Shown: positions 1 through 64,000 of the stretch, in pieces
Layout of the letters: each line of letters starts with the position of its first letter
Numbering within the stretch: the first letter of the stretch is position 1
NCBI RefSeq assembly: GCF_900107545.1
Contig: NZ_FNQZ01000002.1
Span: 186,001-250,000, forward strand
Source: Pseudobutyrivibrio sp. ACV-2
GTDB lineage: Bacteria; Bacillota; Clostridia; Lachnospirales; Lachnospiraceae
Direction of reading: 5' to 3'
Length of the DNA: 64,000 nt
The notes under the pieces: model-generated
Databases searched by the model: none
Told to the model about the DNA's origin: nothing
The model's input: only the letters and a program-made list of their open reading frames with translations
Position numbers and translations under genes: made by a program

Positions 1-1265
1 TTTCGCATTTCTTTAAGTCTTTCTTCGGTCATGCCTGCGCCATTATCTTTGACTGTTAGCTCTATTTTGTCTCCCATATCAATGGCTTCTACTTTTATAG
101 AGCCCTTTTCACGTTGAAGCTTTATCCCATGATAAATGCTGTTTTCTACAAGGGGCTGAAGTGTCAGCTTTGGAATTGAATAAGGATATAAACTGTCCGG
201 GATATTTACCTCATAATCCATTCGATCCTGATAACGAATTTTCTGGATGGAAAGGTAGCTTAAAATATGCTTTTGTTCTTCCTCTAGAGTAATGATATCC
301 TTGCCTCGGCTGAGACAGAATCTGAAGAAATCAGAAAGAGCACTGACCATATTTATACTATCCTGCTTTTTGTCAGCCTCTATCAGCCAGATTATTGTGT
401 CCAAAGTATTGTACAGAAAGTGTGGGTTAATCTGGGCTTGCAGAAGCTCCAGTTCAGCATGTCGTTTTCTTCTCTCTGCCTGTTTATTTTCCTGAATCAG
501 AGTGTTGAGCTGACCTACCATTTCTTCAAAGCCATCGGATAAAGTCTGGATTTCTATGGCATCGGCTTCTACAGGCTGCTTCACCTCGAAGTCTCCACCC
601 TTAATATCTCCTACACGTTTTAAAAGCTTTGCTATAGGAGCAGTAATTCTTTCTGTAATGCCTGAGATATAGGTGGCAACAAGGATAACCATTATGATAA
701 ACAAGGCCAATGTGCCATATATCATATATTGAAGCTGGGCTGTGAGCTCTTCCTGCAAAAGACTTAGATGTACAGACTCGTGATATAGATAATCATACAT
801 ATAGGTCTGAATTAAATCCGTCAAAATATATATGTTGTTATCCAGCTGACTCATACTCTCATCATAGGAGCCTGCATCATCTATTTCATCCATGCGCTGC
901 TCCAATGTGAGGCAAAGATTTCGCACCGATTTGATGGATTCTATACTTTTTTTATCACTGGTCTGCTTTAACAGTTCCTCTGCCAAAAGCCTGGCGTTTT
1001 CCACTTCATCAATAGGCTTGCCTACTGAATATGCGCTGTCGCTGACATAGTAAAACATCTTTAGGTCAACTTCGTTTTTAAAATCCTGGTTGAAGGCTGA
1101 AGCTGAGGTAACATTGTGCAAAATGGTATGATACTGATAGGCATACCAGCACAAAATACCTATGAGTATCGCAATTACGATACTCATAGGTATGAATATT
1201 ACAGTTATTAATCTTCCAAGCATGATACTCATGTTGGATTTTCTTTTGGTCAATATTTTTTTCAT
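1..1265 (-). CDS. Sensor histidine kinase, YesM type (3' end cut by window edge)
   Basis: Membrane-bound sensor kinase that should phosphorylate the AraC-type regulator encoded just downstream. It reads from ATG at 1265. An N-terminal membrane helix lies at about residues 14-35, followed by an extracytoplasmic region of roughly 150 residues and a second helix ending in GIT-ERITAPI. A HAMP-like linker, a coiled coil and the YesM-type phosphoacceptor motif INPHFLYNTLD follow. The ATPase N-box LVENSIYHG and DNGAGM are visible, and the frame then runs off the left edge, so the last part of the HATPase domain is missing. Its ATG overlaps the TGA of the regulator (ATGA), so the two are translationally coupled. 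YesM/YesN pairs usually control a carbohydrate transporter; no transporter is in the window, so the ligand is unknown. Confidence 0.93.
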   Translation of the reverse strand, partial: MKKILTKRKSNMSIMLGRLITVIFIPMSIVIAILIGILCWYAYQYHTILHNVTSASAFNQDFKNEVDLKMFYYVSDSAYSVGKPIDEVENARLLAEELLKQTSDKKSIESIKSVRNLCLTLEQRMDEIDDAGSYDESMSQLDNNIYILTDLIQTYMYDYLYHESVHLSLLQEELTAQLQYMIYGTLALFIIMVILVATYISGITERITAPIAKLLKRVGDIKGGDFEVKQPVEADAIEIQTLSDGFEEMVGQLNTLIQENKQAERRKRHAELELLQAQINPHFLYNTLDTIIWLIEADKKQDSINMVSALSDFFRFCLSRGKDIITLEEEQKHILSYLSIQKIRYQDRMDYEVNIPDSLYPYSIPKLTLQPLVENSIYHGIKLQREKGSIKVEAIDMGDKIELTVKDNGAGMTEERLKEMR

Positions 1266-2869
1266 AACTCTTGACCCTTTGCGCGAAACTCTTTAGGACT
1301 AAGACCATATGTCTTTTTAAAGATATAGCTGAAGTAGTGTGGGTCTCTATAGCCCACCTTTTCTGCAATCTCCTGGGATTTCTTTGAGGTGGTAAGAAGC
1401 ATTTCTTTAGCCTGCTCCATACGTTTTGCAGTAATATATTCTACAAAGGTGGTCTTGTTTTCACGGGAAAACATGGCACTCAAATAACTAGGGGAAATAT
1501 TTACTTCCTTTGCCACTTCATTAAGGCTGAGATTAGCATCTGAAAAATGCTCGTCCACATATTTTATGGCAGCATCCAGTTGTGACTGGGATTGTTTACC
1601 CACCTCATTTGTACGCTTTTTTATAGCGCAGGCAAACATATCCTTTACCAAATCTAACACATTTGAGGATTCAGCGTTTTCTAAACTTCTACGTATTTGC
1701 GAACCTAACACCTTATCAGGATCAAGATCTATTTTTCTCAAATAATCACAGACACACATATACATTGTCATAGAGAAATATTTGCAAAAGAGATTTGAAT
1801 TCAAAGCATTTTTCGTCTGCTTTCCAATAATATTTTCAAGGAAGCTATCTATCTCTGATTCCATAGCGTTCTCAAGAAAAAGTCCTACCAGTCGCTGGTC
1901 TATTGCCGCTTTGTCGTTTTCATCGTTACTGCTGCGTATTTTCTCAATATCTTCATCTGTAAAAATGTGGCCTACCGTATTTACGTATCGACAACTCAGG
2001 CGTTTATTTGCCCTGTGGCAGGCTGCTGCAAATTCAGAAAGCCTGCTTATCACACCGCTTTCAGCCAGATACCAATTGATTTCATCCTCGTAAACCATGC
2101 ATCTACGTTGAATATTTTCAAACAAAGTTCTGGTACGTGCATTAATATTTTCCTCGTCGCCTTTTACGATAATGGCGTAGGTATCCATGTTCCAATGGAA
2201 AACTATGTATTCAGGACAGCATCTCAAATACTGCATCAGCCGATCTGTAAGACGGGCTCTATGCTTAGAATAAGCAGGAGCTGCCACCTGTCCATTCATG
2301 GGAGTGAAATCAAGTAGAACCAGATTGTACTGGGTTGCATCAAGAGAAAGCCCCAGCTCCTCAGATTTTTCAAATATATCTGAGGTAGACATGGCGCCAC
2401 TGACTAACTGATTAAAGAATCTTACCCTTGCGAATTGCTCGTATTCCTGACTTTCTGCTTTGAATTGTTCCAGATAATTATCTTTTTCATTTTCCTTGTC
2501 CAGCTTGATTTTCACATCGGACATAACATCAGAAAGCTTCCCCTTTGTGATAGGCTTCAGCAGGTAATTGTCCACACCAATGCCAATGGCCTCCTGTGCA
2601 TAGGAAAAATCATCGAAGCCGCTGATGATGACAATGCGAGTCTCCGGCAGCTCCTTTTTTATAATTTTAGACAAAGAAATACCATCCATAAATGGCATCT
2701 TAATATCTGTAATAACCACATCCGGTTTACTCTGTCTAATCTTAGGCAATGCCATTTCCCCATCTGCTGCATCGCCCACATACGCAAAGCCACACTGTTC
2801 CCATGGAAAGCTGGCCTTCAAACCGTCGCGGATAACAATTTCATCCTCGACCAAAAAAACACTATACAT
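1262..2869 (-). CDS. Response regulator with AraC-type DNA-binding domain (YesN-like)
   Basis: Two-component response regulator of 535 residues. The N-terminal receiver (about 1-125) shows the acidic pair in VEDE, the phosphoacceptor aspartate in VVITDIKMPFMDG and the conserved lysine in LLKPIT. A middle region of about 290 residues with no obvious motif, typical of YesN proteins, links it to a C-terminal AraC double helix-turn-helix (about 435-530) with INISPSYLSAMFSREN and GYRDPHYFSYIFKKTYGLSP. It is the first gene of the pair and overlaps the kinase start by 4 bases. The partner kinase is the YesM-like protein. Target genes cannot be inferred from the window. Confidence 0.93.
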   Translation of the reverse strand: MYSVFLVEDEIVIRDGLKASFPWEQCGFAYVGDAADGEMALPKIRQSKPDVVITDIKMPFMDGISLSKIIKKELPETRIVIISGFDDFSYAQEAIGIGVDNYLLKPITKGKLSDVMSDVKIKLDKENEKDNYLEQFKAESQEYEQFARVRFFNQLVSGAMSTSDIFEKSEELGLSLDATQYNLVLLDFTPMNGQVAAPAYSKHRARLTDRLMQYLRCCPEYIVFHWNMDTYAIIVKGDEENINARTRTLFENIQRRCMVYEDEINWYLAESGVISRLSEFAAACHRANKRLSCRYVNTVGHIFTDEDIEKIRSSNDENDKAAIDQRLVGLFLENAMESEIDSFLENIIGKQTKNALNSNLFCKYFSMTMYMCVCDYLRKIDLDPDKVLGSQIRRSLENAESSNVLDLVKDMFACAIKKRTNEVGKQSQSQLDAAIKYVDEHFSDANLSLNEVAKEVNISPSYLSAMFSRENKTTFVEYITAKRMEQAKEMLLTTSKKSQEIAEKVGYRDPHYFSYIFKKTYGLSPKEFRAKGQEL

Positions 2870-2893
2870 TATTCCCCAAATATCCTTCTTAAA

Positions 2894-3493
2894 TTATTGC
2901 TCTTTATTCTTCAAGTACGTACTAATCATTTGATACAGAAGCTCGGCTGTTTCCTCAACTCCCATAAGAGAGCTATTGATACAGATATCGTAGCCTCTGC
3001 TATCGCCCCATTTCATCTTTGAATAGTAATTGTGATATGCCTTACGCTTTTTATCATGGCGAAACATCTTTGCTTTTGCTTCTAAAATAGTGAGTTTGTA
3101 CAGACGACTTATTCTTTCAGCCTTTGTCTTTTCATCGCCTCTCACAAATATAGAAATAAGAGCCGGATTGTCACGCAATACATTTTCTGCGCATCTGCCA
3201 ACCACCACAAAGCTCTCTCCGCTTTCAGCCTTTTCACGAATAAATCTAAATTGAAGTTGGGCCACTGAATCCTGCATTGAAGAAGAGTGCTCACGGACGG
3301 TTCTAACCAGACCCCTACGCTTCATTTCTTCATGCTGATGTAGTGAATCTGCGTCAATACCGTTGCGCGCAGCTAGTTGATCCAACATATTTCGATCATA
3401 TAGTGGCACATTAAATCGCTCCGAAAGTACGGTTGCTATCTCATGTCCCCCACTTCCGTATTCTCTTCCTACTGAAATGATAAACTGCCCCAT
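2894..3493 (-). CDS. Cytidylate kinase-like family protein
   Basis: Protein of 199 residues with a P-loop-like N-terminus ISVGREYGSGGHEIA, the signature of the cytidylate-kinase-like family common in Clostridia. It continues with NVPLYDRNMLDQLAARNG and a FVVVGRCAENVL motif. Family members are often annotated as nucleotide kinases, but they differ from Cmk and the substrate is not established. It lies 24 bases upstream of the regulator gene in the same orientation, so it may be co-transcribed with the two-component pair; whether it has a role there is unknown. A GGGGG-type ribosome binding site sits just before the ATG at 3493. Confidence 0.8.
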   Translation of the reverse strand: MGQFIISVGREYGSGGHEIATVLSERFNVPLYDRNMLDQLAARNGIDADSLHQHEEMKRRGLVRTVREHSSSMQDSVAQLQFRFIREKAESGESFVVVGRCAENVLRDNPALISIFVRGDEKTKAERISRLYKLTILEAKAKMFRHDKKRKAYHNYYSKMKWGDSRGYDICINSSLMGVEETAELLYQMISTYLKNKEQ

Positions 3494-3546
3494 AAACTAA
3501 CCCCCTTCCAGTATCTCTCTATCTTTATTTTATTATATTAAGAAAA

Positions 3547-3578
3547 AGAAGTCGAGAGGCTACGCCTCAAGACTTCTT
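3547..3578 (-). terminator. Intrinsic terminator after the permease gene
   Basis: Inverted repeat AAGAAGTC/GACTTCTT with an inner GAGGC/GCCTC stem. Read on the minus strand it is followed by a T-rich run. It sits downstream of the permease stop at 3630. Confidence 0.8.
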
Positions 3579-3629
3579 AATTAGTCAATAATTTTTATGC
3601 TTAATAGAGCTTTTGTAATGAATCAAAAC

Positions 3630-4979
3630 TTATAGATATCTTATGTAAATATTTATCATAGAAACAACCAGCACGATAATGGTACCTGGTACAAGTTCTC
3701 TACAGTAGGTTGCCCAGCTGATTGGATAACCTTCCTTACCAGCTGTAGATATACCAACTACATTGGCGCTAGCACCGATTGGAGTCATGCTACCTCCGAT
3801 GTCTGTACCTATAGCCAGCGTCCATGCCATTGTGGAAAGATCTACACCTGTAGTTTCAGCCAATGCATTTATAACAGGAATCATTGTGGCTGAGAACGGA
3901 ATATTGTCGATAAATGCTGATGAAAATGCACTTACCCAAAGAATAATAGCTATCATAATGTGCTGATTACCACCTGATACTTTCGCTATAAAGCTTGCAA
4001 TCACAACAAGTACTCCTGTCTCTTCAAGGCCTCCAACTACAACAAACAGACCTATGAAAAATAGAAGTGTATGATAATCGACTCTCTTTAAAAGTATAGG
4101 TGCCTTATGACCTGCTGTAATCAAAGTAATCGCTGCTATGAAAACACCTATGAATGCAACTGTGAGCCCCGTCATCGCATGAGTGATAAGCATGGTCACT
4201 GCCAGTGCAAATATAACAGTGCTTACAAAAAAGTCACGCTTGTTTTCTATTGTCGGCTCCACATTGATGGTACTGATATCTACCTTGTCCGCAGGGTCCT
4301 GGAGACGTTTTCTCATGGTGAAATAGAAATAAACAATGATAATCACCAAAGAGACGGCACCAATTACACCTGTATTTTCTACAAAATCTGCAAAGGAATA
4401 GCCAAGCGATGTACCGATGATGATATTTGGCGGGTCACCGCACATTGTGGCGCTTCCACCTAGGTTGGCACAAAAGATTTCGGCCATAATGACTGGAATC
4501 GGGTTAAACCTGAGGGTTCTTGCAAGTCTAATAGTGACTGCTGCAAGAAATAAAATAACTGTAATTGAGTCTATAAACATGGCAAGTATAGACGCAAGTA
4601 CCATAAATGATACAAAAATTCTGGTAGGCTCATAATGGGCAAGCTTTGCGATTTTAAGGCAAAGCCAGTCGAAAAAGCCTGCCTCAGCCATGCCTTCAAC
4701 CATTATCATCATTCCCCACAAAAAAATAATGGTAGCCCAGTTAATCCCAGAGGTTTGCTCGGCATGTTCTCCTGCTGCATACCAGAAGCTCGGTTTAAAA
4801 ATGCCTTTCACTGCAAGAGTGTTTATAAATGCCTGCTTGTCATGCATTCCTATTCCAAAAACAAAAATGCTTGTCAGAACTCCACAGCCAAGAGTAACCC
4901 TGTGCTTGGGTATTTTGTCCCATACAATCATTGCAAACATAGCCACAAATATGGCTATAGCCAATATTTCCGCTAACAT
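3630..4979 (-). CDS. SLC13/ArsB/NhaD-type ion transporter
   Basis: Integral membrane protein of 449 residues with about eleven hydrophobic segments. The motifs GGSATMCGDPPNIIIG (first half) and DIGGSMTPIGASANVVG (second half) are the paired signature loops of the IT superfamily (ArsB, NhaD, CitM/SLC13). The inverted two-repeat layout and the DNIPFSATMIP segment fit NhaD/ArsB-type Na+/H+ antiporters or anion permeases, but the substrate cannot be read from sequence. The ATG at 4979 follows GGAGGGGG with a 5-base gap, and that ribosome binding site forms the 3' arm of a long inverted repeat at 4985-5032. Confidence 0.85.
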   Translation of the reverse strand: MLAEILAIAIFVAMFAMIVWDKIPKHRVTLGCGVLTSIFVFGIGMHDKQAFINTLAVKGIFKPSFWYAAGEHAEQTSGINWATIIFLWGMMIMVEGMAEAGFFDWLCLKIAKLAHYEPTRIFVSFMVLASILAMFIDSITVILFLAAVTIRLARTLRFNPIPVIMAEIFCANLGGSATMCGDPPNIIIGTSLGYSFADFVENTGVIGAVSLVIIIVYFYFTMRKRLQDPADKVDISTINVEPTIENKRDFFVSTVIFALAVTMLITHAMTGLTVAFIGVFIAAITLITAGHKAPILLKRVDYHTLLFFIGLFVVVGGLEETGVLVVIASFIAKVSGGNQHIMIAIILWVSAFSSAFIDNIPFSATMIPVINALAETTGVDLSTMAWTLAIGTDIGGSMTPIGASANVVGISTAGKEGYPISWATYCRELVPGTIIVLVVSMINIYIRYL

Positions 4980-4984
4980 AAAAA

Positions 4985-5032
4985 CCCCCTCCGTTTACAT
5001 GTTTTACTGTAACTAATTGTAAACGAAGGGGG
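4985..5032 (-). promoter_or_regulatory. Inverted repeat enclosing the permease ribosome binding site
   Basis: On the minus strand CCCCCTTCGTTTACA pairs with TGTAAACGGAGGGGG across an 18-base loop. The 3' arm contains the permease Shine-Dalgarno (GGAGGGGG) and is followed by TTTTT and the ATG. The same structure could terminate transcripts from the GH3 gene upstream, hide the permease ribosome binding site, or act as a DNA dyad (CGTTTACA/TGTAAACG). Confidence 0.65.
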
Positions 5033-5057
5033 TATTATTTTGAATGAACATTTTGAG

Positions 5058-7799
5058 CTAAATGTTTGCCTGTTCCATCAATTTCTTCATAGCGCCTGAA
5101 TTTTTTATTTCATTTAAAATATTGATGACTGCCTGCTGAAGCTCGCCAAGCGCAAGGTAAGGCCCTCTATTAAATCCTTTATAGATAATAGTCTTTGTTC
5201 CATCAATTTCAGTTTTGATGGTGCATAAGCCCTTATTTTGCAATTTTAAGGCTCGTTCACTGACCTCATTTCCCGGCTCAACCTTTGCGGTAACAACAGT
5301 ATCTCCATTTTTATCCAATACGAATGAGCCCCACTTTTCGTATTTAATCATAGGAGAACCATAGAGATAAGCTTTTTCAACTACCGATACATATCCGTCT
5401 TCTTCAAATGTAGGCGGCACATTCATCATACTCTCTAAGAGCTTGTCAGGATCAAATCCAGGCATTATCAAATCACATCCTGCGTGAACATCTTCACCCT
5501 TATCTGACATTGAACCCCAGTCCGATAAAACGATTCCTGAGAATCCCCAGTCCCTTCTGATGATATCTGTGTTCAACACTTTATTCGAAGATATACACCT
5601 GCCGTTTATTTTTAGACTTGATGTCAATATGCCTGCTGGCTTGGTTACAAACTGACAGATGGAAAATGGTTTCAGATAAATCTCACCGAAGGTTCTTCTC
5701 TCAATGTTTATATTTACATTTTGATTTGACGAATCCTGATTGAAGACAGGTAAATTTTTAATGATAACGTTTCTGCCTTCGTAACGCTTTACGCCCATGA
5801 TAAAGCCAGCCCCAAGCACTCCGGAAATGGTTGGGTCTTCACTGTAGAATTCGTAAGCCCTGTTCCACATAGGCTTTCTAGAAATATTTAAAGCAGGTGC
5901 CAGACAATAATCGATATCATGAGCCTCCATCTCTCTTCCGTATGCGCGCCCCATTCTAACCATGGCACTCATATCCCAGGTCTGCGCCATATTCATAGGA
6001 GATGGGAAGCAGGTGCAGGAAATACCAATGAGGTGTAATCCCGATGGACCATCTGCAATTTTGACACTAGGAATGCCAAGTGTATTTGCAAATTGATTGG
6101 TGGTCTTGGCTGCTATTTCTACACCCTTGGAATCAAAATTGAAGCTGAAAGTAAATCTGTTTTCGCTGGAAATTTTTGATTCCTCTGTGGCACCTACAAC
6201 GATTCTGGCTAAAATCTCTGGAGAAAGCGAAGCTATAAATTCCTCCATAGATACCTTTTCCTTTATGACATCTATAAATGTGGCAGAGCCGCAAGGTTTG
6301 ACCACCTCTATATTTTCCTTGACTCTGTAAGGGATATTGTAGGTGTTATCGTTTACATAGGAAATATATTTGCTGTCTTCCTGAACGTAGGTGGTAACCT
6401 CTCTGAATGGCTCTATAATCTTTTTTTCTGAATTGTATGCATCCCCGGAAAGTGAAGCAACTTTTATATAGCCAGTATCTACCGGCATCCTTGGAGGTGG
6501 TGTGAGGAACTCCATAGGCTTGGCGTTTTTCTCACTTATAGTTACACGCATGATAACTGTGCGTTTATCAAGCACCACCTTGGCTGCGATTTTGGTATCT
6601 CGGGAGTTGTCTCCTATCCTAAACAGATAATCTCCCTTTTCCATAACCCAGGCACCATCCTCATTGTCAAAGGATGTCAGTGTCATAATAGGAATCTTTA
6701 AAGTAAGCTCCTCTGATTCTCCAGGTTTAAGCTTTCCTGTTTTGGCAAAGGAACAAAGTATCTGATATGGCTTTTCTATCTCGCCTTCCGGCTGACTGCA
6801 ATATACCTGCACAACATGGCGGCCTGCAACACTACCTGTGTTTGTCACCTTCACACGCATGATAATAGATATCCAGCTGGCCTCAAAATACTCTAAAGAT
6901 GTGTCAAATGTGGTATAGCTCAGGCCGTAGCCAAATGGATATTGAGGTGCTACATCGAATGCATCAAAATAGCGGTACCCAACGTAGATACCCTCTTTGT
7001 AATCTATTTCACCTGCATCGTAAGACTTACCTTTTCTAGAGCCGTGCATGCAGGTAGAATAATCCTTGTATTTTTTTGCCCAGGTATTAGTCAAATGCCC
7101 ACTAGGATTAACCGCACCTGTTATGACATCTGCAAGAGCATTTCCTGCTTCCATTCCGGCTATTCCCATAAAAACAATAGCCTTAACGCTTTTTAATCTT
7201 GCTATAGAAGCTATCTCCATCATCGGAGAATTGATTACCAGGATGACATTCTTAAATGCACCTGTTATCAAGCTAAGATTTTCCTGTTCCACCTGTGACA
7301 GATGATAAGGCTTTTCTGATACGTCATGACTATTCTCAAAGGTCTGCTGACGCCTGGTAACATATATACAGGTATCTGTGCCAATGATGGCTTCAGCCAA
7401 ATCCGCAACAGAAATAGGAACTTCCTCAGCAAGGGTTCTCATGCCGGCAAACAACTTAGTGGATTTTGTATTCGGGCTGGACTTGTATGCCTTTTTAGTG
7501 GCCTTTTCCATTTTATCAAGCCATATATCCGTACTGAATGTGAAGCCATTATTTATAAGCCCCTGCTTAACATTTATATTTCCATCCGTAAATACGTAAT
7601 TATAAAAAATGCCGCAAAAAACAGTGTCAACAGCACCTGCTCCAAACAAAGCAACCTTTCCTTTATTCATTGGAAGGATTCCGTTGTTTTTGAGCAGCAC
7701 CATACTGTCGGCACCAAATGTACGGGCTAAATTTCTGTGTTCTGGAAAGTTCATCTTTCCACTTTTAGTTATGACTCCCTTAAGTTGTCGAAAATTCAT
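5058..7799 (-). CDS. GH3-family protein with permuted domains and altered active-site motifs
   Basis: Protein of 913 residues in the permuted order seen in Butyrivibrio and Ruminococcus beta-glucosidases. The GH3 C-terminal sandwich domain comes first (about 30-290), then a fibronectin-III-like domain (NTGSVAGRHVVQVY, about 300-400), then the (beta/alpha)8 domain (about 540-800). No signal peptide is seen, so it is probably cytoplasmic. The nucleophile position is kept (GFSGIVLSDWG, D at about 760). Other conserved pocket positions differ: the usual KH is KN (IIKNLP, about 680), the GR-N motif reads NRAYEFYSEDP, the DGP-G-R arginine is H (DGPSGLH), and the SYN-VNG motif reads SSLKING. It may be a diverged enzyme or a non-catalytic homologue. 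Substrate unknown. Confidence 0.85.
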   Translation of the reverse strand: MNFRQLKGVITKSGKMNFPEHRNLARTFGADSMVLLKNNGILPMNKGKVALFGAGAVDTVFCGIFYNYVFTDGNINVKQGLINNGFTFSTDIWLDKMEKATKKAYKSSPNTKSTKLFAGMRTLAEEVPISVADLAEAIIGTDTCIYVTRRQQTFENSHDVSEKPYHLSQVEQENLSLITGAFKNVILVINSPMMEIASIARLKSVKAIVFMGIAGMEAGNALADVITGAVNPSGHLTNTWAKKYKDYSTCMHGSRKGKSYDAGEIDYKEGIYVGYRYFDAFDVAPQYPFGYGLSYTTFDTSLEYFEASWISIIMRVKVTNTGSVAGRHVVQVYCSQPEGEIEKPYQILCSFAKTGKLKPGESEELTLKIPIMTLTSFDNEDGAWVMEKGDYLFRIGDNSRDTKIAAKVVLDKRTVIMRVTISEKNAKPMEFLTPPPRMPVDTGYIKVASLSGDAYNSEKKIIEPFREVTTYVQEDSKYISYVNDNTYNIPYRVKENIEVVKPCGSATFIDVIKEKVSMEEFIASLSPEILARIVVGATEESKISSENRFTFSFNFDSKGVEIAAKTTNQFANTLGIPSVKIADGPSGLHLIGISCTCFPSPMNMAQTWDMSAMVRMGRAYGREMEAHDIDYCLAPALNISRKPMWNRAYEFYSEDPTISGVLGAGFIMGVKRYEGRNVIIKNLPVFNQDSSNQNVNINIERRTFGEIYLKPFSICQFVTKPAGILTSSLKINGRCISSNKVLNTDIIRRDWGFSGIVLSDWGSMSDKGEDVHAGCDLIMPGFDPDKLLESMMNVPPTFEEDGYVSVVEKAYLYGSPMIKYEKWGSFVLDKNGDTVVTAKVEPGNEVSERALKLQNKGLCTIKTEIDGTKTIIYKGFNRGPYLALGELQQAVINILNEIKNSGAMKKLMEQANI

Positions 7800-7947
7800 G
7801 ACATGTTGCTCCCTAACCCTTTTTTTCCATTATAAAGTATGATACTATTCTTTTATTTATAATCTGTGTATTTTTTGTTAAAAATATATACACATTTTTA
7901 AAATTCCGAGCACTTTATACACACTTTTTCAAAAAAGGAGAATATCT

Positions 7948-8799
7948 ATGCTAAAAGACATGTTCGCTAAGGATTCATCACTCTCATTTGAGGTATTCCC
8001 CCCAAAAAAGGATGACGAATTTGAGAATTGCTACAAAGTGTTAGACTCACTTGCAACCCTTAACCCTGACTTCATAAGTGTTACTTATGGTGCCGGTGGA
8101 AGTCGCTCCAAAAAGACCGTCGATATTACAAGCTACATCCAAAACACACTAAAATTAGATGCCATGGCTCACATGACCTGTGTCGGTTCCAGTGAAGAGG
8201 ATATTTTAGCTGTAACAAAGGATCTTGAAGCGGCCGGTGTTTCACATGTGCTCGCTCTTAGAGGTGACAAACCAAGAGATATGTCGGACGAACAATTTGA
8301 GAAACGTATCTTCCCTCATGCCACCGATTTGATACAGTTCCTTAATAAAAATACTAACCTTAATATATCAGCATCCTGCTATCCTGAAAAGCACCCAGAG
8401 GCTATTTCTATGGACTCAGATATTGCTTTTATGAAAATGAAGCAGGATATGGGAGCCAAGATGTTTATTTCCCAACTCTTCTTTGACAATGCAGATTTTT
8501 ATCGTTTTGTTGAGCGCGCTTCTCAGGCTGGAATCACCGTTCCAATCGTTGCCGGTATTATGCCAATCACCTCTGCAAAGCAGATTGGTTCCACTGTCAC
8601 ACTGGCTGGTTCATCTGTTCCAAAGAAGCTTGCCGATATTTGTGCCCGCTATGGCGAGGACGCTGAAGCAATGCGTGCCGCCGGCATCGAATATGCTATC
8701 AACCAGATTCAAGACTTAAAGAGATGCGGTATGGGTCACATTCACATCTATTGCATGAACAAGGCTAAAATGACAGCCGAAATCTGCAATGCACTTTAA
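7948..8799 (+). CDS. metF: Methylenetetrahydrofolate reductase
   Basis: Catalyses reduction of 5,10-methylene-THF to 5-methyl-THF for methionine synthesis and, in anaerobes, one-carbon metabolism. At 283 residues it matches the short bacterial MetF. Visible family motifs are LSFEVFPPK near the N-terminus, the flavin-binding stretch HVLALRGDKP and a QLFFDN segment near residue 180. The ATG at 7948 is preceded by AAAGGAG with a 7-base gap. It is divergent from the GH3 gene. I saw no S-box or T-box leader in the 148-base gap. A strong intrinsic terminator follows the stop. Confidence 0.95.
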   Translation: MLKDMFAKDSSLSFEVFPPKKDDEFENCYKVLDSLATLNPDFISVTYGAGGSRSKKTVDITSYIQNTLKLDAMAHMTCVGSSEEDILAVTKDLEAAGVSHVLALRGDKPRDMSDEQFEKRIFPHATDLIQFLNKNTNLNISASCYPEKHPEAISMDSDIAFMKMKQDMGAKMFISQLFFDNADFYRFVERASQAGITVPIVAGIMPITSAKQIGSTVTLAGSSVPKKLADICARYGEDAEAMRAAGIEYAINQIQDLKRCGMGHIHIYCMNKAKMTAEICNAL

Positions 8800-8832
8800 T
8801 TATGTGAGGTTAATATTATTTGTGATATAATT

Positions 8833-8876
8833 GTAGCTGTTCAGGATTTTTCGTTCTGGACAGTTACTATTTTTTT
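8833..8876 (+). terminator. Intrinsic terminator between metF and murL
   Basis: A 12-bp stem (8833-8844 with 8856-8867, two wobble pairs) and an 11-base loop are followed by TATTTTTTT. A TATAAT with an upstream TGTG (8822-8831) lies directly before the stem. Only 13 bases separate the T-run from the murL ATG, so transcription of murL must pass through this hairpin. Confidence 0.8.
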
Positions 8877-8889
8877 ATAAGGAAAAATT

Positions 8890-10284
8890 ATGAGTAGACA
8901 AGATTTTTACAAAAAATGTAGAGAGGAATATCCTACTTTCACATATCAGGGCTATTCCTATGAATTGACAGAGTCGGAAATCAGCATGGTATTCGACTTT
9001 TCTATAGACGGACTATCAGAGTTTCATCCTACCTGGAAAATACCACGCATAAACACCATCGCAAATGTTGATGAAGCCCTTATCGATGATATGGTGTTTT
9101 CACTTGGCATGGTTGAGCTTGTCAGCTATTGGAAAATTGCATGTCCGCCTACTGTTATCATTAAGAAGAAAAGCATATCTGCTGACCAGGCCAGCTGGTG
9201 GAAAAAGCTCTATTTCAATGGTCTTGGAGAATTCTATTATACCAATGGGATTGACGAAGACTTTGACGAGTTCATGACTATCAAATGTGAGAGCAAGCCT
9301 TCAGGCAGAGTGATTGAAAACCATTCCTCCCCATCAGTTTTTGGTGATAACAAACCAAAGGTCATGGTACCTGTAGGTGGTGGCAAGGATTCTGTAGTAT
9401 CTATTGAGCTATTAAAGAATAATGCAGATATCTATTGCTATGTCATTAACTCAAGAGGCGCCACTGACTCAACAGTTCAGGTGGCTGAGCTTACTGAGCG
9501 CACCATTTATGCAAAGCGTACCCTGGATAAAAACATGCTTGATTTAAATGCAAAGGGATTTTTAAATGGGCACACACCATTCTCTGCTTTGGTTGCATTT
9601 TCAAGTATCATTGCAGGATACCTAAATGGGCTTTCATATGTAGCCCTTTCAAATGAATCCAGCGCCAATGAATCTACTGTCCTTGACAGCTACGTAAATC
9701 ATCAGTACTCAAAGAGCTTTGAGTTTGAAGCTGATTTTAGAAACTATGAAAAAAAATTCATCGGCTCTGGTGTATATTACTTTAGCTTTTTACGTCCACT
9801 TTCAGAGCTTCAGATTGCCATGCTGTTTTCACGTTTTAAGAAATATCACGGCATTTTCAAAAGCTGTAATGTAGGCAGCAAACAGGATATATGGTGTGGT
9901 CACTGCCCTAAGTGTCTGTTCGTATATATCATTTTATCTCCGTTCCTCAGTATTGAGGAATTAGATACAATCTTTGGCAAGCGACTCTTCGAGGACGAAA
10001 CAATGATGGTGGATTTCGACAAGCTTTGCGGAATTCTGCCTGAAAAGCCATTTGAATGTGTGGGTAGTCGTGATGAGGTAAATGCTGCAATCACTGAAAC
10101 TATTAGTAAATATGCCGATTTACAGATTCCTCTTCCTACCCTTTTAGCTCATTATCAGGATGAGGCAGTTGTACCAACGATTGACTTTAAGAAATACGTA
10201 AGTCAGTTCGCATCTGAGCATGCCTTGGATGAATATTTTGAAAATATAATAAAGGACGCTTTAGCAAATGAAGGAAACAATTAG
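8890..10284 (+). CDS. murL: UDP-MurNAc-L-Ala-L-Glu epimerase (MurL-like)
   Basis: Predicted ATP-dependent epimerase that converts the terminal L-Glu of UDP-MurNAc-L-Ala-L-Glu to D-Glu, releasing AMP and PPi, as described for Xanthomonas MurL. The 464-residue protein has an N-terminal domain of about 150 residues, then a PP-loop nucleotide-binding motif VPVGGGKDS (about 161-169), an SNESSANES stretch, and a cysteine motif WCGHCPKC (about 336-343). The PP-loop agrees with AMP/PPi chemistry. The identification rests mainly on this architecture plus the overlapping downstream MurD-like ligase, the same pairing as murL-murD2. It overlaps murD2 by 17 bases. The alternative is an uncharacterised PP-loop ATPase. 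Confidence 0.75.
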   Translation: MSRQDFYKKCREEYPTFTYQGYSYELTESEISMVFDFSIDGLSEFHPTWKIPRINTIANVDEALIDDMVFSLGMVELVSYWKIACPPTVIIKKKSISADQASWWKKLYFNGLGEFYYTNGIDEDFDEFMTIKCESKPSGRVIENHSSPSVFGDNKPKVMVPVGGGKDSVVSIELLKNNADIYCYVINSRGATDSTVQVAELTERTIYAKRTLDKNMLDLNAKGFLNGHTPFSALVAFSSIIAGYLNGLSYVALSNESSANESTVLDSYVNHQYSKSFEFEADFRNYEKKFIGSGVYYFSFLRPLSELQIAMLFSRFKKYHGIFKSCNVGSKQDIWCGHCPKCLFVYIILSPFLSIEELDTIFGKRLFEDETMMVDFDKLCGILPEKPFECVGSRDEVNAAITETISKYADLQIPLPTLLAHYQDEAVVPTIDFKKYVSQFASEHALDEYFENIIKDALANEGNN

Positions 10285-11557
10285 AGATTTAGTTAAAGAT
10301 AAAAAGGTACTTATTCTTGGATTTGGTCGCGAGGGCCAGTCAAGCTTTAGAATGATTTCTTCTGTAGGAGGATTTACATGTCTTGACATCGCAGATGCCA
10401 ATGCGGTGAGCTCTGACCTTACAGCAATGCACAATGTTATCACAGGTGCAGGATATCTGAATTGTCTGGATGACTATGACGTAGTATTTAAAAGTCCAGG
10501 AATTGTTCTTCCAAAGGATATAAATGAATACAAATGCCACATAACCTGTCAGGCTGACCTTTTTCTGCAGGTTTTTGGTGCGCAAACTATAGGAATTACA
10601 GGAACTAAGGGAAAATCCACAACTTCTTCACTTTTATATCATATACTCAAGACATGTGGGAAAGATGTGCTTTTCGGCGGGAATATAGGTCTTCCTATAT
10701 TTGATATCACAGACCAGATTCATCCACGCACTATTATTGTGTTCGAGCTTTCCTGCCATCAGTTAGAATATGCACACTATTCTCCTGCCAAGGCAATCCT
10801 TTTAAATCTCTACGAGGATCACTTAGACCACTATGGTTCAGTAGAAAAATACTGGAAAGCAAAGCAAAACATTTATCGTAATCAGGACTATAATGACTAT
10901 CTGTTCTGTAATCCTGAATTTCTTCCAGCAAAGGGAGATTGCAAATCTACTATCGTAAAGGTTAGCAGTGGTGATTTACCGTTTGCATCCTTTGACGAAA
11001 TACCAGGTGTTACCCTTAGAGGCACACACAATCTTTTCAACACAGCATTTGTATATGATGTATGCAGAAGATACGATATTTCAAATCAGGAATTTATGGA
11101 TGCCCTTGCTACATTTAAAACACTTGCCCACAGATTACAGTTCATCGGCAAGCTAGACGATGTAGATTACTATGATGACTCTATTTCCACCACCGTAGAA
11201 TCTGCTATCAGCGCCATTAAAGCCATCCCAAATGCTGGTACTATTTTGCTTGGTGGAATGGACAGAGGTATTGATTACGATCCTCTTGTAGAATTTTTAC
11301 AGACTAGAAACCTTGAGCATATCATCTTAATGTATGATAGTGGCAAGGTATTACTTGATAAATTAAGCAGTGTGGCATCAGATGCATTTATGGAGCATGT
11401 TCATTACATAGAAGATCTTGGTGCTGCATGTGAATTTGTAAAGAGCAATGCCAGCAAGGGAACTGCAGTTATTCTTTCTCCTGCTTCTGCAAGCTACGGA
11501 GTATTCAAGAATTTCGAGCAGCGTGGTGACTTCTTTAAGGAGCATATAGGCTTATAA
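10268..11557 (+). CDS. murD2: UDP-MurNAc-L-Ala--L-glutamate ligase (MurD2-like Mur ligase)
   Basis: Mur ligase of 429 residues. It has a Rossmann-like N-terminal domain (VLILGFGREGQSS), the ATP-binding P-loop GITGTKGKSTTSS (about 112-124), the central-domain motifs GGNIGLPIFD and EDHLDHYGS, and a C-terminal domain with YYDDSISTTVESAISA and GGMDRGIDY. It resembles MurD but is shorter at the N-terminus. Because it starts inside the murL-like gene, I infer the MurD2 role, adding L-Glu to UDP-MurNAc-L-Ala before epimerisation. A standard D-Glu-adding MurD cannot be excluded from sequence alone. Cytoplasmic. Confidence 0.78.
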   Translation: MKETIRDLVKDKKVLILGFGREGQSSFRMISSVGGFTCLDIADANAVSSDLTAMHNVITGAGYLNCLDDYDVVFKSPGIVLPKDINEYKCHITCQADLFLQVFGAQTIGITGTKGKSTTSSLLYHILKTCGKDVLFGGNIGLPIFDITDQIHPRTIIVFELSCHQLEYAHYSPAKAILLNLYEDHLDHYGSVEKYWKAKQNIYRNQDYNDYLFCNPEFLPAKGDCKSTIVKVSSGDLPFASFDEIPGVTLRGTHNLFNTAFVYDVCRRYDISNQEFMDALATFKTLAHRLQFIGKLDDVDYYDDSISTTVESAISAIKAIPNAGTILLGGMDRGIDYDPLVEFLQTRNLEHIILMYDSGKVLLDKLSSVASDAFMEHVHYIEDLGAACEFVKSNASKGTAVILSPASASYGVFKNFEQRGDFFKEHIGL

Positions 11558-11576
11558 TTTTTTATGAGGTATAACG

Positions 11577-11858
11577 ATGGGACGACGGTCAAAATCGGAT
11601 TTTTTAAAAGAAAAGGGCCCAGCAGTTAAACACTGTACCAATTGTGGATGTAGAATTCCTTTAAGTTCTGAGTACGAATTGTGCAAGGAATGCATGAAAA
11701 AGGAGCTCTTTCCAAAGGTAAAAGATTATATAATTGAAAACGAATACGTAAACGAGATGTTACTTGCCGCAGAGCTCGGCATCGACAAATCAATCATTCA
11801 TGAATGGATTCATGAAGGTCACTTAGAATATAGAAAAAATAATTTTCCAAAACAATAA
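11577..11858 (+). CDS. Small zinc-ribbon protein with a helix-turn-helix-like tail
   Basis: Protein of 93 residues, 19 bases after murD2 and probably in its operon. The N-terminal half carries two cysteine pairs (CTNCGC and CKEC, about residues 20-39) in a zinc-ribbon arrangement. The C-terminal half (LLAAELGIDKSIIHEWIHEG) looks like a small DNA-binding helix-turn-helix. It resembles the short flagellar/YvyF-like zinc-ribbon proteins of Firmicutes, but I do not recognise a function. The start is ATG at 11577 after TGAGGT. A bidirectional terminator overlaps its stop codon. Confidence 0.75.
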   Translation: MGRRSKSDFLKEKGPAVKHCTNCGCRIPLSSEYELCKECMKKELFPKVKDYIIENEYVNEMLLAAELGIDKSIIHEWIHEGHLEYRKNNFPKQ

Positions 11859-11887
11859 TAGAGGGGCTTCAATGCCCCTCTATTATT
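11854..11887. terminator. Bidirectional intrinsic terminator
   Basis: AATAATAGAGGGGC pairs with GCCCCTCTATTATT around the loop TTCAAT. It serves the convergent zinc-ribbon gene (+) and the YhaN-like gene (-). Confidence 0.85.
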
Positions 11888-11893
11888 ATAGTT

Positions 11894-14566
11894 TTACAAT
11901 CGGCTGTCGTGACAAGTGAAATAAATCGTCTGTCGCTGTTCAGCTATTTTGCTAAGGAGTTTTAATGACTCCTTTATTTTTTTGTCATCAAAATTGGTGA
12001 ATGGATCGTCCAAAATAAGGATAGGCTTTTCTTCTGGATACAGTACATCCACAAGAGCAAGTCGTGAACACAATGCCACCAGATCCTGATATCCCTGAGA
12101 GAGGTATTCTCCGCTCTTGGTGTTGCCTGAATAGGAAAGCTTTATATTCAAATCCATATCCAGCTCAAAATCCTCAACAGCGTAACCTGAGTTTGTACCA
12201 CCTGGGCCATCTATAAGACCTAAATATTTATGCAAACCATTTTGAAGCGGCTGCATGTATTTTGATAAAAAGCTTTCTCTGGCTTTCTGCAGCAAATCCT
12301 CTGTTTTAGAAAGAACTGCAGCATTTTTCTTGTATTCCTTTTCAGTAGCTTCAAGACGCTCAAGCTGCTCTGATACATCTGAAAGTCTTTCAACCTCTTC
12401 AAGTGAGCTGGAAAGATTTTCCTTTTCCTGCATTATCTGACGATTGATTTCCATAATCTGGTCATCCAAGGCTGTCTGCTGTCTCTGTAAATCGTCTACA
12501 GACTGAACCTGTTCGTTCACATCATATTCTGCTTCGAATTTGCTTATTTCAGCCTTTAAGGCACCTATTCTCTCAGCTATAGCCTCATACTCACGCTTTT
12601 TGATACCGATAGTCTGTACCTGTTCTGTGCGCTCTAGTGAAGCATCCACCGGGAATCTGGACAGCACATTTTTAATATCAATGTCGAGAGTACGAATAGT
12701 ATTTTCATGTCTAGCAATGCTTTCAAGCTGAGCAAGGTACTCGCTGTATCTGTTGGCATCCTTTTTCAGCTGAGAGAGGAATTCGTATTCTCCACCCATG
12801 TCGTAAAGATTGATGCCATAAGCAGATGCAAAAGGTTGAATCTTGGTGTAAAGCTCAAGCTGTAAATCGGCCAGTTCATCAAGTGTACCTTCAGCCTCCT
12901 GATGACGTGACTGTTCTTCATCTAACAGGTGTCTATACTGGTCAAGCTTGCGCCTGATTTCATAAACATTTTCCTGCATGGAAGATGCTCTGGTTAAAAG
13001 GAAATTCGATAGGAATTCCTCACACTCTTCCTTTAATTCGTTCAGTTCAAGCTTTGTTTCTTCAAGGGCTTCCTGCTCATCTGAAATACGGCCTTCAATT
13101 TCCAGTTCTGATGCAATTCTTGCATGATATGCTTTTCGGCCTGTGATAATAAGTATTATGACATCTAATATGCTGGCGATGAAGCTACCATATTCGATGA
13201 TTCTACCAAGCTCATTGTCCAGGAAATTGGTAAATAGAATTCCTGTGAGAATGAAAATGATAAGAAGTATAGTACCTAATATATGCCAAACATTAATGCT
13301 CTTACTTTTCTTGTGCTTTTCATCAGCAGCCTTTTCTGCCTGCATCATCAAAAGTCGCTCGTTACTTTGATCTACACGGGCTTCTAGTCCTGTGATAAGC
13401 GTAGTCTGTCTTTCTATATGGGCCAACTGCTCGTCTGTAGGCACCAGCTTGTCAAAGAAAAACTTAAGCTCTGTCAGCTGGCGGCTGGCATCCTCTGATA
13501 GTTTGGAGTGCTCTGCTTTTGCTCTAAGCTCTGCAAGATTGGCTGCCATTTTATTCCATAGGGCAAATTCACTATCATCTGGGATTTTGTTTTCAAATGG
13601 TTTTTCAAACACAGGAGTTTCCTTTTCCTGCTCGTCGGTGAGTCCCTTTACTGCACGCTCATGAACAGCCAAATCTCTGTCGGTCTGTTCAAGCATGGCG
13701 ATTTCTTCGTCAGATGGAACTCCTGCTGCAAAAAACTCATCTAAAACTGCTATTCGCTCCTGCTCATTTTTAAGTGTGTCAATGCGGGTGCGATAGGCTC
13801 CAAGCTCCTGCTCTCTTTTACTCTGTAGCTGAATTGTTTCTGCGAGTTTTTGCTTTTCAGCCTGTAGACGGCCTAAGGTATCCTGTTTTTCCTCAACAAG
13901 ACAGCTCATAGCCTCCACACTCTCTTCCAATGCTGGGAGCTTTTCGTATTCTTCTTTTAATTTGTTTATTTCATTTTTGATGCTGACAAGCTTGCCAGGG
14001 TTGACCTTGCTGTTTCTGGTGTAGCTGGTTCTGGCATCTTTTATACTCTTTAAAGCCACATCGAAATTGCTGATGTCATCCTTTGCAGCTGCAAGATTTC
14101 CCATTTTTGCATTGAGGGAATCGGTCATGCCAGTGCCAAGAGACGTCTGCGGAATATAGACACTTTTTTCAAAGGAATCCCTATCTACCCTAAAGAGCTC
14201 TTCACCGATGTTTTCTGTAAAATCTAAAGATGCAAGTCCGGTAACATTGTCATATAAAGCAAAAGTGTCATCCTTGTCTGTCTGACCGAAGGTGCGCTCT
14301 ATTCGATACTCTTTATCCTTGGTGGAAAATACGATGTTTCCGCCACATACACTTCCATCCCATGGAAGATAATGGTTACGTTCAAGCAGCTTCTTTTTCG
14401 TGTTTGGTGAATATTCAAGGCCGTAAAACATAGCCTTCATAAATACAGAAAATGTGGTTTTACCCCAACCATTTTCCTGAAGAATAGAATTAAAGCCATC
14501 TTTGAAATCGTATTTAAAGTTGTTAATTTTGCCAAAATGGGCTATATGGCACGATATTAATTTCAT
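11894..14566 (-). CDS. YhaN-like SMC/Rad50-type ATPase with central membrane segments
   Basis: Protein of 890 residues with the Rad50/SbcC half-ATPase layout. The N-terminal nucleotide-binding motif is QENGWGKTTFSVFMKAMFYG (first P-loop glycine replaced by Q), followed by long coiled coils, two hydrophobic helices near the middle (about 428-478), a second coiled coil and a C-terminal Walker B ILILDDPFTNFDD. The signature-like GEYLSQGYQDLVALCSRLAL is also present. Central membrane helices distinguish the YhaN family from SbcC. It follows the metallophosphoesterase gene with a 4-base ATGA overlap, the YhaO-YhaN order, and the two probably form a nuclease complex in DNA repair or processing. The biological role is not established. 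Confidence 0.85.
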   Translation of the reverse strand: MKLISCHIAHFGKINNFKYDFKDGFNSILQENGWGKTTFSVFMKAMFYGLEYSPNTKKKLLERNHYLPWDGSVCGGNIVFSTKDKEYRIERTFGQTDKDDTFALYDNVTGLASLDFTENIGEELFRVDRDSFEKSVYIPQTSLGTGMTDSLNAKMGNLAAAKDDISNFDVALKSIKDARTSYTRNSKVNPGKLVSIKNEINKLKEEYEKLPALEESVEAMSCLVEEKQDTLGRLQAEKQKLAETIQLQSKREQELGAYRTRIDTLKNEQERIAVLDEFFAAGVPSDEEIAMLEQTDRDLAVHERAVKGLTDEQEKETPVFEKPFENKIPDDSEFALWNKMAANLAELRAKAEHSKLSEDASRQLTELKFFFDKLVPTDEQLAHIERQTTLITGLEARVDQSNERLLMMQAEKAADEKHKKSKSINVWHILGTILLIIFILTGILFTNFLDNELGRIIEYGSFIASILDVIILIITGRKAYHARIASELEIEGRISDEQEALEETKLELNELKEECEEFLSNFLLTRASSMQENVYEIRRKLDQYRHLLDEEQSRHQEAEGTLDELADLQLELYTKIQPFASAYGINLYDMGGEYEFLSQLKKDANRYSEYLAQLESIARHENTIRTLDIDIKNVLSRFPVDASLERTEQVQTIGIKKREYEAIAERIGALKAEISKFEAEYDVNEQVQSVDDLQRQQTALDDQIMEINRQIMQEKENLSSSLEEVERLSDVSEQLERLEATEKEYKKNAAVLSKTEDLLQKARESFLSKYMQPLQNGLHKYLGLIDGPGGTNSGYAVEDFELDMDLNIKLSYSGNTKSGEYLSQGYQDLVALCSRLALVDVLYPEEKPILILDDPFTNFDDKKIKESLKLLSKIAEQRQTIYFTCHDSRL

Positions 14567-15648
14567 TCTATATCCTCCCCCATTATGGCTCTAATGCCAA
14601 GTTCTATTATTTTTGCTTTTTCATCTTCGTTCATGTCCTGAGCCTGAACCAAGCGGACAAACTCTCCCTTTAGGGATTTGTCGTACTGGAAGCTGTCGTA
14701 ATCTACCAGTGTTTTGGTATGGTCATAACATTTCACGAAAAAATATTTATTTTCAAACATTCTGACGAAGCGGGCTATATCAAGCTCGTCATCAAGCTCA
14801 CGCTCTCCAGTGAGAACGAATTTAATCAAATCCTGGGGATCCACATCATCAAGACGTCTCTTGGCTTTAGCTACTGTGGCCTGAATGTCCATCTCGGCTG
14901 TAACAGGGACTTCTATCTCATGAAGTCTGCGCTTTGCAAATGGAATAAACTCAGACTCAATATGACCATCATTTATTTCAAGAACCACAAAGCCCTTGTC
15001 TCCTGTCTCGTCAAAGCCTCGGCCCTCAAGACAGCCTGGGTAGCAGTAAACTCCTCTGTCATCAAGCTGTTCATATATGTATTTATGAATGTGACCAAGG
15101 GCAAGGTAATCTATGAATTTGCCCTTTAGGGCAGTGGTGTTTATAATCTCCGCTCCGTCCTTGCCGTCGTAGTCAGACTGCTGACCGTGAAGCATGACGA
15201 TATTGATAGCTGCAGAATTAAGTACCAGACGCTGTGCCAGGGTAGAGACATTGGAAGAATTAATCTCCATTCCTGAAATAACCACATCGTCGCATTCGTA
15301 ACTAGTCCAGCCCTCATCTGAAAACATATGAAAATTGGCAGGTATTTCATCTATACCTGGCTCCATAAAATCACATCTGTCATGGTTGCCCTTTAAATAG
15401 TAGAATTCAATCTCTGGATGCGACACAATCTGCTCTACCACACGCTTTTTTACTTCCTTGCGAATGTGGGTTTTGTCGAACAAATCTCCGGCAATGAGAA
15501 TCGCCCTCACATCATTGTCATGGGCGTACTCTACCATGCGCTCGTAGGTTTCAATTAACTCTGAGCGCCTGAGAAGTGCCTGTTCTTTATCTAAATTGCT
15601 TTCCATTTTGGAGTCTAGGTGCAGGTCTGCACAATGAATAATACGCAT
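14563..15648 (-). CDS. YhaO/SbcD-like metallophosphoesterase
   Basis: Predicted DNA exonuclease subunit of 361 residues partnering the YhaN-like ATPase. Calcineurin-type metal-binding motifs appear in order: IIHCADLHLDS (DxH), AILIAGDLFDKTH (GD), YYLKGNHDRCD (GNHD), VMLHGQQSD and YLALGHIHKY (GHxH). The C-terminal third is the family's capping region. The stop overlaps the downstream ATG, so translation is coupled. The region upstream, to the mcp terminator, is short and AT-rich and probably holds the promoter. Confidence 0.9.
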   Translation of the reverse strand: MRIIHCADLHLDSKMESNLDKEQALLRRSELIETYERMVEYAHDNDVRAILIAGDLFDKTHIRKEVKKRVVEQIVSHPEIEFYYLKGNHDRCDFMEPGIDEIPANFHMFSDEGWTSYECDDVVISGMEINSSNVSTLAQRLVLNSAAINIVMLHGQQSDYDGKDGAEIINTTALKGKFIDYLALGHIHKYIYEQLDDRGVYCYPGCLEGRGFDETGDKGFVVLEINDGHIESEFIPFAKRRLHEIEVPVTAEMDIQATVAKAKRRLDDVDPQDLIKFVLTGERELDDELDIARFVRMFENKYFFVKCYDHTKTLVDYDSFQYDKSLKGEFVRLVQAQDMNEDEKAKIIELGIRAIMGEDIE

Positions 15649-15710
15649 AGTTTCTCCCTAACATAAAATTCTCCCAATTTAAAGTTATTTTAACATATAC
15701 AAATAAAAAA

Positions 15711-15736
15711 AACGAGGGCACCAAGGGCACCCTCGT
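15711..15736 (-). terminator. Intrinsic terminator after the chemoreceptor gene
   Basis: AACGAGGG pairs with CCCTCGTT. Read on the minus strand it is followed by eight T residues, just past the mcp stop at 15750. Confidence 0.88.
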
Positions 15737-15749
15737 TATAATATTTATG

Positions 15750-17807
15750 TTAATCCTCAAGTTTGAACTGTCTGACGACTTTTGTAAGATTATCAGAAAT
15801 ACCGTTCTGTTTATCAGACATATTGTTGATTTCTGCAACTGTCTCTGACAGGTTCTCAACTGAATCCATTACCTCACCACTGTTGGCAGCTGTATTCTGA
15901 GTAGCTTCCGCAATGTTCTGAAGCGCAAGTCGAACCTCGCTCATAATATTCTGAATAGAATCAGTCATAACTGAAAGCTTTTCAGATGAATCCTTGATAG
16001 ATTCTGCATCCTGTCCATATCTTTCAGCTACTGCTACAAAGTTCTTGTAATCAGGAGTAACTGTTCCAGATACATAATCAAGAAGTGATTTTGCATTTGT
16101 TTCCAGTCCCTCAAAAGCACCCTGAATAGCTGAAATTGTTTCCTGTATCTTTTCAACTGAATCGGTAGTCTGACCTGCCAGCTTTCCGATTTCTGTAGCA
16201 ACTACAGCAAATCCCTTGCCCTGTTCACCAGCACGTGCTGCCTCGATGGATGCATTAAGTGAAAGCAGCGTAATCTGATCTGCAATATCAGCAATAACAC
16301 TTGCCATTTCACCGATATTTTCAACAACCTTAGACTGGGCAATACTTTCTTCAAGCTTTGTCTGGAAGTTGCTCTGTAAGGTCTGTGATTTATCAAAGGC
16401 TTCCTGACTTTCCTTACCAATTGCATTTGCTCGCTTTTGAATATCAACTGCCAGCTCTAAGCTGCCCTTTGTTTCTTCGTTAAGGTTGTCAGCAGACTGA
16501 GCAACTTGGTCTACAGACGCTGAAAGCTCTTCTGTTGCAGCTGAAGAATTCATCATATCGGCATTAACAGCTGTCATGATATCTACAATTTTGTCGAACT
16601 CTATCTTTAAGTCCTGAGCAGCAACCTTTAGCTTACTGCTTGAATCGTTAATATCAATTGAGTAGTCTGCAATACTGCTGATTACGCCCTTGTTATTTCC
16701 GTACATTTCGTTAAGAGAATCAGACATGACTGCCAGCTCATCTTTACCCCTAACAGAAAGCTTATCAACTGTGAAATCACCTTCAGCAAGCTCAGAAGCA
16801 AAATTCTGAACCCTTCTGATTGTCTTTGCAATACCACCAATACCAAACACTATTATGATAGTTGCAACAACAACTGCTGCAATACATACAAATACAAGGA
16901 TGTTTATAAGCAGATAGATAGGTCTCATCAGCTCATAGGCTTCAATTGCAATCATGAACTTCCAGCCTGTTTCTGGGATGGTATCATAGTAAACTCTATA
17001 CTCTGTCTTTCCATCTGTATAACCGCTAGTACCAGATTCATTTGCAATAACTTCCTTACCCATTGTTGCAAATGATGTGTTTGAGTCATCCAAGATGTTG
17101 GCGCTATCCTGAACCTTTTGATCATCGTAGCCAGCGATAAGGATACCTTCGCCTGTAGTTAAGATACCAACACCAGTCCGGCCAACCTTTACATTTCCAA
17201 TAATCTCGGTAATAGAAGAAAGCTCTATGTCAACTGTAACGCAGCCGATTTTTGTTCCATTTACAATAATAGGAGTAGAGCAAGATGACATAATTACTCC
17301 TGATGAAGGATCATAATATGGGTCTGTAATCGCAGCGTCATTTGATGCCATAGCGTTTGTATAATATTCTTGTGAGAAATAATCATACTCTGCATTGCTA
17401 TATTCCCATGTAGTTGTATGACCGTTGCCATCCTTCATTACATATGGACCATAATACTGCTGCTCAGGATCATATGCATAAGGTTCGAACCAAAGACCAG
17501 AGCCCAAGACAATATCATTACTGTCTATCATATTCTCCAGCATTTTCTCATAGTTTCCCCACTCAGTGTAGGTATATGAGTTTGCCACGCTTACTGCAAT
17601 AGCATCTGCCAAAATCTCAACTTCCATCAGCTTGGCTACAATTTCTTCATCGTTAGCACGCAACTCAGCATCCATAGCCTGCTGCGTCTTGTCGTCCACA
17701 AGATTTTGGCTTGAAACTGCAGAAATTATCGTTAGTACAATTTGTGCTACAACCAGCACTGGCAAAATAAGTACTAACATCTTAGTTCCGATCTTCTTAA
17801 AGTTCAT
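15750..17807 (-). CDS. Methyl-accepting chemotaxis protein with dCache sensor
   Basis: Transmembrane chemoreceptor of 685 residues. It has an N-terminal membrane helix (about 8-28), a periplasm-facing double-Cache-type domain (about 30-280, with [12 protein letters not shown] and GSSCSTP-like segments), a second helix (about 290-315), HAMP, and a long cytoplasmic signalling coiled coil with the hairpin tip [21 protein letters not shown] place the start at ATG 17807, where GGACGGGGGG lies 6 bases upstream; an ATG nine codons further upstream has no such site. It follows the double-receiver protein with 23 bases between. The attractant is unknown. Confidence 0.92.
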
Positions 17808-17830
17808 AGTGTACCCCCCGTCCCCAAATG

Positions 17831-18595
17831 TCACTCACTCTGTTTTAAGAAAATGTTTTCAATTGCATTTATTATTTTGGTTTGCATTGGTGGCTTTACG
17901 AAATAGCCTGCAGGCTTCAAATCAAGAACTGCATCTACATGCTCTTTATCTGCTATTCCTGTTAAAAAGATTACAGGCACATCCTTGACATCATCCTCGG
18001 CCCTTATCATCTCAAGAGTCTGTCTTCCGTCAACGACTGGCATTTCGTAATCCAAAATAATCAAATCCGGTTTATCTGTTCCCATAGCCTTCATGCACTG
18101 AGCTGCTGATGTTGCCAGTGTCACTCTGTATTTATCCTGAAGCATATTTCTCATGTTGCGAAGCAATACTGGGTTGTCATCCACAACGATAATATGCTTT
18201 TTATCTGTTTCCTCTACTGCATTCAAAATCGCATCGGCATTCATATTGAATTCCTTGCAGATGCTTTGAATAAGCAGTTCCTTGGAAGGTTGCGCCACAT
18301 GCTTGCACTGTCCTGAATAATAGTAGGAGATAAACATTTGCTTTTTTGTCTCCCTGCCATAAGTGAGTACCGGAAGCTCTGAGTTAAATTCACGAATAGC
18401 CTCAAATACTTCCTCATGATTTAACTCGAAATCATCAATATCCATAAGCACAAGTTCCGGGTTATATAGCTTCAGCATACTCCTTACGATTTTTGCGCTG
18501 TCAGTGCATAGCTGGGTATGAAAGTGATGTGAAAGATAGGAATTAACATCCGAGGTGTCGTTGTTAAAATCCCCAACAATAAGTATTTTGCGCAT
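17831..18595 (-). CDS. Tandem double-receiver response regulator without output domain
   Basis: Protein of 254 residues made of two receiver domains. The C-terminal one (about 134-254) looks functional: acidic pair in VVDDN, phosphoacceptor in [13 protein letters not shown], threonine in FLTG and lysine in YFVKPP. The N-terminal one (about 1-120) keeps an aspartate in LVLMDIDD but its acidic pair is replaced (VGDFN) and the conserved lysine is absent, so it is probably a pseudo-receiver. There is no DNA-binding or enzymatic domain. It sits between the hybrid kinase and the chemoreceptor, which suggests a phosphorelay intermediate or a chemotaxis-coupled adaptor. Confidence 0.85.
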
Positions 18596-18637
18596 TTTCC
18601 AATTCTCCTTGTATTACCTGTGTTATTACTTGTGAAT

Positions 18638-21082
18638 TTACTTTTGTAATTCTTCGATTTGTGCTAAAGCTTCGTCTTCATCTAAATTCATAATAGACTG
18701 ATTTAATTCGTCTATTCTTACCTGAATATCATCCTCGTAAGCAAAGGATGTAATCTGTTTTATAATATTGTCCGCAAGCTCAGAATCATGAGCCTTTATA
18801 GACATCTTTAGCATTTCAAGAAGAGCATACAGCTCATCCAAATCCTCCATCTGTGGTTTTTCAACTTCTGATGTAAGGATTTTAAGTCTTTTCTTCATGC
18901 TTTCCATTTCTTCTAAAAGAACTGGAGTAAGACTTCTGATTTTGTCGATTTCTTTATCCCTTGCTGCGTACTCACATATCTTTGCAAGGCCGCCTAAAGC
19001 AGTGGCGCCTATTGTATTTGCCATACTTTTTACAGCATGAACCTTTATGCGATAATCAGCCAGTGGGAAATTATCATCTATCAAACTATAGTATGAATCA
19101 ATTATTTCTGCCTCGTATCCAATGGAATCATAAAAGTCTATTGCTGTAGTGAGCACCATTTTTGAATCCGGGAAATGAAGTAGTGCATAATCCCAATCAA
19201 CCCCCTCTATTTCAGGAAGCTCTACCGGCTTTACACGATTCATTCTGGCCTCGTCTATAGCATTTATTTCATGATGCTCCATCAAATCCTTTGGCAGGAA
19301 ATCCCTGATGGTTTTCTCTAATTGAGCTGGAACTACAGGCTTTGACAGAAAGCCATGAAAGCCCATTGTCAAATATCGTTCTCTGGCACCAGCGATGGCA
19401 TTGGCTGTAAGCGCTATAACCGGAGTTCTCAAGCACTTGTTGCCATCTAATGAAGCCATGCGCTTGAAGGTTTCCACACCATCCATGCCAGGCATCATGT
19501 GATCCAGGAAAATCATGTCATAATGCTCTTTTTGGATAAGGTCAAGGCACTCATCACCACTTGCTGCCTCAGAAACCTTTACCTTTGATTCCTTTAACAG
19601 CGCTGCAAAAACCTTTCGGTTCATTGCATTATCATCTACAACGAGAAAATGCGCGTTTGGAGCTTCAAAGCTGGTGCTGTATTCATAATTGGCTGTGAGC
19701 TGTTTTAGCTTGTGTTCAAAATCGCCGATACCTTCGCCGTTTACAATATCCTGATTAATTACAAATGAGAACTTTGAACCCTGACCATAGACACTCTCCA
19801 CTTGAAGAGTGCTGCCCATCATTTTTAACAGATTCTGGGTGATGGCCATACCAAGACCTGCACCTTCGATGTTTCTGTTACGATTTTCTTCAAGGCGTTC
19901 AAAGGATTCAAACATACGCTTGATATCCTCCTGCTTGATACCAATTCCGGTGTCCTCTACTGAAAAATATAAATCTACTGTGTGATTATAATTTCGCTTA
20001 CATCTTGCGGTGATATCAATATGTCCTTCAGGTGTATATTTAACTGCGTTTGTGATAATGTTTGTGAGAATCTGACGAATTCTCACATCATCGCCATACA
20101 TATCACATGGAATATCTCCGTCTATTTTCAGGCGAACTTCAAGACCTTTTTCCTTTGCACGAAGTGTGACATTATTAAGCACATCATGCATAAGGCTCAT
20201 AAACTGATACTCACCATTTACAAGGCCCATTTTACCTGTTTCGATTTTTGTGATATCCAAAATATCATTTATCAGAGACAACAGATTCTGTGAGGCAGTC
20301 TTGATATCAAGGGCATACTCCTCCACTATCTTGTCGTCTGTTTCCCTTAAAATCATCTCATCCATACCCATGATAGTGTTGATTGGTGTACGGATTTCAT
20401 GAGACATATTTGCAAGGAAATTACTCTTGGCCTCTGTTGCTGACTGAGCCTGTTTCTCCGCTTTCTTTGCCTGAAGAGTCTTTTCAAGCAGGTCATCGTT
20501 GTTGATTGAGGCCTGTTTGTAGAGTCTCACATATATGGATTTTTGGAACTTTAAAATAGCACCTGCTGCAAATGCACAGATGAGCATTGACTGGATTACA
20601 TCAAAGAAAACGCTCTCTGTTCTATCCAGCTTTATTACATACTCCGGATGGTAATAGGAAATAACATAACACCCAATAATGATGGCAATGTCAGTAAGTA
20701 ACATAAAGACAAAATCCATGCCATCTAATAGCATGAATATGAAAATAAGGCCTAGGGTAAACCAGCAGGCCATTCCACTGTTTATTCCACCTGTCAAAAA
20801 GAACATCACTGGAAAAACAGCCACAGCAACCACAAAGCACACTGCTATTGTGGCGTTTTTGAGCCTGTTTTTGTAATTGGCCTGATATATGCAAATCGCA
20901 TCCATAAAGATGGCAATAATGATAACTATAGTAAGAGCCGGTGATGTGCTGTTTATGGCATTAAAGGGAATTGCGATAATTCCACCTATAAAACCGATTA
21001 TAGTTATAATGTTAAAAAGTATTAAATCCGTAGGTAAATCCGGACTAAAAAAGTATCTTCCAAGCGCTAATAATTTTTTCAA
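18638..21082 (-). CDS. Hybrid sensor histidine kinase with receiver and HPt domains
   Basis: Phosphorelay kinase of 814 residues. About six or seven membrane helices occupy residues 15-190 with no large extracellular domain. A coiled coil, HisKA (FLANMSHEIRTPINTIMG), HATPase (ILTNIITNAVKYTPEG, DTGIGI, GAGLGM), a receiver (VVDDNAMNR, MIFLDHMMPGMDG, LSKPV) and a C-terminal HPt with VHAVKSMANTIGA follow. All relay residues appear intact. The small receiver protein 42 bases downstream is the likely terminal acceptor, and the chemoreceptor follows it. A 20-base palindrome (21098-21117) lies directly upstream of the start. Confidence 0.92.
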   Translation of the reverse strand: MKKLLALGRYFFSPDLPTDLILFNIITIIGFIGGIIAIPFNAINSTSPALTIVIIIAIFMDAICIYQANYKNRLKNATIAVCFVVAVAVFPVMFFLTGGINSGMACWFTLGLIFIFMLLDGMDFVFMLLTDIAIIIGCYVISYYHPEYVIKLDRTESVFFDVIQSMLICAFAAGAILKFQKSIYVRLYKQASINNDDLLEKTLQAKKAEKQAQSATEAKSNFLANMSHEIRTPINTIMGMDEMILRETDDKIVEEYALDIKTASQNLLSLINDILDITKIETGKMGLVNGEYQFMSLMHDVLNNVTLRAKEKGLEVRLKIDGDIPCDMYGDDVRIRQILTNIITNAVKYTPEGHIDITARCKRNYNHTVDLYFSVEDTGIGIKQEDIKRMFESFERLEENRNRNIEGAGLGMAITQNLLKMMGSTLQVESVYGQGSKFSFVINQDIVNGEGIGDFEHKLKQLTANYEYSTSFEAPNAHFLVVDDNAMNRKVFAALLKESKVKVSEAASGDECLDLIQKEHYDMIFLDHMMPGMDGVETFKRMASLDGNKCLRTPVIALTANAIAGARERYLTMGFHGFLSKPVVPAQLEKTIRDFLPKDLMEHHEINAIDEARMNRVKPVELPEIEGVDWDYALLHFPDSKMVLTTAIDFYDSIGYEAEIIDSYYSLIDDNFPLADYRIKVHAVKSMANTIGATALGGLAKICEYAARDKEIDKIRSLTPVLLEEMESMKKRLKILTSEVEKPQMEDLDELYALLEMLKMSIKAHDSELADNIIKQITSFAYEDDIQVRIDELNQSIMNLDEDEALAQIEELQK

Positions 21083-21097
21083 AATCTATCTCCAATT

Positions 21098-21117
21098 AAA
21101 GATTGCGCACAATCTTT
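21098..21117. promoter_or_regulatory. Palindrome upstream of the hybrid kinase
   Basis: AAAGATTG-CGCA-CAATCTTT is a dyad with perfect 8-base arms, 15 bases before the kinase start codon. It could be a repressor operator or a small leader hairpin close to the ribosome binding site. Confidence 0.45.
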
Positions 21118-21207
21118 TAGTGTAAATTCTCTCTAATATAAATAATAAAATAATAATATAAGCGACTCAATGAAGAAACGATGAACTTTCTGTGTATTAT
21201 TATCGAT

Positions 21208-21882
21208 TTAAAGGTTTTCTATCTGCCAGTCGATAGGCTCTAAGCCCTTTGATTTTAGGAATTCATTGGTCTGACTAAAATGCTTGCAGCCAAAGAAGCC
21301 TCTATATGCTGAAAGAGGCGATGGATGTGGTGCTTTTAGAATTAAATGATTTGGATTATTGAGTTTTGAGCATTTCTTTTGAGCTGGTGAACCCCAAAGT
21401 AAAAATACAATAGGTCTGTCCTGCTGATTCAAAATGTCGATAACAGCATCTGTAAACTGCTCCCATCCCAAGTCCTTGTGAGAGTTTGCCTGATGAGCTC
21501 TTACAGTAAGCACATTGTTTAACATAAGGATTCCCTGTCTGGCCCATTTTTCCAAATAGCCGTTGTTTGGAATGTAGCAGCCCAAGTCATCTTGAAGCTC
21601 TTTATATATGTTTACTAAAGATGGTGGAGTCTTTACTCCAGGCTTTACCGAAAAACACAAACCATGCGCCTGTCCCGGCTCATGATAAGGATCCTGCCCA
21701 ATAATAACCACCTTTACCTGAGAAAGTGGTGTGAAATCAAATGCATTAAAAATATCATCTGCTGGTGGATACACCGGATGCTCGTGATACTCTTTTTTAA
21801 CGCTCTCGTACAAGCTTTTATAATAAGGCTTCTTAAACTCCGGCGTAAGTGGCTCTAACCAATCGTTGCTAATTGCTGACAT
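21208..21882 (-). CDS. ung: Uracil-DNA glycosylase
   Basis: Base-excision repair enzyme that removes uracil from DNA. It has 224 residues from ATG at 21882. The family-1 motifs are complete: VVIIGQDPYHEPGQAHGLCFS with the catalytic aspartate, the LLLN-equivalent GILMLNNVLTVR, VFLLWGSPAQ, and the leucine-loop HPSPLSAYRGFFG. I prefer the ATG start because GGAG precedes it by 8 bases; a TTG eight codons upstream is also open. Confidence 0.95.
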   Translation of the reverse strand: MSAISNDWLEPLTPEFKKPYYKSLYESVKKEYHEHPVYPPADDIFNAFDFTPLSQVKVVIIGQDPYHEPGQAHGLCFSVKPGVKTPPSLVNIYKELQDDLGCYIPNNGYLEKWARQGILMLNNVLTVRAHQANSHKDLGWEQFTDAVIDILNQQDRPIVFLLWGSPAQKKCSKLNNPNHLILKAPHPSPLSAYRGFFGCKHFSQTNEFLKSKGLEPIDWQIENL

Positions 21883-21930
21883 TAAATAATCTCCAATCGT
21901 AATCAAGAAATTTAGATATTTTGATACCTA

Positions 21931-22034
21931 GGTTGTCACCCAGCCCTCAGGTGCTCTGCTATTCCTATTTGCTGAGTATAGCGAAAGCGATAGCAAATAG
22001 GGATTGCAGAGTGCCTTAGGGCTGGGTGACAACC
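21931..22034 (+). repeat. Solo long hairpin with the same loop core as the nad array
   Basis: A 43-bp stem (21931-21973 with 21992-22034, five mismatches) encloses a loop reading GAGTATAGCGAAAGCGAT on the plus strand. This is the minus-strand core of the nadA-nadB units. Read as plus-strand RNA, three of the five mismatches are G-U wobbles; the other two are pyrimidine-pyrimidine. The apical GC-GAAA-GC differs from the GT-GAAA-AC of three array units by a compensatory change. It lies between niaR and ung, antisense to both. Confidence 0.8.
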
Positions 22035-22050
22035 GTGGCTTCGATATTTA

Positions 22051-22578
22051 TTACTGTAATATCCAGTCATCGATAGGCAGCCAAAAGCCCTTAGCTTTCA
22101 GCTCCTCTTCGATAATATCTAACGTGGATTCATCGTCGGCGCTAATAACATGATAGTGATACCAGCTGGTGGCGGAGCTTAAGGACTTTGATTTACCTGA
22201 AGCAATAGCTTCCATAAATTCCTTGGCTTCACGGCGTGAGCTGACATTAAGGGGAGCCTCAAGTCTGTTGTAATATCTGTGGTTGATAATGATATTTTCT
22301 GCCACTCCACCATTGTCTACTATGGTAAACAGCTCATCTAAAATCTCATCATCTGTGTGGCGGCTCTTAATGATACGCTTACATTTTTTGGATTCTGAAA
22401 CCACATAACCTCTGTTGGTGGAAGTGATTTCTATACCATTTGCCCTGATAAGGGCAATATCTGTGACAACCACCTGTCTGCTGACATTTAGTTCATTTGC
22501 CAAGGCTGTACCTGATACAGGCTTGCCAGATTTACGAATGATTTCTACTATCTTTTGTCTTCTAGCCTGTCCGTCCAT
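22051..22578 (-). CDS. niaR: NAD biosynthesis transcription repressor NiaR (HTH + 3H domain)
   Basis: Niacin-responsive repressor of 175 residues. The N-terminal winged helix-turn-helix (about 7-60, GTALANELNVSRQVVVTDIA) is followed by the 3H domain named for three conserved histidines, seen here in KSRHTDDE, INHRYY and WYHYHV. It ends the operon after nadC, 8 bases away, with a strong AGGAGGT site before the ATG. By analogy with Firmicutes NiaR it should bind nicotinic acid and repress nadABC. A matching inverted repeat overlaps the nadA promoter. Confidence 0.92.
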   Translation of the reverse strand: MDGQARRQKIVEIIRKSGKPVSGTALANELNVSRQVVVTDIALIRANGIEITSTNRGYVVSESKKCKRIIKSRHTDDEILDELFTIVDNGGVAENIIINHRYYNRLEAPLNVSSRREAKEFMEAIASGKSKSLSSATSWYHYHVISADDESTLDIIEEELKAKGFWLPIDDWILQ

Positions 22579-22586
22579 AGCACCTC

Positions 22587-23438
22587 CTAAACTGCGTGTA
22601 AATTTTTCATTGAAATGTCCATAATAGGTGCAGAATGTGTAAGTGCACCGCTTGAAACGTAATCTACACCGCTATCAATAATGTTTGCGATGTTTTCCTT
22701 TGTGACATTTCCTGAACACTCAGTTTTTGCGCGACCGTCTATTATTTTAACAGCTTCCTTCATAGTTGCAACATCCATGTTATCGAGCATGATGATGTCT
22801 GCACCAGCCTCAACAGCTTCCTTTACCTGCTCAAGAGTTTCAGTCTCAATCTCAATTTTTCTAACAAATGGAGCATATGCCTTTGCCATCTCGATGGCCT
22901 TTGTGATAGAGCCTGCTGCACCGATATGGTTGTCCTTTAAAAGGATACCATCTGAAAGATTATATCTATGGTTCTGACCACCACCACATTTTACAGCGTA
23001 CTTCTCAAAGATTCTCATGTTTGGGGTAGTCTTTCTGGTATCCAAAAGTACTGTCTTGCTGCCACTTAAAAGTGATGCTACCTGATGAGTATATGTGGCG
23101 ATACCGCTCATTCTCTGAAGGTAGTTAAGGGCTACTCTCTCTCCTGAAAGGAGCACTCTGATATCTCCCTTTACCTTAGCCATGAGCTGTCCCTTTTTAA
23201 CCTCATCTCCATCCTTTACATACTTTTCTACAACAGTAGCTTCATCAAGGATTTTGAATACTCTCTCGTACACATCCATACCACAGATGATACCATCCTG
23301 CTTGCAGATAAGGTCTACCTCACCTGGCTGTGCCTCAGGCATCACTGAGTTTGTAGTAACATCTTCACTTGAAATATCTTCTCTAAGAGCCATCTTGATA
23401 AGCTCGTCTGCGTTGAGTGTCATTGTAATATTGTTCAT
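22587..23438 (-). CDS. nadC: Nicotinate-nucleotide pyrophosphorylase (carboxylating)
   Basis: Converts quinolinate and PRPP to nicotinate mononucleotide, the third step of de novo NAD synthesis. At 283 residues it has normal length, with conserved active-site stretches ERVALNYLQRMSGIAT, LLDTRKTTPNMR, KCGGGQNHRYNLSDGILLKDNH and IEIETETLEQ. The ATG follows AAGGAGG and begins immediately after the nadB stop, so expression should be tightly linked. Confidence 0.96.
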   Translation of the reverse strand: MNNITMTLNADELIKMALREDISSEDVTTNSVMPEAQPGEVDLICKQDGIICGMDVYERVFKILDEATVVEKYVKDGDEVKKGQLMAKVKGDIRVLLSGERVALNYLQRMSGIATYTHQVASLLSGSKTVLLDTRKTTPNMRIFEKYAVKCGGGQNHRYNLSDGILLKDNHIGAAGSITKAIEMAKAYAPFVRKIEIETETLEQVKEAVEAGADIIMLDNMDVATMKEAVKIIDGRAKTECSGNVTKENIANIIDSGVDYVSSGALTHSAPIMDISMKNLHAV

Positions 23439-23439
23439 C

Positions 23440-24750
23440 TTATATTGCCTCCTTAGCGGCTCTTAATTTTTCTTCTCTTTTAATTTCACCTACTACCATC
23501 GCATGATAGTTTTCCATGATAGATGGCAAATCCTCATAGCCATCCATATTTACCAGATTTTCAAAATTATCAGACTTCTTAAATGAATCCGTATTTACGA
23601 TATCCTGTGCTGCTCTTTTTGCAAACACCAGGCTTTCAAGAAGCGAATTGCTGGCAAGTCTATTACGTCCATGCACTCCATTACAGCTAGTCTCGCCCAC
23701 TGCGTAAAGCTGCTCCATGGTGGTCTTGGAATCCTTGTCCACGTAGATTCCCCCCATGAAATAATGCTGCGCAGGAACTACTGGAACCCAGGTCTCTAGC
23801 GGGTCATAGCCTGCCTCTTTACATCTGGCATAGATATTTGGGAAATGATTTAATATTTCCTCCCTTGGAATAGGGGAAAAGTCCAGCCATACATGCTCTG
23901 TGCCCTGTTCCTTCATTTTTGCAAAAATCGCTTTGCTTACCACATCTCTTGGTTGAAGCTCATCTGTGAAACGCTCACCATTTTTATCTCTAAGCACTGC
24001 ACCCTCTCCTCGCACAGATTCAGAAATAAGAAAGCTTCTACCACTCATGTTTGAGTACAATGTGGTTGGGTGGATTTGAACATAGTCGCAGTTTTCAAGC
24101 CTTACGTTATGATACATGGCAAGTGCCAGAGCATCACCTGAAATATGGCGGAAGTTTGTGGAATGTGGATACACACCACCCAAACCGCCACAGGCAAGGA
24201 CTGTCACATCCCCCTCTATAGCTGTGGTCTTTCCATCCATATCAGCAACCACAATGCCATAGCACACATTATCCTGGCACACCCAGTCTACCATTGTGGT
24301 ATGAGCCATAAGAGTGATATTTGCTCGCTCCTTTACTCTGGCTAAAAGCTTGCTGGTGATTTCCTTTCCTGTTACATCTGCATGGAACAGAATTCTATTA
24401 TTTGAATGTGCCCCTTCCCTTGTGAACAAGAACTGACCATCCTTTTTGTCGAATTCCACGCCATAGCCTACCAAGTCTTTAATTATATCCTGAGAGCTTC
24501 TAATCATTATCTCTACAGATTCCTTACGGTTCTCGTAATGACCTGCACGCATGGTATCTTCAAAATATGAATCATAGTCATCCTCATCTCTGAGCATGCA
24601 GATACCGCCCTGTGCCAAAAAAGAATCACAGCCATCTAGCGCATCCTTTGAAATTACAAGTATTTTCTTATATTCAGGCAAGCTCAGGGCACAGAATAAA
24701 CCTGCCACGCCGCTGCCTACAATAATTACATCAAATCTTCTATTATCCAT
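23440..24750 (-). CDS. nadB: L-aspartate oxidase
   Basis: FAD-dependent oxidase that makes iminoaspartate for quinolinate synthesis; in anaerobes it is expected to use fumarate or another acceptor. The FAD-binding GSGVAGLFCAL is at the N-terminus, with SFLAQGGI, TREGAHSNNRILFH, QIHPTTLY and RGEGAVLRDKNGERF following. At about 436 residues it lacks much of the C-terminal helical region of E. coli NadB, a common short form. I chose ATG at 24750, which leads directly into the FAD motif; an in-frame ATG nine codons earlier lacks a better ribosome binding site. The hairpin array begins 23 bases upstream. Confidence 0.93.
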   Translation of the reverse strand: MDNRRFDVIIVGSGVAGLFCALSLPEYKKILVISKDALDGCDSFLAQGGICMLRDEDDYDSYFEDTMRAGHYENRKESVEIMIRSSQDIIKDLVGYGVEFDKKDGQFLFTREGAHSNNRILFHADVTGKEITSKLLARVKERANITLMAHTTMVDWVCQDNVCYGIVVADMDGKTTAIEGDVTVLACGGLGGVYPHSTNFRHISGDALALAMYHNVRLENCDYVQIHPTTLYSNMSGRSFLISESVRGEGAVLRDKNGERFTDELQPRDVVSKAIFAKMKEQGTEHVWLDFSPIPREEILNHFPNIYARCKEAGYDPLETWVPVVPAQHYFMGGIYVDKDSKTTMEQLYAVGETSCNGVHGRNRLASNSLLESLVFAKRAAQDIVNTDSFKKSDNFENLVNMDGYEDLPSIMENYHAMVVGEIKREEKLRAAKEAI

Positions 24751-24773
24751 AGTTTTTCTCAATCCTATAGTCC

Positions 24774-24853
24774 GCATACAACTGGATATAGATAATTTTC
24801 CCTCATCGTTTTCACTATACTCTCGGGAAAACCATCTATATCCAGTTATATGC
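24774..24853 (-). repeat. Hairpin unit 1 (nearest nadB)
   Basis: Arms 24774-24802 and 24825-24853 give a 29-bp stem. All three deviations from Watson-Crick pairing are G-U in minus-strand RNA. The loop on the minus strand contains GAGTATAGTGAAAACGAT. Confidence 0.85.
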
Positions 24854-24874
24854 TCATCTCAATCTTTTAGTCCG

Positions 24875-24954
24875 CCTGTACCATGGAATGAATATCATTT
24901 TACTCATCGTTTTCACTATACTCTCGGAAAATAATATTCATTCCCTGATACAGG
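24875..24954 (-). repeat. Hairpin unit 2
   Basis: Arms CCTGTA...ATTTT and AAAAT...TACAGG give a 27-bp stem with two G-U pairs and one A-G mismatch on the minus strand. The loop core is GAGTATAGTGAAAACGAT. Confidence 0.85.
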
Positions 24955-24976
24955 CTCATCTCAATCTTTTAGTCCG

Positions 24977-25056
24977 CCTGTACTATGGAATAAATATCAT
25001 TTTCTTCATCGTTTTCACTATACTCTCAGAAAATAATATTTATTCCCTAGTACAGG
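24977..25056 (-). repeat. Hairpin unit 3
   Basis: 27-bp stem closely related to unit 2. A base pair differs from unit 2 on both arms (GAATGAAT versus GAATAAAT, matched by a change on the other arm), so pairing is retained. Same loop core as unit 2. Confidence 0.85.
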
Positions 25057-25078
25057 CTCTTCTAAATCCCATAATCCG

Positions 25079-25158
25079 CCAGCATCAGTCAATACATATC
25101 ATTTCCCTCATCGCTTTCGTTATACTCTCGGGAAATAATATGTATTACCTAATGCTGG
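25079..25158 (-). repeat. Hairpin unit 4 (nearest nadA)
   Basis: 29-bp stem with a sequence unlike units 1-3 in its outer half (CCAGCAT/ATGCTGG). Three G-U pairs and one A-G mismatch occur on the minus strand. The loop core is GAGTATAACGAAAGCGAT, with the apical pairs changed. Confidence 0.82.
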
Positions 25159-25192
25159 CTCATCTAATAATTAAAAATACGTTGATTACGCG

Positions 25193-26101
25193 TTACTGCG
25201 CCAGTTCTAGCATACGCTGGAGTGGGACGAGGGAGCGGGTGCGGGTTTCGTCGCTTACTTCCACTACTCCCGTAGTGTCGCGGAGACAGTTGCGTACTTT
25301 TTCCAGTGTGACTTTTTTCATGTTAGGGCAGATTTGAACGGAGCCTGCTGCGTAGAAGGTCTTGTCTGGGTTGTTCTTTTTGAGCTGATAGAGCACGCCA
25401 AGTTCTGTGGAAATGATGAACTCCTTTTTATCAGATTTGGTAGCGTAGTCTATGATTCCTGATGTGCTTCCGATGAAGTCGGCAAGCTCTAAAACGGCCA
25501 ATGTACACTCTGGGTGGATGAGCACCTCTGCCTCTGGATGAGACTCCTTTGCGCGTTTGATCATGTCTGCTGTTACCGCCTTGTGTACGTGGCAGTATCC
25601 ATCATTGAAAATAAAATTCTTTTCTGGAACCTTTTCGGCGATGTATCTGCCCAGGTTTTCATCAGGGATGAAAAAGATGTTTTTATTAGGCAGAGCCTTT
25701 ACGATTTTCATTGCATTGGCGCTAGTGACGCATACATCTGAATGCATCTTAAGCTCTGTAGTGGAATTGATGTAGCACACTACAGCCACGTCATCATATT
25801 CCCTTCTCACTTCCTCGATGCGCTCAATTTCTGCCATGTGAGCCATAGGACAATCTGCCTTTTCATCAGGCATAAGCACAGTCTTATCCGGATTTAAAAT
25901 CTTTGCAGACTCTCCCATAAATTTAACGCCTGCAAAAACTATAGTTTTTTCCTTCAGACCAACAGCTACCTTTGCCAGATAGTAGCTATCACCAATATAA
26001 TCTGCTATTTCCTGAACCTCATCATTTACATAATAATGGGCCAGTATTACAGCATCCTTTTCTTTTTTTAATTGTTTAATCTCTTCTACCAATGTAGACA
26101 T
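25193..26101 (-). CDS. nadA: Quinolinate synthase A
   Basis: [4Fe-4S] enzyme condensing iminoaspartate with dihydroxyacetone phosphate to quinolinate. The 302 residues have the usual length, with LAHYYVNDEVQEIADYIGDS near the start and family stretches AVVCYINSTTELKM, HPECTLAVLELADFIGSTSG and FYAAGSVQICPNMKK. Cysteines expected to bind the cluster occur at C-P in MPDEKADCP, HPEC and QICP. The ATG at 26101 follows AAAGGAG. It is first in the operon, under a NiaR-like operator. The gap to nadB is unusually long and holds the hairpin array. Confidence 0.96.
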   Translation of the reverse strand: MSTLVEEIKQLKKEKDAVILAHYYVNDEVQEIADYIGDSYYLAKVAVGLKEKTIVFAGVKFMGESAKILNPDKTVLMPDEKADCPMAHMAEIERIEEVRREYDDVAVVCYINSTTELKMHSDVCVTSANAMKIVKALPNKNIFFIPDENLGRYIAEKVPEKNFIFNDGYCHVHKAVTADMIKRAKESHPEAEVLIHPECTLAVLELADFIGSTSGIIDYATKSDKKEFIISTELGVLYQLKKNNPDKTFYAAGSVQICPNMKKVTLEKVRNCLRDTTGVVEVSDETRTRSLVPLQRMLELAQ

Positions 26102-26145
26102 TGCGTTATTCTCCTTTTACGGTTGACCAGTTGCGTTTGACAAAT

Positions 26146-26181
26146 AGAATAGCACATGTATTGTCTACTGACAAGACAGTT
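26146..26181 (-). promoter_or_regulatory. nadA promoter overlapped by a NiaR-like operator
   Basis: On the minus strand TTGTCA (26174-26169) and TATTCT (26151-26146) are 17 bases apart, a good -35/-10 pair. The -35 lies inside the inverted repeat ACTGTCTTGTCAGT (26167-26180), which resembles the Firmicutes NiaR operator. Repressor binding would block RNA polymerase. Confidence 0.7.
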
Positions 26182-26207
26182 GTAAAGCTAATAATACAGA
26201 TAAAAAA

Positions 26208-26244
26208 ATCCCCTATAGAAATCCACCTGATTTCTATAGGGGAT
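26208..26244 (-). terminator. Intrinsic terminator after the TSCPD gene
   Basis: Perfect 16-bp stem ATCCCCTATAGAAATC with its complement and a short loop. It is followed by TTTTTTT on the minus strand and isolates the nad operon from upstream genes. Confidence 0.9.
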
Positions 26245-26249
26245 AATGA

Positions 26250-26498
26250 TTACTGTAATACTGCTTCGATTCCACGTGCTAGCTGGTCTGCACAGCTAGT
26301 GCCTTTGATACCGCAAAGGTTTCCCTTTAGGATATCCACTGTGTTTTTAGCATCTGCTCCTTCGAGAAGCTTTGCGATGGCTTTGGTATTGCCATCACAG
26401 CCGCCAGTGAAATGTACGTTGTGAAGCTTTCCGTCCTCGATTTCAAAATCGATTTTTCTAGCACAAACTCCCTTTGGAGAGTAACTGTATTTTGCCAT
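26250..26498 (-). CDS. TSCPD-domain protein (TIGR03905 type)
   Basis: Protein of 82 residues matching the small stand-alone TSCPD family: YSPKGVCARKIDFEIEDG, then VHFTGGCDGNTKAIAKLLEG and CGIKGTSCADQLARGIE. Three conserved cysteines (CA, GGC, GTSC) suggest metal or nucleotide binding; the same domain occurs at the C-terminus of some ribonucleotide reductases. The function of the free form is unknown. I set the start at ATG 26498, preceded by AGGAG with a 6-base gap. Confidence 0.85.
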   Translation of the reverse strand: MAKYSYSPKGVCARKIDFEIEDGKLHNVHFTGGCDGNTKAIAKLLEGADAKNTVDILKGNLCGIKGTSCADQLARGIEAVLQ

Positions 26499-26522
26499 TA
26501 TAAACTCCTTTTTCAAATTACT

Positions 26523-27275
26523 TTACATATTATCAATAGAATTAATCAGATCAAGGTTTTTAACCTCTGTCTCTGTAAATGTCTTTTCTGAAAAATCAGC
26601 AGGCATGATGGATGGATTGTACCAAATCTGTCCCATGAAATAGTTGTATAAATCCTGGTCACGGAATGAATATCCATGACGGGCGTACATCTCATTTTTG
26701 ATAACATGGATAACCTCTGGAGACAAGCCCTCAAAATCGGCTGCTGTGTATACTTTGCTTGATGTATCAAAAAGGTATGTGGCAAATCTTGCGTTTCCAC
26801 TGATTCCTTTTGCGTCCCAATATGCTGATACTGCCGACCAGTATTTTGTTTTGTCCAGATAGCCTGCACGCTCTGTGACTGCTGCATCTATTTCTTCCTG
26901 AGACCAGTTGGCCACTGCTTCTGCGTACTCTCCAGGAGCTACTACTTCAATTACCACATCGCCATAATCCTGTACCTCAGTGCCTTCCATAGATGAGGCT
27001 GCTTCGATATTTTCATCCCCCTCCACAGTCTGCTCCTGAACTGGTGTAGCCGCATTTTCCTGCTTAACAGACAATGTCTTCTTTTGGTGATTCAAAACTC
27101 CAAAGGTAATACCTCCGGCGAGAACACCTACAACCAAACAGATAAGACCTTCCAGTAGCCAACGCTTTGCAAATGGATTAGCCTCAAAATAATCCTTGAT
27201 GCCGTAACGAATGTCATCGAAGGTATCTCGCAAATAATCAAAAAAATCTAATATTCTGTCTCTTAAATCTCCCAT
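26523..27275 (-). CDS. Membrane-anchored YARHG-domain protein
   Basis: Protein of 250 residues. A short cytoplasmic N-terminus (about 1-40) is followed by one transmembrane helix (WLLEGLICLVVGVLAGGITF, about 44-63). An acidic, low-complexity extracellular linker comes next, and then a C-terminal YARHG domain containing NEMYARHGYSFRDQDL and IWYNP. YARHG domains are extracellular and thought to bind cell-wall or peptide ligands; the specific role is unknown. It is upstream of the TSCPD gene in the same direction. Confidence 0.8.
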   Translation of the reverse strand: MGDLRDRILDFFDYLRDTFDDIRYGIKDYFEANPFAKRWLLEGLICLVVGVLAGGITFGVLNHQKKTLSVKQENAATPVQEQTVEGDENIEAASSMEGTEVQDYGDVVIEVVAPGEYAEAVANWSQEEIDAAVTERAGYLDKTKYWSAVSAYWDAKGISGNARFATYLFDTSSKVYTAADFEGLSPEVIHVIKNEMYARHGYSFRDQDLYNYFMGQIWYNPSIMPADFSEKTFTETEVKNLDLINSIDNM

Positions 27276-27389
27276 TATTATTCTTCCCTATCTTTTTGCT
27301 AATTGTGTAAAATTATCCAACACCATTAGTTAGTATAACATATCTTTTTCGTTTATGTTACAGAAATATTACCAAATTTAATCATCTGT

Positions 27390-28535
27390 TTATAAAGTCT
27401 GCTCTATCTGGCTTCTGGTGGCCATTATGCTGCCCTGTGCCATCTGCTTGCTTCCGCCACCTTTAGCCCCAAGTAGCTCACGAAGCCCTACGGCAATAGC
27501 GCTGCAATCTCTGGTGCGGCTGCCTATTACGAAATTGTAGCCATCATCATCATTTCCTGAAAAAATAGCGCATAGCCCTTCATGCTTCTCCACGAGTGCA
27601 TTTACACCATCACGCATATTTTTGGCATCTAAATCTTCAGTGAAAATAGTCACATCCACTATTTCAGATGGATATTTTTCGATTTGTTCCATAAGGATTT
27701 TGGCCTTTATCTCAGAAATCTCATATTTCTGCTGCTTGTTGTCTAAAAGCAGAGCCTTTACCTTTTCTGGGATTTCATCTTCCTTGCAGTTTAGAACCTG
27801 ATATGTCTGTGACAGGATATCCATTTTACGATTGTAATCCGCAAGTGCTCTAAGACCGCAAGCTATATATACTCTGGTGCCGCCCTTGTATTTGTTAAAA
27901 GAAACTACCTTGAGTATCCCCACCTGTCCTGTGGTACGCACATGAGGTGCACAGCAGGCACACATATCTATACCCTGAATCTCCACCAGGCGGATGGCAC
28001 CATCTATCTCTTTTTTACTACGATATTCGATTTGAGATAGTTCCTCATCAGATGGATAAAAAGCTCTGACAGGAATATCCTCAGCTATGGCTTCATTTGC
28101 CAGTCTTTCAAGCAGTCTCACCTTTTCCAAATCAAGCTCAATATTAAGGTCCAAGGTAACTGTGTTGTCACTTAAATGAAAGCCTACATTTTCAGCGCCA
28201 AACTTATTGTGAGCCAACCCTGTAAAAAGGTGCTCACCTGTATGCTGCTGCATTTTTGAAAAACGATGCTGCCAGTCTATCTCTCCTGTCACAGTCGTTC
28301 CTACCGTATATGCGATATCTGTGTAATGGACTATTTCATCATTTTCAATTTGGACATCTATAACCTTTCCATCGCCAAGTGTGCCTATGTCACTGGTCTG
28401 GCCGCCCTGCTCTGGGAAAAATACTGTCTGATCAAGGAGCACCTTGTAGCCTGTGTCAGCTTGTGTGCAGGATAAGACTTTGCTCTGGAATGTTTTTTGG
28501 AATGGATTGTTGTCGTATAGTGGTTGTGTTTTCAT
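27390..28535 (-). CDS. Alanyl-tRNA editing protein (AlaX-L type)
   Basis: Free-standing trans-editing enzyme expected to hydrolyse mischarged Ser- or Gly-tRNA(Ala). It has 381 residues from ATG 28535, preceded by GAGG with a 6-base gap. The N-terminal part resembles the AlaRS editing lead-in (DQTVFFPEQGGQTSD), with metal-binding motif HTGEHLFTGL (HxxxH) and a second set in CACCAPHV. The C-terminal portion (DHHA1-like, about 260-380) ends with GAKGGGSKQMAQG, as in AlaRS. It therefore belongs to the long AlaX class. Confidence 0.9.
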   Translation of the reverse strand: MKTQPLYDNNPFQKTFQSKVLSCTQADTGYKVLLDQTVFFPEQGGQTSDIGTLGDGKVIDVQIENDEIVHYTDIAYTVGTTVTGEIDWQHRFSKMQQHTGEHLFTGLAHNKFGAENVGFHLSDNTVTLDLNIELDLEKVRLLERLANEAIAEDIPVRAFYPSDEELSQIEYRSKKEIDGAIRLVEIQGIDMCACCAPHVRTTGQVGILKVVSFNKYKGGTRVYIACGLRALADYNRKMDILSQTYQVLNCKEDEIPEKVKALLLDNKQQKYEISEIKAKILMEQIEKYPSEIVDVTIFTEDLDAKNMRDGVNALVEKHEGLCAIFSGNDDDGYNFVIGSRTRDCSAIAVGLRELLGAKGGGSKQMAQGSIMATRSQIEQTL

Positions 28536-28561
28536 GGAATTCCTCATCTGGCCCTAGGTAG

Positions 28562-28605
28562 ACCCTCATCCGCCCTTCGGGCACCTTCCCCCAGAGGGGG
28601 AAGGC
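28562..28605. repeat. REP-like double palindrome
   Basis: Two adjacent hairpins, GCCCTTCGGGC (28572-28582) and CCTTCCCCC-AGA-GGGGGAAGG (28582-28604), follow ACCCTCATCC. Units of this kind occur many times in gut Firmicutes genomes. Here it separates the asparaginase and AlaX genes and could also terminate transcription. Confidence 0.65.
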
Positions 28606-28617
28606 TTATTTGAAGGC

Positions 28618-29622
28618 TTATTTCTTTCTATAAAGCATGTCTTTGTTTATTTCTGTGTAGAAGGCCTCCCTCAGACGCTCGTGACTGTAGTTCATTCCAC
28701 GAAGCCACATGAGCTTGGTGATGGTTGCCTCTAAAGTCATGTCGTAGGACTCTATCATATGGAAGTCCTGTTTAATCTGACGGCCCACCTCGTAGACTGT
28801 CATGTTGCTGCCTTCGCTTACCACCTGTGTGGTCATCACGGCAAGCTTGTCGGCATTTTTCCATTTTTCCATCTCTGCATAAAATGTCTGCATTAAAGCC
28901 TCTGGCATACCGCCTACGCCAAAGCTTTCAATAACAACTATGTCATAGTTTTCAAACAGATAGCTTAGTACCTCTGGCTTCATTCCAGGATAAAGCTTTA
29001 GAAGTGTGACCCTGTCTGACATCTCATAGTAAAAGCTTGGAATGCCCCTGACAGGAACTTCCTGAATGTAGCGCAAAATCACCCCATCCTGAATCACTGC
29101 AAGATATGGGAAATTGATGCTGGAAAATGCATTATAGCTTTTTGCTCTTTCCTTTTTGGCGCGGGTTCCACATATTACCTTGCCATCAAAAACTATGCTG
29201 ACATTCTGCGACTCGTCATCGGCAGCATAGATAAATGAATCTAAAAGATTGGTTTTTGCATCTGTAACATCCTTGCTGATAGGCTTTTGTGAGCCTGTTA
29301 CCACTATAGGCTTGGCGCTGTTTTGCACCATATAGCTTAATGCCGCTGCAGTGTAGGCCAGGGTGTCTGTGCCGTGGCACACAACAAAGCCATCATATTT
29401 TGAATAGTTTTCCTCTATCGCATTTACGATATTTTTCCAGTGGGCAGGAGTCATATTTGTGCTATCTAAATTTAACACCTGCAGTGTCTCCACCCGACAC
29501 ACATCCTTTACCGCTGGGATATAGGACAAAACATCCTCTGCTGTAAGTCCTGGTTTAAGACCAGCATCTGTCTGCTTTGAAGCGATGGTACCGCCAGTAC
29601 CTATCATTAATATCTTTTTCAT
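28618..29622 (-). CDS. ansA: Type I L-asparaginase
   Basis: Hydrolyses L-asparagine to aspartate and ammonia, probably in the cytoplasm since no signal peptide is seen. The 334 residues carry both catalytic motifs: GTGGTIASKQTDAGLKPG near the N-terminus (first threonine) and VCHGTDTLAYTAAALSYM (second threonine-aspartate pair). Other conserved parts are VTGSQKPIS and the C-terminal VIESFGVGGMP. It starts 3 bases after the stop of a small unknown gene, suggesting co-transcription. The aspartate made could feed nadB, but the genes are not in one operon. Confidence 0.93.
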   Translation of the reverse strand: MKKILMIGTGGTIASKQTDAGLKPGLTAEDVLSYIPAVKDVCRVETLQVLNLDSTNMTPAHWKNIVNAIEENYSKYDGFVVCHGTDTLAYTAAALSYMVQNSAKPIVVTGSQKPISKDVTDAKTNLLDSFIYAADDESQNVSIVFDGKVICGTRAKKERAKSYNAFSSINFPYLAVIQDGVILRYIQEVPVRGIPSFYYEMSDRVTLLKLYPGMKPEVLSYLFENYDIVVIESFGVGGMPEALMQTFYAEMEKWKNADKLAVMTTQVVSEGSNMTVYEVGRQIKQDFHMIESYDMTLEATITKLMWLRGMNYSHERLREAFYTEINKDMLYRKK

Positions 29623-29625
29623 TGC

Positions 29626-30045
29626 TTAATTCTTTCCAATTGGAATGCCAAATATCTTGGTCTGGAAGCCTTCCTTTAAAGTTTCAAAATCTGTATAGTT
29701 GATATTGCATTTGAAACGCTCGTTCCAAACATCCCTGATAGTATCACAGATTTCAGCCCCCTTTTCCTCCTCTGAAAGGATGGTTGGAAACACGTAGTAA
29801 ATCATAAAATAGTTCAGGTTCATAAGGTCTGCCCCGCGAACCTTACCAAACTTTTTAAATGCCACAAAAACATCCTCACAGAACACCTTTGCCTCTGCTG
29901 CAACATCAGTTGCATGTACAAGCCCATCAAGCTCAGAGTACCTATCTTCCTTAAATTTATTGGTGTGGGAATCGTAATCGTTTTTGCTGTGAACCTTGCT
30001 TAGATATGCAACATCCTCAAAGATTTTTTCTACATTGTAACCCAT
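29626..30045 (-). CDS. Conserved-looking hypothetical protein
   Basis: Soluble protein of 139 residues that I do not recognise. It is charged, predicted mostly helical, and has no membrane segment or obvious catalytic motif. Segments such as VAYLSKVHSKNDYDSHTNKF and LNYFMIYYVFPTILSEEEKG look structured. The ATG at 30045 has AGGAG upstream. It lies directly before the asparaginase gene (3-base gap), so they are probably co-expressed. Confidence 0.7.
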   Translation of the reverse strand: MGYNVEKIFEDVAYLSKVHSKNDYDSHTNKFKEDRYSELDGLVHATDVAAEAKVFCEDVFVAFKKFGKVRGADLMNLNYFMIYYVFPTILSEEEKGAEICDTIRDVWNERFKCNINYTDFETLKEGFQTKIFGIPIGKN

Positions 30046-30131
30046 AACACTTCTCCTGTTTCTTTCGGTTTTACTAGGTGCTATTTTACCTTATTTTCGG
30101 TATAATGAAAACTCACAGAAAGGATTTTATC

Positions 30132-30899
30132 ATGACTGATGACGAACAGCTTTTATATAAAAGATTAATAGAGCTTTCCAACAGAGCCTATCAAAATAAC
30201 ATTTATACCTTTAGCGATTTTCTATCCCTCAGCCAGCAGGAAGTGATGTATCAGGCTGCCAGGGACAAATCCTTTGCGCCTATTTCTTACGATTTGTCTG
30301 GCGGATATGAAAACTGCGAGAGAAAAATGGTGCGCTTTGGAAACGAAGCAGAATTTGGCTACGAAGTGGATTTTCCTATTAAATGCATAAAGGTAGAGCC
30401 TTTAGCCAAAAAGTTTGCAAAAGAATATACTCACAGAGACTACCTGGGCTCCCTGATGAGTCTTGGAATTGACCGCAAAAAATTCGGCGATATCTTCGTG
30501 GATGGCATGGATGCTTATATCTATGCCGACGAATCTACCGCCGATTATCTTATCGAAAATTTTGTTTCTGTAGGGCGAAACTCTGTGAAATGTTCTATCT
30601 CAGAGCTTCCAGAATCCTACAAGCGGGCTGCTCTAAAGCAAGTCACCATTCAGGTGGCATCACCTAGAGCAGATGCTGTCATTGCCAGAGTCTACAACCT
30701 GAGCCGCAAGGACACCATACCTTATTTCACTGAGAAAAAGGTATCTGTCAACGGCCACATTGTAGAAAACAACGACAAGCTCCTCTCCGCCGGAGATTCA
30801 GTATCTGTCCGCGGTTTTGGAAAGTTTAACCTCCTTGAAGAGGGTGGTCTTTCCCGCAAAGGAAAGCTGAATCTCACTGTAGAGATTTTTGGTAAATAA
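30132..30899 (+). CDS. S4-domain RNA-binding protein (YlmH-like)
   Basis: Protein of 255 residues from ATG 30132 (AAAGGA upstream). The N-terminal two thirds (about 1-170) match the YlmH/photosystem II S4 fold, with GGYENCERKMVRFG and HRDYLGSLMSLGIDRKKFGDI. The C-terminal S4 domain (about 175-245) contains SRKDTIPYFTEKKVSVNG. YlmH proteins act on ribosomes and rRNA, including peptidyl-tRNA rescue in Bacillus. Here it stands alone on the plus strand, away from a division cluster. Confidence 0.87.
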   Translation: MTDDEQLLYKRLIELSNRAYQNNIYTFSDFLSLSQQEVMYQAARDKSFAPISYDLSGGYENCERKMVRFGNEAEFGYEVDFPIKCIKVEPLAKKFAKEYTHRDYLGSLMSLGIDRKKFGDIFVDGMDAYIYADESTADYLIENFVSVGRNSVKCSISELPESYKRAALKQVTIQVASPRADAVIARVYNLSRKDTIPYFTEKKVSVNGHIVENNDKLLSAGDSVSVRGFGKFNLLEEGGLSRKGKLNLTVEIFGK

Positions 30900-30913
30900 C
30901 ATTTCTTAAATAA

Positions 30914-31663
30914 TTAATGTCTCTTATAAGCTGGCATAAGCTGAAGCTTGTGGAGGTTTGCCACATGCTTTTTGTCGATGGATGCTTTGATGTCTGCTGG
31001 GATATCAGCATCCTTGTCGGCTATATATTCGTCGAGCTGTGCATACTTAAATCCAAGCTTATCCTCATCTGACATTCCAGACAGTCCATCCGATGGAACC
31101 TTGTGTACCAGTTGCTCTGGAAGTCCTAAGTATTCTCCAATCTGAAGCACCTCTGTAACTGTGAAATCCTGTAAAAGTGAAACGTCACCAGCTGCATCAC
31201 CGTATTTTGTAGAGTAGCCTACGTAATCCTCTGAGGCGTTGCAGGTATTTACTACAAATGTGGTCACAGGCTGTCCCTGTGCGAATGCGTAAAGTGTAGA
31301 CATACGAAGTCTAGGTGCAAGATTGATTCTTAAATCCTTTGTCACCTCACATTTTTCAGCCTTTTCAAAGGTAGCTATTGCTGCGTTGTAATAGTCTGTG
31401 ATAGGTACTATCTCATTTGGGATTTCAAGGAAATCCACGAGAAGCTTTGCATCATCTAAATCACTCATTTCACCATTTGGCATGATGATTCCAAGGACAC
31501 GGTCTGCTCCAAGCGCTTCCTTTAAAATAGCTGCTGTAACAGAAGAATCCTTTCCACCTGAAATGCCAAGGACTGCACGGCTGTTTTCTCCAAATTTGTT
31601 GAACCACTCTCTAGTGTATTCGATAAGCTGCTTTGTCTGTTTTTCTACATCAAATTCTCTCAT
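30914..31663 (-). CDS. nadE: NAD+ synthase, ammonia-dependent
   Basis: Amidates nicotinate adenine dinucleotide to NAD+, the last step of the pathway begun by nadABC in this window. The 249 residues comprise only the synthetase domain, with the PP-loop LGISGGKDSSVTAAIL (about 30-45) and GDVSLLQDFTVTEV and KVPSDGLSGMSDEDKLGF motifs. There is no N-terminal glutaminase domain, so free ammonia is the donor. It is not in the nad operon, and I saw no NiaR-like site upstream. Confidence 0.94.
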   Translation of the reverse strand: MREFDVEKQTKQLIEYTREWFNKFGENSRAVLGISGGKDSSVTAAILKEALGADRVLGIIMPNGEMSDLDDAKLLVDFLEIPNEIVPITDYYNAAIATFEKAEKCEVTKDLRINLAPRLRMSTLYAFAQGQPVTTFVVNTCNASEDYVGYSTKYGDAAGDVSLLQDFTVTEVLQIGEYLGLPEQLVHKVPSDGLSGMSDEDKLGFKYAQLDEYIADKDADIPADIKASIDKKHVANLHKLQLMPAYKRH

Positions 31664-31687
31664 TTTATATGCCTTTCATAAAAAAAT

Positions 31688-31715
31688 AGGCGCCCTGCAT
31701 TAATGCAGAACGCCT
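31688..31715 (-). terminator. Intrinsic terminator after nnr
   Basis: AGGCG/CGCCT outer stem and CTGCATTAATGCAG inner palindrome. On the minus strand it is followed by ATTTTTTT, immediately upstream of the nadE ribosome binding site. Confidence 0.85.
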
Positions 31716-31733
31716 TTGTTCTGCTACGTATTT

Positions 31734-33236
31734 CTATATCAATTGATTAATGTTTGCAATAATATCTCTGGCTAAAAGTCCTTTTATTCCAGTAGTTCTG
31801 GTGGCAATGGCGCCCGCCCTGCCGTGTATATAAGTACCAGCGGCTGCTGCATCAAATGCTGATAGCCCCTGTCCTAGAAGGGATGTAATAATCCCTGCAA
31901 GCACATCACCACTTCCAGCTGTAGCCAGCCCTTCGTTTCCACTATTGCAATAAAATACCGTATTTACGTTTGAAATCACTGTGGTGTGATTTTTCAAAAC
32001 TACAACACAATTATGGCTTACTGCAAAGTCTTTGGCAACTTTTTCCATGTCATAGTTTATGTCCTTTACAGGAACACCACACAGTCGCTCCATTTCCTTT
32101 AGATGAGGAGTGAGGATGACTGGAACACGCCCTGTTAATTCATCAAATAGAGGCAGATTTTTTGCAACGATATTTATTCCATCTGCGTCAATTACAACAG
32201 GCACCTGAGCTGATTTTTGTATCGTATTTACGATATTAACGGCTACTTCTGAGATTCCAAGTCCTGGACCAATTAAAATAGTATCAGCCCATTTTATCTG
32301 CTCTAAAAGCTCTGTTTCATTAAAATCATCATAGCCTAAATACATGGCCTCAGGTAAATTCTGCTGGATAGATTGGATATTATTTTTGTGGGTATAAACC
32401 TTTACAAGCCCTGAGCCTGTGGTGAGAGCAGCATTTGCCGAAAGATAACAGGCTCCATATATATTCTCACTACCTGCAATCACAAGAACCTTTCCGCAGG
32501 TGCCCTTATTTGCAGTGACATCTCTCGGTGGAATAACCTCTAAAATACTATCATCCAAGAGCGCTGCTGCATTTTCATCAGCACCGTAAATGCCTACATC
32601 GGCCACCTTGATTTCACCGGCAGCTGCCTTGCAATCCCCAAGCAACAATCCCTTTTTCAGGTATGCGAATGTTACTGTAGTATCAGCTTTTACTCCCACA
32701 TCTCCTAAAAGTTTTCCACTATCAGTGTCAAAGCCGGATGGGATATCCACAGCTATAACTGGCTTTCCACTGTTATTTATGAATCTGGCCATATGTTCAA
32801 ATGAGCCTGATAGCCCACGAGTCAAGCCAATACCAAACATTGCATCTATGAATAAATCTGTACCCTCAAGCAATTCATCAAAGCAATTGGCATCCATCGT
32901 AATATCCCCAGTTATTAGGAGTTCTGTTTTGTAATTAACTGCTATATCTATCTCTTGTTTAAGCTGTGGTGAGAATTTTTCTGGATTTCCAAGGACTATC
33001 ATTTTCACGGAGTAGCCCATATTATGAAGTATTCTTCCAATGGCAACACCATCGCCGCCGTTATTGCCGGGGCCGCAAAATATCCCTATATTATTTGCCT
33101 TAGGATATTTTTCAAATAATACGTTGCACACACCAAGGGCCGCTCGTTCCATCAATACCAGCGATGGAATACCATACTCCTCTATTGTGCCTGTGTCGCA
33201 GGCCTTCATTTCTGCCGCGGATAATACTTTTTTCAT
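31734..33236 (-). CDS. nnr: Bifunctional NAD(P)H-hydrate epimerase / ADP-dependent dehydratase
   Basis: Repairs damaged NAD(P)HX. The 500-residue fusion has an N-terminal epimerase domain (about 1-210; FCGPGNNGGDGVAIGR and AVDIPSGFDTD) and a C-terminal dehydratase of the ribokinase fold (about 220-500). The latter shows VLVIAGSENIYGACYLSANAAL, GPGLG, VVIDADGIN, ILTPHLKEMERL and GSGDVLAGII. Length is typical of Nnr. It lies upstream of nadE but is separated from it by a terminator. The start is ATG at 33236. Confidence 0.95.
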   Translation of the reverse strand: MKKVLSAAEMKACDTGTIEEYGIPSLVLMERAALGVCNVLFEKYPKANNIGIFCGPGNNGGDGVAIGRILHNMGYSVKMIVLGNPEKFSPQLKQEIDIAVNYKTELLITGDITMDANCFDELLEGTDLFIDAMFGIGLTRGLSGSFEHMARFINNSGKPVIAVDIPSGFDTDSGKLLGDVGVKADTTVTFAYLKKGLLLGDCKAAAGEIKVADVGIYGADENAAALLDDSILEVIPPRDVTANKGTCGKVLVIAGSENIYGACYLSANAALTTGSGLVKVYTHKNNIQSIQQNLPEAMYLGYDDFNETELLEQIKWADTILIGPGLGISEVAVNIVNTIQKSAQVPVVIDADGINIVAKNLPLFDELTGRVPVILTPHLKEMERLCGVPVKDINYDMEKVAKDFAVSHNCVVVLKNHTTVISNVNTVFYCNSGNEGLATAGSGDVLAGIITSLLGQGLSAFDAAAAGTYIHGRAGAIATRTTGIKGLLARDIIANINQLI

Positions 33237-33273
33237 ACAAACTCCCTTATATGACTTATTTGTGTAATAGTGT

Positions 33274-33402
33274 TATAATGTGTTAATGCCTCTAGCAGGC
33301 ATCTACAGCAATTATAGTTTAACCGAACACATTTTAATAGGTTTCCGAATGCAAAAGAGGAAAATGCATTCAGAAATCTCAACAAGTTGAGACAGGAGAA
33401 TA
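33274..33402 (+). promoter_or_regulatory. Promoter and hairpin-rich leader of the SGNH hydrolase gene
   Basis: TATAAT at 33274-33279 precedes a leader of about 120 bases with three small stems: ATGCCT/AGGCAT (33286-33302), GAATGCA/TGCATTC (33347-33371) and TCTCAAC/GTTGAGA (33377-33392). The last ends just before the AGGAG ribosome binding site. It fits no riboswitch class I recognise. Confidence 0.5.
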
Positions 33403-33405
33403 ATT

Positions 33406-34497
33406 TTGAAAAAGAAGATAGTTATTGGACTGTGGATTTCTCTGGTTATGCTTGTGATTGCCTTTGGCAGTCTGGTAGTTTACCAAAATAAAATTGAAGC
33501 TGAAAAAGCTGCTGAGCAGGCCAGAATAGAGCAGGAGAAAAAGGAAGAAGAACTGCGCATTGCAGAAGAAAAGGAAGAGGCTGCTGCAAAACTTAAAATT
33601 GAAAAGGAGGCTGAAAAAGCTGCCAAAGCCGAAAAGCAAAAATATACATTTACTAAATTAGAAGCCACATATTATGCTCAAAGCAAAGCGACTGTACGCA
33701 AAGAGCCATACGACACTGCTGATGTGCTAGGCACTTTATCCTTAGATCAAAGGGTCAGCATCGTTTCAAAATGCAATCAGACTGATTACTACAAAATCAA
33801 AACAAACAGCGATTATGGCTACATTGCATTTGATGATGTTTCAAAGGATTTCATTGATATCCCTCTTCCAATATCAAGCTCCAAGGGCATACCTAGTGCT
33901 ACAAAAGATATCCTATTTATAGGAAACTCTATCACCTTCTATCCTGCCACAAGCGACTGGTGGGGTTCAGGCTGGGGATGTGGCGCTACAGCTCCTGAAA
34001 ATGATTATGTACATCTGACAGTAGCTGCAAAGGGCTACAGCTCATACGACTATATGTCACTTCGTGCCTGGGAATTTTCAAGCACCCGAAACTACGAGCT
34101 GGACGATTTGGATCCATACATCACCAACTATCAGTACGGAACTGTCGTAATCGAGCTTGGGGAAAATGTAAAGGGGCATGAAACCCACTTCAAGGAAGAC
34201 CTTACCGATATGATTAAATACATCAAGCACTACAACCCAAACGCAAGAATTGTAATACTTGATAATTTCTGGGCTTACAAGAGTATCATCTCTACCAAAA
34301 AAGCTGTTGCATCAGAAAACGGAGCCACTTATGTCAGCCTTTCTGATATACAGGGTGTTTCGGCATACCAGCTCCAGCAGGGCGAGGAATACGTCACCCC
34401 TGACGGCAGAGTTTATACCATCGGTTCATTCCTGGCCGGGCATCCAAACGACGCAGGCTTTGAAGCTATTGCTCAGCATTTGATAAATGCACTTTAA
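33406..34497 (+). CDS. Membrane-anchored SH3 + SGNH/GDSL hydrolase
   Basis: Extracytoplasmic protein of 363 residues from a TTG start with AGGAG 7 bases upstream. A signal-anchor helix (about 5-25) is followed by a highly charged Glu/Lys/Ala coiled coil (about 28-75), a bacterial SH3-like domain (about 85-145, KATVRKEPYDTADVLGTLS), and a C-terminal SGNH hydrolase domain (about 160-363). The SGNH blocks are GNSITFYP (serine), GWG, ELGEN and GHPNDAGF (histidine). SH3 and coiled coil suggest cell-wall attachment, and the enzyme may deacetylate surface glycan. The neighbouring DHHW and MBOAT genes point the same way. Confidence 0.85.
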   Translation: MKKKIVIGLWISLVMLVIAFGSLVVYQNKIEAEKAAEQARIEQEKKEEELRIAEEKEEAAAKLKIEKEAEKAAKAEKQKYTFTKLEATYYAQSKATVRKEPYDTADVLGTLSLDQRVSIVSKCNQTDYYKIKTNSDYGYIAFDDVSKDFIDIPLPISSSKGIPSATKDILFIGNSITFYPATSDWWGSGWGCGATAPENDYVHLTVAAKGYSSYDYMSLRAWEFSSTRNYELDDLDPYITNYQYGTVVIELGENVKGHETHFKEDLTDMIKYIKHYNPNARIVILDNFWAYKSIISTKKAVASENGATYVSLSDIQGVSAYQLQQGEEYVTPDGRVYTIGSFLAGHPNDAGFEAIAQHLINAL

Positions 34498-34510
34498 TAA
34501 TAAAATTTTT

Positions 34511-34547
34511 AAAGCCAACAACTCACTACTTTTGAGTCGTTGGCTTT
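34511..34547 (+). terminator. Intrinsic terminator between the SGNH and DHHW genes
   Basis: AAAGCCAACAACTCA pairs with TGAGTCGTTGGCTTT, followed by TTTTT on the plus strand. It can also serve the convergent DHHW gene. Confidence 0.88.
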
Positions 34548-34549
34548 TT

Positions 34550-35833
34550 TTAATTGAAGATATTAATAACTCTCTGGATAGTATGGAATGCCTCATAATC
34601 GTATCGCTCCACAGCTTCAATGACTATGATATCTGCATCCTTTATATCATTTTTGACCTCTCCCATATAATCCCTATGAGCAAAGGTACACTGGGTGAAA
34701 TCTTTGGCTATGTATGGCTCCATGTTTACTCTAAAGCTGTCACCTATCAGGCATAGCTTTTTCTGGTTTGCTCCATTTGAAGTGGTGTGACATATCATTG
34801 CCTCTGGATTCAGTCCTTCCACAGTCACCTCTGGGCGATAGTTCATAGTGTATTCCACATCATCGTGAGTGACCATGGAATCAGGAATACCCATGTAGGT
34901 GTATAGCTCGTATTTATCAGCATCCTGCTGGCCTGTAACCCACATCATAGGGTCAGTCTGCTCCACTCCCATGGCTGCATAAAGTGCATTTGTACCATAT
35001 AAAGCGCCTAAGTGATTCCAGTGTGAATCATATTTGTAATAAACCTGGTTTGAATTTGAGGCTACCATTTCCTCTAAAAGTGGATATGTAAAAGGTACAG
35101 TACTGGCTTCGTGGAACCTGTCATTGAATTGTTGGATGCGTCGATATGGATTGACCACTTCCACCGTAGGCATGTACTGGTAATAGACCGATGATTTGTT
35201 GGGAGCAATATAAATATATAGTTCCTTTCCCTGTGCAGCACATATACTTTGTAAAATATTTGCCAAATTAATGAAGTGCCTGGTCTCATCTTCTGATAGA
35301 ATATTGGTTCCCTGATAACACTCTATCTCATTTTCCCCATATAAAAACAGCCATCCATCTCTGGCAATTATTACATCCTCGTATGTCTGAAGTGGATAAA
35401 AATAATCTGATATAACTTCCTCTGGCTCTTCTTTAGGGACCTCTTCTGCAGGCACTATTGGTTTGTTGGTCTTTCCTTTATCTACCGCGACCTCTTTTTT
35501 TGCAGCTGATTTAGTATATAGCTTCTGCCCCACTGCTGTTGCCACCACCTGATACTTGGCGTCGATAGCATCACTTAATGTTTTATACCAGGAAATCATG
35601 GTATATCTGAAAGGAATCCTGTCATCTATAAATCCTGATACACTTTCTCCCGTGCTTAAAAGCTGCTTCCACTCAATCTGCTGCATGTCACGCTTTTCAG
35701 TTTCCACTATCGACAAGCTGGCAAAGACTTCAGGATTAAAAAGGCGCAAAACACCACCACCTATCCAAGGGAAAGACAAAACCGTCAGGAAGACTATAAT
35801 AAATATGTAGTTTTTTATCTTTCTATAATTCAT
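34550..35833 (-). CDS. DHHW/AlgX-like SGNH-fold acetyltransferase subunit
   Basis: Extracytoplasmic protein of 427 residues with one N-terminal membrane helix (about 5-25). It shows the acetylation-family pattern: FIDDRIPFRYT, DGWLFLYGE, IYIAPNKSSVYYQY, YKYDSHWNHLGALYGT (the DxHW motif with the catalytic pair) and LIGDSF (GDS serine). With the MBOAT gene upstream it should form a two-protein surface polysaccharide O-acetylation system, like AlgI plus AlgX/AlgJ. I start it at ATG 35833 with GAAGAGG upstream; an in-frame TTG two codons earlier is less likely. Confidence 0.88.
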   Translation of the reverse strand: MNYRKIKNYIFIIVFLTVLSFPWIGGGVLRLFNPEVFASLSIVETEKRDMQQIEWKQLLSTGESVSGFIDDRIPFRYTMISWYKTLSDAIDAKYQVVATAVGQKLYTKSAAKKEVAVDKGKTNKPIVPAEEVPKEEPEEVISDYFYPLQTYEDVIIARDGWLFLYGENEIECYQGTNILSEDETRHFINLANILQSICAAQGKELYIYIAPNKSSVYYQYMPTVEVVNPYRRIQQFNDRFHEASTVPFTYPLLEEMVASNSNQVYYKYDSHWNHLGALYGTNALYAAMGVEQTDPMMWVTGQQDADKYELYTYMGIPDSMVTHDDVEYTMNYRPEVTVEGLNPEAMICHTTSNGANQKKLCLIGDSFRVNMEPYIAKDFTQCTFAHRDYMGEVKNDIKDADIIVIEAVERYDYEAFHTIQRVINIFN

Positions 35834-35855
35834 ATACAAGCCTCTTCAAATCCTA

Positions 35856-37322
35856 TTAAAACTGATAATAAATAAAAGGATTATAGGTACCATTAACTAA
35901 AAACAGCATACTAAGCATAAGCAGCGCGAGACACACAAATGCATTTCCTTTTACCGCCTTTACACTCATATGATCCTGAATAAAGCCTGCCATTACAGGA
36001 GCACACACAAGGGCTATCACACTAAGACCAGATAGATAATTTATAAGGTTTAATGGCTTGAAACCACCTATAAACATTCTTGAAATAAACACACCTGCAT
36101 CCATGATATTTTCCGCACGAAATACCACCCAAAGCAGTGTAACAATTATAAAAATAAGAAGTCTGTTTACAAATTTAACAGGATTCTTTTCCAAAATTTT
36201 GCCAAACCATAGTCTTTCTATAATAAGTAGAATTCCATAAACCACTCCCCAGACTAAAAACGTCCAGTTGGCTCCATGCCAGATTCCGGTAAGCAAGAAC
36301 ACCATAAATATATTCAGGCAAGTGTGGGAAATAGAGCATCTGCTGCCCCCCATAGGAATATACACATAATCCCTAAACCAGGTAGACAGTGAAATGTGCC
36401 AGCGTCTCCAGAATTCTTTTATGGATTCTGCTCTATATGGATGATTAAAGTTTTCCTTGAAATCAAAACCAAACATTTTCCCGAGGCCTATGGCCATATC
36501 TGAATAGCCGCTGAAATCATAGTAAATCTGGAATGTATAGCAGATGGCTCCAAGCCATGCGGTTGTAGCATCAAGATTTGACAGATTGGTTGCCCACACC
36601 TTGTCTGCAACAGCTGCTAACGTATTTGCGATAAGCACTTTTTTGCTGAGACCAAAACAAAATCTTTTAATTCCTTCTGCAAACTCGTACGACCCCACTT
36701 TTCTGTCTGAAAGCTGTGTGGCAATATCCTTGTAATGGACTATAGGACCTGCTATCAGCTGAGGAAAGCAGGAAATATAAAGTGCAAAATACCCCAGATT
36801 ATCCTGAAGCTCAGCATCATCATTAAACACATCTATTACATATGACAGCGCCTGAAATGTAAAAAACGAAATACCTACAGGCAAAACTATCTGCTCTAGT
36901 CCAAGAGCCCCCGTACCAACTCCCGAGAAAATCCCAGAAGCCCTCTCAGCCTCTGTGAGCCCATCTGCAAAAAACAGATTTTCAATTGTAGCAATAAATA
37001 GATTGAAATATTTAAAGAAAAACAGAAGGCCTAAATCACAGGCTGTAGCCAATATCAATCCAAGCTTTCTCACAGAAATGCCATGCCTTCCAACCTTACA
37101 CAAAAATCCACAGCCCCAGTTTATCAGGATTACCACAGCAATAAGCAGCAGATATTTAATCCCACCAAAGCCATAAAAAACAAGACTAAAGGCTAGCAAT
37201 ATATAATTTGATATTTGAATTTTATTATCTATTCCGCCTCCGCAAATTTTAGGTATACCATAGTATAAAAGCAAGCACAAAGGCAGGAAAATTGTACAAA
37301 ATAAAAGTGAACTGAATACCAA
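35856..37322 (-). CDS. MBOAT-family O-acyltransferase (AlgI/DltB-like)
   Basis: Polytopic membrane acyltransferase of 488 residues with ten or more hydrophobic segments. Family motifs include QLIAGPIVHYKDI, IYYDFSGYSDMAIGLGKMFGFDF, ESIKEFWRRWHISLSTWFRDYVY and the catalytic-histidine stretch LTGIWHGANWTFLVWG. It should transfer acyl groups across the membrane to the DHHW partner 22 bases downstream. The start is TTG at 37322, with GGAG 6 bases before it; no in-frame ATG fits better. Confidence 0.92.
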   Translation of the reverse strand: MVFSSLLFCTIFLPLCLLLYYGIPKICGGGIDNKIQISNYILLAFSLVFYGFGGIKYLLLIAVVILINWGCGFLCKVGRHGISVRKLGLILATACDLGLLFFFKYFNLFIATIENLFFADGLTEAERASGIFSGVGTGALGLEQIVLPVGISFFTFQALSYVIDVFNDDAELQDNLGYFALYISCFPQLIAGPIVHYKDIATQLSDRKVGSYEFAEGIKRFCFGLSKKVLIANTLAAVADKVWATNLSNLDATTAWLGAICYTFQIYYDFSGYSDMAIGLGKMFGFDFKENFNHPYRAESIKEFWRRWHISLSTWFRDYVYIPMGGSRCSISHTCLNIFMVFLLTGIWHGANWTFLVWGVVYGILLIIERLWFGKILEKNPVKFVNRLLIFIIVTLLWVVFRAENIMDAGVFISRMFIGGFKPLNLINYLSGLSVIALVCAPVMAGFIQDHMSVKAVKGNAFVCLALLMLSMLFLVNGTYNPFIYYQF

Positions 37323-37485
37323 GTCATTCTCCCCAAAACATTTATTTTCAATATATATCCATTATACCACTTTGATAGATGACTGTTGATTTATATTTAT
37401 TGTTTCAATGTTTTGCCTCAACCTGAGCAATAGAATTTGATTCCTCATTATTAAGTAGAGAATAGCATTGTTAAATGATATAATA

Positions 37486-37641
37486 ATGAACGTTGCCACC
37501 CCTAGACAGGCACAGGAAGGGGGTGTTAGTACGCTTGACGTAGTTGTTGCATTTTTAGTCTCTGTTATGGCAGGTATAGCTTGTCACTACATCTGCAAAT
37601 GGCTCGACAGAGATGAATCTGGCAATGAGCCTAAGGATTAA
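37486..37641 (+). CDS. Small single-helix membrane peptide, possible toxin-like
   Basis: Open frame of 51 codons. Its conserved-looking part, VVVAFLVSVMAGIACHYICK, is one membrane helix, followed by WLDRDESG and a charged end. Similar tiny peptides occur in intergenic spaces of Lachnospiraceae; some resemble type I toxin peptides, but I cannot assign a function. A TATAAT overlaps the ATG. The best Shine-Dalgarno (AGGAAGGGGG, 37514-37523) is internal to the frame with no in-frame AUG, GUG or UUG right after it, so the true start is unclear or the copy is broken. A terminator follows. Confidence 0.5.
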   Translation: MNVATPRQAQEGGVSTLDVVVAFLVSVMAGIACHYICKWLDRDESGNEPKD

Positions 37642-37665
37642 GCCTCCTTGACCAAAAGGCATAGA

Positions 37666-37697
37666 AAAAGCTAGGAGCTGCAACTCCTAGCTTTTTT
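37666..37697 (+). terminator. Intrinsic terminator after the small peptide gene
   Basis: AAAAGCTAGGAG pairs with CTCCTAGCTTTT around CTGCAA, followed by more T residues. Confidence 0.88.
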
Positions 37698-37766
37698 GTT
37701 AGTACGTTCAACATATGTTGTGCATTTTTTGTCTATCATTATTATAACAAGTCATCACAAAATGTC
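37698..37766 (+). pseudogene. Decayed second copy of the small peptide gene
   Basis: Bases 37698-37766 (GTTAGTACGTTCAACAT, then TTGTGCATTTTTTGTCTAT and AACAAGTCATCAC) align with the start of the small peptide frame at 37525-37595, with indels and no open frame. It appears to be the remnant of a tandem duplication on the far side of the terminator. Confidence 0.55.
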
Positions 37767-37775
37767 AAACTTTAG

Positions 37776-38867
37776 CTATTCTAAAAGCAATTTCCTAATA
37801 GGTCTATATTTCTTGTACCATCCAACCACTTTATCACATGCAAAAGCTCCAATAAATGTGAACAGAGTACACATAATCGCCTTTGTTGCAAAGCTTCTTT
37901 CTTCAAGCAGCTCCTGCACAAGCCTAATGGCGTAAAACTGGTTCAGATATATCAACAAGCTGATTCTCCCAAGCCATGCAAAAATTGGTTTATCAAAAAT
38001 TTCATGGCAAGGATTGATATCAGAAAACGAAAGTATAACCGCAACCCACATGACAAATATAACTGGATAGCTATACTTTACATCCATCTCTGTGCAGGAA
38101 TAATTAAACACTATAATGTAGCAAACCGCTTCCACTATAGCCAATACCCTCTTACCTCGTTGCGAAAAATTGTATTTGTTGTACTGTCTGGTAAGACTGT
38201 AAGTACTACAACCAAGTGCCATTTCAGACAGACCTCTCAAGAAGCACTTATAAAACATTCCTGTCCACCCATCAACGCCAGCGATGCCGTCATATTCGTG
38301 AGCCATGTACCCCAGTATGAAAAGTGCTAAAAGTGGACAGATGATTTTTACAAACACCTCGTAGTACTTTCGTATAAGAGGATAAAAAATAAATGTAACC
38401 ATCAGCCACACATCCAGATACCAGGTAAGCTTGTTTACCCAGTTACTATCAAATCCAAATACCTGCAGGAAGAATATTGATGCCCAAGAATCTACAACAT
38501 AATGATATCTATCCAGAGCAGTCTTCTCAAGAAAATACGCATTTACGATAATCGTAAGTATTATGGCAAATAAGTGATATGGAAAAATATTCCAAAACTT
38601 TTTCTTCATCACAAGTGCTGTTTCCGTTCCAAGAAACTCTATAGGCTGTTCTCTTTTAGCGTAGACGCTGGCTGCCAGCAAATATCCTGAAACCAGGAAA
38701 AAGAATTCAACCCCAATATACCCTCTGGCAAAAAAATTAAGCCCAGTATTTCCAAGCTCAATTACATCATCTCCTGCGAAGCGTTTGTGAATGTGAAAAA
38801 ACAAGATAGCTAAAGCAAAAATAAAACGTAAAAACTCCACCCGTCCGTTTTTCTTTGACTTTGTCAT
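37776..38867 (-). CDS. Acyltransferase family 3 membrane protein
   Basis: Integral membrane acyltransferase of 363 residues with about ten helices. The N-terminal motif GRVEFLRFIFALAILFFHIH carries the RFI and histidine typical of family 3, followed by GYIGVEFFFLVSGYLLA. It probably O-acylates a surface polysaccharide or cell-wall sugar, in keeping with the MBOAT and SGNH genes nearby. The start is ATG 38867 with AAGGAGG 6 bases upstream, preferred over an ATG seven codons earlier. The promoter should lie in the AT-rich stretch just upstream. Confidence 0.88.
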   Translation of the reverse strand: MTKSKKNGRVEFLRFIFALAILFFHIHKRFAGDDVIELGNTGLNFFARGYIGVEFFFLVSGYLLAASVYAKREQPIEFLGTETALVMKKKFWNIFPYHLFAIILTIIVNAYFLEKTALDRYHYVVDSWASIFFLQVFGFDSNWVNKLTWYLDVWLMVTFIFYPLIRKYYEVFVKIICPLLALFILGYMAHEYDGIAGVDGWTGMFYKCFLRGLSEMALGCSTYSLTRQYNKYNFSQRGKRVLAIVEAVCYIIVFNYSCTEMDVKYSYPVIFVMWVAVILSFSDINPCHEIFDKPIFAWLGRISLLIYLNQFYAIRLVQELLEERSFATKAIMCTLFTFIGAFACDKVVGWYKKYRPIRKLLLE

Positions 38868-38928
38868 GTTCGCCTCCTTAATATACACAATATTATACCC
38901 AACTTAATACTATATTTAAACAAAAAGC

Positions 38929-38971
38929 AAACCAGTGAATTTCAGGTTTGAACCTTACTGTCCACTGGTTT
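38929..38971 (-). terminator. Intrinsic terminator of unknown transcript
   Basis: AAACCAGTG pairs with CACTGGTTT, with an inner AGGTTTGAACCT palindrome. Read on the minus strand it is followed by GCTTTTTG. No protein gene ends just upstream of it in that direction; the radical SAM gene already has its own terminator at 39080-39103. Confidence 0.65.
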
Positions 38972-39004
38972 GGTTGGTTATTCAATGCCTTTTGATTCTA
39001 GCGA

Positions 39005-39068
39005 TTAGATTTCCCACTACCCGGGCATGCTCGGGACTTGCAGCCGTTAGAGCGCGCCCATGGCGCGC
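39005..39068 (-). ncRNA. Candidate small RNA: GC-rich palindromes between two terminators
   Basis: In an AT-rich spacer this block contains GCGCGCC-CAT-GGCGCGC (39052-39068, perfect 7-bp stem) and near-palindromic CCCGGGCATGCTCGGG (39020-39035). It lies between two minus-strand terminators (39080-39103 and 38929-38971). It does not match tRNA, SRP or a riboswitch I know. It could be a structured small RNA or a dispersed repeat. Confidence 0.35.
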
Positions 39069-39079
39069 AAACAAAAAAT

Positions 39080-39103
39080 AAGGCCACCTCGAAAGGCGGC
39101 CTT
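39080..39103 (-). terminator. Intrinsic terminator after the radical SAM gene
   Basis: AAGGCCaCCT/AGGcGGCCTT stem around CGAA, followed on the minus strand by ATTTTTTG. Confidence 0.85.
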
Positions 39104-39111
39104 AATCAAAT

Positions 39112-40632
39112 TTACGCTGTTCTATGTCTATTATTATGTTTCTTTATCTTATGCGTGTGTTGAGACACTGACTCAGTCTTCTGCTCAAATGCTGCAAGGT
39201 CAGGATTGTCTCTATGATTTTTGCAATAGTTTTCATAAGCAGGAGTTTTATGCTTCTGGCTTGCCCAGATTTCATTAGCAACAGGAGCCCATTCTTTCGC
39301 ATAGTCATCGGCTTTTTCACAGAGGTGGTCCACAGATTCTGGCGATTCCAAATTTGTCTGGCACGCACCAGTTTCATTTACCATCTTGCGGAGAAGCTCA
39401 GGGTTTTCAAGCATAGGGCAAGGTCTTAAATGATTTCTGTTGAATGGCTGTCCTTCGTGATAAGCCATGAATAGCGGGCTCTGCAATATTTCTAAAATAG
39501 ATTTCTCGCGTATGTTTGAATCTGAATAGTGAATAAACACGCATGGTTCAGCATCCCCATTGGAGTTGATATGGAAATAGTTGCGACCACCTGCGATGCA
39601 ACCACCAACAAATTCTCCATCGTTCTGAAAGTCCATTGGGAAGAACTCAATGTCACTTTTATCGGAACGAATTTCACGTATTCTTTCTATCATCTTTCTT
39701 CGCTGTTCTACTGTAGGCATCAATTCCTTAACAGCATTGTTTCCAACTGGCATGTAGTGGAAATAAAAACCGAAGCGTGCGCCCTTAGATGCAATAAAGC
39801 GAAGGAAATCGTCACTAGTGACGGCTTCAATATTATCTCTCGTATAGCAAATCGAAGTGCCATAGACAATCCCGTATTTCTTTAAAAGATCCATGGCCTT
39901 CATTACGGCATCATAATGGCCTTCACCTCTACGTTTATCATTTGTCTCTGGCGTGCCTTCTATAGAAAGCATAAATGTAAGATTTCCTAACTCAACGACC
40001 TTTTTACAAAGCTCCTCATCAATAAAAGTTGAATTTGAATATGCAGCAAAGAAACAATCATTATGCTTCTCACAAAGTCTAATAATATCCTTCTTTGCGC
40101 ACATTGGCTCTCCCCCTGTCATCATATAGACATAAACACCAAGCGCCTTACCCTCAGTGACAATTTTATCCATATCCTCAAAGCTCAGCTTTACCTTATG
40201 TCCATATGTACCTGACCAACAACCAACACAATGCATATTACAAGCCATTGTTGGATCAAATAATATCAACCATGGAATGTTGCAATTGTATTTTTCTCTG
40301 TTGGCACGAATCATTTTTGTTCCCCTGAAAAAGGCTTCGTATCCGAGATTTAGCGCCATCTTATGAACATACTCTGGATTAGATTCATCGATAACCTTGT
40401 TAATAAAGTTAACCCAGCGGTTATCTGAATTTTGAAATGCCTTTCGAACTTTATCCAGGCTCTCTTTTTTAGCACCATCTTTCCCCCAAAACTTTTCAGC
40501 GTAATCGATTAGCTGCAGATAGTAATCAGTTCTATGGGAGTTGTCATTTAAGTTACTTAAGAATTTATGTATAGCAAGAGAAAAAGCTTCTCGCTGAATT
40601 GAATGTTTTATACTTGCAATTGTGTTTGCCAT
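39112..40632 (-). CDS. Radical SAM protein with extra cysteine-rich C-terminal region
   Basis: Cytoplasmic radical SAM enzyme of 506 residues. A helical N-terminal region of about 125 residues precedes the cluster motif FDPTMACNMHCVGCW (CxxxCxxC) and the SAM-binding MMTGGEPM. The C-terminal half has further cysteines in GGCIAGG, AEPCVFIHY, RPCPML and GACQTN, suggesting one or more auxiliary Fe-S clusters as in SPASM-like proteins. The family is common in Clostridia and mostly uncharacterised. Related radical SAM enzymes join lipid tails in membrane-spanning lipid synthesis, and Butyrivibrio makes diabolic-acid lipids, but that link is only a possibility here. The gene stands alone. Confidence 0.85.
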   Translation of the reverse strand: MANTIASIKHSIQREAFSLAIHKFLSNLNDNSHRTDYYLQLIDYAEKFWGKDGAKKESLDKVRKAFQNSDNRWVNFINKVIDESNPEYVHKMALNLGYEAFFRGTKMIRANREKYNCNIPWLILFDPTMACNMHCVGCWSGTYGHKVKLSFEDMDKIVTEGKALGVYVYMMTGGEPMCAKKDIIRLCEKHNDCFFAAYSNSTFIDEELCKKVVELGNLTFMLSIEGTPETNDKRRGEGHYDAVMKAMDLLKKYGIVYGTSICYTRDNIEAVTSDDFLRFIASKGARFGFYFHYMPVGNNAVKELMPTVEQRRKMIERIREIRSDKSDIEFFPMDFQNDGEFVGGCIAGGRNYFHINSNGDAEPCVFIHYSDSNIREKSILEILQSPLFMAYHEGQPFNRNHLRPCPMLENPELLRKMVNETGACQTNLESPESVDHLCEKADDYAKEWAPVANEIWASQKHKTPAYENYCKNHRDNPDLAAFEQKTESVSQHTHKIKKHNNRHRTA

Positions 40633-40849
40633 TATTCTACCTCCATCTACAAATAACCTTCTCTAAGTTAATGGTAGGCTGAATAGCCAGATACAGCAAT
40701 AATCATCAATTGAGTTGTGTTGACAAAAGATGTACATTACTAAAAATATGTATAACAACCTGAATTTACTGGCAAAATCCTATCTATGATGATATAATTC
40801 TGAACATTGCTGACTAAAAATATAGTGATTAAGATTCAAACACATAGAT

Positions 40850-41537
40850 ATGGAGGAAAATAGATTGTTTGGCTGTACTATAGGTAGGGATGTAGTAAAC
40901 ATAGGTAGGCAAAAAGAGCTTGATTGGGCAAAGGCTTTCACAATTATAGTTATGGTTATAATCCATACATATGAGCAGTTCATGGCTTCAATATTTCTTT
41001 GGCCTTTTCTTCATGACAAATGACATTACAACATTTCCACTTTTCCTGTGGCTCTATTATCCTTTGATTGGTATGGCTTTTGCTAATGTGCTACGTCGTG
41101 TCACAGATAAGGGAAGCTTTTATTTCAGAATATTACTTACAGGTATAACAGGAACAATTCTTGTATCGGTTATTTATATTTTTGCTGGAATAGATATCAA
41201 AACAATGTTTATGCTTTCGGGCAGAGTGTTCTATGCACAGACAATCCTGCATTATATTTTCACAACATTTGTAATTATGACTGCGCTTCCAATTTATTAT
41301 GGATGTTCTAAATATATTAGATTTGCTCCAATAGAAAAAATGGTAGCTTATCTGGGAAACAATCTACCAACAATTTATATTGTTCAATGGATTGTTATCC
41401 ACTATGTTCAGGGAATTATGACAACTCTTGGTATACCTTGGTTTGAGAAACCAATGATTATTCCAGCAGGACTAGTAATTGTAGTTGTATCTGTTAGTAT
41501 TACAGCTTTATGGAGAAAAATAAGAATCGGAAAATAA
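40850..41537 (+). pseudogene. Disrupted membrane acyltransferase (frameshift/deletion)
   Basis: The first frame (ATG 40850, or TTG 40865 after GGAGG) reads RQKELDWAKAFTIIVMVIIH, the N-terminus of a multi-helix acyltransferase, and stops at 41023. Another frame, open from 40971 to 41537, continues with membrane helices (TTFPLFLWLYYPLIGMAFAN to the C-terminus). Both parts together encode only about 230 residues, against roughly 350-400 for intact relatives. A frameshift, probably with an internal deletion, has therefore broken the gene. The fragment from 40971 could still be translated but has no good ribosome binding site. Confidence 0.7.
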
Positions 41538-41539
41538 TC

Positions 41540-41638
41540 AAAAGGGGCTGTTAAAAAACTCCCCTAAAAGGTAAGGCTTCAGCACCAATAGTCACTGAAT
41601 CCTATCCTTTTTAGGGGAGTTTTTTAACAGCCCCTTTT
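41540..41638. terminator. Long perfect inverted repeat, probable bidirectional terminator
   Basis: The arms are identical for about 30 bases: AAAAGGGGCTGTTAAAAAAC, then TCCCCTAAAA, with the complement at 41610-41638. An inner CTCCCC/GGGGAG stem is followed by T-runs in both directions, and TTCAG/CTGAA forms the tip. It separates the convergent acyltransferase remnant and sufB. The length is unusual for a simple terminator. Confidence 0.75.
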
Positions 41639-41656
41639 ACTCATATTTTTTAATTA

Positions 41657-42580
41657 TTATCTTAAGAATCCAGCCACAATCTGCTCCTCGGCCTCTTCTT
41701 CTGTAAGACCAAGAGACATAAGCTTGATAAGCTGATCACCGGCGATTTTACCGATGGCTGCTTCGTGGATGAGGGCAGCGTCTACATTTTTAGCATCAAG
41801 CTTTGGAATAGCAACTACGTGTGCATTGCCCATGATGATGGCATCGCAGGCTGCGTGTCCGTTGCAGGCTGTGTTACCCTCTATGGCAACCTCGAAAATC
41901 TGCTCTGAGTCATCCTTGGCAACCGAACGTGAAACAACGTCTGCGCTGGCACCCTCACCATTCAAAGCCACCTTGTAATCAGATGTGGCTGACTGACTGC
42001 CGTGAGTCATAAGTGCTTCGTGAATCTGAAGTGTGGCTCCTTCCTTAAGTTCTGCAAGATTAGTGCGGACAGTAGAGTCAACGCCCTTAATCTGCACCAT
42101 CTCCATCTCTACAAAGCTACCTTCCTCCTGGTAAACCTCTGTAACAGGATTAAGGATGCGGGCTCCCTTGCCATCACCCTCGCCGTAGTGCTTTTCTACG
42201 TACTTAACTCTTGCATTTTTGCCTACATGGAATGTATGAATACCGTCGTGCTGTGAATCCTGGTCACCGCAGTTTGAGATACCGCAGCCTGCTACTATAG
42301 TAACATCTGCATCCTCACCAACGTAAAAATCATTGTATACCATATCCTTAAGTCCGCTTTCTGTGAGGACTACAGGAATGTGCACGCTTTCACCCTTTGT
42401 GCCTGGCTTGATAATGATATCGATACCTGGCTTGTCCTCCTTTGTAACGATGTCAATATTGGCAGTAGTGTTGCGGGCTGCGCTGGCACCGTTAGCACGG
42501 ATATTATAAGCTCCCTGTGGGATACCATCTAAATCTGCAACCTCGTGCAGAATGTTCTGTTGAATTGCATCAAGAGCCAT
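41657..42580 (-). CDS. sufB: SufB/SufD-like Fe-S cluster scaffold protein
   Basis: Scaffold subunit of a minimal SUF system, 307 residues, much shorter than E. coli SufB. It has the right-handed beta-helix character of the SufBD core, with VVAGCGISNCGDQDSQHDGIH and, near the C-terminus, CNGHAACDAIIMGNAHV, ALIHEAAIGKIAGDQL and MSLGLTEEEAEEQIVAGFL. Cysteine and histidine residues in these motifs probably bind the nascent cluster. It overlaps sufC by one base (shared ATGGC context). Many anaerobes and archaea carry only this SufCB pair, recently separated as the SMS system. Confidence 0.9.
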   Translation of the reverse strand: MALDAIQQNILHEVADLDGIPQGAYNIRANGASAARNTTANIDIVTKEDKPGIDIIIKPGTKGESVHIPVVLTESGLKDMVYNDFYVGEDADVTIVAGCGISNCGDQDSQHDGIHTFHVGKNARVKYVEKHYGEGDGKGARILNPVTEVYQEEGSFVEMEMVQIKGVDSTVRTNLAELKEGATLQIHEALMTHGSQSATSDYKVALNGEGASADVVSRSVAKDDSEQIFEVAIEGNTACNGHAACDAIIMGNAHVVAIPKLDAKNVDAALIHEAAIGKIAGDQLIKLMSLGLTEEEAEEQIVAGFLR

Positions 42581-43320
42581 TACTCGTCACCTCCTAATCT
42601 CTCGCAAGCAATACTTGCTGCTGAATCTGTACCAAGGAGCTGTGGAAGGATTTCATCCTTTGGTCCCTGCTTCTTTACCTTGCCGTTTTCGATTACAACG
42701 ATTTCATCGGCAATGTTAAGGATACGCTCCTGGTGTGAAATAACGATAATAGTTCCGTTGACTGTCTTTCTCATATTTTCAAAAACCTTGATAAGGTTCT
42801 GGAAACTCCAAAGATCGATACCTGCCTCTGGCTCATCAAAAATAGACAGCTTTGTGCCACGGGCAAGTACTGTAGCGATTTCGATACGCTTAAGCTCTCC
42901 ACCTGAAAGTGATGAGTTTACCTCGCGCTCTACATAATCCTTTGCGCAAAGTCCTACCTTTGAAAGGTACTCACATGCTGCAGCAACTGATATTTTTTCT
43001 CCTGCAGCAAGGCGAAGTAAATCGATTACTCTGATACCCTTGAAATGAACTGGTGCCTGGAATGCAAAGCTGATGCCCATTTTTGCACGCTCAGTGATAT
43101 TTTTTTCAGAGATATCCACTCCATCTAAAATAATCTGACCTGAAGTAAGCTGATTTACACCCATGATAAGCTTTGCAAGTGTAGACTTACCTCCACCATT
43201 TGGTCCTGTGATGACAATGAATTTGCCATCTTCAACTGTAAGGTTGAGTCCATCAATGATTTCCTTTGTGGAATCATTTTCATCATCAACCCTATAGGTA
43301 AGGTTTTTGATTTCTAACAT
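42580..43320 (-). CDS. sufC: SufC ABC-type ATPase
   Basis: Cytoplasmic ABC ATPase of 246 residues energising Fe-S cluster assembly with the SufB-like protein. Walker A is GPNGGGKSTLAKLIMG, the signature is NSSLSGGELKRIEIATVLARG and Walker B is LSIFDEPEAGIDLWS, the SufC-specific form. Translation is coupled to the scaffold gene. No cysteine desulfurase, SufU or regulator is adjacent, so those functions must be encoded elsewhere. Confidence 0.94.
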   Translation of the reverse strand: MLEIKNLTYRVDDENDSTKEIIDGLNLTVEDGKFIVITGPNGGGKSTLAKLIMGVNQLTSGQIILDGVDISEKNITERAKMGISFAFQAPVHFKGIRVIDLLRLAAGEKISVAAACEYLSKVGLCAKDYVEREVNSSLSGGELKRIEIATVLARGTKLSIFDEPEAGIDLWSFQNLIKVFENMRKTVNGTIIVISHQERILNIADEIVVIENGKVKKQGPKDEILPQLLGTDSAASIACERLGGDE

Positions 43321-43465
43321 TTCTATACTCCTATTCTATAGCGTGGCCATCCGTGCCAGCGGAATCTTTCAAAAAGATCTAGCCACAACTAATGTACTAA
43401 CTAAAGTCACAATTGATATATTACCACGATTTAAAAATTATTTTTAGCACTTATTGGTAAACAAA

Positions 43466-43496
43466 AGGCCTACTGATAAAAACTATCAGTAGGCCT
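43466..43496 (-). terminator. Intrinsic terminator after the SGNH gene
   Basis: Perfect stem AGGCCTACTGATA/TATCAGTAGGCCT with a 5-base loop, followed by TTTTG on the minus strand. Confidence 0.88.
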
Positions 43497-43502
43497 GAAT
43501 TT

Positions 43503-44360
43503 CTATTGCTGTACTGCCACAGTTGACACATTTTCGATTATTTCATTTGAAGGCTGTGCTTGCGCCTCTGCCTGCGCATCTGCCAAATTAGCCGCTGTCT
43601 TTTTCTCGATAATCTGCTGATTTACAAGGCTATAAATAAGCTTATAGCTCTTATTTGTGTAGTGGATACCATCCTTGGACGAAAGCCTTCCCGCCACCTG
43701 AGAATAGGTATCAAGGTAAGTAACATCAGCGCTAAGTCCCTGCTGCATTTTGCTGTTCCAGCTTTCGATAAGACTATTTGTAATGCCAGGATAATTTGAG
43801 GTTTCAAATACCATTGGGTTGACCGACACATAGTAAACATTTGCTCCACGATCTGTCCACTCTGCCGCCTTTTTGTTTATGTATGACACATATTTTTTAG
43901 TATTTGAAAGGCTTCTGACATCGTTGACACCCATCATGATGATTACGTCAGAGTTGGCATTGATAGCAGAATCCACAGCTGGCACACCTGTACTTTTCAT
44001 CCATGACAGGCCCATGCCAACCTTTGCAGACCAAAGATTGCTGTTTTTCCCAACAGCACTCTTCATGCCCACTGTTCTGGAATCACCAATCATAACAAGC
44101 TGACGTGACGCCTGGTCGGCTGTGACCTGTGCCAAAATCTGTTCTTTTTGTAGCGCCTCGTCAACCTGACCTACTATCTGTTCCTCAGCCACTGTAACAT
44201 CCTGAATGGTCTCCTGTTCAACTACCGGAACCTCTGGTTGCATAATTACAGGAGCCGGCTGTTCGGGCTGGATCTCCTCGGCCATGGTATTTTTTTTAGA
44301 GAGCACACACAAGCTCAATAACAATACTACTGCAATACTTTTTATATATTTTTTATCCAT
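43503..44360 (-). CDS. Secreted or anchored SGNH/GDSL hydrolase
   Basis: Protein of 285 residues with an N-terminal signal or anchor helix (about 5-22). A Pro/Glu/Val-rich linker (about 28-75) leads to an SGNH hydrolase domain (about 85-265). Catalytic blocks are VMIGDSRTVGM (serine), IIMMGVNDVRS (asparagine) and DGIHYTNKSY (aspartate-histidine). It is likely an extracytoplasmic esterase acting on acetylated glycans. It stands alone between suf and the PHP gene; the domain differs clearly from the SGNH protein at 33.4 kb. Confidence 0.85.
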   Translation of the reverse strand: MDKKYIKSIAVVLLLSLCVLSKKNTMAEEIQPEQPAPVIMQPEVPVVEQETIQDVTVAEEQIVGQVDEALQKEQILAQVTADQASRQLVMIGDSRTVGMKSAVGKNSNLWSAKVGMGLSWMKSTGVPAVDSAINANSDVIIMMGVNDVRSLSNTKKYVSYINKKAAEWTDRGANVYYVSVNPMVFETSNYPGITNSLIESWNSKMQQGLSADVTYLDTYSQVAGRLSSKDGIHYTNKSYKLIYSLVNQQIIEKKTAANLADAQAEAQAQPSNEIIENVSTVAVQQ

Positions 44361-44538
44361 AATCTCTTTCTAAAATTAATATAGTTACAAACCTTTTGCA
44401 TTATAGTACTCATTTGTGTCGAATTTGTTAAAATTTCACACCTGATATGAAATATATCATTAAAAATATATTCTGTCAAAATTTATTTTTCCCCTTAATT
44501 GTGATATCATTTTCTATGTTTGAAAGGAAAATGATAAT

Positions 44539-45309
44539 ATGTTAGCTAATTACCATTCACATACGGTCAGATGCAATCACGCCTCTGGCACAGAAAGAGA
44601 ATACATTGAAAGTGCCATCAAAAATGGCTTCAAGATTTTAGGATTTTCAGATCACACTCCACAGCCATACCCACCACAGTATGAATCTCACATCAGAATG
44701 GGAATGGACGAGGTTGAAAACTACACAGACACCCTTGTAAAGCTTCGTGAGGAATACAAAAACGACATCCAGATTTTTATCGGCTACGAAGTGGAATACA
44801 CCCACAAATATTTCGACAAACTAATCCCTCACCTAAAGCAATACCCTTTAGACTACATCATCCAAGGACAGCACTTTGTACCAGATGAATTCAACGGATT
44901 CTATTCAGGCGCAATGATGGACGATGAAGAAAAGCTTGCCGCATATGCCGACCTCACCATAGAAGGAATGCACACTGGCCTGTTCAGCTATCTGGCTCAC
45001 CCAGACTTAATATACTACGACGGACCAGACGAAATATTCCAGAAACACATGAAGCGAGTAATCCAGACCGCTATCAACCTAAAGCTTCCCCTTGAAGTAA
45101 ACATGCTAGGCTTCAGAGATGGACGCAACTATCCAAGCGACCGCTTCTTCTCCCTGGCCTCAGAAATGGGCGCGTCCTTTGTAATAGGCTGCGACGCCCA
45201 CAACCCACTGGATATGAAACAGCCTGAAGACGTTCCAGAATTTATGGACTTCCTAAATAAGAACAACATCACCTACGGTGACAACGTAATCGAGCTAAGA
45301 CCTGTATAG
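44539..45309 (+). CDS. PHP-domain histidinol-phosphatase (HisJ/HisK family)
   Basis: Metal-dependent phosphatase of 256 residues. PHP motifs are in order: NYHSHTVRCNHASG (HxH), GFSDHTPQP, FIGYEVEYT (metal-ligand glutamate), QGQHFVPDEF, LAHPDLIYYD and VIGCDAHNP. It fits histidinol-phosphatase of the HisJ type, which dephosphorylates histidinol phosphate in histidine synthesis, but no his genes are nearby and other phosphate esters are possible. The promoter is suggested by TGTGATATCAT about 30 bases upstream of the ribosome binding site. Confidence 0.87.
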   Translation: MLANYHSHTVRCNHASGTEREYIESAIKNGFKILGFSDHTPQPYPPQYESHIRMGMDEVENYTDTLVKLREEYKNDIQIFIGYEVEYTHKYFDKLIPHLKQYPLDYIIQGQHFVPDEFNGFYSGAMMDDEEKLAAYADLTIEGMHTGLFSYLAHPDLIYYDGPDEIFQKHMKRVIQTAINLKLPLEVNMLGFRDGRNYPSDRFFSLASEMGASFVIGCDAHNPLDMKQPEDVPEFMDFLNKNNITYGDNVIELRPV

Positions 45310-45325
45310 GCCTTAGCTTTTTTTG
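45293..45325 (+). terminator. Intrinsic terminator overlapping the PHP gene stop
   Basis: GCTAAGaCC pairs with GGcCTTAGC around TGTATA, followed by TTTTTTT. The stop codon lies inside the loop region, and the T-run begins the giant palindrome. Confidence 0.7.
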
Positions 45326-45964
45326 ACGGGCTCCTCTAAACTTGGTGTCCGGCTCCAGCCCCATTATGGCCCCCGCGACCCACACCTTCAATCAGGCAAA
45401 GTCCAAGAATTTGTATTTTCTAAATGGTACAATCAAGCTTCTTTTATTGGTAGGTGTTCTTTCAATGTTTTACATTTCTTCTCAGCTGTATGCCCTACAC
45501 AGACACATATATAAACTATAGAAATATTTCATCAGCCAGGTGGCAGGATACCCCCTACGATTTTGGAATGAACCTAGTGGTAATGGTAAGTGAGTTTTGC
45601 TAGTTTGGGCAGACCGAGCCATGGACGGCGAGGTCAAGGAGATGCTGAGCACGGATGCGAATATCGACTGGTGCCCAAACTATCAAAACTCACTTGCCAA
45701 TTACCACTTGGTGAATGGAGTATGAGTAGGGGGTATCCTGCCACCTGGCTGATGAAATATTCCGGAGACTAAAAATGTGTCTGTGTAGGTCACACATCTT
45801 CGGCGAAATGTAAAAGCAGTGAACGGACACCTACGTGAAGCTTGATTGCACCATTAAGAAAATACAAAATTCTTGTCCAAATATGCCTGTTTGAAGGTGT
45901 GGGTCGCGGGGGCCATAAGGGGGCTGGAGCCGGGGCAAAAATATAGGGGAGCCCGTCAAAAAAG
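45318..45964. repeat. Giant imperfect palindrome of about 650 bp
   Basis: From TTTTTTTGACGGGCTCC to its complement, the left half aligns with the reverse complement of the right half over almost the whole length (about 295 bases per arm). Shared blocks include GGCTCCAGCCCC, GGCCCCCGCGACCCACACC, CAATCAAGCTTC, CCTACACAGACACAT, ATATTTCATCAGCCAGGTGG and AAGTGAGTTTTG. The arms are joined by a GC-rich centre (45611-45671). No plausible gene occupies it. A centre segment TGCTGAG...GCGAA...CGA loosely recalls the small hairpin core. Confidence 0.85.
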
Positions 45965-45976
45965 ACCTGGCTCCCC
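45946..45976 (-). terminator. Intrinsic terminator after the helicase gene
   Basis: On the minus strand GGGGAGCC and GGCTCCCC form a stem, followed by TATATTTTT. It overlaps the right end of the giant palindrome. Confidence 0.65.
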
Positions 45977-46005
45977 TGTTGTATCAAAAACTGTGAGTGG
46001 TAGTT

Positions 46006-47952
46006 TTATCGCTGGCCTCTCATGCGGCTTAGGTATGAGGATGCAGCGGTGGTGTATGAAGTTTTCGGTGTAAATTTTGGTTCAGGTGGTTTTGGCTTGT
46101 CAGAAGATGGTTTCAGCTCCTGGATGAAGGTGGACTGCTTGTCGGCGTATTTGAAGATGGTGAGCTTGTCCTTGGCGCGGGTTATACCTACGTAAAATAT
46201 ACGGCGCTCCTCTTCGTAGTTTTTCTTTTCCTGGGCTGTGGCCTTCTCAGGGTTTCTGATAACTTTGTTTGGGAACACTCCATTTATTACATCTATCATG
46301 TACACATTGTCGTACTCTAATCCTTTGCTGGAGTGGATGGTTGACAGGATGAGTTTTGCACCGGGTACATTTTTCTTTTCCTGCAATATCATTCTCAGCT
46401 CATTTAGTCGGTTGATGAAGGATGGAATATCCTGCTCCTGTTTGGCTAGCATCTTTAAGATGAACACTTTGTTTGTGTCGATGTTGTTCGATATCAGATA
46501 CTCGCCATAGCCCATGAATTTTTCAATGCGATTGATGGCCTTATATGGAGTTTCATTTGCCATGTTTTTAAAATGGGTTCGAAGTGAACGGCAATTCCCT
46601 AGAATGTGTCCCTTTATATCTACAAACTCTGCTGCATCCAAAATCCCTGAATGATTGCGCTCTGCAATGCGACACATCTCTATGGCATCCTTTTTGCTGA
46701 GGTAGGTCTGGAATTTAAAATATATCTTCATGAAGATTTCTTCGTCCATTGGCACAAATGCAAAGCGAAGCATATTTATAATGTCAATGACTACCCTGTT
46801 GGTGAAGAAAGCCATGTCAGCACTTCTGATGGTATATGGGACGGAGGAACGCTCCAGCAAATCAACTAGTGGAAGTATGCTTTCGTTGTCTCTATAGAGG
46901 ATAGCCGTTTTTTCCTGAATTTCTCCGGCTACCTTTAACAGATACTGGTACTGCTTTTGTCTGTCGATTGGCACCAAACTGATTTCACTTGTAGCTTCCT
47001 TGGTGGCGCAGATGTGTTTTTTATGTCTGTCTCTGTTGTGCTGGATAAAGATATCAGCTGCTGCAATAATGTTGGCGTTGGAGCGATAGTTTTTATCCAT
47101 GAAAAGAACTTTCGCCCCTGGATGGTCCTTTTCGAAATTCAAAAGAGCATCAGGATATGCTGCTCTGAAACCATATATACTTTGATCCTCGTCGCCTACC
47201 ATAAATAAATTGCCGTCACTACCTGCCAGCAAGGATATAATCATGTGTTGAATTTTTGAAGTGTCCTGAGCCTCATCAACACAGATATATCTATATAGTC
47301 TCTGGTAATAGTCTCTTACTTCCTTGGAGCCCTTTAGAATCCTGTAAGCGTAAATCATCTGGTCATCGTAGTCCATCAGGCTTCGGGTTTTAAGCTCATT
47401 GTTATAAATATCGTATATACGAAGTAAATCTATCTCCTCGGTCTTTCCCAGGTCTTTTATCTCTTCCTTAGTCAGGCACATATTTTTGCAATATGTAATC
47501 AGAGTACGGATATTTTTAATATCACTTTCTGTTGGGAACTCGCCTACCACGTTGATATAAATATTAGTCAGTAGCCCTGCGGTGTCCTTATCATCACTAC
47601 ATAATTCAAAGGATGGTTTGCCTATGAGTCTGCCGTAATAGGCTATGATTTTGGCACAGATTCCATTGATGGTACGAAACTCAAGTCTGCCGGAAAGCTG
47701 GTCTCCAAAAATGTGATTGAATCTTGATGCCATGTCCTTTGTGGCTGCTACAGTATAAGTCAGTGTAAGTATATTTTCAGGGGCGATACCCTTGCAGTAA
47801 ATCATGTAGCCTAAGCGATTTACAAGCACTGTGGTTTTGCCGCTGCCTGGTACTGCAAGAAGTAGTACTGGGCCTTCCACAGTCTTTACCGCCTCAAGCT
47901 GTTGTGGGTTTAAGCTGGCTCCATATGTATCTAAAAAATTCTGTTCTGTCAT
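46006..47952 (-). CDS. UvrD/PcrA-like superfamily 1 DNA helicase
   Basis: ATP-dependent 3'-5' helicase of 648 residues. SF1A motifs are in order: Q-motif LNPQQLEAV, Walker A LAVPGSGKTTVLVNRL, motif II YICVDEAQDTSK, motif III VGDEDQSIYGFRAA, motif IV MDKNYRSN, motif V LSTIHSSKGLEYDNVYMID and motif VI VGITRAKDKL. It is slightly shorter than PcrA (about 740) and lacks part of the 2B/C-terminal region, so it is a UvrD-family member rather than a certain orthologue. The ATG is at 47952. Confidence 0.9.
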   Translation of the reverse strand: MTEQNFLDTYGASLNPQQLEAVKTVEGPVLLLAVPGSGKTTVLVNRLGYMIYCKGIAPENILTLTYTVAATKDMASRFNHIFGDQLSGRLEFRTINGICAKIIAYYGRLIGKPSFELCSDDKDTAGLLTNIYINVVGEFPTESDIKNIRTLITYCKNMCLTKEEIKDLGKTEEIDLLRIYDIYNNELKTRSLMDYDDQMIYAYRILKGSKEVRDYYQRLYRYICVDEAQDTSKIQHMIISLLAGSDGNLFMVGDEDQSIYGFRAAYPDALLNFEKDHPGAKVLFMDKNYRSNANIIAAADIFIQHNRDRHKKHICATKEATSEISLVPIDRQKQYQYLLKVAGEIQEKTAILYRDNESILPLVDLLERSSVPYTIRSADMAFFTNRVVIDIINMLRFAFVPMDEEIFMKIYFKFQTYLSKKDAIEMCRIAERNHSGILDAAEFVDIKGHILGNCRSLRTHFKNMANETPYKAINRIEKFMGYGEYLISNNIDTNKVFILKMLAKQEQDIPSFINRLNELRMILQEKKNVPGAKLILSTIHSSKGLEYDNVYMIDVINGVFPNKVIRNPEKATAQEKKNYEEERRIFYVGITRAKDKLTIFKYADKQSTFIQELKPSSDKPKPPEPKFTPKTSYTTAASSYLSRMRGQR

Positions 47953-47979
47953 ATATCTTAATTTCTATTCCTATAAAAA

Positions 47980-48026
47980 AATGGTGAAAGTTTATAGGAA
48001 TATGCACCCTATAAACTTTCACCATT
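47980..48026 (-). terminator. Terminator of the nonribosomal peptide operon
   Basis: Perfect 19-bp stem AATGGTGAAAGTTTATAGG and complement, beginning at the PPTase stop codon and followed by TTTTTTTATAGG on the minus strand. It marks the end of the biosynthetic operon. Confidence 0.9.
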
Positions 48027-48696
48027 ATATCCAATCCTTATATGTGAGACAAATAGTATTCTCAATAGGCTCATCTGCGCAGACTGCCACCTGATGATAT
48101 TCGTCTATACGATACACCCGAAACTGCTCAGGCGATACATTACTTCCATTCTCCAGCACTCTGTAAACATCATCAACAGCTCTCACTTCGAAGCTCTGAA
48201 AATCTTTGCCTAGCCCTGTTCCAAGCTTTTTTACATAGCTTTCTTTAATGGTCCATATCTTAAAGAAATAGTCCTGTTGCGCCTCAGGAGAAAGCCCTGC
48301 TAATTCAGCCTGCTCTGCTTTTGTAAGACAATGTCTGGCTAGAAGCGCAAAGTCTCTTACCTTAATATGCTCCACGTCTATTCCAACAGGCTTTTCAGAA
48401 ATGGCACACACAATCCAATCCCCGGAGTGGGATAGATTAAATTCCACTCCAGGTGCATTTTTCAGTGTAGGTTTACCACTTGAGCCATATTCAAACTCAA
48501 TATCATCAGGATTAAATCCCTGCTGCCTCAGTGCCTGTCTAAGCAACAATTCAGCATACAGACAACGAATTTTATCCTTCGGCTTTTTGTATCTTTCCAC
48601 TCGCGCCTGACGCTCTGCTGAAATGCAGCTGCACAGCTCAAAAAACCTTTCATCTATATTTATATCTGAAATATTTAACCCGTACTGTTTAACCAT
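48025..48696 (-). CDS. 4'-Phosphopantetheinyl transferase, Sfp type
   Basis: Loads the phosphopantetheine arm from CoA onto the carrier domains of the NRPS proteins. The 223 residues have the two-domain Sfp motifs: FNLSHSGDWIVCAISEKPVGIDVEHI (magnesium-binding aspartate) and FFKIWTIKESYVKKLGTGL (WxxKEA/S-like). It is the last gene of the operon and overlaps the ABC ATPase gene by 8 bases. Its presence supports a self-contained pathway. Confidence 0.93.
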   Translation of the reverse strand: MVKQYGLNISDINIDERFFELCSCISAERQARVERYKKPKDKIRCLYAELLLRQALRQQGFNPDDIEFEYGSSGKPTLKNAPGVEFNLSHSGDWIVCAISEKPVGIDVEHIKVRDFALLARHCLTKAEQAELAGLSPEAQQDYFFKIWTIKESYVKKLGTGLGKDFQSFEVRAVDDVYRVLENGSNVSPEQFRVYRIDEYHQVAVCADEPIENTICLTYKDWI

Positions 48697-49366
48697 TAGC
48701 CTGCTCTACTACATGTCCATCCTTTAGTCTGATTACCCTGTTACCATATTGGGTGGATTCCTCAGAGTGGGTAACCATCACTATAGTTTTACCACTTTCT
48801 CTATTAATTTTCTGCAAAAGTTTTAAAACTTCTACACCGGATTTGCTGTCCAGATTTCCTATAGGCTCATCGGCAAATATGATGTCTGGATTTGTCACAA
48901 GTGCTCTGGCGATGGCTGTTCTTTGCTGCTGACCACCAGACAGCTCTCGTGGTGTGTGCTTTCTTCTTTCCTGAAGACCTACCAGAGTTAAAAGCTCATC
49001 TACCTTTTTCTTTAGCTCCTTTTTATCTGCCCCGTCTAAAAGAGCTGGAAGCATGATATTTTCCTCTACAGTGAGGTTTGGAATCAGGTTGTAAAACTGG
49101 AAGATAAAACCGATTTCCTTTCTGCGCATTTTGCTTTGAAGCTCGTCGCTTAGCTTGCTGATTTCCTTGCCGTTGATAACGATGTTGCCCTCGGAAACGT
49201 TGTCCAAGTCACCCATCAAATATAAAAGGGTGCTTTTACCTGAACCAGAAGGACCCATGATTGATACAAAATCTCCATCCGAAATTGTAAGATTTATATT
49301 TTTTAAAACTGGCACACTTGCCTTACCTAGTGCAAAGCTTTTGCTTACGTTGTTTACTTCTATCAT
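48689..49366 (-). CDS. ABC transporter ATP-binding protein (MacB/LolD type)
   Basis: ATPase of 225 residues with Walker A MGPSGSGKSTLLYLMG, Q-loop FIFQFYNLIPNLTVEENIMLP, signature LSGGQQQRTAIARAL and Walker B IIFADEP. It pairs with the FtsX-like permease encoded 15 bases upstream, forming an export or mechanotransmission complex of the MacB class. In this operon it may export or confer tolerance to the peptide product, in addition to the MFS protein. Confidence 0.92.
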   Translation of the reverse strand: MIEVNNVSKSFALGKASVPVLKNINLTISDGDFVSIMGPSGSGKSTLLYLMGDLDNVSEGNIVINGKEISKLSDELQSKMRRKEIGFIFQFYNLIPNLTVEENIMLPALLDGADKKELKKKVDELLTLVGLQERRKHTPRELSGGQQQRTAIARALVTNPDIIFADEPIGNLDSKSGVEVLKLLQKINRESGKTIVMVTHSEESTQYGNRVIRLKDGHVVEQANG

Positions 49367-49381
49367 TTGAAACCCTCCCGA

Positions 49382-51889
49382 TTACTCGTACTTGATGCAC
49401 TCTATTATGTTTAACTTTCTGCTGCGTGAAATTGGAATAATTGAAATCATGCACATCACTCCAATTCCAAATATCGTAAATACGATATATAGGGTTAGAT
49501 TATATTTCATTGTTACGTTGCCGAATATGAAGCTTAGCATATATGGAACAATGTTTAAAATTCCTGTTGCTGATATGAATGCAAATAATACTCCAAATAC
49601 GCCAAGGAAAAATGATTCCTTAAGAAATAACTGACGCATGGTTTTGGCGCTCATTCCAACTGTTCTATACATGGCAAGCTCTCTTTGTCTGGTGGCAAAG
49701 CACACCAGCACGTTGTTTACCATACCGATGATTCCAATTATAAGAGCAAGTATCGCATATGCGTTAATGATTCTAAATATGCTTACAATCAAATCACTGT
49801 TAATCTCAATCAGTTCATCAAGTGTCTGAATGCTGATTAGCTCTTCTAAAAATTCAGCCTTTATATTGTTTCTCACCTGCTCGACTGATGCTTTATCTGC
49901 CACCTTTACATAGGTGTTTGTGTAGTAAGTAACCTCGTAGTCACTGCTGAGATTAGCTGCGGAAATAAATCCGATATTGCCCAGCTTAAATGAGCTATCC
50001 ACAAGACCTGTAACTGTATAGTCATAGCTCTTAGCACCTACCTTAATGCTGATGATATCACCAACCTTTACACCTACCTTAGACGCAATCAGTTCAGTCA
50101 ATACTATGTTTCTTCCATCATTTAAGCTGCATAAAGCCTCATATGCCTCATCGCCGATTTCTGCACCCATGTAATCGAAAAAGCTTTCATCATCAATTCC
50201 ATACAAAGTATTGAAGTAGAAATTTTTATCCTCTATCTGAGCCAGGCTGATTTCGTAAGAGTTTGCAAATGACTCTACACCCTCAACCTCTGATAGTCTG
50301 TCGCAAAAATCCTGATCAATGGCTCTTCCTACCAGCGAGATATCATACAAATGATAGGTTTCATATACACTGTTAATAGTGTTTGAAATAACATTTGAAA
50401 TATTTGAAATAATAAGTATGCTGGCCACTGCAATTTGAAGGAGTCTTACTATGTTGAGAAGAGTTTTGTTTGTCTCGATATTTCTCATAGCAAGCATTGT
50501 GGTATTGTCAGAGCTTTTTGCAAATAGCTTTGCGATAAAGTCAATAGCAAAAGGAACAAGCATCAGTGTTACCACAATAATAACCGTCATGCATACGATA
50601 GTAACTATCATGCAAAGCAGGCTTGTGCTTAATGTATGTGGAATAATGATGCATAACCCATAGATAGCCACAAGTACAATAAGCTTTAATAGCACATGCT
50701 TTTTTGCTTTTTTCTTTTCTGTATCCAGGTCTAAAATAATATCCTTTGTGGATTTCTTTAGTGCCTTAAAAAGTGGTGGTATAGCACTGACCATGGTAAG
50801 AACAACTGATAACAATAGTGTCTCTACTATCTGCATTCCGCTTACGGATACTGTAAGCTTTGTTCCCTCACTGAGCTGCTGCACATAGGCAACTACAATA
50901 GTATATAAAACTGCTATACCGAGGATTGAGCCTATGGCACCACCAACTAATCCCCAGATAATACTTTCTACCGTAAATACGAATTTTAATCTGCGTTTTG
51001 ATAGCCCCACGCTTCTAAAGGTTCCAATGGCTGGCATTCTCTCCAATGTAATCAGATTAAACGAGGTATAAATAATGAAGATACTCATGAAAATTACTGT
51101 GAGAGCCGACACCATAAATGGCATAACAACGGTGTTTACAGCCTGATTTAAATCTGATTCGTTTACAGATGCCTGAACAGTGCAGTTTTCCATTGCTTCA
51201 GTTAACTGGTCTATAGTGTCATTTACATCAGCTCCATCTGCAACCTTTAAGAAAAACAGATTGCTCATTTCAGAAACACCATAAGTTGTCTCTAAGAAAT
51301 CCTTTGGAACGATGGCACGGTAGCCTGTACTTTCATTTAGGAAAAATCCTACCTGCTCTGCCAGACCTACTACTTCAAGTGAAGCAACCTCACCATTTAT
51401 TTTGATATCAACAGTGTCACCGACCTTGGCTCCAATTTCTGTTGCAAACACCTGGCTTACTATGATTTTGTTACCCTCAAAAGAGGAAGTGTCACCTGCT
51501 TCAGCCAGCTCATAACTATTAAAGGTCTCTAGGTCCTCAAGAGTTGTACCCCATAGATTTATATACTCTGAATTTTCTATATCGTCAGGATTGTAAAGGC
51601 CCTCCACACTCATGATGTTTATCTGGTAATCAAGTTTTTCAGATGTAGCAGTCAGGGAATCATTCGCTATGAATTCAGCCCCGCCAATCTCATCCTTTAA
51701 AGCAACCTTGATATCAGAGCTTCCACCTAGCTGCACTGCCTGATCCACATACATCTGCCGACAGGTATTTTTCATACCTATGGTGGCAAAAAACAGGGCT
51801 GAGGATACAGCTATAGATAAAAGCACAAGTATGGTCCTGACTAATTTTTCCCGCACATTATTTAAAATGTATTTTACTATTAAGCTCAA
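49382..51889 (-). CDS. FtsX-like ABC transporter permease
   Basis: Membrane protein of 835 residues with two FtsX/ABC3 permease modules. An N-terminal helix (about 18-38) precedes an extracytoplasmic MacB-like domain (about 45-250) and a bundle of three helices (about 260-375). Two more helices lie near 405-450, then another helix, a second extracytoplasmic domain (about 520-690) and three terminal helices. Typical stretches are TLERMPAIGTFRSVGLSKRR and ATRQRELAMYRTVGMSAKTM. It works with the ATPase downstream. The substrate is unknown. Confidence 0.9.
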   Translation of the reverse strand: MSLIVKYILNNVREKLVRTILVLLSIAVSSALFFATIGMKNTCRQMYVDQAVQLGGSSDIKVALKDEIGGAEFIANDSLTATSEKLDYQINIMSVEGLYNPDDIENSEYINLWGTTLEDLETFNSYELAEAGDTSSFEGNKIIVSQVFATEIGAKVGDTVDIKINGEVASLEVVGLAEQVGFFLNESTGYRAIVPKDFLETTYGVSEMSNLFFLKVADGADVNDTIDQLTEAMENCTVQASVNESDLNQAVNTVVMPFMVSALTVIFMSIFIIYTSFNLITLERMPAIGTFRSVGLSKRRLKFVFTVESIIWGLVGGAIGSILGIAVLYTIVVAYVQQLSEGTKLTVSVSGMQIVETLLLSVVLTMVSAIPPLFKALKKSTKDIILDLDTEKKKAKKHVLLKLIVLVAIYGLCIIIPHTLSTSLLCMIVTIVCMTVIIVVTLMLVPFAIDFIAKLFAKSSDNTTMLAMRNIETNKTLLNIVRLLQIAVASILIISNISNVISNTINSVYETYHLYDISLVGRAIDQDFCDRLSEVEGVESFANSYEISLAQIEDKNFYFNTLYGIDDESFFDYMGAEIGDEAYEALCSLNDGRNIVLTELIASKVGVKVGDIISIKVGAKSYDYTVTGLVDSSFKLGNIGFISAANLSSDYEVTYYTNTYVKVADKASVEQVRNNIKAEFLEELISIQTLDELIEINSDLIVSIFRIINAYAILALIIGIIGMVNNVLVCFATRQRELAMYRTVGMSAKTMRQLFLKESFFLGVFGVLFAFISATGILNIVPYMLSFIFGNVTMKYNLTLYIVFTIFGIGVMCMISIIPISRSRKLNIIECIKYE

Positions 51890-51903
51890 GTTGACCTCCT
51901 GTT

Positions 51904-52611
51904 TTAGTAGTTATTGCACATCTCAATATTTCTATAAACGTAGTCAAATACTTCCTCTAGATTGTTAAACAGATAAAAATGGTTTCCCTCAAAATAAGTG
52001 ATTTCACATTCCCTTGCGGTAAGCTCATTCCATTCTGAAACACCACCCATAAGAAGCGGGTCGCTCATACCACACAGGATGGAAATATTACAATCCACTG
52101 GCTCCCTGCCTGGCACAGGCTTGTAATTTTCAAGCAGGCTATAGTCAGATCTAAGGACTGGCAAAAACAGTGCTCTAAGCTCTGGATTTTTAAATATCTC
52201 CTCTGAGGTCTGCTCATTTTTTAAAATATGCTGTATGAATTCTTCATCACTCAGAGTTGAAAATGAAAGGCTTCGCTCCTTGTAAGGGGAATTATTACCT
52301 GAGAAAAACATATGCATTGGAAGAGGCATTCCCTCTGATTTAATTTTGTAATACAGCTCGTAAGCCAGCCAGCTTCCCATGCTGTGCCCAAAGACTACAT
52401 ATTCTCCATTTTCTATTACATCCTTGCACTGAAGGTAAATATCATCTACAGCTTCCTCAAAGGTATTTACTAAATTCTCATCAAATCTTCCACCATGACC
52501 GGGAAGCTCCACTATTTTAAAATCTACATATGCATCCGCAAATTTCAAAAAATCATAGTATGCAGATGCCATTCCTCCTGCGTGAGGAATTACAATGACA
52601 GTTGTACCCAT
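51904..52611 (-). CDS. Type II thioesterase of the NRPS pathway
   Basis: Alpha/beta hydrolase of 235 residues that clears misloaded or stalled acyl groups from carrier domains. It has the oxyanion stretch VIPHAGGMASAYYDF, the nucleophile elbow VFGHSMGSWLAYEL (GHSMG), the aspartate in GMSDPLL and the histidine in FEGNHFYL. It matches GrsT/SrfAD-type editing enzymes. It lies in the middle of the operon, 19 bases after the flavoprotein gene. Confidence 0.93.
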   Translation of the reverse strand: MGTTVIVIPHAGGMASAYYDFLKFADAYVDFKIVELPGHGGRFDENLVNTFEEAVDDIYLQCKDVIENGEYVVFGHSMGSWLAYELYYKIKSEGMPLPMHMFFSGNNSPYKERSLSFSTLSDEEFIQHILKNEQTSEEIFKNPELRALFLPVLRSDYSLLENYKPVPGREPVDCNISILCGMSDPLLMGGVSEWNELTARECEITYFEGNHFYLFNNLEEVFDYVYRNIEMCNNY

Positions 52612-52630
52612 CTTATCACTCCTTGTGTAT

Positions 52631-53716
52631 TTACTCCATTAATAAATATGTTCCTACCCGATTTAATTCATCGATTTTCCCCTTCACTATAACTCTGCCA
52701 TTCATTATCTCCTCCATGAGGCTGGCCTTGTGACCCACAATGGCTGATATAGTTTCAAAGCTGCTTTTTAGGGTAATATCTGCAGTAGGACTTTTTTCCA
52801 TTGATGAAGTAAGCTTTCCATTTTTAATATCAAAAAAGCAGTATTTTTTCTCGTCTCCGTTGAATACAAATTGTGCACTAAAATCTGTATCTGTGTCCTC
52901 ACCCTTTGGTTTAAAAAACAGTTCAACATATTCTACAAAGCTTTCTACGGACTTTGGTAGCACTCTGCCGTGGTCATGTAGTCTGTTTTTAATGTACTGT
53001 TGAATAGTTACCTTTTCTTCCTGGCTTAGCTTCATATTCAGATTGTGAAGTGAAACCACTTTTTCCAAATCGTCTAAATCCTGTGAGACTTTTTCTATGG
53101 TATCCTGTGAGATTGCATTAGTTTTAGCCAACTCTTCACCTGCTTTAAATGCCGCCTCAAGTATTTCGTCTTTTTTGTCTGCATACACAGGGCTAAACAG
53201 GATTGCATCGGAGTTTCCTCTGTAAAGCTCAGCTATAAGCTTGTCGTCAAAAAGATATTTTAAGTAAGCTGACATCTGCATGAAGGCATGACTTTTGTGC
53301 CATGACGCTGCCGATATAGCAACTATCTTTGGAAATGGGCCTCTGAAATTCTGAACCACCATATCTCCTTTTGCTATCTGCTTTGGATCAAGATAAGGAA
53401 ACAGACGCTCTATAAAATTTTTCATCACCGCATTTAGCATTCCAAAATAGATAGGAGAGGCAAGCACCACTACGTCTGCTTCTATGAATTTTGTATATAA
53501 GATTTCAGTCATCTCATCCTTTATGATGCAGTGTCCATTTGTAACTGTAGAACAGGCTCCACATCCCATGCAATGCTTGATATTCATACGAGTTAAATCG
53601 TACCCTTCCACATCAGCACCAGCCTCACGCATTCCCTTTGCAAACTGAGATGCCAGCACCTGAGTCACACTATATTCCTTTTCCTTTGGACTGGAAGTTA
53701 AAACTAAAGCTCTCAC
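52631..53716 (-). CDS. Iron-sulfur flavoprotein fused to an SCP2-like domain
   Basis: Protein of 361 residues. The N-terminal half (about 1-190) is an FMN-dependent reductase of the iron-sulfur flavoprotein type, with LVLTSSPKEKEYSVTQVLA and the cysteine motif MGCGACSTVTNGHC. The C-terminal part (about 250-361, FVFNGDEKKYCFFDIKNGKL and ADITLKSSFETISAIVG) looks like a sterol-carrier-protein-2 fold, a hydrophobic-ligand binder. Within the operon it may carry out a redox tailoring step on the peptide or on the aldehyde released by the terminal reductase. That role is inference only. Confidence 0.8.
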   Translation of the reverse strand: MRALVLTSSPKEKEYSVTQVLASQFAKGMREAGADVEGYDLTRMNIKHCMGCGACSTVTNGHCIIKDEMTEILYTKFIEADVVVLASPIYFGMLNAVMKNFIERLFPYLDPKQIAKGDMVVQNFRGPFPKIVAISAASWHKSHAFMQMSAYLKYLFDDKLIAELYRGNSDAILFSPVYADKKDEILEAAFKAGEELAKTNAISQDTIEKVSQDLDDLEKVVSLHNLNMKLSQEEKVTIQQYIKNRLHDHGRVLPKSVESFVEYVELFFKPKGEDTDTDFSAQFVFNGDEKKYCFFDIKNGKLTSSMEKSPTADITLKSSFETISAIVGHKASLMEEIMNGRVIVKGKIDELNRVGTYLLME

Positions 53717-53736
53717 ACATATCCTCCTAAAGGCTT

Positions 53737-54477
53737 TTATGCCAAATAATATTTCTTGCAGCTAAACATGAAAATCGGTCCTGTTATGCCGCCTAAAAGT
53801 CCTGCACAAATCATCATCATGCTGTACTGAACTCCTGCAATTGCCACTGCGACACCGCCGATGTAAAAGACTACTAAAAGCATGAGCTGTAAGCCGCAAA
53901 CCACTCCAAGGATTCCCATCTTTTTAGTGAATCTGCCTGTTAAAAGTCCGATTAGATTTGTAATGAAAAATCCAAGACCATAAAGCCCCCAGGTCCATAA
54001 GAAAAATGAATCGATAGGAAAATAATGAATTCCTGTAATTGTATCCATGCTAATTCCGGCCTTGTACTGGTTTAACATGATTTTTGTAACCTCTACAAAA
54101 TGTACCCAGTTCACAGCTGCCAAAACTACACCTGATAGCATAAAGATTTTGGCTGCATTTAATAAGCCGAAAAATTTGTCATTGTTCTTTGAGACATATA
54201 ACACGAATGCCGGAATGATAAGCACGTTTAACATATTGTTAAATGCAAATAATAATCTCCAGGTCACGTTTATATATGGATTGTTTAGTAATGTGTCAAA
54301 GCCCTCGCCACCTGAAATGTACATTCCAACCGGATCGATTGCAATCAATACCGTAATTACGAAGTAGATAATTGCAGAAACTGCTGTTGCAATTCCACCC
54401 ACTGTTAATATGCTTCGCTCCTTTGGTGAAAAGGATGAGTTAATTCTTTTATATGTTTCCATACTGTAACTAGTCAC
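53737..54477 (-). CDS. Multi-helix membrane protein of unknown function
   Basis: Protein of 246 residues with about six to seven transmembrane helices and little soluble sequence. I do not recognise the family. It overlaps the MFS gene stop by 4 bases and is 20 bases from the flavoprotein gene, so it is an integral part of the operon. It may help with transport, immunity or a membrane-located modification. No catalytic motif is evident. Confidence 0.75.
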   Translation of the reverse strand: MTSYSMETYKRINSSFSPKERSILTVGGIATAVSAIIYFVITVLIAIDPVGMYISGGEGFDTLLNNPYINVTWRLLFAFNNMLNVLIIPAFVLYVSKNNDKFFGLLNAAKIFMLSGVVLAAVNWVHFVEVTKIMLNQYKAGISMDTITGIHYFPIDSFFLWTWGLYGLGFFITNLIGLLTGRFTKKMGILGVVCGLQLMLLVVFYIGGVAVAIAGVQYSMMMICAGLLGGITGPIFMFSCKKYYLA

Positions 54478-55763
54478 GCTACAACCTCCTGTTCATCGCC
54501 AATGCTTAGGCGATCGATTCTTGTTTTGAAAAATAAACCTATGGTAACAATGCAGATTCCACAAATAACAAACATAAGACCTATGCCACGGCCTTCGCCT
54601 GTTCCAAATATTCTGCCAAGGTTATTGTAGAAATAGCCGCCCTCTTTAAACATAGGTTCAAAAATATAATCTGCTAAAAGCCCCGCCACTGAGTAGGCCA
54701 CTATGTAGCCTGCTTGGACCAAGGCGCCATGTATTGCATATACTCTGCCCTGCATTTTCTTTTCGATGGTAGTGCGAAATACCACATCCACGTAGGTGTT
54801 GATATAGGGTATTGAATAAAAAAATGTGATGCAGGCCACGATAATAAATAAATAGTTCTGGGTCAGACCGACCATGGCATACCCTATTCCCATAAGGATT
54901 ACATATGAATAGATTTTGCTGTAAAGGTTTTTAGGAAGCTTTACAAACATTACAAGCACACTTCCTGCCACCATTCCCAAGGCTGAAATGGATTCGCCAA
55001 TTCCAAGCCAGGTCTGTGTGGAAAAAGATAAAATCATAGGTCCAATCAAAACGATTAAAAATCCCATAAAGAAATTTACAAGCATTCCCATGATGATAAG
55101 CTTTACATTTTCCTTGTAATCTCTTAGGTACTTCATTCCCTTTTTGATGGATACTAAAAGCTTTTCCTTTTCATCCTCTTTGTCTGATACCTTTAGCGGT
55201 ACCTTTATCCAAAAGACAATCAGTATGACGATTAAAAAAGATGCAGCATCAAGTAAAATCACATTTTCAGCACCCATGATTGGAAGTAAAATTCCTGCAA
55301 GCAAAGGAGATATAATGTACTGGGCTGACGCCGATACCTGAATCATTCCACTTGCCACCTGATAAAATTCTTCTGGTATTAAAAGTGTGATGCAGGATGT
55401 GTAGGCTGGCACAGAAAGGCCTGTTCCGATGGAGCTTACTATCATGCAAAGGCAGATGTGCAGTATGCTTATGGCACCTGCCTCAAAATGAAGCAGGAAA
55501 AACAGCAGCACTATGCCAAACCCTGCAAGCATATTTCCGATAATCATTATCAATCTGCGACTGTATTTATCAGCCAGGGCTCCCGCCACTGGCCTGATTA
55601 AAATACTAGGTGCAACTGTGGAAAGGGTTATCAGTGAATAGTAGCTTGCCATACCAGTCTTTTGATAGATATCAACGCTTAAAGCAAAGCCTGTAATTCC
55701 TGTTCCTATAACTGATAGAAATTCCCCAAACCACAGCACAAAAAACTTTATTTTTTCGTTCAT
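54474..55763 (-). CDS. Major facilitator superfamily exporter
   Basis: Transporter of 429 residues with twelve predicted helices, of the enterobactin-exporter/MFS_3 type. Features are FGEFLSVIGTGITGFALSVDIYQKTG at the N-terminus and the loop 2-3 motif GALADKYSRRLIMIIG. Probable exporter for the NRPS product. The start overlaps the NRPS stop (ATGA) and the stop overlaps the next gene start, so it is tightly coupled on both sides. Confidence 0.9.
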   Translation of the reverse strand: MNEKIKFFVLWFGEFLSVIGTGITGFALSVDIYQKTGMASYYSLITLSTVAPSILIRPVAGALADKYSRRLIMIIGNMLAGFGIVLLFFLLHFEAGAISILHICLCMIVSSIGTGLSVPAYTSCITLLIPEEFYQVASGMIQVSASAQYIISPLLAGILLPIMGAENVILLDAASFLIVILIVFWIKVPLKVSDKEDEKEKLLVSIKKGMKYLRDYKENVKLIIMGMLVNFFMGFLIVLIGPMILSFSTQTWLGIGESISALGMVAGSVLVMFVKLPKNLYSKIYSYVILMGIGYAMVGLTQNYLFIIVACITFFYSIPYINTYVDVVFRTTIEKKMQGRVYAIHGALVQAGYIVAYSVAGLLADYIFEPMFKEGGYFYNNLGRIFGTGEGRGIGLMFVICGICIVTIGLFFKTRIDRLSIGDEQEVVA

Positions 55764-58700
55764 GCCATCAATCTCCTATCCTTAAAGAAGCCTACTGTCT
55801 TTTTAAAGATTTCTTCCATGCTGTCTACATGAAGTCGTTCCTCTACATTACAAAGCTTTTTAGCATTGCTGTTGTCGTAAGAAACATTTATCTCTTCTAT
55901 TTCAGTTGGACTTAAGAATGGAAGAAGCTGTGCGCACACACTGCCCATATCCTCGGTAGCCTTGTCAGATACCTTTTTGTACCAATCCTGATAGGTAGCA
56001 AATTCAATATTGTAGCCACAGTCGTTAAGCCACTCTCTGATTAGCTCTGCAGAAATGTTCTGTCTCATGTTCAGGTTCACTGTGTGGTTGTTTTCAATGT
56101 CTGCTTTTGAAATGTCTACGATGGTATCTGCCAGCAAATCTACCGGTGTCATTTCTGATGGCACATTGCTGTCCATAAAGCTGTTTATCTCAACACAGGC
56201 TCTTACCAGCATCCATAGGAAATCCTTGGTCTGGCATGCTCCGTTTTCAGTGCAGCCTACGATTCTGCCTGGACGATAAATATTTACTTTAAGTCCCTGC
56301 TCTCTGGCTTTTCGAAGCAAAGCTTCTGCAACAAGCTTTGTCATTCCATAGCCACCTTGATTTTTAAGCTTTCCACAGTCTGGGATATCATCCTCAAGGA
56401 CTTTGTTTTTTGCCGAACCATCAAATACAGAAACTGTGGATACATAATGGATAGCTTTTCTTTTTGCCTGTGCTGCAAGCTTTATTATCTCTGCCGTACC
56501 AAGCACATTTGCTGCTCTAAGCTGTTCATATGAATAGCCATAAAGGGCAATGGCGCCGTTGTGATATATCTCATCAACTGTGTTTGCAAGCTCAGCAAAC
56601 TGGTTTTCATTTAGGCCAAGCAAAGGCTGTCCCAAATCACCGGCGATGGCCTTCACACGATGTAACTGACTCAGCACATCAATTCCATAGTATTTAAGAT
56701 TTGAAGCTACACGCTCGAATGCCTTTACAGCATCCTCAGCTCTCACCAGACAATAAATATTGCAATCCGTTTTCTCTAATAATGACTTAAGCAAATATGC
56801 GCCTAAAAATCCTGTGGCACCTGTCAAAAGCACGTTTTCACAGGTGTTTGCATATGGAACACCTGCTTCAATAGCAAGTGGCATATCTAAATCCGCTTCC
56901 CAGCCCTCTGTTACATCAGCCTCTGCATTTTTAGGATTCGCATTTACGATATAGTCTTCCACAGCCTTGACTGTTGGCTTTGTAAAGAAATATCTGTATG
57001 GAACCTCTACCTTAAATTTTTCATTGATAAGATATGTAAGCTTGGTAACTAAAATTGAGTTACCACCCAGGTGGAAGTAATTATCGTATATACCGATTTT
57101 TTCAGTATTGATTGTCTGCCTAAAAATTTCCACAAGCTGCTTTTGAAGCTCTGTGGTAGCCTCTACAAATTCCTCACCTGAGCCTAGGCTTTCACCTTCA
57201 AGCTCCCTTAGCTTTCTTTCATCTACCTTGCCATTTGATGTAAGTGGAATAGCATCCACCTTTAGGAACTTGGCCGGAACCATGTAGTCTGGAAGTGTGT
57301 TTTTCAAATAGTTTGAAAGGTCTATGCTGTTAACCTTTGTTCCTTCCTTTATCACAAGAAATGCCACAAGTTCAAGTGAGCCCATGCCGTTGTCTTGCGA
57401 TAATACACTTACTTCCTGAATAGTAGGATGGCTTAGGAGCCTTGTCTCTATCTCTCCGATTTCAATACGGAAGCCTCTGATCTGAACCTGCTTATCGATA
57501 CGTCCTAAATATTCAAGCTCACCATCTGCGTTTATTCTTACAAGGTCTCCTGACCGGTATAGCCTTTCACCTGAAGCAAATGGATTATCAATAAACTTCT
57601 GGTTTGTAAGCTCCGGCAGATTTAAATAACCACGGGCCACACCGCTTCCACCTACTACAAATTCGCCCTTTACACCTGCCGGTACAAGCTGCATATTTTT
57701 ATCTAATACATAGCCCTTATAAGTAGGCAGTGGCTTGCCGATTGTGTTTACACCATTTTCGATGATGTCTCTTGTAAGACGTCTAAAGGTAACGTGTATG
57801 GTGGTCTCTGTGATGCCATACATATTGATAAATTCTGTATCTTCGTAGCGACTTGCCCAGCCCTTTAATTTAGCGGTGTTCAGCGCCTCGCCACCGAAAA
57901 TAATCATCCTTACAGAAAGCTCTTTATTTTCATAAGTAGCTTCTTCTTTATCGAGCACATAAAACGCTGATGGAGTCTGATTTAAAATGGTAACTTCATT
58001 TTCTACCAACATCCTTCTGAAGCGTTTTACATCTCTGGCCGCATCCTCAGATACGATGACAAGCTTTCCACCATTTAACAGACAGCCATACATTTCCCAA
58101 ACTGAGAAATCAAAATTGTAGGAATGGAACATGGTCCACACATCATTTTCTGTAAAGTTAAATAGTGCTGCGTTGTCCTGAATAAGTCTGGTGACACTTT
58201 TGTGCTCCAGTAATACACCCTTAGGCTTTCCTGTTGTGCCTGAAGTGTAAATAATATATGCAAGCCCATTTGGATTGTAATGTGATGCAAACTCTTCAGA
58301 CTCATTTTCACATTCCTTTGCCAGCTCTTTACAAGTGACAAGAGCCGGGGAGAGTTGCCTGTCACTTATAAAGTTCTCGCTGACAATGCATATTTTTGCA
58401 TTACAATCCTTAAGCATGTAATCAATACGTTCTATTGGAAGGTGGGTGTTCATAGGAACATAGCATGCACCCGCCTTTAAAATTCCAAGGATAATTGCCA
58501 GACAGTCAATGCTTTTATCAAGGATAATTGCTACCTTATCCTCATCAGCTACACCCTTTTTTTTCAGATAGTTTGCAATTCGATTTGCCTTTTTATTTAA
58601 AGCATCATAGGTGATTTCAAATACCTCATCTGTAATTGCAATTCTGTCCTTAAACTGGGCTGCCTTTTCCTCAAACACCTGGTGAATAGCCTTGTTTGAA

Positions 58701-60145
58701 AGTGTCCCTTTATAGGTCTCATTCCATTCGTTTAACAAATATTGCTTTTCAGCATCTGAAATGTAGTCAGCCTCTACAATGCTTGTGTTTGGATTTTCGA
58801 GAACCCAGCTGCAAAGCTTTTCAATATTTTTAAGAAGACGCTTGATGGTGCTTTCCTTAAAGTAAAGACCGTTGTAGGTCATTATGAAATTGATACCTGA
58901 AGGGTTTTCCTTGACAAGCAGATTGTAGTCATATTTACCCCAGCCAAGGTTGTAATCCAATTCGCATATACGATAATCATTTTCCTCTACTCTGTAGTTA
59001 TAAAGGATGTCAAACAAAGCAGTACGGCTCATATCGTTTTCCGGATTGATTTCCATAACCAGCTTGTCAAATGGAATAACACTGTGTTCCCTGGCATCAT
59101 CCAATGTGTTGCCCACTATTTCAGCAATATCTATAAATGATTTATCCTCATCCAAATCATCACTTAATAAAACCAGATTTGACATAGGTCCCATCACCTG
59201 CTTCAAGCTCTCCTGCCGTTTATCGCAGATGCTTGTTCCAATGTTTATCTCTGAAAGATTAGAGTATTTCATAAGAATGATTTTAAATACTGTAAGGAAG
59301 AACTTTTCTTTAGAAATTCCATAACGGATACTAAACAGATTAAGCTCATCAAGTAGTTCCTTTGATAGTGGATATTGTTCTACAGCAGCTTTATAAATGT
59401 GGACTGCTGCACGCTTTTCATCAGTAGGGATTTCAAGAGCCTGAATCCTCTCATGGAGTCGTCCCTTCCAGTACATAACCTCTTTTTCGATTATGTCATC
59501 TGCCATGTCCTTTTGCTGCATAGCAAGCTCCTTATAGGTTTTGGCTTCAGACTCATCAGAGGCAACCAACATATCTGGATCCAGGAAGGCTCCAAGCAAT
59601 GCTGTCATATCATCCTCATCATCCTCGGCATCTATATGAGGCTCCTCTCCGGCTTCAAGCTGCTGATACACCTGTAAAAATGCATCCTTGAACAGCTGTT
59701 TTGTTGTATCATCGCAAATCAGATGGTGGAGCGTAACAAGAAGATATGACTCACAAACATTTACGTTAAGCATGATAGCCTGAATCAGGCTGCCTGAAAT
59801 ACCTTTAATAAATGCCTCGTCATTAAATTTTAGAAGGGTATCCACTGCCTCGTCACAGGTCACATTTCCATTTTGCTTGTCAATAACACAAAATGGAATT
59901 GTCACATCCTCAGATATTTCCTGGAACACCTGATTGTCTACTGTTACAACTCTGGTTCTTAAGATTTCGTTTTGCTCTGCCAAAAAATCCAAGGTTGCCC
60001 TTACGGTTCTTTTATCAAAACCATCCTTTGCATAAAGTATCAAAGGAATGTTGTGATAGACAGGGCCACCCTCATATAGGCTGCCTCTTTCAAAGGCATC
60101 AATAAACCAGATTCTCTCCTGGTGATAAGATCCTACATATTTCAT
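55760..60145 (-). CDS. Nonribosomal peptide synthetase, C-A-PCP-reductase (terminal module)
   Basis: Terminating NRPS of 1461 residues. The condensation domain (about 1-435) has HHLICDD where HHxxxDG is usual. Adenylation (about 455-950) shows YIIYTSGTTGKPKGV, FDFSVWEMYG, INMYGITETTIH and YRSGDLVR. The carrier (about 975-1045) has the phosphopantetheine serine in LGGNS, and the thioester reductase (about 1080-1455) has TGATGFLGAYL and YGMTKLVAEALL. Reading the pocket residues by eye gives D-F-W-N-I-G-M-I-H, close to the threonine code. The reductase should release the peptide as an aldehyde or alcohol. The ATG at 60145 has GGGAGG 7 bases before it; an earlier TTG is not needed. Confidence 0.92.
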   Translation of the reverse strand: MKYVGSYHQERIWFIDAFERGSLYEGGPVYHNIPLILYAKDGFDKRTVRATLDFLAEQNEILRTRVVTVDNQVFQEISEDVTIPFCVIDKQNGNVTCDEAVDTLLKFNDEAFIKGISGSLIQAIMLNVNVCESYLLVTLHHLICDDTTKQLFKDAFLQVYQQLEAGEEPHIDAEDDEDDMTALLGAFLDPDMLVASDESEAKTYKELAMQQKDMADDIIEKEVMYWKGRLHERIQALEIPTDEKRAAVHIYKAAVEQYPLSKELLDELNLFSIRYGISKEKFFLTVFKIILMKYSNLSEINIGTSICDKRQESLKQVMGPMSNLVLLSDDLDEDKSFIDIAEIVGNTLDDAREHSVIPFDKLVMEINPENDMSRTALFDILYNYRVEENDYRICELDYNLGWGKYDYNLLVKENPSGINFIMTYNGLYFKESTIKRLLKNIEKLCSWVLENPNTSIVEADYISDAEKQYLLNEWNETYKGTLSNKAIHQVFEEKAAQFKDRIAITDEVFEITYDALNKKANRIANYLKKKGVADEDKVAIILDKSIDCLAIILGILKAGACYVPMNTHLPIERIDYMLKDCNAKICIVSENFISDRQLSPALVTCKELAKECENESEEFASHYNPNGLAYIIYTSGTTGKPKGVLLEHKSVTRLIQDNAALFNFTENDVWTMFHSYNFDFSVWEMYGCLLNGGKLVIVSEDAARDVKRFRRMLVENEVTILNQTPSAFYVLDKEEATYENKELSVRMIIFGGEALNTAKLKGWASRYEDTEFINMYGITETTIHVTFRRLTRDIIENGVNTIGKPLPTYKGYVLDKNMQLVPAGVKGEFVVGGSGVARGYLNLPELTNQKFIDNPFASGERLYRSGDLVRINADGELEYLGRIDKQVQIRGFRIEIGEIETRLLSHPTIQEVSVLSQDNGMGSLELVAFLVIKEGTKVNSIDLSNYLKNTLPDYMVPAKFLKVDAIPLTSNGKVDERKLRELEGESLGSGEEFVEATTELQKQLVEIFRQTINTEKIGIYDNYFHLGGNSILVTKLTYLINEKFKVEVPYRYFFTKPTVKAVEDYIVNANPKNAEADVTEGWEADLDMPLAIEAGVPYANTCENVLLTGATGFLGAYLLKSLLEKTDCNIYCLVRAEDAVKAFERVASNLKYYGIDVLSQLHRVKAIAGDLGQPLLGLNENQFAELANTVDEIYHNGAIALYGYSYEQLRAANVLGTAEIIKLAAQAKRKAIHYVSTVSVFDGSAKNKVLEDDIPDCGKLKNQGGYGMTKLVAEALLRKAREQGLKVNIYRPGRIVGCTENGACQTKDFLWMLVRACVEINSFMDSNVPSEMTPVDLLADTIVDISKADIENNHTVNLNMRQNISAELIREWLNDCGYNIEFATYQDWYKKVSDKATEDMGSVCAQLLPFLSPTEIEEINVSYDNSNAKKLCNVEERLHVDSMEEIFKKTVGFFKDRRLMA

Positions 60146-60181
60146 TACATTGCCTCCCAATATTGACCCTCTAAATTTAAT

Positions 60182-63100
60182 TTATAGGTCTTCTTTTATG
60201 TCAGCCAAATTCGTATATACGTTTTCAACGATTCGACTCAGAATCAATTGATATCTTTCAAGCAATCGCTCCACAGTCTGCGGCTTAAACAGCTTGGTGC
60301 TGTATTCTAGTCTGAGACTATAACCATCATTTGTCTGAAGGAAGTTAAATACTAAATCATACTTGCTCTGCTTTGATTTGAAACTTACGACCTCTATTTC
60401 AGCATCACCCACTTGTACCAGCTTTTGCTCTGCTGTATTTATCTGCTGCACCATCACATCAAAAAATGGAGCTCTGGATGGGTCGCGCTTGATGTATTTA
60501 TCCTCAACCATCATGGCAAATGGATAATCCTGATGATTGTATGCCTCAAGGGTTGTGCTTTTTACTTTGCTTAGCAAATCATCTACATTTTCACAGCCTT
60601 CCTGGTTTACTCTAAGTGGAAGTATGTTCAGGAAATATCCCACTAAATCCTTAAGCTTTGGATTATCGCGGCCTGCGATTGGAGTGCCTATTATGATGTC
60701 TTTTTGTCCGCTGTACATATTTAAAAGCAGATAAACCGCTGATAAAGTCACCATAAATACAGACACCTGTTTTTCATTTGCATAGGCCTGAAGCTTTTTA
60801 ACAAGCTGTTTGTCAAAATCGATATCTATTCCTGCACCAACAACCTCTTTTTCTATTGGACGTTTAAAGTCGGTGTTCATGTTTAAGACTGGAATAGGAT
60901 TTTTTAGATTTTCACTCCAGTATGTTTTTAAAGCATCCTTATTTTTCTGTAATTCCTTTTTCTGCCATGCCGCAAAATCAACATAGCGAATATTTTGCTT
61001 TTTGATTTCAGGAGCACTACCACTTAAATAGCTCTCGTATAGCCTAAGCATATCCTTTGAGAGCACATCAAATGACCATGCATCTGCGATGATATGATGA
61101 AGAGTTAAAATGAATAGGTGCTCATTTTCACCTGTTTGAATCAACTGAAATCTCACCAGTGAATCCTTCAACAAGTCAAATGGAGTTTCATACTCTTTAT
61201 CAACAATTTCTTCTATATTTACATCTTTATCCACAAAGTCCTCGTACTTATACTCCTGCATAATCTCATCAACGGAGCTGAAGTACTGAACAGGAACTCC
61301 TTCAACAAGTTTGATTCTTGTCCTAAGAGCTTCATGCTTTTCTACAAGGCCTCTGATAGTCTTTTCAAAACACTCTGTATGAATGTTTCTTAAGATAAAT
61401 GCTGACACAATATTTAAGGTGCCATTGTCATTTCCCATTGAAACTGTAGACCAGAGATTTTGCTGGTTGTAGCTTAGTGGGTAGAACTCCCTTTCACCAA
61501 GAGCCTCTATTTTATTTTCATTGTTATCAGCATTTTTCTGAGAAAGTAGTGCTTCAACATTTTTTGCTATCTGCCTTGGTGTAGGCTCGCTAAAGATTTT
61601 TGCCAGTGGAATATTTACCTTTAGCATCTGAGCGATTTTTGCCTCTAAAATAGTAGCTGACAGACTGTGTCCACCTCTTACGAAAAAGTTGTCTGTGGCT
61701 CCTATTTTTTCAGTATGAAGAATCTCTTCCATGAAGCTACAGATAGATTTTTCTATTTCTGTTTCAGGGGCTACATACTCAAGATTTTTCCCCAGATCAA
61801 TAGCCTCTAAAGCTCCCTTATCCACCTTTCCGTTTTTGGTAACAGGTATGGTTTCAATATTGCAATAGCTAGTTGGAACCATATAATCTGGCAGACGTTT
61901 CTTTAGATTGTTCTTTAGCATCTCGTAATCAGATGCTTCGCCAACTATAAATGCACAAAGCTGCTTGTCACCGGCACTGCTTGTTTTTACGATGACTACC
62001 GCATCGGCCACACCAGGCTGCTGCAATAGCACAGTTTCGATTTCCTTAAGCTCAATTCTAAAGCCTCTGATTTTAACCTGCTGATCTGCTCTGCCTAAAT
62101 ACTCTATTTCACCATTTTCAAGCCATCTGCCTAAGTCGCCTGAGCGGTAAATCCTAGTGCCTAAAAGCTTTGACTCTACAAATCTTTCAGCGGTAAGCTC
62201 TGGCAGATTTACATAGCCTCTGGCAAGTCCCTCGCCTGCAACGCATATCTCGCCCACGATACCGATGCCACACAAGTTGTCACCGTTCATGATGTAGGTG
62301 TCTAAGGTAGGGAGTGGTTTTCCGATGTTGCTAAGCTCACTTGCAGCATCAGCCTCCAGGATTTCCTTGTAGGTTGTATGGACAGTTGTTTCTGTAATTC
62401 CATACATATTTATGATTCGTAAATACGGATTATTATTTTTGAATTCTATGGTTTTTGTAGGTTTTAAAGCCTCCCCACCTGTCACCAAATATCTAAGTGC
62501 TGGAAGCGGATTTTCTACAAACTGAATCAGGTTATATAGGGATGAAGGAACCTGATTTAGCACTGTAACCTTTTCTTCTTCAAGAAGTTTTGCAAAGCTT
62601 TTTGGAGCCTTTGCAACCGACTTTGGAACCAGTATCAGCTTTCCACCATAGAGCAAAGCTCCATATATTTCCCACACTGAAAAATCAAAGCAGGCTGAGT
62701 GGAACATGGTCCATACATCATTTTCACTGAAATCAAACTGGAACCTATCGTTAAAGAGGAGTCTTACCACATTTCTGTGAGGTATCAAAACGCCCTTTGG
62801 ATTGCCGGTTGTTCCGGATGTGAAAATGACATAGGCGGCATCTGTCGGTGCACTTTTTAAAGCCTTGATATTCTGGATTTCTGCGTCAGATGCATTTGTT
62901 TCTTCACATACATTTACAGGTGTTACACCTTCTAGTTTTGTTGTATCAAACTTGTCATTTACAAGAACGAGAGTTGCCCCTGCTTTTTCAATCATGTAGT
63001 TGATTCTGTCTATTGGATAATCAGGATCCATAGGGATGTATGCTCCACCAGCCTTTAGGATGGCAAGCATTCCAACTATCAGTTCAATAGATTTTTCTAT

Positions 63101-64000
63101 GCAAAGTCCCACCAGACTATCTGCCTTTACACCAAGCTTTTTAAGCTTTACTGCAAGCAAATCTGATTTCGTATCAAGGTCTTTGTAGGTGATAGCTTCC
63201 TCACCGATTTGAACTGCAATTCTGTCAGGATACTCTTCTACTACTTCCCTAAAAATATCTTGGATAGCTTTATCTGTAGGGTATCCACATTCATGATTTA
63301 CAGACCACTTTAAGAGCTTTTCCTTTTCCTCTGAGAAGCAGATGTTAATATCCTTACATGAAATATCTGGATTAGCGATGACCTGCTCCATAATCAAAAG
63401 GAAACGTTCCTTGATGGCTTTCACATTTTCAGCTGTGAAAACCTGGCTGTTGTACATGAACTTAAGCTCTAATGCATCTGCTCCTGGTATAACTACCACA
63501 TTTAAGTCATAGTTTGTCTGCTCGTTTCCAGCTACTCCAAGGATTTTAAAGCCACGATTTTTCACCGCCTCTTCACTGTTGATTGACTCATCATATGGGT
63601 AGTTTTCAAACACCATGATGTGGTTTATAAGGTTGTTTTTTAGCTCGGTACCTGATTGGATTTCTACCAATGATGAATACTCATACTGCTGCAGCTTTCC
63701 ATAATTTTCCTGCATTCTGATTGCAAGAGACTTAAAGCTATCAGCCTCATTTGTATTTACCCTGATTGGGATGGTGTTTATGGTAAGTCCCACCATATTT
63801 TCAATTCCATCCACCGGCACATTTCTACCGCTTGAAACATAGCCAAAAACTACATCATCAGTGTAATTTGATTTTTGAAGCATCAATCCCCAGATGGTTT
63901 CAAACAAGAGGTTGACTGTGACTCCAAGTGTTTTGGCAAGGTTGTTAATGCCTTCGCCCAAGCTTCCATCAATAAACACGGACAGTTCGCTTGGACTATA
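60182..64000 (-). CDS. Nonribosomal peptide synthetase, (C)-A-PCP-C (5' end beyond the window)
   Basis: NRPS whose start lies beyond the right edge; the frame is open through base 64000 (YSPSELSVFIDG at the edge). The visible part has about 1272 residues: the second half of a condensation domain (GYVSSGRNVPVDGIENMVGL), adenylation (VIFTSGTTGNPKGV, FDFSVWEIYG, INMYGITETTVH), carrier (RGGHS) and a complete C-terminal condensation domain (HHIIADAWS). The pocket code read by eye is D-F-W-N-V-G-M-V-H, matching threonine. It ends with a condensation domain although the next protein starts with one. It is 36 bases upstream of the terminal NRPS gene. Confidence 0.92.
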   Translation of the reverse strand, partial: YSPSELSVFIDGSLGEGINNLAKTLGVTVNLLFETIWGLMLQKSNYTDDVVFGYVSSGRNVPVDGIENMVGLTINTIPIRVNTNEADSFKSLAIRMQENYGKLQQYEYSSLVEIQSGTELKNNLINHIMVFENYPYDESINSEEAVKNRGFKILGVAGNEQTNYDLNVVVIPGADALELKFMYNSQVFTAENVKAIKERFLLIMEQVIANPDISCKDINICFSEEKEKLLKWSVNHECGYPTDKAIQDIFREVVEEYPDRIAVQIGEEAITYKDLDTKSDLLAVKLKKLGVKADSLVGLCIEKSIELIVGMLAILKAGGAYIPMDPDYPIDRINYMIEKAGATLVLVNDKFDTTKLEGVTPVNVCEETNASDAEIQNIKALKSAPTDAAYVIFTSGTTGNPKGVLIPHRNVVRLLFNDRFQFDFSENDVWTMFHSACFDFSVWEIYGALLYGGKLILVPKSVAKAPKSFAKLLEEEKVTVLNQVPSSLYNLIQFVENPLPALRYLVTGGEALKPTKTIEFKNNNPYLRIINMYGITETTVHTTYKEILEADAASELSNIGKPLPTLDTYIMNGDNLCGIGIVGEICVAGEGLARGYVNLPELTAERFVESKLLGTRIYRSGDLGRWLENGEIEYLGRADQQVKIRGFRIELKEIETVLLQQPGVADAVVIVKTSSAGDKQLCAFIVGEASDYEMLKNNLKKRLPDYMVPTSYCNIETIPVTKNGKVDKGALEAIDLGKNLEYVAPETEIEKSICSFMEEILHTEKIGATDNFFVRGGHSLSATILEAKIAQMLKVNIPLAKIFSEPTPRQIAKNVEALLSQKNADNNENKIEALGEREFYPLSYNQQNLWSTVSMGNDNGTLNIVSAFILRNIHTECFEKTIRGLVEKHEALRTRIKLVEGVPVQYFSSVDEIMQEYKYEDFVDKDVNIEEIVDKEYETPFDLLKDSLVRFQLIQTGENEHLFILTLHHIIADAWSFDVLSKDMLRLYESYLSGSAPEIKKQNIRYVDFAAWQKKELQKNKDALKTYWSENLKNPIPVLNMNTDFKRPIEKEVVGAGIDIDFDKQLVKKLQAYANEKQVSVFMVTLSAVYLLLNMYSGQKDIIIGTPIAGRDNPKLKDLVGYFLNILPLRVNQEGCENVDDLLSKVKSTTLEAYNHQDYPFAMMVEDKYIKRDPSRAPFFDVMVQQINTAEQKLVQVGDAEIEVVSFKSKQSKYDLVFNFLQTNDGYSLRLEYSTKLFKPQTVERLLERYQLILSRIVENVYTNLADIKEDL

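Follow-up and report, generated by a model that had tools for sequence, protein, structure and literature searches.

Tandem hairpins between nadA and nadB

The window (the whole stretch of 64 kb of DNA that was analyzed) carries on its minus strand the genes nadA, encoding quinolinate synthase (25193..26101), nadB, encoding L-aspartate oxidase (23440..24753), and nadC, encoding nicotinate-nucleotide diphosphorylase (22587..23438), all three named by NCBIfam, together with a gene at 22051..22578 (minus strand) that had no NCBIfam match at 1e-20 and is called niaR-like here from the first-pass annotation only. Between nadA, which is upstream in the transcript, and nadB, which directly follows, lies an array of four hairpins whose RNA strand is the minus strand. 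The unit nearest nadB (24774..24853) has a 29-bp stem and a 22-nt loop at 24803..24824; the other three are unit 2 (24874..24955), unit 3 (24976..25057), with a stem closely similar to that of unit 2, and the unit nearest nadA (25078..25159), their loops being at 24904-24925, 25006-25027 and 25108-25129. Each loop holds the core of what we term head A, a near-constant 18 nt made of GAGTATA, a GNRA-like mini-hairpin GYGAAARC and GAT. The units also share similar outer flanks (TTTAGATGAGC..GCGGACTAAA), and the GTAG stalk described below is absent from them.

The first-pass annotation had reported four hairpins at a 101-102 bp period with differing yet paired arms, and this was confirmed at the positions given above: the loop regions are spaced 101, 102 and 102 from start to start, Tandem Repeats Finder gives a period of 102, and the arms are 28-30 nt long and 87-93% Watson-Crick complementary. 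Its near-identical loop was likewise found, the unit nearest nadA having three loop differences, and when up to 3 mismatches are allowed the window contains four matches to the 22-nt loop motif, with 0.00 expected. The claim of a single recurring mismatch stood in part, as the G-A occurs in three units and the one at 24874-24955 also has a C-U near the loop. Folding of the four 102-nt units as minus-strand RNA gave energies of -45.1, -37.0, -42.2 and -44.9 kcal/mol (z of -9.7, -7.5, -11.2 and -9.0; for no unit did any of 200 shuffles do as well), and their plus strands fold more weakly (-34.1, -28.4, -35.3 and -32.4) because the mismatches there are A-C rather than G-U; the minus strand is thus the better-folding one in all four units. 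A simple consensus scan of this strand placed one promoter-like site ahead of nadA and, in the nadA-nadB gap, none, which is in line with a single transcript through the array, such scans proving little.

A solo copy of the same family, with a long stem and head A, occupies 21931..22034 on the plus strand, antisense to the nad genes and between the niaR-like gene and ung, the latter named by NCBIfam. Five matches in the window at E<=1 were returned by a covariance model built from 79 copies, a training set that included them: the four array units and the solo copy (21960-22005, plus strand). The one match in the window that reaches a curated Rfam gathering score is a TwoAYGGAY RNA (RF01731) far from the array, at 45562-45723 with 63.8 bits. 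The window also has an inverted repeat with 39-nt arms, 90% complementary and 39 nt apart, at 41531-41647.

Head A copies in the genus

When the array was compared with its own genome, 11 matches outside it were obtained at E 0.001, every one overlapping a loop; a guide-like use of the stems was rejected, none of these matches covering an arm alone. The 18-nt loop core GAGTATAGYGAAARCGAT has 33 matches in this genome at up to 2 mismatches, versus 3 for the reversed pattern, and 32 of the 33 are flanked by arms with at least 20 Watson-Crick pairs. Over the loci fetched from the genus we gathered 86 distinct head A copies, of which 79 have at least 20 such pairs. An alignment was made of 79 copies, leaving out seven that are degenerate or cut (two in L045, one each in L051, L091 and L098, the second of L139 and the first of L137). 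Variants of the tetraloop include GAAA, GCAA, GTAA, GACA and GCTA.

The core occurs at up to 1 mismatch in 17 of 29 genomes of the genus, six of which hold 31, 16, 11, 6, 5 and 4 copies while the other eleven hold one each, and the copy number is scattered over the tree of the 29 genomes (e.g. 16 in G021 and 0 in its neighbor G020). Among 299 genomes of the family, the exact core was listed only for the two belonging to Pseudobutyrivibrio, eight others having a single one-mismatch match each, about the control level, and a scan of the public genome collection returned 21 stretches, all of them titled Pseudobutyrivibrio. A phage origin was rejected, the exact 22-nt head being absent from viral contigs. 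Applied to 30 further loci (14 bearing stalk elements or similar ones, 11 viral stretches and 5 purF or nadB loci), the 79-copy covariance model had a single match, to a copy at purF that has decayed.

Stalk elements, exchangeable heads and nesting

Head A is also found on a self-complementary stalk module of 72-86 nt (GTAG...GTAAC). Searched alone (GTAGNNNACAA, 45-75 nt, TTGTNNNNGTRAC), the stalk was present in 27 of the 29 genomes, with 5-51 copies in each of the 27 versus 0-2 per genome for the reversed pattern, and the cultured strain YE44 has 28 matches; outside the genus, 200 family genomes of 199 genera gave 5 single matches versus 17 for the control. The pattern also matched at least 120 stretches of viral contigs. 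In the 120 compared, agreement between the end stretches ranged from 5 to 13 of 16 positions, 103 of them having 7-10; these were taken as chance since, among the matches listed, the seven agreeing at 11 or more positions showed no such hairpin by eye. In the 14 head A copies on a stalk, the core was measured on one side to the G of GTAG and on the other to the C that precedes GTAAC; both distances are 28 or 29 nt in 11 copies, and they span 27-30 nt in all 14. Small purine-rich internal loops interrupt the stem at fixed positions, with tandem GA/GA beside many heads and A/GUA at the base of the stalk.

In sister species, we found the GTAG...GTAAC stalk carrying another head, AAGCGA[NNN]...[NNN]GAGCG or a variant of it, at the gpsA, nuo-like and ung gaps and at one other gap. 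The search with loci of G021 against four genomes used 10 of the 14 listed. Two elements of G004 are 97% identical at unrelated places, and their similarity stops at GTAG...GTAAC. At one site of G003 (L294) a stalk element sits within the apex of what reads as another, G002 having neither. Tandem pairs recur (L452, L489, L128 and L142), which makes local duplication the best reading of the nad array. A further long repeat with structure, GGTAAGCGCGAGCAAGAGGG...GATGGCTTGCGGGAGCATGAAA with its variants, occurs in gaps of G020 and G021 (L038, L120 and L246).

Beyond the stalk, pairing continues outward for at least 8 bp in 10 rows of our listing of stalk flanks. Most of these are terminator-like, with A- and T-tracts, the element sitting in the apex of the stem (e.g. 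L464, L485, L286 and L265). The outward pairing of L275 consists simply of A/T, and one site is represented in two species, as L297 and as L474; in L470 and L300 a mismatch or a few precede a terminator-like stem. It is conceivable, although we think it rather unlikely, that the stalk module behaves as a “Russian doll”, inserting into the apices of existing hairpins including terminators, itself accepting heads or whole elements, and moving by a route that requires the sense strand to fold as RNA. If so, insertion at an apex would be a new targeting mode for a mobile element. The nested copies themselves raise a new question, namely how hairpins come to hold other hairpins.

Covariation and G-U pairs

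The 79 copies align free of gaps over 46 columns. In this alignment 90.8% of the cells pair, versus 57.1% after shuffling, and 463 cells changed on both sides, versus 139.5. The covariation score was 0.846 versus 0.190 for shuffles that, as the tool warns, ignore the relatedness of the copies, and it dropped to 0.127-0.176 when the partner was slid by 1-3 columns. The pair closing the tetraloop is U-A in 48 copies and C-G in 31, and is never broken. The first-pass annotation had attributed the pattern to selection on RNA structure and named a covariation test as its check; none of 500 shuffles of the 79 copies reached the observed score, and this result, together with an excess of G-U over A-C mismatches, supports the attribution as regards selection on a folded strand.

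Inverted duplication alone would give complementary arms, thus the kind of mismatch is the better test of selection. Read on the strand of the loop, copies sense to both neighboring genes have 99 G-U and 16 A-C mismatches (p 9e-16). The size of the excess depends on the method and all counts point the same way: 105 versus 15 when the 79 copies are read from the core outward, 142 versus 33 for all 86 copies under a loose arm alignment, 80 versus 3 for 102 stalk elements with a strict stop, and 99 versus 36 for stalks without head A when the stop is looser and bulges are read through. A neutral origin of the palindromes, by inverted duplication or template switching and free of selection, would account for their unstable presence, and palindromes can be corrected by template switching; yet it does not predict the asymmetry of 142 versus 33 and 80 versus 3, nor the narrow range of arm lengths and the conserved head and internal loops, and we regard it as very improbable.

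Copies antisense to both neighbors show the same preference (G-U 19 versus A-C 5, compared with 72 versus 9 for sense copies; Fisher p 0.30; 17 versus 11 for the antisense copies in a looser count), so this test gives no tie of the selection to transcription of the flanking genes. Because covariation lies far above its controls and G-U greatly outnumbers A-C on one strand, folding of that strand is under selection, probably as RNA and less probably as single-stranded DNA.

Turnover between related species

The nadA-nadB gap was surveyed in 28 loci of the genus. The core is present in three, as arrays in two species and a single copy in a third; 22 have gaps of 5-70 nt with no core, and three were not placed. 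The end of nadA was not found in G013 and, to judge by the length, was set wrongly in G010 and G007; G017 had no nadB match. One of the two arrays is that of G026, which has three units, partly decayed, at the same place. The alternative that the array might be unique to one strain and have no homologues is contradicted by this array and by homologues throughout the genus. A different sequence of two hairpins (TCAGTC..GAC, then GCTTCCCC..GGGGAAGC) occupies the nadA-nadB gap of G001, G006 and G014 (L152, L162 and L166), and a similar one is seen in that of G008.

Among 27 of the 29 purF loci (those of G015 and G016 being left out), the gap holds the core in 7, a hairpin with a shortened or different loop in 5, and neither in 15. 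The stem is kept in those five hairpins (L216, L208, L222, L219 and L220), which looks like decay of the head. At the ung gap, copies are present in G000 (inverted), G021 and G028, and for 16 more genomes the gaps listed measure 16-55 nt and lack the element. In two species, the head A copies that separate the niaR-like gene from ung lie in opposite orientation (21931-22034 of the window and L118) with similar innermost stems, CCTATTTGCT and CCATTTGCT; the loop was possibly inverted by recombination between the arms.

The pair G003 and G002 was compared at nine sites, eight of which were aligned (L292 was left out). The element is absent from G002 in five of them and replaced by other sequence in one, figures that overstate absence because the sites were chosen for having no evident counterpart in G002. 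At the other two, scpA and nrdR, G002 has an element whose stem differs in both arms, between flanks 91-99% identical to those of G003. Presence and stem sequence therefore turn over between related species, and since the element is absent from many orthologous gaps it is dispensable at any one operon. Viewed by eye, filled and empty gaps showed no consistent target-site duplication; the outer flanks are complementary instead (TTTAG..CTAAA).

With these natural pairs, in which related species have or lack the element at the same gene, the old question of how intercistronic repeats affect the expression of operons can be tested directly in rumen bacteria in culture.

Position relative to genes

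Gene context was taken from a crude ORF caller of our own that mislabelled some gaps (e.g. L240 and the copies marked INSIDE), and the following counts are to be read accordingly. Sixty of the 86 head A copies are sense to both neighbors, 12 are antisense to both and 14 lie in convergent or divergent gaps. The 87 stalk elements lacking a standard head A divide into 65 sense to both neighbors, 12 in convergent gaps, 4 antisense to both, 2 in divergent gaps and 4 with incomplete context; the 12 convergent ones are sense to the gene before them, and altogether 77 of the 83 with two placed neighbors are sense to the preceding gene. Comparison of filled with empty gaps places the element between the stop codon and the ribosome site, and the next ORF starts a median of 32 nt after GTAAC (65 sense stalk elements, positive distance).

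The genes downstream include purF, nadB, argJ, carA, purE, fsa/talC, rlmB, gpsA, fabZ, scpA and nrdR, among which we found no common theme. This bears on a regulon in which the head would be bound by a specific RNA-binding protein through which a signal controls expression of the genes downstream. A near-invariant head on a freely variable stem, the closeness of the elements to the starts and the recurrence of hairpins at purF and nadB in several species are what such a system would produce, but the downstream genes are unrelated, presence is patchy between related species, there are several classes of head and some elements sit in terminators after convergent genes; we consider a regulon quite unlikely.

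The special tie to NAD suggested by the place of the array was not supported by these comparisons, with relatives upstream of purF, carA, argJ, purE, fabZ, gpsA, rlmB, fsa/talC and others. That the array is a device of the NAD operon, i.e. a riboswitch or attenuator for nadB-nadC, is barely credible: it could call on the four copies here and on the same gap being filled in three species, and against it are the occurrence of the same element at many non-NAD genes, the 22 of 28 nadA-nadB gaps in which the core is absent and the lack of an Rfam match at curated thresholds.

Proposed role in the mRNA and spread of the elements

On balance we favor, with some reserve, the view that the nad array consists of four tandem copies of a spreading, REP-like modular hairpin repeat restricted to Pseudobutyrivibrio, which would work in the mRNA as a hairpin for processing or protection between cistrons. 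The element would be transcribed with the operon mRNA and fold into a rigid rod, which could stop 3'-to-5' exonucleases, be cut as long double-stranded RNA, or both, so that of the cistrons flanking the rod one would outlive the other; the four successive rods of the nad operon would uncouple the mRNA of nadA from that of nadB-nadC. RNase III cleavage, stabilization of one segment and protein binding, as put forward in the first-pass annotation, may each play a part. The near-constancy of the head suggests a protein partner, and the head is probably where a protein or ribonuclease docks. As the family spreads, local tandem duplication would make arrays. Action in the mRNA, which we infer from sequence data, is consistent with the location of the elements after stop codons, with their sense bias and with the 12:2 predominance of convergent over divergent gaps.

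The elements could also be mobile DNA hairpins of the REP or IS200/IS605-like kind, the strand-specific fold serving single-stranded DNA in transposition with no role as RNA and the sense bias reflecting insertion or tolerance. The copies are dispersed, turn over fast and can be near-identical at unrelated places or lie one inside another; a strand-specific tolerance of G-T would mimic G-U, and the antisense copies share the preference. A 5' GTAG is likewise found in REPs, according to the available text of PMC3733652. This GTAG, however, is in the paired base of the stalk rather than in an unpaired tag and is absent from the array units, and the sense orientation relative to the preceding gene (77 of 83 stalk elements without head A) argues against a DNA-only element. 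A RAYT/Y1 transposase (PF01797) was detected in 10 of the 29 genomes versus 27 of 29 for the stalk, a search that could miss a very divergent Y1, and it was not found in element-rich genomes such as G004, G006, G011, G023 and G026. A single-stranded DNA element is thus a possibility to which we give modest weight, well short of an even chance. As mobilizer, the Y1/RAYT transposase was rejected since its presence does not track the copy number of the family.

RAYT-like Y1 proteins were noted in G001 (L192), G010 (L193) and G000 (L197), and these three loci have no head at fewer than 3 mismatches. Beside the protein in L192 and L197 is a gene that resembles comM.

What appeared to be an oddity of one operon belongs to a system that extends across a genus of gut bacteria, dozens of copies being present per genome.

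Comparison with known systems

At the curated gathering score, Rfam release 15 gave no match over the array or the relatives searched, in agreement with the first-pass view that the array resembles no known NAD riboswitch. Searches at permissive settings turned up nothing but weak matches below the curated thresholds, most of them of microRNA shape, the long hairpins of the array family scoring weakly against several microRNA families by shape, and an NAD riboswitch or other Rfam family was therefore rejected. We found no description of this hairpin family in the open-licence papers searched.

The closest likeness is to the GTAG REPs, REPINs and BIMEs, which, as the available portions of PMC3733652 and PMC8266576 describe them, are intergenic palindromes in dispersed copies of high number, in tandem or nested, with a 5' GTAG and a proposed role in mRNA stability; the REPs measure 20-40 bp, carry the GTAG as an unpaired tag and are associated with RAYTs. 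Dispersed intergenic palindromic copies are what we observed in 27 of the 29 genomes, with the GTAG on the stalk. The Pseudobutyrivibrio unit differs from REPs in being about 75-100 nt long against the 20-40 bp given there, in having stems that change freely yet stay paired and heads that are exchangeable, and in the placing of its GTAG in the base of the stalk, with a G-U of GTAG facing the A-C of GTAAC.

In Escherichia coli, intercistronic hairpins that lack U-tracts protect upstream cistrons, as reported in the part of PMC5927463 available to us. The elements described here share with such protective hairpins of the malE-malF type a stable hairpin after the stop codon within an operon and no need of a U-tract, and a stable hairpin in the operon gap after the upstream stop codon is indeed what we found. 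The malE-malF type, however, is a function and not a sequence family.

Transcribed hairpin repeats may stabilize or destabilize mRNA, according to the available text of PMC3733652 and PMC1590033. The Ype and Efa stem-loop repeats resemble ours in lying near the 3' ends of genes and in their suspected effect on mRNA stability (available text of PMC1590033); a constant head on a freely changing paired stem is absent from their description in that text, as far as compared. The broad kind, dispersed REP-like hairpin repeats, is thus already known. What is new, as far as our searches go, is that a head and an arm length that hardly vary are combined with a paired stem that changes freely, with exchangeable heads and with the nesting of one element within another.
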